This document shows positions 1 to 21,247 of a DNA stretch of 21,247 nt, one piece after another. The DNA is from a virus. The stretch is from the IMG/VR virus record IMGVR_UViG_3300017714_000213, positions 1 through 21,247 of that record, one strand, 5' to 3'. Within the stretch, counting starts at the first letter, position 1. Each line of letters starts with the position of its first letter. Under the pieces are notes generated by a model. That model made no database searches and was not told the DNA's origin. It was given only the letters and a program-made list of their open reading frames with translations. A program made the translations under genes and the position numbers.

Positions 1-2
1 AA

Positions 3-1019
3 GCTGACGGTTATGACATTACAACAGGCGTTATCGAACACTGGGAGAATGAAGTAGATGGCTTAAGAGATGATCCTGATAGTTTAAATGAATACTACAG
101 ACAGCTTCCAAGAACAGAGCAGCATGCTTTTAGAGATGAAGCTAAAGATAGTTTATTTAACTTAACTAAAATATATCAACAGGTTGATTATAATGCTGAA
201 ATGAATAATATCTCATCTGTAACTACAGGAAGTTTTCAATGGGTTAATGGAGTTAAGGATACTAGAGTGGAATTTTATCCTAATAAAGATGGTAGGTTTA
301 ATATATCATGGGTACCACCTAAGAATCTTCAAAATAGAGTTATTGTTAAAAACGGATTTAAAAGCCCTGGTAATAAACATATAGGCGCATTTGGTTGTGA
401 TAGTTATGACATCTCTGGAACTGTAGATGGAAAAGGATCTAATGGAGCATTACATGGATTAACTAAGTTTTCTATGGAAGACGCACCACCAAATCATTTT
501 TTTTTAGAATATATAGCTAGACCTCAAACAGCTGAAATATTTTTTGAAGACGTATTAATGGCTTGCGTATTTTATGGTATGCCTATACTCTGTGAAAATA
601 ATAAACCAAGATTATTATATTATTTTAAACGTAGGGGTTATAGAGCTTTTTCAATGAATCGTCCTGATAAAACTTGGAATAAGCTATCTACGACAGAAAA
701 AGAAATTGGTGGGATACCTAATTCAAGTGAAGATATAAAGCAAGCTCACGCAGCTGCTATTGAGTCTTATATAGAAGAATATGTAGGATTAATTAAAGAA
801 GATTATGGTGACATGTATCACCAAAAGACATTAGAAGACTGGGGCAGATTTAACATAAATAATAGAACTAAATTTGATGCTACTATCAGTTCTGGACTAG
901 CTATAATGGCTTGTAATAAGAATAGATATAGGCCTAATCCTGAGAAAAAATACCAACCTATCAAACTAGGTATTAAAAGATATGATAATGATGGGAGAAT
1001 TTCAAAAATAATAAAATAA
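3..1019 (+). CDS. terL: Terminase large subunit, C-terminal part (5' end outside window)
   Basis: This is the nuclease half of the DNA-packaging motor, which cuts concatemeric phage DNA and, with its missing N-terminal ATPase, pumps it through the portal. The frame is open from base 3, so the Met at 201 is internal. Early in the fragment is a YYRQLPRTEQHAFRDE segment, typical of the linker between the ATPase and nuclease domains. An RNase H-like nuclease follows: the first acidic residue is in FGCDSYD (Asp codon 399-401), a middle acidic residue is probably in ILCENNK, and a late Asp is in KFDATISSGLA (codon 876-878). The Walker motifs lie upstream of the window. Only four bases separate its stop from the portal start, as expected for a terminase-portal operon. 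The family is clear, but I cannot assign a headful or cos type from this part. Confidence 0.9.
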   Translation, partial: ADGYDITTGVIEHWENEVDGLRDDPDSLNEYYRQLPRTEQHAFRDEAKDSLFNLTKIYQQVDYNAEMNNISSVTTGSFQWVNGVKDTRVEFYPNKDGRFNISWVPPKNLQNRVIVKNGFKSPGNKHIGAFGCDSYDISGTVDGKGSNGALHGLTKFSMEDAPPNHFFLEYIARPQTAEIFFEDVLMACVFYGMPILCENNKPRLLYYFKRRGYRAFSMNRPDKTWNKLSTTEKEIGGIPNSSEDIKQAHAAAIESYIEEYVGLIKEDYGDMYHQKTLEDWGRFNINNRTKFDATISSGLAIMACNKNRYRPNPEKKYQPIKLGIKRYDNDGRISKIIK

Positions 1020-1023
1020 ATAA

Positions 1024-3456
1024 ATGAATCAGATTTCTTATAATAATAATAGTTCATTCCCAAGCCAGGTGGTGCCTGATGCAGAGAAAGCTACTTTAGA
1101 ATATGGACTTGCTGTTGGAAGAGCTATAGAAGGAGAATGGTTTAGGAATTATAGAGGCGGAGCTGGAGTTGGAGGTAGTGCTATTAACTTTAACAACTAC
1201 CATACATTAAGATTATATGCAAGAGGAGAACAACCTGTTCAAAAATATAAAGATGAATTAGCTATAAATGGAGATTTATCTTATTTAAACCTAGATTGGA
1301 AACCCGTACCTATAATATCTAAATTTGTAGATATAGTTGTTAACGGTATGTCTCAACGCAACTATGAGATAAGCGCTTTTTCAATAGATCCATTTTCTAT
1401 AAAAACAAGAACCGACTATGCAACGAGCTTGCTTAGAGATGTTCAGGAACTAGAGCTAGCTAAAAAAATGGAAAAAGAGCTTAACATAGAGGTTTTAAAA
1501 GATGAAACAAAACAACTAGGTTTAGAATCTAAAGACGAAGTACAATTACATCTACAGCTAGATTACAAGCAATCTGTAGAAATAGCAGAAGAAGAAGTTA
1601 TTAATGATGTTTTGTCAAAAAACAAATATGACTTAGTTAAACGTAGGTTTTGTGAAGATTTAACTATATTAGGTATTGGAGCTGTTAAAACAAGCTGGAA
1701 TAAAGCTGAAGGAGTTGTAATTGACTATGTTGATCCAGCTGCTTTAATATATTCTTACACTGAAGATCCTAATTTTGAAGATATTTATTATGTAGGTGAA
1801 GTTAAATCTATATCTTTAGCTGATTTAAAAATGCAATTTCCTAATTTAAGTAATGAGGAAATGGAGCAGATTCAAAAATACCCTGGTAATCAAGAGTATT
1901 TAAGAAATTGGAGTGGTAGAAGTGATTCTCAGACTGTTCAAGTTGTTTATTTTGAGTACAAAACTTACTCCAACCAAGTTTTTAAAATTAAACAAACGCC
2001 TACTGGGTTAGAAAAAGCTTTACAAAAACCTGATACTTTTGATCCAGGAGAAAGTGATAACTTTAAAAAAATATCTAGGACTATTGAAACTTTATATTCT
2101 GGAGTTAAAATATTAGGACACCCAATGATGTTAAGTTGGGGTTTATCAGAAAGCATGACTAGACCTGTATCAAACTCAAATAAAGTTAACATGAATTACA
2201 GTATATGTGCTCCTAGAATGTATAAAGGCCGCATAGATTCATTAGTTAATAGAATAACAGGTTTTGCTGATATGATTCAGTTAACTCATCTTAAAATTCA
2301 ACAAGTGTTGTCTAGACTAGTTCCAGATGGTGTATTTTTGGACATGGATGGTTTAGCAGAGGTTGATTTAGGTAATGGAACTAACTATAACCCAGCTGAA
2401 GCTTTAAACATGTATTTTCAAACTGGATCTATTGTTGGTAGAAGTTTAACTCAAGATGGTGATCCTAATAGAGGTAAAATCCCAATACAAGAATTACAAA
2501 CTGGATCTGGCGGTGCTAAAATACAATCACTTATACAGACTTATCAGTATTACCTACAGATGATAAGAGATGTGACGGGTCTTAACGAAGCTAGAGATGG
2601 TAGCAATCCAGATAGAAACTCTTTAGTAGGTTTACAGAAATTAGCTGCTGCGAACTCAAATGTAGCAACTAGACATTTAATGCAAGCTATGATGTATTTA
2701 ACTGTTAAAACTTGTGAGAACGTGAGTTTAAGAGTAACTGATTCTTTAATGTTTCCTTTAACAAAAGCTACTTTAGAAAATAGTGTATCAAGATTTAATG
2801 TTGGTACGCTGGAAGAATTAGCAGAATTAACTATGTGTGATTTTGGTATATATTTAAAGTTAGAACCAGATGAAGAAGAAAAAGCTGTATTAGAACAAAA
2901 TATTCAAATAGCTTTAAAAAGTGCTCAAATAACACTATCTGACGCTATAGATTTAAGAAACATAAATAATCTTAAATTAGCAAATCAAATGCTAAAGCAG
3001 AGGCAAGTTAAGAAGGAAAAGAAAGATCAAAAACTACAACAAGCTAACATGCAGGCCCAGGCCAAAGCAAACGGCGAGGCTAGTCAAATGGCTGCACAAG
3101 CTGAGATGCAAAAACAACAAGCACTTGCAGAGACAGAAATAAAAATTGAACAAGCAAAATCTCAATTTGATGTAAGTAAGATGCAGCAGAAGTCTCAATT
3201 GGATCAACAAATATTACAAATGAAGCATCAATTTGATATGCAGTTAAAACAAATGGAGCTAGATGTTCAAAAAGCTAAAGAACAAGAGATTGAAGATAGA
3301 AAAGATAATAGAACAAAATTACAAGCAACACAACAAAGTGAAATGATTTCACAAAGAAAAAACGATTTATTACCCATAGATTTTGAGTCTAAAGAAGATT
3401 TAACTAACATGGATGTAAATAGTTTACAATCACCAGGTCAATTAATGCCTGAATAA
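1024..3456 (+). CDS. Portal protein, long form with Q/K-rich C-terminal tail
   Basis: This is the predicted dodecameric portal at the unique capsid vertex, the docking site for terminase and then for the tail adaptors. At 810 residues it is longer than most portals and close to the large portals of crAss-like phages. A conserved-looking block at residues 515-550 (VTGLNEARDGSNPD, then LVGLQKLAAANSNVATRH) matches the portal crown/wing region of this group as I know it. Residues about 656-785 are extremely rich in Q, K, M and A with heptad-like spacing, suggesting a long helical barrel or coiled coil reaching into the capsid. The tail ends with a Pro/Asp-rich stretch. The start at 1024 follows an A/T-only run without a Shine-Dalgarno site. 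Its position between terminase and scaffold strongly supports the call. Confidence 0.85.
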   Translation: MNQISYNNNSSFPSQVVPDAEKATLEYGLAVGRAIEGEWFRNYRGGAGVGGSAINFNNYHTLRLYARGEQPVQKYKDELAINGDLSYLNLDWKPVPIISKFVDIVVNGMSQRNYEISAFSIDPFSIKTRTDYATSLLRDVQELELAKKMEKELNIEVLKDETKQLGLESKDEVQLHLQLDYKQSVEIAEEEVINDVLSKNKYDLVKRRFCEDLTILGIGAVKTSWNKAEGVVIDYVDPAALIYSYTEDPNFEDIYYVGEVKSISLADLKMQFPNLSNEEMEQIQKYPGNQEYLRNWSGRSDSQTVQVVYFEYKTYSNQVFKIKQTPTGLEKALQKPDTFDPGESDNFKKISRTIETLYSGVKILGHPMMLSWGLSESMTRPVSNSNKVNMNYSICAPRMYKGRIDSLVNRITGFADMIQLTHLKIQQVLSRLVPDGVFLDMDGLAEVDLGNGTNYNPAEALNMYFQTGSIVGRSLTQDGDPNRGKIPIQELQTGSGGAKIQSLIQTYQYYLQMIRDVTGLNEARDGSNPDRNSLVGLQKLAAANSNVATRHLMQAMMYLTVKTCENVSLRVTDSLMFPLTKATLENSVSRFNVGTLEELAELTMCDFGIYLKLEPDEEEKAVLEQNIQIALKSAQITLSDAIDLRNINNLKLANQMLKQRQVKKEKKDQKLQQANMQAQAKANGEASQMAAQAEMQKQQALAETEIKIEQAKSQFDVSKMQQKSQLDQQILQMKHQFDMQLKQMELDVQKAKEQEIEDRKDNRTKLQATQQSEMISQRKNDLLPIDFESKEDLTNMDVNSLQSPGQLMPE

Positions 3457-3462
3457 ATTTTA

Positions 3463-3483
3463 TTAATTATTATATTATATTAT
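3463..3483 (+). repeat. AT-only leader motif, copy 1 (before the scaffold gene)
   Basis: A 21-base A/T-only string beginning TTAATTATTATAT fills most of the gap between the portal stop and the scaffold start and runs into the ATG at 3482. The same 21 bases recur at 6881-6901 directly before the start at 6905, and the first 13 bases recur at 6204-6216 over the stop codon of the capsid gene. It could be an unstructured translation enhancer or part of a phage promoter. The sequence shows only the repetition. Confidence 0.5.
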
Positions 3484-4651
3484 GTCAGAAACAATTCAAG
3501 ATAAGGAGAAAGCGCCTCTTAAAATAAAAAAGCCAAAAAAATTAACAAATAAAAAAATACAAGAAGCTTCTAAAGTAGATTTAAGTAAAAAACCTACAGA
3601 AGAAGTTAAGGTAGATGTAAAAGATACCGTTCAAGAAGAAAAGCCAGTTGATAACAATGTTATTGTTGAAAAATTAAAAGACAGTACAGGTGAAAATGAA
3701 GCAATTGGAGAAGTGAAGAACACTAACGAGGAAGATGAAGTAAAACCAGTAGTAGAAGAAATTACTAAAGAAGAAATAAGAGAAGTTGAAAAAGAATACA
3801 AAGAAGCAGTCATAGATGAAAAAGTTTTAGGAAAAAAATTGCCTGAAAATATAGAAAAGTTAATTAACTTTATGGAAGAGACCGGTGGAAATGTAGAAGA
3901 TTACGTTAGATTAAATACTGATTATTCAGGAGCTAGCGCAGAGGTTTTATTAAAAGAGTATTATAAATCTAGCAAACCTCATTTAAATAATGATGAAATT
4001 GATTTCTTAATAGAGGATAATTTTGGATACGACGAAGAAGTAGACGAGGAAAGAAATATTAAGAAAAAGCAGCTTGCTGCTAAAGAAGAAATTGCAAAAG
4101 CCAAAAACTTTTTGGAAGAAACTAAGAGTAAATATTACGACGAGATCAAGTTGAGACCGGGCGTTACTCAAGAACAACAAAAAGCTATGGATTTTTTCAA
4201 TAGATACAACAAAGAACAAAAAATAGCAAAGTCACAACATTTAAAGTTTTTGCAAAAAACTGAAGAAACTTTTTCTAACGAATTCAAAGGTTTTGAATTT
4301 GATTTAGGAGAAAAAAGTTTTAGATATAATGTTGCAAATATTGATGATGTTGCAAAAAAACAGTCAAACTTAAACACGTTTGTTAAGAAGTTCTTAAACA
4401 AAGAGGGAGAAGTTATTGATACTGTAGGTTATCACAAAGCTATTTATGCTGCTGAAAATGCTGATAACATAGCAAATCATTTTTACGAACAAGGTAAAGC
4501 CGATGCCGTGAAAGATGTAATTGCTAAATCTAAAAATATAAATTTAGACCCACGAGTTAGTTCTAGTGGTGATATGTTTATTGGAGGAATGAAAGTTAAA
4601 GCTGTAAACGGCATTGATAGTTCTAAGTTGAAATTTAAAAGTAAAAAATAA
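3482..4651 (+). CDS. Putative capsid scaffolding protein
   Basis: I infer a scaffold that guides capsid protein assembly and is later removed. The 389-residue protein lies between portal and major capsid genes, the usual scaffold position. Residues 1-110 are almost entirely Lys, Glu, Val, Asp and Thr, highly charged and probably disordered. Residues about 195-240 (KKKQLAAKEEIAKAKNFLEE and onward) look helical or coiled-coil. The C-terminal part is better ordered, with GYHKAIYAAENADNIANHFY around residues 315-335 and GDMFIGGMKVKA around 362-374; scaffolds commonly bind the capsid protein through a C-terminal segment. I see no Ser-His-Asp protease motif, and no separate prohead protease gene is present between portal and capsid genes. 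The function is inferred from position and composition, not from a recognised domain. Confidence 0.6.
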   Translation: MSETIQDKEKAPLKIKKPKKLTNKKIQEASKVDLSKKPTEEVKVDVKDTVQEEKPVDNNVIVEKLKDSTGENEAIGEVKNTNEEDEVKPVVEEITKEEIREVEKEYKEAVIDEKVLGKKLPENIEKLINFMEETGGNVEDYVRLNTDYSGASAEVLLKEYYKSSKPHLNNDEIDFLIEDNFGYDEEVDEERNIKKKQLAAKEEIAKAKNFLEETKSKYYDEIKLRPGVTQEQQKAMDFFNRYNKEQKIAKSQHLKFLQKTEETFSNEFKGFEFDLGEKSFRYNVANIDDVAKKQSNLNTFVKKFLNKEGEVIDTVGYHKAIYAAENADNIANHFYEQGKADAVKDVIAKSKNINLDPRVSSSGDMFIGGMKVKAVNGIDSSKLKFKSKK

Positions 4652-4674
4652 CAACAATAACAAAAACAAAAATT
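4652..4674 (+). promoter_or_regulatory. G-free leader before the capsid gene
   Basis: The 23 bases between the scaffold stop and the capsid start contain A, C and T only, largely in CAA-type steps. Such RNA cannot form G-C or G-U pairs within itself and would leave the capsid start codon open. There is no Shine-Dalgarno site. A role as a strong unstructured translation leader is inferred. Confidence 0.35.
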
Positions 4675-6207
4675 ATGAGTTTATCTGGTGGGGCATTCCC
4701 CGCATCAATAGTTCCTCAATCAACAAGAATGGCGTTAAGAGAAAATTATCTTTCTTTTGATTCTGATGCTGGTGGTGGAACTTTTGCACAACAATATCTA
4801 CCTGAGCTTTACGAAGCAGAAGTAGAAAGATACGGAAACCGAACTTTAGGTGGTTTCTTGAGAATGGTTGGCGCTGAAATGCCAATGACATCTGACCAAG
4901 TGATTTGGTCTGAACAAAATAGACTTCACATAGCTTATGCCAAAGCTCGAGGTGTTGATGGAGCAGGTGCAGTAGGTGTTAATAGTAACTTAGTTGTAAC
5001 TGTTAATATGGCTACTAATGTAGCTGCAAATCCTGATGCTACTTGTGCTGTAAGAGTAGGTCAAACAGTTCTTTTAACTGATAACGCAACTAAATTAGTA
5101 TCTATAAAAGGACTAGTTCAAGGAGTTTCAGCAACAGGAACAAGAAACGTACTTGATATAGCCGTTTACGGTGATCTTACTGGTACTCCACTTGCTAACG
5201 CAGGTATTGCTGATAATGTAGCTGATAACTTGAACCTATTTGTTTATGGTTCTGACTTTGGAAAAGGTACTGTAGGTATGGAAGGTTCTATTGAGCCATC
5301 TTTTACTCAATATCAAAATTCTCCAATAATTATAAAAGACTCTTATTCTATAAATGGATCTGATGCTGCTCAAATTGGGTGGGTTGAAGTTTCTACTGAG
5401 GATGGACAGTCTGGATACTTGTGGTATTTAAAAGCTGAGTCTGAGACTAGATTAAGATTTGAAGATTATTTAGAAATGGCAATGGTTGAAGGTGAATATA
5501 TGAATCCTGCAGCTATTACTGCATCTACTATTCCTTTTGATTTTGGTGGTGCTGCTACTAACACAACTCAAGACGTTAAAGGTACTGAAGGTTTATTTGC
5601 TGCTATCGAAGCAAGAGGTAATGTATATTCTGGTTTTGCTGGAGCTGCTGCTCCTGGTTCGGGTGCTTTAGGTGATTTTGATGAAATCCTTAAAAACTTA
5701 GACAAGCAAGGTGCTATTGAAGAAAATATGTTATTCTTATCTAGAGCTACTGCTCTTGATTTTGATGATATGATCGCTGCTGTTAACGGTGGATTTGCTT
5801 CTAAACAAGCTGCTTCTTATGGTCTTTTTGACAATGATGGTGACATGGCATTAAACTTTGGATTTTCAGGATTTAGAAGAGGTTCTTATGACTTCTACAA
5901 GACTGACTGGAAATACTTAAACGATGCTACTACTAGAGGATTATCTAAAGAGATTGATGGTGTAATGGTTCCTGCTGGAACAACTACAGTATACGATCAA
6001 ATGTTAGGATCTAATATTAGACGTCCTTTCTTACACGTAAGGTATAGAGCTTCTGAAACTGAAGATCGAAGAATGAAATCTTGGATTACTGGTTCAGTAG
6101 GCGGTGCTTACACTGACACTTTAGATGCTATGACTGTAAGTTTCTTATCTGAAAGATGTTTAGTAACTCAAGCTGCTAATAACTTCGTGTTATTTAAAGG
6201 AGCTTAA
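4675..6207 (+). CDS. Major capsid protein
   Basis: This is the predicted main shell subunit, probably HK97-fold. It has 510 residues, about the size of crAss-like capsid proteins, and follows portal and scaffold. The N-terminal part (LSGGAFPASIVPQST, then FAQQYLPELYEAEVERYGN) resembles capsid proteins of marine Bacteroidetes phages as I remember them. Residues about 95-195 are Gly/Ala/Thr/Val-rich and beta-like and may form an insertion or surface domain. The SPIIIKDSYSINGSDAAQIG block near residues 215-235 and RFEDYLEMAMVEGEYM near 260-280 look like core-fold segments. Codon use is the most regular in the window, fitting high expression. A G-free leader precedes the gene and a terminator-like hairpin follows it. 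The fold assignment is from family knowledge and was not computed. Confidence 0.8.
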   Translation: MSLSGGAFPASIVPQSTRMALRENYLSFDSDAGGGTFAQQYLPELYEAEVERYGNRTLGGFLRMVGAEMPMTSDQVIWSEQNRLHIAYAKARGVDGAGAVGVNSNLVVTVNMATNVAANPDATCAVRVGQTVLLTDNATKLVSIKGLVQGVSATGTRNVLDIAVYGDLTGTPLANAGIADNVADNLNLFVYGSDFGKGTVGMEGSIEPSFTQYQNSPIIIKDSYSINGSDAAQIGWVEVSTEDGQSGYLWYLKAESETRLRFEDYLEMAMVEGEYMNPAAITASTIPFDFGGAATNTTQDVKGTEGLFAAIEARGNVYSGFAGAAAPGSGALGDFDEILKNLDKQGAIEENMLFLSRATALDFDDMIAAVNGGFASKQAASYGLFDNDGDMALNFGFSGFRRGSYDFYKTDWKYLNDATTRGLSKEIDGVMVPAGTTTVYDQMLGSNIRRPFLHVRYRASETEDRRMKSWITGSVGGAYTDTLDAMTVSFLSERCLVTQAANNFVLFKGA

Positions 6208-6220
6208 TTATTATATAAAT

Positions 6221-6245
6221 GTGGAGGGTTAACGCTCTCCACTTT
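6221..6245 (+). terminator. Terminator-like hairpin after the capsid gene
   Basis: GTGGAGGG at 6221-6228 pairs with CTCTCCAC at 6235-6242, with one G-U pair, around a short TTAACG loop. A weak T-rich tail (TTTATT) follows. It lies 13 bases after the capsid stop and 27 bases before the next start. It is either a leaky terminator that raises capsid mRNA over downstream genes or a 3'-end protecting hairpin. Confidence 0.6.
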
Positions 6246-6269
6246 ATTAACATTTAAAAATAAGAAAAT

Positions 6270-6542
6270 ATGGGTTTTGTAAAATTAAAAAAATCAGATA
6301 GCGAGTTTGACTTGCTTCCAGCACAAGGCATTTTAGATATGGAACTCACCGGAAATGAAATCCGCGTGAAGTATTCAAGTGGGATTTCTCTTGATATTTT
6401 TCCGAGTGTTGCTTTTGAAAATGAAGATGTACATAAAATACATGATGCTGCTTTAAAAATAGAAGGAGCTTCAGGAGAGGGTATTTTTCCAGGAGAATTA
6501 AACACCCTTATTGATTATATAGGAATTAATTTCATTACTTAA
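6270..6542 (+). CDS. Small conserved-type protein A, paralogue of the next gene
   Basis: This 90-residue protein has no domain I recognise. It starts MGFVKLKKSDSEF and aligns by eye with the next gene product (MGYLKYKRSGSTY). Shared features are the opening MG-aromatic/aliphatic-K-x-K-[KR]-S, a central beta-like 'SGISLDI'/'NGIKLSI' segment, an EDV step, a Gly/Ser-rich spot (ASGEG/TSGSS) and a hydrophobic C-terminal helix. The pair looks like a tandem duplication. Its place directly after the capsid gene suggests a capsid decoration or auxiliary head protein, but that is inference from position. There is no signal peptide or membrane segment. It could equally be a head-completion factor. Confidence 0.65.
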   Translation: MGFVKLKKSDSEFDLLPAQGILDMELTGNEIRVKYSSGISLDIFPSVAFENEDVHKIHDAALKIEGASGEGIFPGELNTLIDYIGINFIT

Positions 6543-6551
6543 ATTAGAAAT

Positions 6552-6836
6552 ATGGGTTATTTAAAATATAAAAGATCAGGTTCCACTTATAAGTATGGAA
6601 CTATTCCTACCGAAAATATTGCACAAATTACAAGTGACGGCGGTAGTGGAGAAGTAATAGTCATATATGATAATGGAATTAAATTATCAATATATGATGC
6701 TCAAGTAAGTATGGTACAAGAGGATGTTGATGCTGTTATAAATGGCGTTAATATTCTTAATGGAACATCTGGTTCATCTATGGATATAGTGTTATCTCAA
6801 CTTATTACGGATATACAAGTAATTAAAGAGAACTAG
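6552..6836 (+). CDS. Small conserved-type protein B, paralogue of the previous gene
   Basis: This 94-residue protein is a diverged tandem copy of its upstream neighbour, from which it is separated by only nine bases; the pair is probably co-transcribed. It keeps the MGYLKYK opening, a Gly/Ser turn (SDGGSGE), the NGIKLSI strand and an EDV step, and ends in a hydrophobic segment (VLSQLITDIQVI). It looks like a small alpha/beta domain. Role unknown. With the upstream copy it sits between two terminator-like hairpins, so the two form a separate expression unit next to the capsid gene. A decoration or accessory head role is possible but not shown. Confidence 0.65.
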   Translation: MGYLKYKRSGSTYKYGTIPTENIAQITSDGGSGEVIVIYDNGIKLSIYDAQVSMVQEDVDAVINGVNILNGTSGSSMDIVLSQLITDIQVIKEN

Positions 6837-6856
6837 AAAACTAACAACAACACAAT

Positions 6857-6882
6857 GATCCCGCTTACGCGGGGTCTTTTTT
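6857..6882 (+). terminator. Strong intrinsic terminator
   Basis: GATCCCGC at 6857-6864 pairs with GCGGGGTC at 6869-6876 (one G-U pair) around the loop TTAC, followed by six T residues at 6877-6882. This is the clearest rho-independent terminator in the window and its GC-rich stem stands out in the AT-rich DNA. The next start codon is only 22 bases past the T-tract. Confidence 0.88.
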
Positions 6883-6901
6883 AATTATTATATTATATTA
6901 T
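6881..6901 (+). repeat. AT-only leader motif, copy 2 (before the gene at 6905)
   Basis: This is the same 21-base A/T string as at 3463-3483, here overlapping the end of the terminator T-tract and leading straight to the ATG at 6905, with one extra ATT step. Reuse of an identical string directly before two start codons argues for a role in translation initiation or promoter function. Confidence 0.5.
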
Positions 6902-6904
6902 ATT

Positions 6905-7687
6905 ATGGAAACAAAAGAAATAAAAGCTCCTGCTCCCAAGCAAGAGGTTAAAAAAGATACTTGGGAATATAAAGATAGAAACTACTATTTAGTAAAAGGC
7001 GAACCCTTAACTTATACGTTACCAAGCAGGCACTCTGCTAGGTATCCTCTAGTTTGGTTTGATCCAGATATTGGTTATGAAAGAGAATTAAGATACGCTT
7101 CTAATCACAAAAGTATATTTGTAGATGAGCAAAAAGGCTCTGTTACTCTTAAACATATAGTATTTTTAAAAGGACATTTAAATGTACCTAAAGAAAAAAG
7201 GAACTTTCAAGAGTTTCTTAATAAACACCCACATAATGGAGTTATATTTAGAGAGTATGATCATGTTGTGGAAGCTGAAGATCAATTTGATAATTTAGAA
7301 CTTGAGATAGCAGCTTTGAATATGGCTTACGAAATGGATGTAGATAAATCAGAAGCAATATTAAGAGTTGAACTTGGATCTAAAGTGTCTTCAATGAGTT
7401 CTAAAGAAGTTAAAAGAGACTTGATACTATTTGCAAAAAGAAATCCAGCATTATTGATTAATCTTGCTGAAGATGAAAATGTAGAGCTAAGGAATTTTGC
7501 TATAAAAGCAAGAGAAGCTAACATAATAAAACTAGATGCTGATCAAAAAACTTTTAAATGGGCGGCTAACGGTCGTAAGTTAATGACAGTGCCGTTTGAC
7601 GAAAACCCTTACTCAGCAATGGCTTCGTGGTTTAAGACGGATGAAGGAATTGAAGTCTACAAGTCTATAGACAAAAAATTCAAATAA
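6905..7687 (+). CDS. Putative virion-associated protein of unknown function
   Basis: This 260-residue soluble protein matches no domain I can name. The first 20 residues are Lys/Glu/Pro-rich and probably disordered. Residues about 20-95 are beta-like (NYYLVKGEPLTYTLPS, then LVWFDPDIGYERELRY). Residues about 100-146 (NFQEFLNKHPHNGVIFREYD, then a Glu/Asp-rich helix) resemble the 'LxxHPxNGxxFxExD' block I associate with small structural or head-completion proteins in related phages. The C-terminal half is helical with many Lys and Glu and ends in SMASWFK-type segments. It lies between the capsid unit and the connector genes and ends just before the only long gap, so a head-completion or connector-associated role is a reasonable guess. 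No catalytic motif is visible. Confidence 0.6.
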   Translation: METKEIKAPAPKQEVKKDTWEYKDRNYYLVKGEPLTYTLPSRHSARYPLVWFDPDIGYERELRYASNHKSIFVDEQKGSVTLKHIVFLKGHLNVPKEKRNFQEFLNKHPHNGVIFREYDHVVEAEDQFDNLELEIAALNMAYEMDVDKSEAILRVELGSKVSSMSSKEVKRDLILFAKRNPALLINLAEDENVELRNFAIKAREANIIKLDADQKTFKWAANGRKLMTVPFDENPYSAMASWFKTDEGIEVYKSIDKKFK

Positions 7688-7724
7688 ATAAGTAAGAACT
7701 AAAATAAACAAGTAACTATATAAA

Positions 7725-7835
7725 TAAGCATAGTACCGTAACGTATTTAGTAATATAATTAAAGTAAGCATAGCTCTATATGCTTATTTCAATTGTTAGA
7801 GAATCTTGCGAAGATATCTTATTTTACTATGCTTA
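7725..7835 (+). ncRNA. Candidate structured RNA or control region with four TAAGCATAG elements
   Basis: TAAGCATAG occurs at 7725-7733 and 7765-7773. Its reverse complement occurs as TATGCTTA at 7779-7786 and CTATGCTTA at 7827-7835. The middle pair forms a hairpin of 8 perfect pairs, extendable to 11 (7762-7772 with 7779-7789), loop GCTCTA. The last copy could pair instead with either upstream copy over nine bases, giving mutually exclusive folds. A second hairpin, ATCTT-GCG-AAGAT, is at 7803-7815. These may be RNA structures or DNA sites for a dimeric regulator; the sequence does not decide. Confidence 0.35.
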
Positions 7836-7872
7836 AACCGAAAGGTGCTTCTCTTATTGGAAGATTACTAAG

Positions 7873-7910
7873 TATTTTAGTTGAAAAGCAAAAAATGATT
7901 TGATTTGTAA
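7873..7910 (+). promoter_or_regulatory. Promoter-like direct repeat, copy 1
   Basis: The repeat begins TATTTTAGTTGA and contains GCAAAAAATGA. A TTG at 7881-7883 is followed after 16 bases by TTGATTTG at 7900-7907, one base off the Bacteroidetes -7 consensus TANNTTTG, whose usual partner is TTG near -33. It is repeated 90 bases downstream. A promoter for the tail genes is the best guess. Confidence 0.35.
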
Positions 7911-7962
7911 ATATTACGATAATTGACGTAAGTTAATTTTTTTATTATCTATGATGAAAAGT

Positions 7963-7996
7963 TATTTTAGTTGAGTATGCAAAAAATGAATTGTAA
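7963..7996 (+). promoter_or_regulatory. Promoter-like direct repeat, copy 2
   Basis: This repeats TATTTTAGTTGA and GCAAAAAATGA from 7873-7910 with a small indel between and after them, exactly 90 bases later. The -7-like part is weaker here (TGTAATTG at 7992-7999). It ends 49 bases before the start of the first tail gene. It could be a second promoter or a regulator-binding repeat. Confidence 0.35.
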
Positions 7997-8003
7997 TTGG
8001 AAG

Positions 8004-8026
8004 AAAAAGGGAAGTACCTTTTTTTT
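8004..8026 (+). terminator. Weak terminator-like hairpin before the first tail gene
   Basis: AAAAAGG at 8004-8010 can pair with CCTTTTT at 8017-8023 around GAAGTA, followed by further T residues. Most pairs are A-T, so the stem is weak. It ends 19 bases before the start at 8046. It may be only an A-rich then T-rich stretch, or a leaky attenuator like the two upstream hairpins. Confidence 0.3.
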
Positions 8027-8045
8027 ATTTTAAAAAAATATTAAA

Positions 8046-9128
8046 ATGGCGATAAACGTAAACACGGTATATACTACTGTATTAAGTATACTTAATAAAG
8101 AACAAAGAGGTTATTTAACTCCATATGAGTTTAACAATATAGCTAATCAAGTTCAATTACAAATTTTTGAAAAGTTTTTTGAAGATTATAGCCAATATAT
8201 ACGAATGCCAAAAACAGATGTTGAATTTGCTTCCCGTATGGATCATACAATGGAAGAATTTCAGACATTTGAACAAAATAGTCCAAGTGTATACACTGGT
8301 ATAGATAATATTTATGGCCAACCAATAGATCTATATAGATTTGGTTCAGCTACTTATACGCGAGGTTTAAATTCACCTCCTATAGAGATAGTAAGTTCAA
8401 GAAATTATAAAGAACAAATATTATCACCCTTAACACAACCTACAACAAACTTTCCTATAGCTAAATATAATAGCGATAAGCTAACAGTCTTCCCAGCTCC
8501 AAGTCCTACACCCGTAAACGAAGATATAATATTTAACTACATTAGAAAACCTAAACTAGTTAGATGGGGTTATTCAACTGGGTCTTTAAATCAATTTGTT
8601 TACGACCCTACTGTTTTTAATCCAACTTCTCTTAATAGTAGTGGTAATTTATTAAATAGTATAAATCCTAACTTAACAAATGGTATACAGCAACAATTAA
8701 TAGTGAAGCCAGGAGATCCTGCAGATCCAGCTGTAACTATAGTTACTGCAAACCCTAACGCTGCAGGTTTAGAAATTTTTCTTGACATAGGCTTTAGTAG
8801 TGGTATAGAAGGATTAGCTATTAGCAATCCTGGAACTGGATATACCGTTGGAGACAAAATAACTTTTGAAGCATTAAATGCGAGTCAACCATTAACGCTA
8901 ACACCACCTAGCGGCGTTGACAGTGTTGATGCTGTATGTACTTTGGCAGAAGCTAATTTTAACGGGGGTAGTACATTTGGTTCTACTAATTTTGAAATAA
9001 GCGACTCTATGCAAACTGAAGTCATTTTAGAAATATTAAAGTACGCTGGAGTAGTAATAAGAGATCCACAAATAATTCAAGTAGCTTCTCAAGAGTTAGC
9101 TCAAGACGAGGTAAATTCAAAAAGATAA
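8046..9128 (+). CDS. Putative head-tail adaptor (connector ring) protein 1
   Basis: This is the first gene of the tail module, 360 residues, inferred to form a ring below the portal. Residues 16-50 (LNKEQRGYLTPYEFNNIANQ, then QLQIFEKFFEDYS) form a helical block I associate with connector-like proteins of marine podoviruses. A Pro-rich middle follows (INLTKFPAPSPTP-like region near residues 135-165). Residues about 225-310 form a beta-rich insert carrying NPGTGYTVGD at about 260-269, a motif that recurs in the two nozzle-like proteins. The C-terminus is again helical (EVILEILKYAGVVIRDPQII). Role assigned from context and fold-type impression; it could also be an outer tail component bound to the adaptor. 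The gap to the next gene is six bases. Confidence 0.5.
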   Translation: MAINVNTVYTTVLSILNKEQRGYLTPYEFNNIANQVQLQIFEKFFEDYSQYIRMPKTDVEFASRMDHTMEEFQTFEQNSPSVYTGIDNIYGQPIDLYRFGSATYTRGLNSPPIEIVSSRNYKEQILSPLTQPTTNFPIAKYNSDKLTVFPAPSPTPVNEDIIFNYIRKPKLVRWGYSTGSLNQFVYDPTVFNPTSLNSSGNLLNSINPNLTNGIQQQLIVKPGDPADPAVTIVTANPNAAGLEIFLDIGFSSGIEGLAISNPGTGYTVGDKITFEALNASQPLTLTPPSGVDSVDAVCTLAEANFNGGSTFGSTNFEISDSMQTEVILEILKYAGVVIRDPQIIQVASQELAQDEVNSKR

Positions 9129-9134
9129 TAAAAT

Positions 9135-10265
9135 ATGGGATTAATAACTGAAACAAACGCGCAATATTATTCTGGTCAACAATTGTTTATTGGAGACGGC
9201 ATCAATAAGATTTTTACTTGTAATTTTAATACAACTTTAATAGCAGCATCTAGTTCTACAAATACTAATTTTGATATAACAATAGACGGTTCTACTAATA
9301 TAGGAACTTTTTACTTGCTTGATAATGTAATTACTTTTCTTAATGCGCCAATTGCCAACGCAGAGATATTAGTTCAATTAAGAATTCCTAGTCTTTGGGA
9401 TAATTATGGTAGTTATGCTTACAATAGTTTAGTTAATGTAGTTAATAATTTTATGGTAACTTATGTTGGTATGGATAAATTAATACCAAGATGTAAAAGA
9501 TCTGATGTTATATTCCACGCTAAAAGAGGTTTACAGGAGTTTAGTTATGATACATTAAGAAGTGTTAAATCTCAAGAATTGACTATACCCCCAAGCTTAT
9601 CTGTTATTATACCTCAAGATTACGTTAATTATGTTCAATTATCATGGGTAGATACAAGTGGTGTAAAGCATATAATATACCCAACTACGTTGACCAGCAA
9701 CCCTAAAACAACTCCTATACAAGACACGGCCGGTGTGCCAGTTCAAGATAATTTTGAACAAAATCTTCAAGCTGCTCAATCATTAACTAATCAAAGATGG
9801 GGGTCAAATAACAACTTTCAAATAACTGGTGAATTAACTAGCGCTGAGATAAATAACTATGCTAATGTTGATAATTGGGATTGGTGGAAGATGGCTTATG
9901 GCCAAAGATACGGTTTAGAGCCTGAGGTTTCTCAAACTAACGGTTGGTTTACTATAAACGAAAGAGAAGGTAAGTTTAGTTTTTCAAGTGGTTTAGTTGG
10001 TAAATTGATACTGTTTGAATACATATCTGATGGCTTAGCTTATGACATGGATACTAAGATACCTAAAATGGCAGAAGAAGCCTTATATGCACATATAATG
10101 CATGCTATGGTAGCTGGTAGAGCTAATTTTCCTGAGTATATAGTTAATAGATATAAAAAAGAAAGATCAGCCAAGCTTAGAAACGCTAAAATAAGGCTAA
10201 GTAATATTAAGCTTGAAGAATTTACTCAAGTAATGAGAGGCAAATCTAAATGGATTAAACATTAA
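9135..10265 (+). CDS. Putative head-tail adaptor protein 2 with N-terminal beta domain
   Basis: This 376-residue protein appears to have two parts. Residues about 15-85 are a beta domain (FIGDGINKIFTCNF, then ITFLNAPIANAEILVQL) with the 'GDG..F.F ... ITF..AP..A.I.V' pattern known from fibre-anchoring domains of T7-like phages. From about residue 90, helices typical of small adaptor proteins follow (VNVVNNFMVTYVGMDK, then DVIFHAKRGLQEFSYDTLRS at about 121-140), then IPQDYVNYVQLSWVD. The C-terminus is helical and basic (RYKKERSAKLRNAKIRLSNI). I infer a ring that joins portal to nozzle, with the beta domain perhaps displaying or anchoring another tail part. It is packed between the first adaptor and the first nozzle-like gene with gaps of six and two bases. 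Confidence 0.6.
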   Translation: MGLITETNAQYYSGQQLFIGDGINKIFTCNFNTTLIAASSSTNTNFDITIDGSTNIGTFYLLDNVITFLNAPIANAEILVQLRIPSLWDNYGSYAYNSLVNVVNNFMVTYVGMDKLIPRCKRSDVIFHAKRGLQEFSYDTLRSVKSQELTIPPSLSVIIPQDYVNYVQLSWVDTSGVKHIIYPTTLTSNPKTTPIQDTAGVPVQDNFEQNLQAAQSLTNQRWGSNNNFQITGELTSAEINNYANVDNWDWWKMAYGQRYGLEPEVSQTNGWFTINEREGKFSFSSGLVGKLILFEYISDGLAYDMDTKIPKMAEEALYAHIMHAMVAGRANFPEYIVNRYKKERSAKLRNAKIRLSNIKLEEFTQVMRGKSKWIKH

Positions 10266-10267
10266 AT

Positions 10268-13200
10268 ATGGCTAAAACTAGAAACACCTTTATCAAGTCT
10301 AAAATGAATAGAGACTTAGATCAAAGACTATTACCTAATGGTGAATATAGAGAAGCTTTAAATATTCAAGTTAGTCAATCAGAAGGTGCAGATGTAGGTA
10401 CACTATCAAGTTCGCTAGGTAATACACTTATTTCTGACTTTGGACTAGAAGACGATTGTAATGCTAAAATTATAGGAATATATACAGATGAAAAAGATAG
10501 AAATATATTTATTTTTATAACTAATTTTATAGACACTTCTAATACAGGTTTAACAAGTTATCCTCCACCTACAGTTATTAATCAAATATGGGTTAGAAAC
10601 GTAGATTCTAACACTGACACTAAGTTGGTAGAAGGGCAATTTTTAAATTTTTCTATAACACATCCTATTATTAGTGTAAATTTACTTCAAGATTTATTAT
10701 TTTTTACAGACAACAGGAACCAACCTAGAAAAATTAATTATAAAAATGCAAATCCTAGTAGCTCAACTTCACCTACTTACTATACGAATGAAGATCAAAT
10801 ATGCGTAGCTAAATACGCTCCTTGTGATACTATAGATTTATTAAAAGATTTTATAGTAACTTACTCTGTTATATCTAGCGGAGGTGGAAATCCTACTCAA
10901 TCCGCTAATTATAAAGTAGGTGATATATTGCCTACTATATCTCAAAATGGATTTGGTCAAGGATTGTTTGTTGAAATTCTTCAAATTACTGGTTTTGGCA
11001 ACATAAGACAATTAAGATTTGTTAACCAAGGGTTTGGATATGAAACTGGAGAAAGAGTTAAAATAAATCCTAGAGCTGGCAGCGCTGAAATTGAACTCAC
11101 TGTAGAAAACCAGTCTTCAATGAAAAATAAATGTGATAAAGACTTACCTGAGACGTTCACATTTACCATAGGTAACCAGTACACAATAATATCTGGTGTT
11201 CCATTTGCACAAGAATCAGCATTATTAACCGCTGGCCCAAAATGGCTTGGCTCTACTATTAGTTTTACCGATAGTGCTGGTTTTGATGTAACTCCTGATG
11301 GTGCTTATGTTTCAGGTCTTGATAGTCAAGGACAAGGTGGCATTATAATCACATGGCCTTACTGGGCAGCTGTAGATGGTACAGTAGTTCTTCCTACGGG
11401 CAGTAAAATTAAATTTGGGTTAAATCCAGATTACGATGATCAGTGGCCTGGAGATTGTGAATATCTAAAAGATAAATTTGTTAGATTTGCTTATAGATTT
11501 AAATTTGACGATAATGAATATTCTTTAATATCACCTTTTACTCAAGCCTGTTTCATACCTAAACAAAATGGTTATTTTCTTGATAAAGAAAAAGAAACTG
11601 AGTCAGTTCAATCTTTAATAAAAACAGGCTCAGGTAGTGGCTACGTGGTGGGTGATACTAGCAATATAACAGACTCTAGTGGAAACACTTCAGCACAAGC
11701 TAGAATAACTGATGCATTTGGAAATACAGAAATAATAAACGGAGGTGATGGGTATACAAATGGAAGTAGTGCTAGCTTATCATTATCAGGCGGAACTGGA
11801 GCTTCTTATACAATAAATACTTTTTCAAATATTACAGATGCACAGGCCGCTTTTGAGTCTACAGAAAATCCTATTTTTGAAAATTCTGTAAATAGTGTTG
11901 CGTTACAAATTCCTTGTCCTATATTTTTAGGAGGAACTTCTTTTTCTAACACTTGGAATAACGCTGCGGAGTTAATGCACATAACCGATATAGAAATAAT
12001 TTATAAAGATGATTCTGAAGAAGTATTAAAAGTAGTAGAAAGCATACCTGTATCCACATTAATTAATTTAAAACAGACTTTCTTAGATTATGAATATAAA
12101 TCAACTATACCTATAAAAGCTTTAGATCCAGACGAAACAATTAGGGTAAGCGACAAAGTACCAGTAAGGGCTTTAGCTCAAGAGGTTTCTGGAAATAGAA
12201 TTATATATGGTAATTATGTAGATGGACATACTAGTAACGCCACATTGGATTATGAGTTAGCTAGTGGAGCTAAGTTTCCAACAACCACACCTTTCTTTTC
12301 AACACTAGAAAAAGAGTATCAAAACCATACTTTAAAACAAAACAGAAGTTATCAAGTAGGTATAGTGCTAGCTGATAGGTATGGTAGACAGTCTGATGTT
12401 GTTTTAGCAAGAGATGCTGACTCTGTTAGCGGGTTTGGTACAGACACTGTATACGGATCTTCAACAACTTTCCACCCATTTTATAATACAAACCCTGGAT
12501 TAATAAACGGAACTACTACTTGGCCTGGGGATTGTTTAAAAATACAGTTTAATTCATTAGTTCCTGAAAACAATGGGTTACTTGGTTATCCAGGTCTTTT
12601 TGTGGCTCCAACACAAGCTTTTGTAAGTTCTTTTTTTCCAGGTGGTCCATACATCGCAAGCGGTAGATATCCTTTAAGTCCCGTTGTTGCAGCGGCAACA
12701 ACTACTAATGGTTCAGGAGTTGGTTTAACTGTTGATTATTGGACTTCTCAAAGCACTCCTGGTGTGATGGGTCCTAATGCGCCAATAATAAATAACCCTG
12801 GTTTTGGATACCAAGATGGTGATATTATTGACATTAATAGCAACGTAATCCCACCACCAAGTAACTTTCAACCAGCTAGTTTTATATTAAGAACTGAAGT
12901 TGTTCCTAACTTAACTGGTTGGTATAGTTATAGAGTAGTTGTTAAGCAACAAGAGCAAGATTATTACAATGTATATCTCCCAGGTATAGTAAATGGTACT
13001 TTAAGAGCTGGAGAATCAAGCAGCGCGGATACTGCTACTTTAAGTCTTTATGGAGATAACATAAATAAAATACCTAAAGACTTAACTGATGTTGGGCCTA
13101 CACAAACATCATTTAGAACTTCTGAAGAGTCTTTAAGCTTAAGAGTTCAAAACGTTTTTAATAATAAAATATCAAGGCAGTTCTTTCCTGGAACTGAAAC

Positions 13201-15118
13201 TGAAAATGTAGTTACTTTGGCTGAGCTTAGTGATCTAGGTTTTATTTTATCTAGAACCACTTTAGCTATTGCTGGAGTATATCCTAATGGAAGTCAAAAC
13301 ATAGGCTTTACAACATTCAATGAAAATGTTTCTAATGGCTCCGCAGTTGTTATACAAGACAATAATGGAAAAATAGTTTATAGTGCTTCTGATGGCATAT
13401 ATATAAAAACTTATTTTAAAGATACAAATCCAGTAGCTAGTGCAATTTTAAATAAACCAGTTATTCTTCCAACTGGTGGCGCTTATACAGCTATAATAAG
13501 TCCTGCTGGAGTAATATACAATGGCGAAAATAATCCTGTGGTAGGCAGTTTACAGACTTCTGCATCTATTGGTGTTTCTGAAGAAAGTAATTTTATACCA
13601 ATACTTTCCGTTTTTGAAACTGCTCCAATTAAGTCTCAATTAGAAATTTTTTATGAAACTAGTTCTTCAGGTACTATAACTTCTTTAAATGAGTTGATAA
13701 CAAAAGGAAGTGTAGGTGGAATAAGCTTAGCTGGAATATCACCTATTTTGTCAAGCACTGTTTTATTTAATGAAACTAAATTAGGTTCATATGTAGTTAC
13801 AGATCCTTTTGGTCCTTTAGATTTTAATAATGACCCTATAAACGATCAAGCTGCTTTAGGCGAAATTGTAAGTGTTTTTGATGACAATCAATCTTCAAGA
13901 ATTAACGAATTTAAAATAGATGGACCAAGTACTAGTAACGGCAGTTTTACAATAAGCACTAATAATGCTAGTGATGCTGGGTATTATCGTGGTACTAGCC
14001 CTAATCCATCAACTTTTAATGTTACTGCTAAGATAATTAGCCAGGGAGCAAGTGTTTTTAAATCATTTCAACTTGAATTAGGCAACTCTGCACCTGTGTA
14101 TGGTCCATCAAGACATGCGCAACCTAATCCACTTTTAGGAACTAACTACACAAGTAGTTTAAATGGAACTCCATCACAGCCTAACATGCCACTTTTGCAG
14201 GCTTTTCCAACTAATGCTCAACTAGTAGGTCCTCTTGGAATGGTAAGACCATTTTCAACATCATCTCGAGATAGTGATTATGGTGTAAAATTTAACGCTA
14301 GCTTTATAGCTTTTAATGGAAGTGCAGATAAAAGACCAACACAAAATATTACTCCAGGAGGTTATTTATCACAGTATCCTTTACTACAAGAAAGTCTTGC
14401 TACTAGAGAAATAACTTGGGAACTGTTGGAGTGGATAATAGGACCAAATACTTACGGTGTTGATTTCAATAATCAACCAAATACTTTTATAGCAATACCA
14501 GGCCCAGATGGAGGGCGTATATCTGTAAAGGTAAGTGATATAGAAGGAAATTTTCCTACTGTAATACTAGGACCAAATAAAACACAAGAACCAAGAAGCC
14601 AAAGTTACCAAATAAGAATTGGTGATGACTATATGCAAAAATCTGATCGACTAAAATTTGGTGGAATAACTGACAAAGACCAGATTGCATTTTCAGGATC
14701 AGGGATCTTTGCGATGCCTAGTGGTAACGGAGGATTTATTTCTCCTGGAACTAGTGGTTTCGTACCTAGTGGCGCTGTAACAGACATTATTCAAGGTAAT
14801 AAATGTAAAATATTTATTAGACCTTTAAGTGGTACTGTAGCGAACAATTTGACTTATGATCCAGATGGAGATCCTAGCGGCTTACAACAAGGTGCTGCTA
14901 ATGTTTTGAACTTTTTTGGCAATAATAATAATTTTTTAGGGGGTAACACTACTGCTGGTAATATTAATCCATATCCAGTAGGTTCATTACCACTTGCCGC
15001 TTTTGTAGGACAAATAGAGTATAAAATAAAAATACAAGCAAGAGATGGTGGTAATTTTGTTGGAGAACCAAGTGTAATTACATTAATACAACAAGGTGGT
15101 GGCGGCTTCTTCGGGTAA
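10268..15118 (+). CDS. Giant beta-rich tail hub/nozzle-like virion protein
   Basis: At 1616 residues this is the largest complete gene. Residues 1-60 (FIKSKMNRDLDQRLLPNGEY, REALNIQVSQSEGADVGTL, LGN) match the opening of P22 gp10-type tail stabilisation/nozzle proteins and their crAss-like counterparts. Further family-like blocks are LLFFTDNRNQPRKINY (about 142-157), FVRFAYRFKFDDNEYS (about 403), DKVPVRALAQEVSGNRIIYG (about 628-647) and NRSYQVGIVLADRYGRQS (about 691). Three regions carry GxGYxxG motifs (about residues 250-266, 453-499 and 838-855). The C-terminal half is Ser/Thr/Asn/Pro-rich and looks like several Ig-like or cadherin-like beta domains, ending in a Gly/Phe tail. No signal peptide or membrane segment is seen. 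It probably forms the tail tube/nozzle together with the next protein; long C-terminal beta domains may be exposed. The exact role is inferred. Confidence 0.6.
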   Translation: MAKTRNTFIKSKMNRDLDQRLLPNGEYREALNIQVSQSEGADVGTLSSSLGNTLISDFGLEDDCNAKIIGIYTDEKDRNIFIFITNFIDTSNTGLTSYPPPTVINQIWVRNVDSNTDTKLVEGQFLNFSITHPIISVNLLQDLLFFTDNRNQPRKINYKNANPSSSTSPTYYTNEDQICVAKYAPCDTIDLLKDFIVTYSVISSGGGNPTQSANYKVGDILPTISQNGFGQGLFVEILQITGFGNIRQLRFVNQGFGYETGERVKINPRAGSAEIELTVENQSSMKNKCDKDLPETFTFTIGNQYTIISGVPFAQESALLTAGPKWLGSTISFTDSAGFDVTPDGAYVSGLDSQGQGGIIITWPYWAAVDGTVVLPTGSKIKFGLNPDYDDQWPGDCEYLKDKFVRFAYRFKFDDNEYSLISPFTQACFIPKQNGYFLDKEKETESVQSLIKTGSGSGYVVGDTSNITDSSGNTSAQARITDAFGNTEIINGGDGYTNGSSASLSLSGGTGASYTINTFSNITDAQAAFESTENPIFENSVNSVALQIPCPIFLGGTSFSNTWNNAAELMHITDIEIIYKDDSEEVLKVVESIPVSTLINLKQTFLDYEYKSTIPIKALDPDETIRVSDKVPVRALAQEVSGNRIIYGNYVDGHTSNATLDYELASGAKFPTTTPFFSTLEKEYQNHTLKQNRSYQVGIVLADRYGRQSDVVLARDADSVSGFGTDTVYGSSTTFHPFYNTNPGLINGTTTWPGDCLKIQFNSLVPENNGLLGYPGLFVAPTQAFVSSFFPGGPYIASGRYPLSPVVAAATTTNGSGVGLTVDYWTSQSTPGVMGPNAPIINNPGFGYQDGDIIDINSNVIPPPSNFQPASFILRTEVVPNLTGWYSYRVVVKQQEQDYYNVYLPGIVNGTLRAGESSSADTATLSLYGDNINKIPKDLTDVGPTQTSFRTSEESLSLRVQNVFNNKISRQFFPGTETENVVTLAELSDLGFILSRTTLAIAGVYPNGSQNIGFTTFNENVSNGSAVVIQDNNGKIVYSASDGIYIKTYFKDTNPVASAILNKPVILPTGGAYTAIISPAGVIYNGENNPVVGSLQTSASIGVSEESNFIPILSVFETAPIKSQLEIFYETSSSGTITSLNELITKGSVGGISLAGISPILSSTVLFNETKLGSYVVTDPFGPLDFNNDPINDQAALGEIVSVFDDNQSSRINEFKIDGPSTSNGSFTISTNNASDAGYYRGTSPNPSTFNVTAKIISQGASVFKSFQLELGNSAPVYGPSRHAQPNPLLGTNYTSSLNGTPSQPNMPLLQAFPTNAQLVGPLGMVRPFSTSSRDSDYGVKFNASFIAFNGSADKRPTQNITPGGYLSQYPLLQESLATREITWELLEWIIGPNTYGVDFNNQPNTFIAIPGPDGGRISVKVSDIEGNFPTVILGPNKTQEPRSQSYQIRIGDDYMQKSDRLKFGGITDKDQIAFSGSGIFAMPSGNGGFISPGTSGFVPSGAVTDIIQGNKCKIFIRPLSGTVANNLTYDPDGDPSGLQQGAANVLNFFGNNNNFLGGNTTAGNINPYPVGSLPLAAFVGQIEYKIKIQARDGGNFVGEPSVITLIQQGGGGFFG

Positions 15119-15145
15119 TAAATTTTATAAATAAGTGATAATAAT

Positions 15146-17152
15146 ATGGGAGCAATATTAGAAGTAAAATATTTTAACTCTTTTTGGATGAAGCAAGTTC
15201 AGGGTGAAACAACTGTAAATAATGAAAATAATCCAAAATGGCCTAGCTTAGAATGGAATCCATTCGGATATCCTAAATTCCCATTGTATGCAGAAACAGA
15301 TAATGATAACTGGTACATAGAAGAAGCTAGAATAAGAGGTGGTTATAACAATACAATTGTTTCTTTAGGAGTAAGAGCCTATTTAAATGAAAAAAATCCC
15401 GTGCAAGACGTTAGAGACTCTTCATTGATATACTCTGGTATATATAACAATAGAACAGAAATTAATAGAACAAATGTATTTAGCGTAGGTAAAGTTATAG
15501 AAACTGACTTAGACCCTATGGATGGAAGTGTTCAAAAACTATTTGCAGAAGACACTAATTTAACTATATTTCAAGAAAACAAAATAACAAAAGCTTTAAT
15601 AAATAAAAATGCTATATATTCTGGAGATCAAGGATCTAAAGAAACTTCTGAAATTCCTGTAATAGGACAAATAGTTCCTTATTTAGGTGTTTTTGGAATT
15701 GGTAAAAACCCTGAGTCTTTTGCTCAATATGGTTTTAGAAAATATTTTGTAGATCCAATAAGAGGATCTGTTATGAGGTTGTCAAGAGATGGTTTAACTG
15801 AAATATCTAACTACGGTATGAAAGATTATTTTAGAGATACTTTAAACTCTTTTGATTCACAAAGCAAAGAAGCTTTAATTCCTTGGAAGAAATATACTTC
15901 TTTCAATCCAACATCTCTGGTGGAAGGTATAGTTTTACAAGGTACGGAAATCGTAAGCCCATACGCTGTTATACAAAGTCAATCTTCTGCATATACATTT
16001 ATTCAACTCGGTACAACAGCTACACTACCTGTTGTTTACAATGGTCAAGCTGGTCCTCCAGGAAACGGTACTGGATTTACTGCACAGGTAACTATTAATA
16101 CAAACAGTGGTAATCTATCAGATGGAAGTATTTCAGCTACTATTATAGATGGAGGGTCAGGTTACGCTTTAGGTGATTCGATGATAGTGGTTGGTGACGG
16201 TATATTTTACAGTGGGCAAATCGAATTTAATATAAACTCTAGTATGTTAAATAGTACATTGAATAAGTTTTATATTGACAAAGATCCTAATTGTTTAGCT
16301 TTTGTTGGAAGTAAAGTTTTTAATGTTAACTCAAATGGATTAAAAATAAATACAGGAGCAACTGTTTCTAAAGTGTCTAAAATTACTTTATCTAGTGGAG
16401 ATGAAATACTAGAAATTTTTACAGATATAACAGTTACACCTACTAATGATGGATTTTTTGGATATAATTATACTAGTAGAATAGCTGGAGGTTGGGATAA
16501 TTACAATAGATACTACACTGTTTCAGTTCAACCTACTCCTTCTTTTTTACAAACGCAATTAAATTATGATACAGTGTCTTGGGACGAAAGTATAAATGGT
16601 TGGGTTTCTTTTTACAGCTATAAACCTGGTTTTTCTTCAAGTTTAAAAGGTTTATATTTTTCTACACAAGGACATTCATTGTATCAACATAACTTAGGTT
16701 CATACAGTAAATATTACGGTGTCTCAAGAAGAGCTTTTGTTAGGTTTTTAATTAATTCAAATCCTTCTATTAGAAAAACATTTCAAACTATAAATTATGA
16801 AGGCGATAATGGATGGGAAGTAGTTTCAGTTAATTCCGATGCTACAAAGTTTAGTAACCAAAGCTCTACTAGAGTAGATGTTGGAAATTCAATAAGAAGC
16901 TATAATGAAGGCGTTTACGTTGGTTATGATGGTTTTCCACAAAGAGCAGGTTTTGAAAGAAAAGAAAATTTATACACATCTAACTTAATAAATACATCTC
17001 AACCCAACCCTGAAGAGGTTATTGGTGGTAGTGTATTAACAGGATTAAAAGGCTATTTACTAGAGGCCACATTCCAAGTAGACGGATCAACGGATGTTGG
17101 TGGACCTAAGGAAATATGGTCAGTAGGAACAACTTACGTTCAATCATCTTAA
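15146..17152 (+). CDS. Second tail nozzle/stabilisation-like protein
   Basis: This 668-residue beta-rich protein lies immediately after the giant tail protein. Diagnostic-looking segments are LFAEDTNLTIFQENKITKAL (about 130-150), YGFRKYFVDPIRGSVMRLSR (about 194-213, followed by DGLTEIS), VSWDESINGWVSFYSYKPGF (about 476-495) and INYEGDNGW (about 548-556). I know this set from stabilisation/nozzle proteins of crAss-like and other marine phages, related to P22 gp10. A GGSGYALGD motif near residues 336-344 sits in a Gly/Thr-rich insert of the kind seen in two other tail genes. I infer that it completes the tail nozzle with its upstream neighbour; the two may represent a split or duplication of one ancestral nozzle function. 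An alternative is a baseplate-like outer ring. Confidence 0.6.
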   Translation: MGAILEVKYFNSFWMKQVQGETTVNNENNPKWPSLEWNPFGYPKFPLYAETDNDNWYIEEARIRGGYNNTIVSLGVRAYLNEKNPVQDVRDSSLIYSGIYNNRTEINRTNVFSVGKVIETDLDPMDGSVQKLFAEDTNLTIFQENKITKALINKNAIYSGDQGSKETSEIPVIGQIVPYLGVFGIGKNPESFAQYGFRKYFVDPIRGSVMRLSRDGLTEISNYGMKDYFRDTLNSFDSQSKEALIPWKKYTSFNPTSLVEGIVLQGTEIVSPYAVIQSQSSAYTFIQLGTTATLPVVYNGQAGPPGNGTGFTAQVTINTNSGNLSDGSISATIIDGGSGYALGDSMIVVGDGIFYSGQIEFNINSSMLNSTLNKFYIDKDPNCLAFVGSKVFNVNSNGLKINTGATVSKVSKITLSSGDEILEIFTDITVTPTNDGFFGYNYTSRIAGGWDNYNRYYTVSVQPTPSFLQTQLNYDTVSWDESINGWVSFYSYKPGFSSSLKGLYFSTQGHSLYQHNLGSYSKYYGVSRRAFVRFLINSNPSIRKTFQTINYEGDNGWEVVSVNSDATKFSNQSSTRVDVGNSIRSYNEGVYVGYDGFPQRAGFERKENLYTSNLINTSQPNPEEVIGGSVLTGLKGYLLEATFQVDGSTDVGGPKEIWSVGTTYVQSS

Positions 17153-17162
17153 AAAATAAAAT

Positions 17163-17861
17163 ATGTTATTAGAAATATTAGAAATATACAATTACGAACC
17201 ACAGCTAGCTATGCCTGGACCTATGGTGGCCTTAGCAATAGGTGGAGCTATTATGCAAGGTGTATCTGGTTTAATGGCTAATGGAAAAGCTAATGGAATG
17301 AACTCTCAAATTGAAGGCTTACAATCTGATTTAGACAGTTTAGTTGCTGGAAGACAAGAGATTCCAGATATTTCAGATAGTCTTACAGACATGTCTTCTT
17401 CTTTAAGTAATCCATATGCTAATTTAGGCGTAGCTACTCAAGGAGCTAAGATACAAATGGAACAAACTGACTTAGCGTTAGCAAATACATTAGATACAAT
17501 AGCTCAAGCCGGTTTAGGAGCTGGTGGTGCAACAGCATTAGCTAGAGAAGCAGCAAGATCTAAAAACAAAATATCAGCTAGCATAGAACAACAAGAAGTT
17601 CAAAATGAAAAATTAAAAGCTCAAGGTAGTATGCAGCTTCAACAACAAATATTAGCTGAAAAAGTTAGAATGCAGCAAGGAGAAATTGCTGCACAACAAT
17701 TTATGTATACAGCTCAAGAAACTAGAACTAACTCTGATTTAGATAGAGCTGCTGGTTTACTTGATAATGCTTTAGCACAACAAGCGCAATATTCATCAGA
17801 CTCTATGACTGCTTTTGGCAACATGGGTGGTTCACTAATATCAGCTGGGTTAAACGGGTAA
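17163..17861 (+). CDS. Putative internal virion (ejection) protein, small
   Basis: This 232-residue protein has a Gly/Ala-rich hydrophobic segment near the N-terminus (PGPMVALAIGGAIMQGVSGL, about residues 18-37) that could insert into a membrane, then a long Gln/Glu/Ala helical region with coiled-coil character (ASIEQQEVQNEKLKAQGSMQ and onward) and a Gly-rich end. Size, composition and place right after the nozzle genes recall T7 gp14, which forms an outer-membrane channel during DNA ejection. That parallel is inference; no sequence identity is claimed. The start at 17163 follows AAAATAAAAT; an in-frame ATG at 17211 would remove the first 16 residues and start just before the hydrophobic segment, and I cannot exclude it. 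Confidence 0.5.
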   Translation: MLLEILEIYNYEPQLAMPGPMVALAIGGAIMQGVSGLMANGKANGMNSQIEGLQSDLDSLVAGRQEIPDISDSLTDMSSSLSNPYANLGVATQGAKIQMEQTDLALANTLDTIAQAGLGAGGATALAREAARSKNKISASIEQQEVQNEKLKAQGSMQLQQQILAEKVRMQQGEIAAQQFMYTAQETRTNSDLDRAAGLLDNALAQQAQYSSDSMTAFGNMGGSLISAGLNG

Positions 17862-17877
17862 TAATAAAATAAAATAT

Positions 17878-20085
17878 ATGGGAACTTATTCAAAACCAAC
17901 TTTAGTATTAGATACTAGTTTAGGAGCTTTTAGTACGGCTTTGCAATCTGGAACAGACAAAGCTATAGCGGCAGTGGCGGCGAAGAAAAAACAAGAACAA
18001 ATACAGTTACAAAAGCAGTTAAAAAAAGATCAAAAAGCTGAACAAGATAAAATTGACTGGCAACTAAAGCAAACAACAGCTTATAATAAAGATGCTCAGA
18101 AAATAAATATGGTTGATTTTGGTGAGCAAATAAACCCATCTGGAATTGGTGTCGACGGTAAATTAATACATACCGCTGAGACAGCAAAAGTTTATAGTGA
18201 TTTTGCAGCTACATTACCTAGCGATATAACTGATGCTGAATTAGAAATTGCGTTAAATAATAAATATGGAAATGAAGCTCCTGACGTTAATACTTTTTAT
18301 GGTGCATTAAACGAAAGAGGTGTACCTTTAGAAACTCAACTACAGGATTTTGCTAAAGTAAATTACCTTAGTATACCTTACAAGCCACAAACTTCTGAAG
18401 AAATAGATGCTTACTCAAAAAGCCAAGAGAAAATAGGAATAACAATGACTGATGGTGTTAAAATGATAGGCTACATAAAAGGTGTATCTAAAACTTTAAA
18501 TATCAATGGAAGCATAGGCACTTATCAAGATGACGGAACTCCTTTTCCACCAAAAGCCGGTAGAGAAAACACTATACTACAATTTCCAAAAGACGATAGT
18601 TATTCTCTTTTACAAAATACTGGTAGAGATTTTGCATTGAATATCAACATGGGAAAATACAAGTACGATGTAATAGATAATGAAGCTGTTGTAATTGTTA
18701 CACAAAGAGACGGAACTAAAAGTGTTATAACAAAAAGTGCATTGGAAAATCAAATAGCAAAAACTGGAAGTGGTTTTATTGGAGTTACTGATGGCAAAAA
18801 ATTTAATAGTTGGTTAAAAGTTTTAAAAACTAACATGCCTTCTAATTTATCATGGAAGGGAGATGTTACTACTAATACATTTGATACACTTAGTGATGAT
18901 GATCCAGATAAGAAAAAAAGAATAACTCAGAAAATAACAAATATATACGATAGTCAAATAAAGCTACAATCAGCTGTTAATAAAATAATTGATGAGGGTA
19001 ATTTAGGTTTTAAAGGTAGTAAAAATCAGAATGAAACAAACTTAGGTGTTCAAAATAATTGGCAAATGATGGGTGGTCCAATAGAAGCTAATGAAGGTGA
19101 TCCAAAACTAGACGCTTCTGGTCAACCTTATGAAGTTAATGGAATTCAAGCTGTTTGGACACAAGAAGAAATAGACGAAAGTGTTCAATACACAGGTACT
19201 CCAATTCAGAGAGAAAGAGCTAAAATGTTATTGTTTAATGTTTTAAATGCAAAATATATGCAAGATGCTAATACTTTAACTACTAGTAAAAAAATGATTA
19301 ATGGAGCTAGAGGCCAAGTGTTAACAAATAGAGCTCAAGACCTTTTAGATAGTGGTATACAGTTTCCAGAAAGTTCTAGATTAATTGTAAATACATATTT
19401 TAGAACTCCTAATAGTATATCACCAGCAGGAGATACTGATATAGGTCTTAGTCAAGTTTTAGATCCTACTAACTACGCTAATTTACAAAAAGATAATTTT
19501 AAAGGAAAAGTAGAAGTATTAAATGCTGTTTCTGGAGGTGCTCAATATATGACAGGTAAAATGTTAAAAGATTTAATGAGTAGTTCTGGTGCTGAAATAG
19601 TGGATGAAAATGGTAATAAAATAGCTGATCAAGTTCCATCAAAAAGCATATACTTAAATAGTGGCGGTAAGTGGCTTAGGAAACAAAACCTAGAAGGTAA
19701 AGACGCGTTTGTAAGAACATTGATAAGTAAAGGTGGTTTTGGAACTAACACTACAACTAATAAAGCTTTATCCATGTATGAGTCTTCTAATGCAACAACA
19801 ACAACAACAACGACAACGACAACAACAGGTACAGGAGCAACAGGAGGTACAGGAGCAGGCGTAACATTACCACCAAGTGATAGAAGGTTAAAGAAAAATA
19901 TAGTTAAAATTAATGAATCTGAATCTGGATTAAATATATACGAATTTGAATACATAAACAAAGAAGGTGTATACCAAGGTGTAATGTCTGACGAAATACC
20001 TAAAGAAGCTGTTTTAGTTGATAATAATGGATATGACACAGTTGACTACTCTAAATTAGATGTTGATTTTAAAAGAATAAAATAA
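17878..20085 (+). CDS. Putative internal virion protein with C-terminal S74-type chaperone domain
   Basis: This 735-residue protein falls in three parts. Residues about 1-75 are Lys/Gln-rich coiled coil (VAAKKKQEQIQLQKQLKKDQ). Residues 75-640 are a long region without a domain I recognise. A tract of 11 Thr and a Gly/Thr linker (about 640-661) lead to residues 667-735, which form a short S74 intramolecular chaperone: SDRRLKKNI with Ser667 and Lys672 spaced as in the catalytic dyad of self-cleaving endosialidase chaperones, then YQGVMSDE and VDYSKL. If active, it would cut itself off just before Ser667 after helping the protein trimerise or fold. Full S74 domains usually run on into a coiled coil, absent here. 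Gene order and length (T7 gp15 has 747 residues) suggest an ejection protein; a tail fibre or spike is the main alternative. Confidence 0.55.
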   Translation: MGTYSKPTLVLDTSLGAFSTALQSGTDKAIAAVAAKKKQEQIQLQKQLKKDQKAEQDKIDWQLKQTTAYNKDAQKINMVDFGEQINPSGIGVDGKLIHTAETAKVYSDFAATLPSDITDAELEIALNNKYGNEAPDVNTFYGALNERGVPLETQLQDFAKVNYLSIPYKPQTSEEIDAYSKSQEKIGITMTDGVKMIGYIKGVSKTLNINGSIGTYQDDGTPFPPKAGRENTILQFPKDDSYSLLQNTGRDFALNINMGKYKYDVIDNEAVVIVTQRDGTKSVITKSALENQIAKTGSGFIGVTDGKKFNSWLKVLKTNMPSNLSWKGDVTTNTFDTLSDDDPDKKKRITQKITNIYDSQIKLQSAVNKIIDEGNLGFKGSKNQNETNLGVQNNWQMMGGPIEANEGDPKLDASGQPYEVNGIQAVWTQEEIDESVQYTGTPIQRERAKMLLFNVLNAKYMQDANTLTTSKKMINGARGQVLTNRAQDLLDSGIQFPESSRLIVNTYFRTPNSISPAGDTDIGLSQVLDPTNYANLQKDNFKGKVEVLNAVSGGAQYMTGKMLKDLMSSSGAEIVDENGNKIADQVPSKSIYLNSGGKWLRKQNLEGKDAFVRTLISKGGFGTNTTTNKALSMYESSNATTTTTTTTTTTGTGATGGTGAGVTLPPSDRRLKKNIVKINESESGLNIYEFEYINKEGVYQGVMSDEIPKEAVLVDNNGYDTVDYSKLDVDFKRIK
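19795..19827 (+). repeat. Threonine-coding ACA/ACG triplet repeat
   Basis: Eleven consecutive Thr codons, nine ACA and two ACG, encode a poly-Thr linker just before the S74 domain. A run of triplets can change length by slippage without breaking the frame. The opposite strand gives a spurious poly-Val open frame. Confidence 0.9.
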
Positions 20086-20086
20086 T

Positions 20087-21247
20087 ATGGCTGAAGAAGT
20101 ATTTGAAGAAAATATAGAAACTCAAGAAGTTGTTGAAGAGAATATAGAAACTCAAGAAGTTGTTGGAGTAGTTTCTGTTAAACCAGAAGATCAAAACAAT
20201 ACTAAAGTAGAGGAAATTGAAAAGGTTGAAGTTGAGGGAGACCCACTAAAGCCTTATAGATTTAATGGTAGTCCGTTTTCTGAAAAAGAAATACAAGAAG
20301 CTGCAGATGTAGATGGCTTAACATTAGATGAATATTTAAAACAACACAGTAAAGATGTTTATAAAGTTAAACCTATAGAAGAAGTTGAACTTAAAATTAA
20401 TTTTGAAGATTTCAAATTTAAAAGTGAAGAAGAGTTAACTCCTAAATTAAAATCTTTATATCCTGGTTTCATTTTCACAGAAAGTGTAGTTGGTTCAGAT
20501 GTAATTGTTGTAGAAAACATTCAAACAGGTAAAAGCCAAGAAATAAAATTAGCTGGAGAAAAAGGTACAAATATTAACTATAGAACTACTGAAGAAGATA
20601 GTAAATCTGCTTATGATATTCTTAATGAATTTATAAATGATAATCCAGAAACTAATGAAACATCACAATTAATATACAATGCAACAGGACTTTCTAAAAA
20701 CGATGGTTTAGATTCAATAGAAATTTTTGAAGACAATAATATTAATTTCAAAGTATCTAATGAAGAACAAGCTGTCAATATTATAGAAGAGTTTGATATA
20801 TTACAAAAAGATGCTTTTAGAAACCCTTGGAAATATGGTTTTGGTAATGAAAATACTCCAGGTAAAGAAAGGTTTACTTTAACAGAAGATGACCACGAGC
20901 AAATATTAAAAACATTAAGTAATGAATTAAGAGATAAAACCGGATTAAGAGTAAGTGCAAAATCTTTAGAAAATATATATAAAAATTTAAAAGACCAAAA
21001 CAAATTATTCGTAGAGCAAGAGTATGATGAAAATAGATCAATTGAGCTTTCAGGTATAGATATTGATCCAGAATTTAAAAAGAATACAATAGAGTCTTTT
21101 AATTCTAAACTAACACCACAAGAGTTAAAAAACCAAGAGCTAAGTATTAAGCAAGGCGATATATCAAAAGATATAAATATATTAGAGGAAAAAATTAAGC
21201 AAGTTGATAAGAAAGAGTTAACAATTGAATACGATGAAGAAGCTAAA
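20087..21247 (+). CDS. N-terminal part of a large acidic virion protein (3' end outside window)
   Basis: The frame opens at ATG 20087, one base after the upstream stop, and stays open for 387 codons to the window edge. The N-terminus is very acidic and carries two copies of the decapeptide EENIETQEVV. Near residues 55-80 is YRFNGSPFSEKEIQEAAD, then GLTLDEYLKQH, a small helical block of a kind I associate with the N-terminus of very large structural proteins in marine podoviruses. The rest is Glu/Lys/Asn-rich, helix-prone and without a recognised catalytic motif; a lytic transglycosylase domain could lie beyond the window. As third gene after the nozzle, it occupies the place of the giant T7 gp16-type ejection protein. 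The role is inferred from order; the gene itself is certain. Confidence 0.65.
   Translation, partial: MAEEVFEENIETQEVVEENIETQEVVGVVSVKPEDQNNTKVEEIEKVEVEGDPLKPYRFNGSPFSEKEIQEAADVDGLTLDEYLKQHSKDVYKVKPIEEVELKINFEDFKFKSEEELTPKLKSLYPGFIFTESVVGSDVIVVENIQTGKSQEIKLAGEKGTNINYRTTEEDSKSAYDILNEFINDNPETNETSQLIYNATGLSKNDGLDSIEIFEDNNINFKVSNEEQAVNIIEEFDILQKDAFRNPWKYGFGNENTPGKERFTLTEDDHEQILKTLSNELRDKTGLRVSAKSLENIYKNLKDQNKLFVEQEYDENRSIELSGIDIDPEFKKNTIESFNSKLTPQELKNQELSIKQGDISKDINILEEKIKQVDKKELTIEYDEEAK
20105..20164 (+). repeat. 30-base tandem duplication inside the acidic N-terminus
   Basis: Bases 20105-20134 and 20135-20164 differ at a single position (A at 20110, G at 20140, both Glu codons). The unit encodes EENIETQEVV. 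The near-identity and synonymous difference indicate a recent in-frame duplication. Confidence 0.92.

Follow-up and report, generated by a model that had tools for sequence, protein, structure and literature searches.

Gene order at the locus

The window, i.e., the whole stretch of 21,247 nucleotides analyzed here, comes from a marine phage whose portal and major capsid proteins are 47 to 51% identical to those of the environmental genome ctfjg026 and 39 to 41% identical to those of the Flavobacterium elemo phages. Its capsid protein shares about 34% identity with that of Cellulophaga phi38:1/Calle, and phi18:3 is a more distant relative in the portal and capsid comparison. We take the window phage to be short-tailed and of the Bacteroidota-phage type, with relatives whose hosts are Flavobacterium and Cellulophaga. 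Three genes, called slots A, B, and C below, lie 3′ of the gene for a muzzle-type protein, and the second of them carries the domain of interest. The features are as follows.

15146..17152, + strand: muzzle/nozzle-type tail protein, 668 aa (PF25729 crAss_MUZ_C, E 3.4e-8, above cut-off)
17163..17861, + strand: slot A, 232 aa, ejection-type protein by profile searches, without S74 here
17878..20085, + strand: slot B, 735 aa, in the ejection/cargo position (open reading frame; synteny with phi18:3 gp120, gp121, and gp123)
17896..18111, + strand: slot B residues 7-78, predicted long N-terminal helix (AlphaFold2, block pLDDT about 43-78)
19795..19875, + strand: Thr/Gly linker, residues 640-666, 27 residues, ending in TLPP (sequence)
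19876..20082, + strand: short S74 domain, residues 667-735 up to the stop codon (Pfam, PHROG, short-S74 profile, hhalign)
19876-19878, + strand: Ser667 codon
19891-19893, + strand: Lys672 codon
19978-19980, + strand: Gly701 codon
20087..21247, + strand: slot C, first part of a very large protein that continues beyond the window (open reading frame)

The order muzzle-A-B-C, with a small, a mid-sized, and a giant protein after the muzzle gene, is common to the elemo phages, phi38:1, phi18:3, and ctfjg026. The full-length slot C protein of a related locus, L003, has 3067 aa (L003 12186-21389). In Cellulophaga phage phi18:3, MS/MS underlies the annotation of all three slot proteins as virion proteins. 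In crAss001, the cargo proteins gp45 and gp46, numbered directly after the muzzle protein gp44, are expected to have a part in the ejection channel (PMC10172136). Slot A has a weak profile link to phi38:1 gp99. Profile comparison of slot B with the slot proteins of elemo, phi38:1, phi18:3, and ctfjg026 gave no significant similarity, and the relationship is one of gene position.

Several other features of these loci were noted. Residues 2175-2353 of the L003 slot C protein match the polynucleotide kinase PHROG phrog_415 (E 3e-6), an enzyme domain that one would not expect in a protein of an ejection slot. Two adjoining small genes 3′ of the capsid gene (window 6270-6542 and 6552-6836), whose products begin MGFVKLKKS and MGYLKYKRS, look like diverged tandem paralogues. 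A GxGYxxGD-type motif is repeated in three nearby tail genes (window 8046-9128, 10268-15118, and 15146-17152) as GTGYTVGD, GSGYVVGD, GFGYQDGD, and GSGYALGD, a count far above shuffled expectation, and possibly reflects repeated insertion of a beta-domain.

Slot B ends in a short S74 domain

S74 domains normally end fibers, for which they are the textbook self-cleaving chaperones of beta-helical proteins, and the trimer coiled coil is considered to be required. The C-terminal 69 residues of slot B (667-735) open with SDRRLKKNI, and Ser667 and Lys672 are spaced as in a catalytic dyad. Pfam Peptidase_S74 matches the first half of this region (residues 667-697) below its cut-off (17.1 bits versus 22; E 0.0068). 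phrog_6121 matches residues 627-727 at 3e-15, and a profile from which the ortholog was excluded, built on about 70 other short S74 domains, finds slot B at an E value of about 1e-31, as calculated for a nominal million sequences. Alignment by hhalign with full S74 domains of marine phage fibers gave 97% probability over 64 columns, and the pattern SDxxLKx[ND]I has a single occurrence across the six frames of the window. The domain starts with the Ser-Lys dyad at a spacing of five residues, together with the adjoining Asp (S667, D668, and K672). The beta core is homologous to that of full S74 domains and includes Gly701, the counterpart of endoNF G956, which is essential (PMC3742443). The open reading frame, phrog_6121, and the leave-one-out profile confirm what the first-pass annotation had read from the letters, namely, a short S74 domain starting at SDRRLKKNI with its Ser and Lys after a poly-Thr linker. 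Judged from its sequence, this region is a genuine short S74 domain and no chance match.

Modeled alone as a monomer, the domain is compact and confident (pLDDT 86). Comparison of this model with solved structures gave no match at E < 0.001, the best hits being to kinases (Z 3.4), and residues 1-69 of 3GUD (GA-1 neck appendage) align with the short domain at a marginal E of 0.15.

A scan of viral contigs yielded at least 313 confirmed short-S74 loci, the best 80 of which were kept for analysis; 40 of these 80 had been retrieved by a pattern independent of the SDxxLK motif. None of these 80 copies (best 80 of at least 313) has lost the Ser, Asp, Leu, or Lys of SDxxLK, while the residue preceding the Ser is highly variable in the same set. 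The invariant positions of a 60-row short-S74 alignment are S1, D2, L5, K6, Y22, F24, Y26, G35, V56, Y58, and D62, and Gly701 is invariant over the 60 aligned domains.

Full S74 domains run about 22 residues further as a heptad-like helix (IPLLVEAIKELQAEVQELKK), whereas slot B has 8 (DVDFKRIK) and ends 8 residues past VDYSKL. They also have about 9 extra residues at the alpha1 region. Both the alpha1 collar helix and the C-terminal coiled coil are missing from the slot B domain, and the place of the latter is taken by a conserved tail of the short domains' own, D-V-[DE]-F-[KR]. Thus, the hhalign comparison with the full marine fiber domains upholds the initial description of the domain as short and without the usual C-terminal coiled coil. 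Displacement of the coiled coil into the next frame was considered and rejected, as the next open reading frame begins 2 bases past the stop codon and is slot C and not a coiled coil.

In MyRF, S587 and K592, equivalent to endoNF S911 and K916, are needed for cleavage; MyRF cuts itself only as a trimer, with the C-terminal triple coiled coil (alpha4) as the main trimer force and the alpha1 collar as reinforcement (PMC8326128). We therefore class the slot B domain as S74-derived and not as a complete ICA/CIMCD, because the collar and the triple coiled coil are missing. This leaves a central tension: the cleavage chemistry is conserved, but the trimer machinery is absent.

The domain is an add-on bordered by a recombination junction

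Fifty-six relatives fetched via the muzzle gene were the source of the counts of slot B with and without S74. A complete slot B without S74 was found in 39 loci, some of which are near-duplicate contigs, and S74 on slot B was found only in two orthologs (L002/L025 and L003/L024). The S74-less protein of locus L063 is homologous to the slot B body (E 9e-18) and ends in GGSTNPTLPPLPGMA, i.e., TLPP followed by LPGMA, whereas slot B of the window reads GTGAGVTLPP and then SDRRLKK. As the L063 homologue stops five residues past the common TLPP linker end, the slot B domain starts at the body's natural terminus. This pair indicates that the short S74 of slot B is an add-on.

DNA identity between the window and L003 is 95% in the muzzle gene, 73% in slot A, 58% in the slot B body, 99.5% in S74, and 99.3% at the start of slot C. 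Among codons for identical residues, the share with synonymous differences falls from 38% to 1% on crossing the S74 border (Fisher 2e-11). The identity jump at S74 makes the domain edge a recombination junction. Identity to L002 is 94.7% in S74, with flanks at 58% and 70%. The slot B body has been swapped through recombination, one crossover lying where the linker meets S74. Fiber genes are likewise shuffled upstream of conserved ends.

The body of slot B

No Pfam, PHROG, or PDB sequence match to the slot B body was found, and none to T7 gp15. The AlphaFold2 monomer of slot B, built on an 8-sequence alignment, has a mean pLDDT of 57.7; in this low-confidence model residues 100-640 are predicted to be 50% helix and 12% strand, with no beta-helix, and whole-protein fold comparison with it gave no usable match. 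S74 and T7 gp15 structures were missing from the hit lists of the fold comparisons, an absence that carries no weight. The N-terminal coiled coil and T7 gp15-type nature proposed in the first-pass annotation held up in part. Residues 7-78 are predicted to be helical, but hydrophobicity at a/d positions in the best register is no better than in shuffles (p about 0.9), and we rejected this helix as a substitute trimerizer for lack of a heptad signal. The likeness to gp15 stands as one of gene position and is matched by neither sequence nor the low-confidence fold. On its position after the muzzle gene and before the giant protein, slot B is probably an ejection/cargo protein, stored in the virion and injected into the bacterium. 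Although of low confidence, the model predicts the reverse of a fiber, so slot B is unlikely to be a spike gene out of place.

Short S74 domains recur on ejection proteins and baseplate hubs

In 78 of the best 80 of at least 313 loci, the domain ends the protein, 67 to 77 residues after the Ser. The remaining protein is homologous to slot A in 32 of these 80, with matches to the slot-A profile reaching 3e-83, and in these loci the next gene adjoins and has no S74. L061, fetched via the muzzle gene, holds a further slot-A protein with a short S74. S74 on both A and B of one locus was not seen among the loci examined. The nearest neighbors of the slot-B copy in a short-S74 domain tree are mostly slot-A copies, and the tree gave no resolved answer on a move from A to B.

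Short S74 also ends gp5-like baseplate hubs of myovirus-like contigs (phrog_13211, E 7e-39), encoded by L131 (2580-5204) and by L136, L143, L145, and similar contigs, and it is found on fiber-like proteins (e.g., L104, L105, and L113). Internal copies with long C-terminal extensions occur in L126 (4842-5786), L134 (4824-5672), and L013 (5173-8730); cleavage would split those proteins.

Two side observations concern neighboring genes. In L004, L006, and L009, the gene directly after a fiber gene with a full S74 is a small one whose product ends in a short S74; in L011 such a small gene lies further downstream of the fiber gene. In Vibrio phage PVA1 (L017 9139-9969), a 277-codon open reading frame ending in a short S74, unannotated in GenBank and RefSeq, lies just 5′ of the annotated DNA injection protein gene.

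Discussion

We favor, at a probability of roughly 45%, a role of the domain as a cap that aids assembly of the slot B ejection protein and may self-cleave afterwards. The S74-derived cap, pared to the cleavage segment and a small beta core, would fold at the chain end and aid the association of identical subunits during synthesis of the ejection proteins and their loading into the procapsid. The Ser-Lys dyad may then clip the cap at Pro666-Ser667, and the clipped body would end like the cap-less homologues. The identity of the domain, its add-on nature, the conserved dyad, the gene position, and the mosaic junction are observed, the ejection role and the help with oligomerization are inferred, and self-cleavage itself we put at a little under even odds.

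This role is favored by the dyad spacing, which matches that of endoNF and MyRF, by the complete retention of the motif in the best 80 of at least 313 loci together with the invariant Gly, and by the L063 pair. The cut in MYRF follows a proline, P577 (PMC3742443), as would a cut at Pro666-Ser667. It is also favored by the position after the muzzle gene, as for crAss001 gp45/gp46 and the phi18:3 slots detected by MS/MS, and by the recurrence of short S74 on ejection proteins of unrelated phages. Arguing against it are the absence of the parts that enable trimerization and cleavage in MyRF, a modeled body without a trimeric beta-helix, an N-terminal helix without clear heptads, the three internal copies, and the variable residue before the Ser.

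A strong contender, somewhat short of an even chance, is that the short S74 is a non-cleaving compact beta module that stays on virion proteins permanently for docking or contact within an oligomer, with Ser and Lys kept because their segment threads the core. The loss of coiled coil and collar, the compact monomer model, the domain's own conserved tail, and the internal copies would all fit such a module, but both dyad residues are invariant while their neighbors vary, and the domain starts right where the body naturally ends. That the domain mainly provides a landing site for recombination, as a conserved 3′ cassette for body exchange with little function of its own, is improbable. The high identity to L003 from S74 onward and the peak of identity to L002 over S74 speak for it, but catalytic residues that stay invariant across diverse phages and contexts indicate function at the protein level, and junctions would be expected at conserved segments in any case. 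Least probable is a tail fiber or spike gene in the ejection position with an ordinary fiber chaperone: even though S74 is usually terminal on fibers and the short form occurs on fiber-like proteins, a low-complexity linker and no beta-helix stalk precedes the domain, the body is modeled as mainly helical (at low confidence), 39 loci have slot B without S74, and synteny puts the gene among slots verified by MS/MS, ahead of the giant protein. Of the two alternatives raised in the first-pass annotation, a fiber in the ejection position or an internal virion protein with a chaperone, the second is therefore the one supported by gene order, the phi18:3 data, and the predicted helical fold.

The assembly cap might extend further. 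A reduced S74 could be a general, mobile, self-removing cap for the assembly and loading of host-entering proteins (ejection proteins and baseplate hubs) beyond fibers, through Ser-Lys cleavage that is trimer independent or driven by the body; we regard this generalization as doubtful. A widespread S74 that lacks the coiled coil and keeps the dyad, on ejection proteins predicted to be mostly helical, probes the minimal function of S74 and offers a handle on ejection-protein assembly and loading, a poorly known process. Pairs with and without the domain (slot A, slot B, and L063 versus the window) allow direct comparison.

Classical S74/CIMCD/ICA domains (endosialidase NF, GA-1 neck appendage 3GUD, T5 L-shaped fiber, and MyRF) share with slot B the Ser-Lys at +5, the Asp, the Gly, and the beta core. 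Unlike slot B, they have the alpha1 collar and the C-terminal triple coiled coil and are placed behind trimeric beta-helices. Closer likenesses are found among ejection proteins. Among the papers covered by full-text searches, none dealt with S74 in ejection, injection, or internal virion proteins, and the first-pass annotation had expected an exceptional case, but short S74 is frequent on such proteins (slot A, P22-like, and Grimontviridae), and the general arrangement is already known from database annotations (GenBank and PHROGs). Like slot B, gp17 of Pseudoalteromonas virus vB_PspP-H6/1 (KX257490; "putative ejection protein," pfam13884) ends in a 70-aa S74 with SDRRLKKNIVK and no coiled coil. 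It differs in its P22-like gene order, in which the first gene of the three for ejection proteins carries S74, and tblastn gave no similarity between its body and slot B. The profiles phrog_4287 ("DNA ejection protein") and phrog_6121 ("virion structural protein") also include a C-terminal short S74; their bodies match slot-A-like proteins, whereas slot B is matched by its S74 end only. Salmonella phage 7-11 gp20 and Cronobacter phage GAP52 gp94 (Grimontviridae, "DNA ejection protein") carry a C-terminal short S74 of about 85 aa with SDxxxK spacing, in another phage family, on another body, and with a divergent S74 tail. What is new relative to these systems is S74 on slot B, its alternation between A and B, a clean pair with and without the domain, and the recombination junction.
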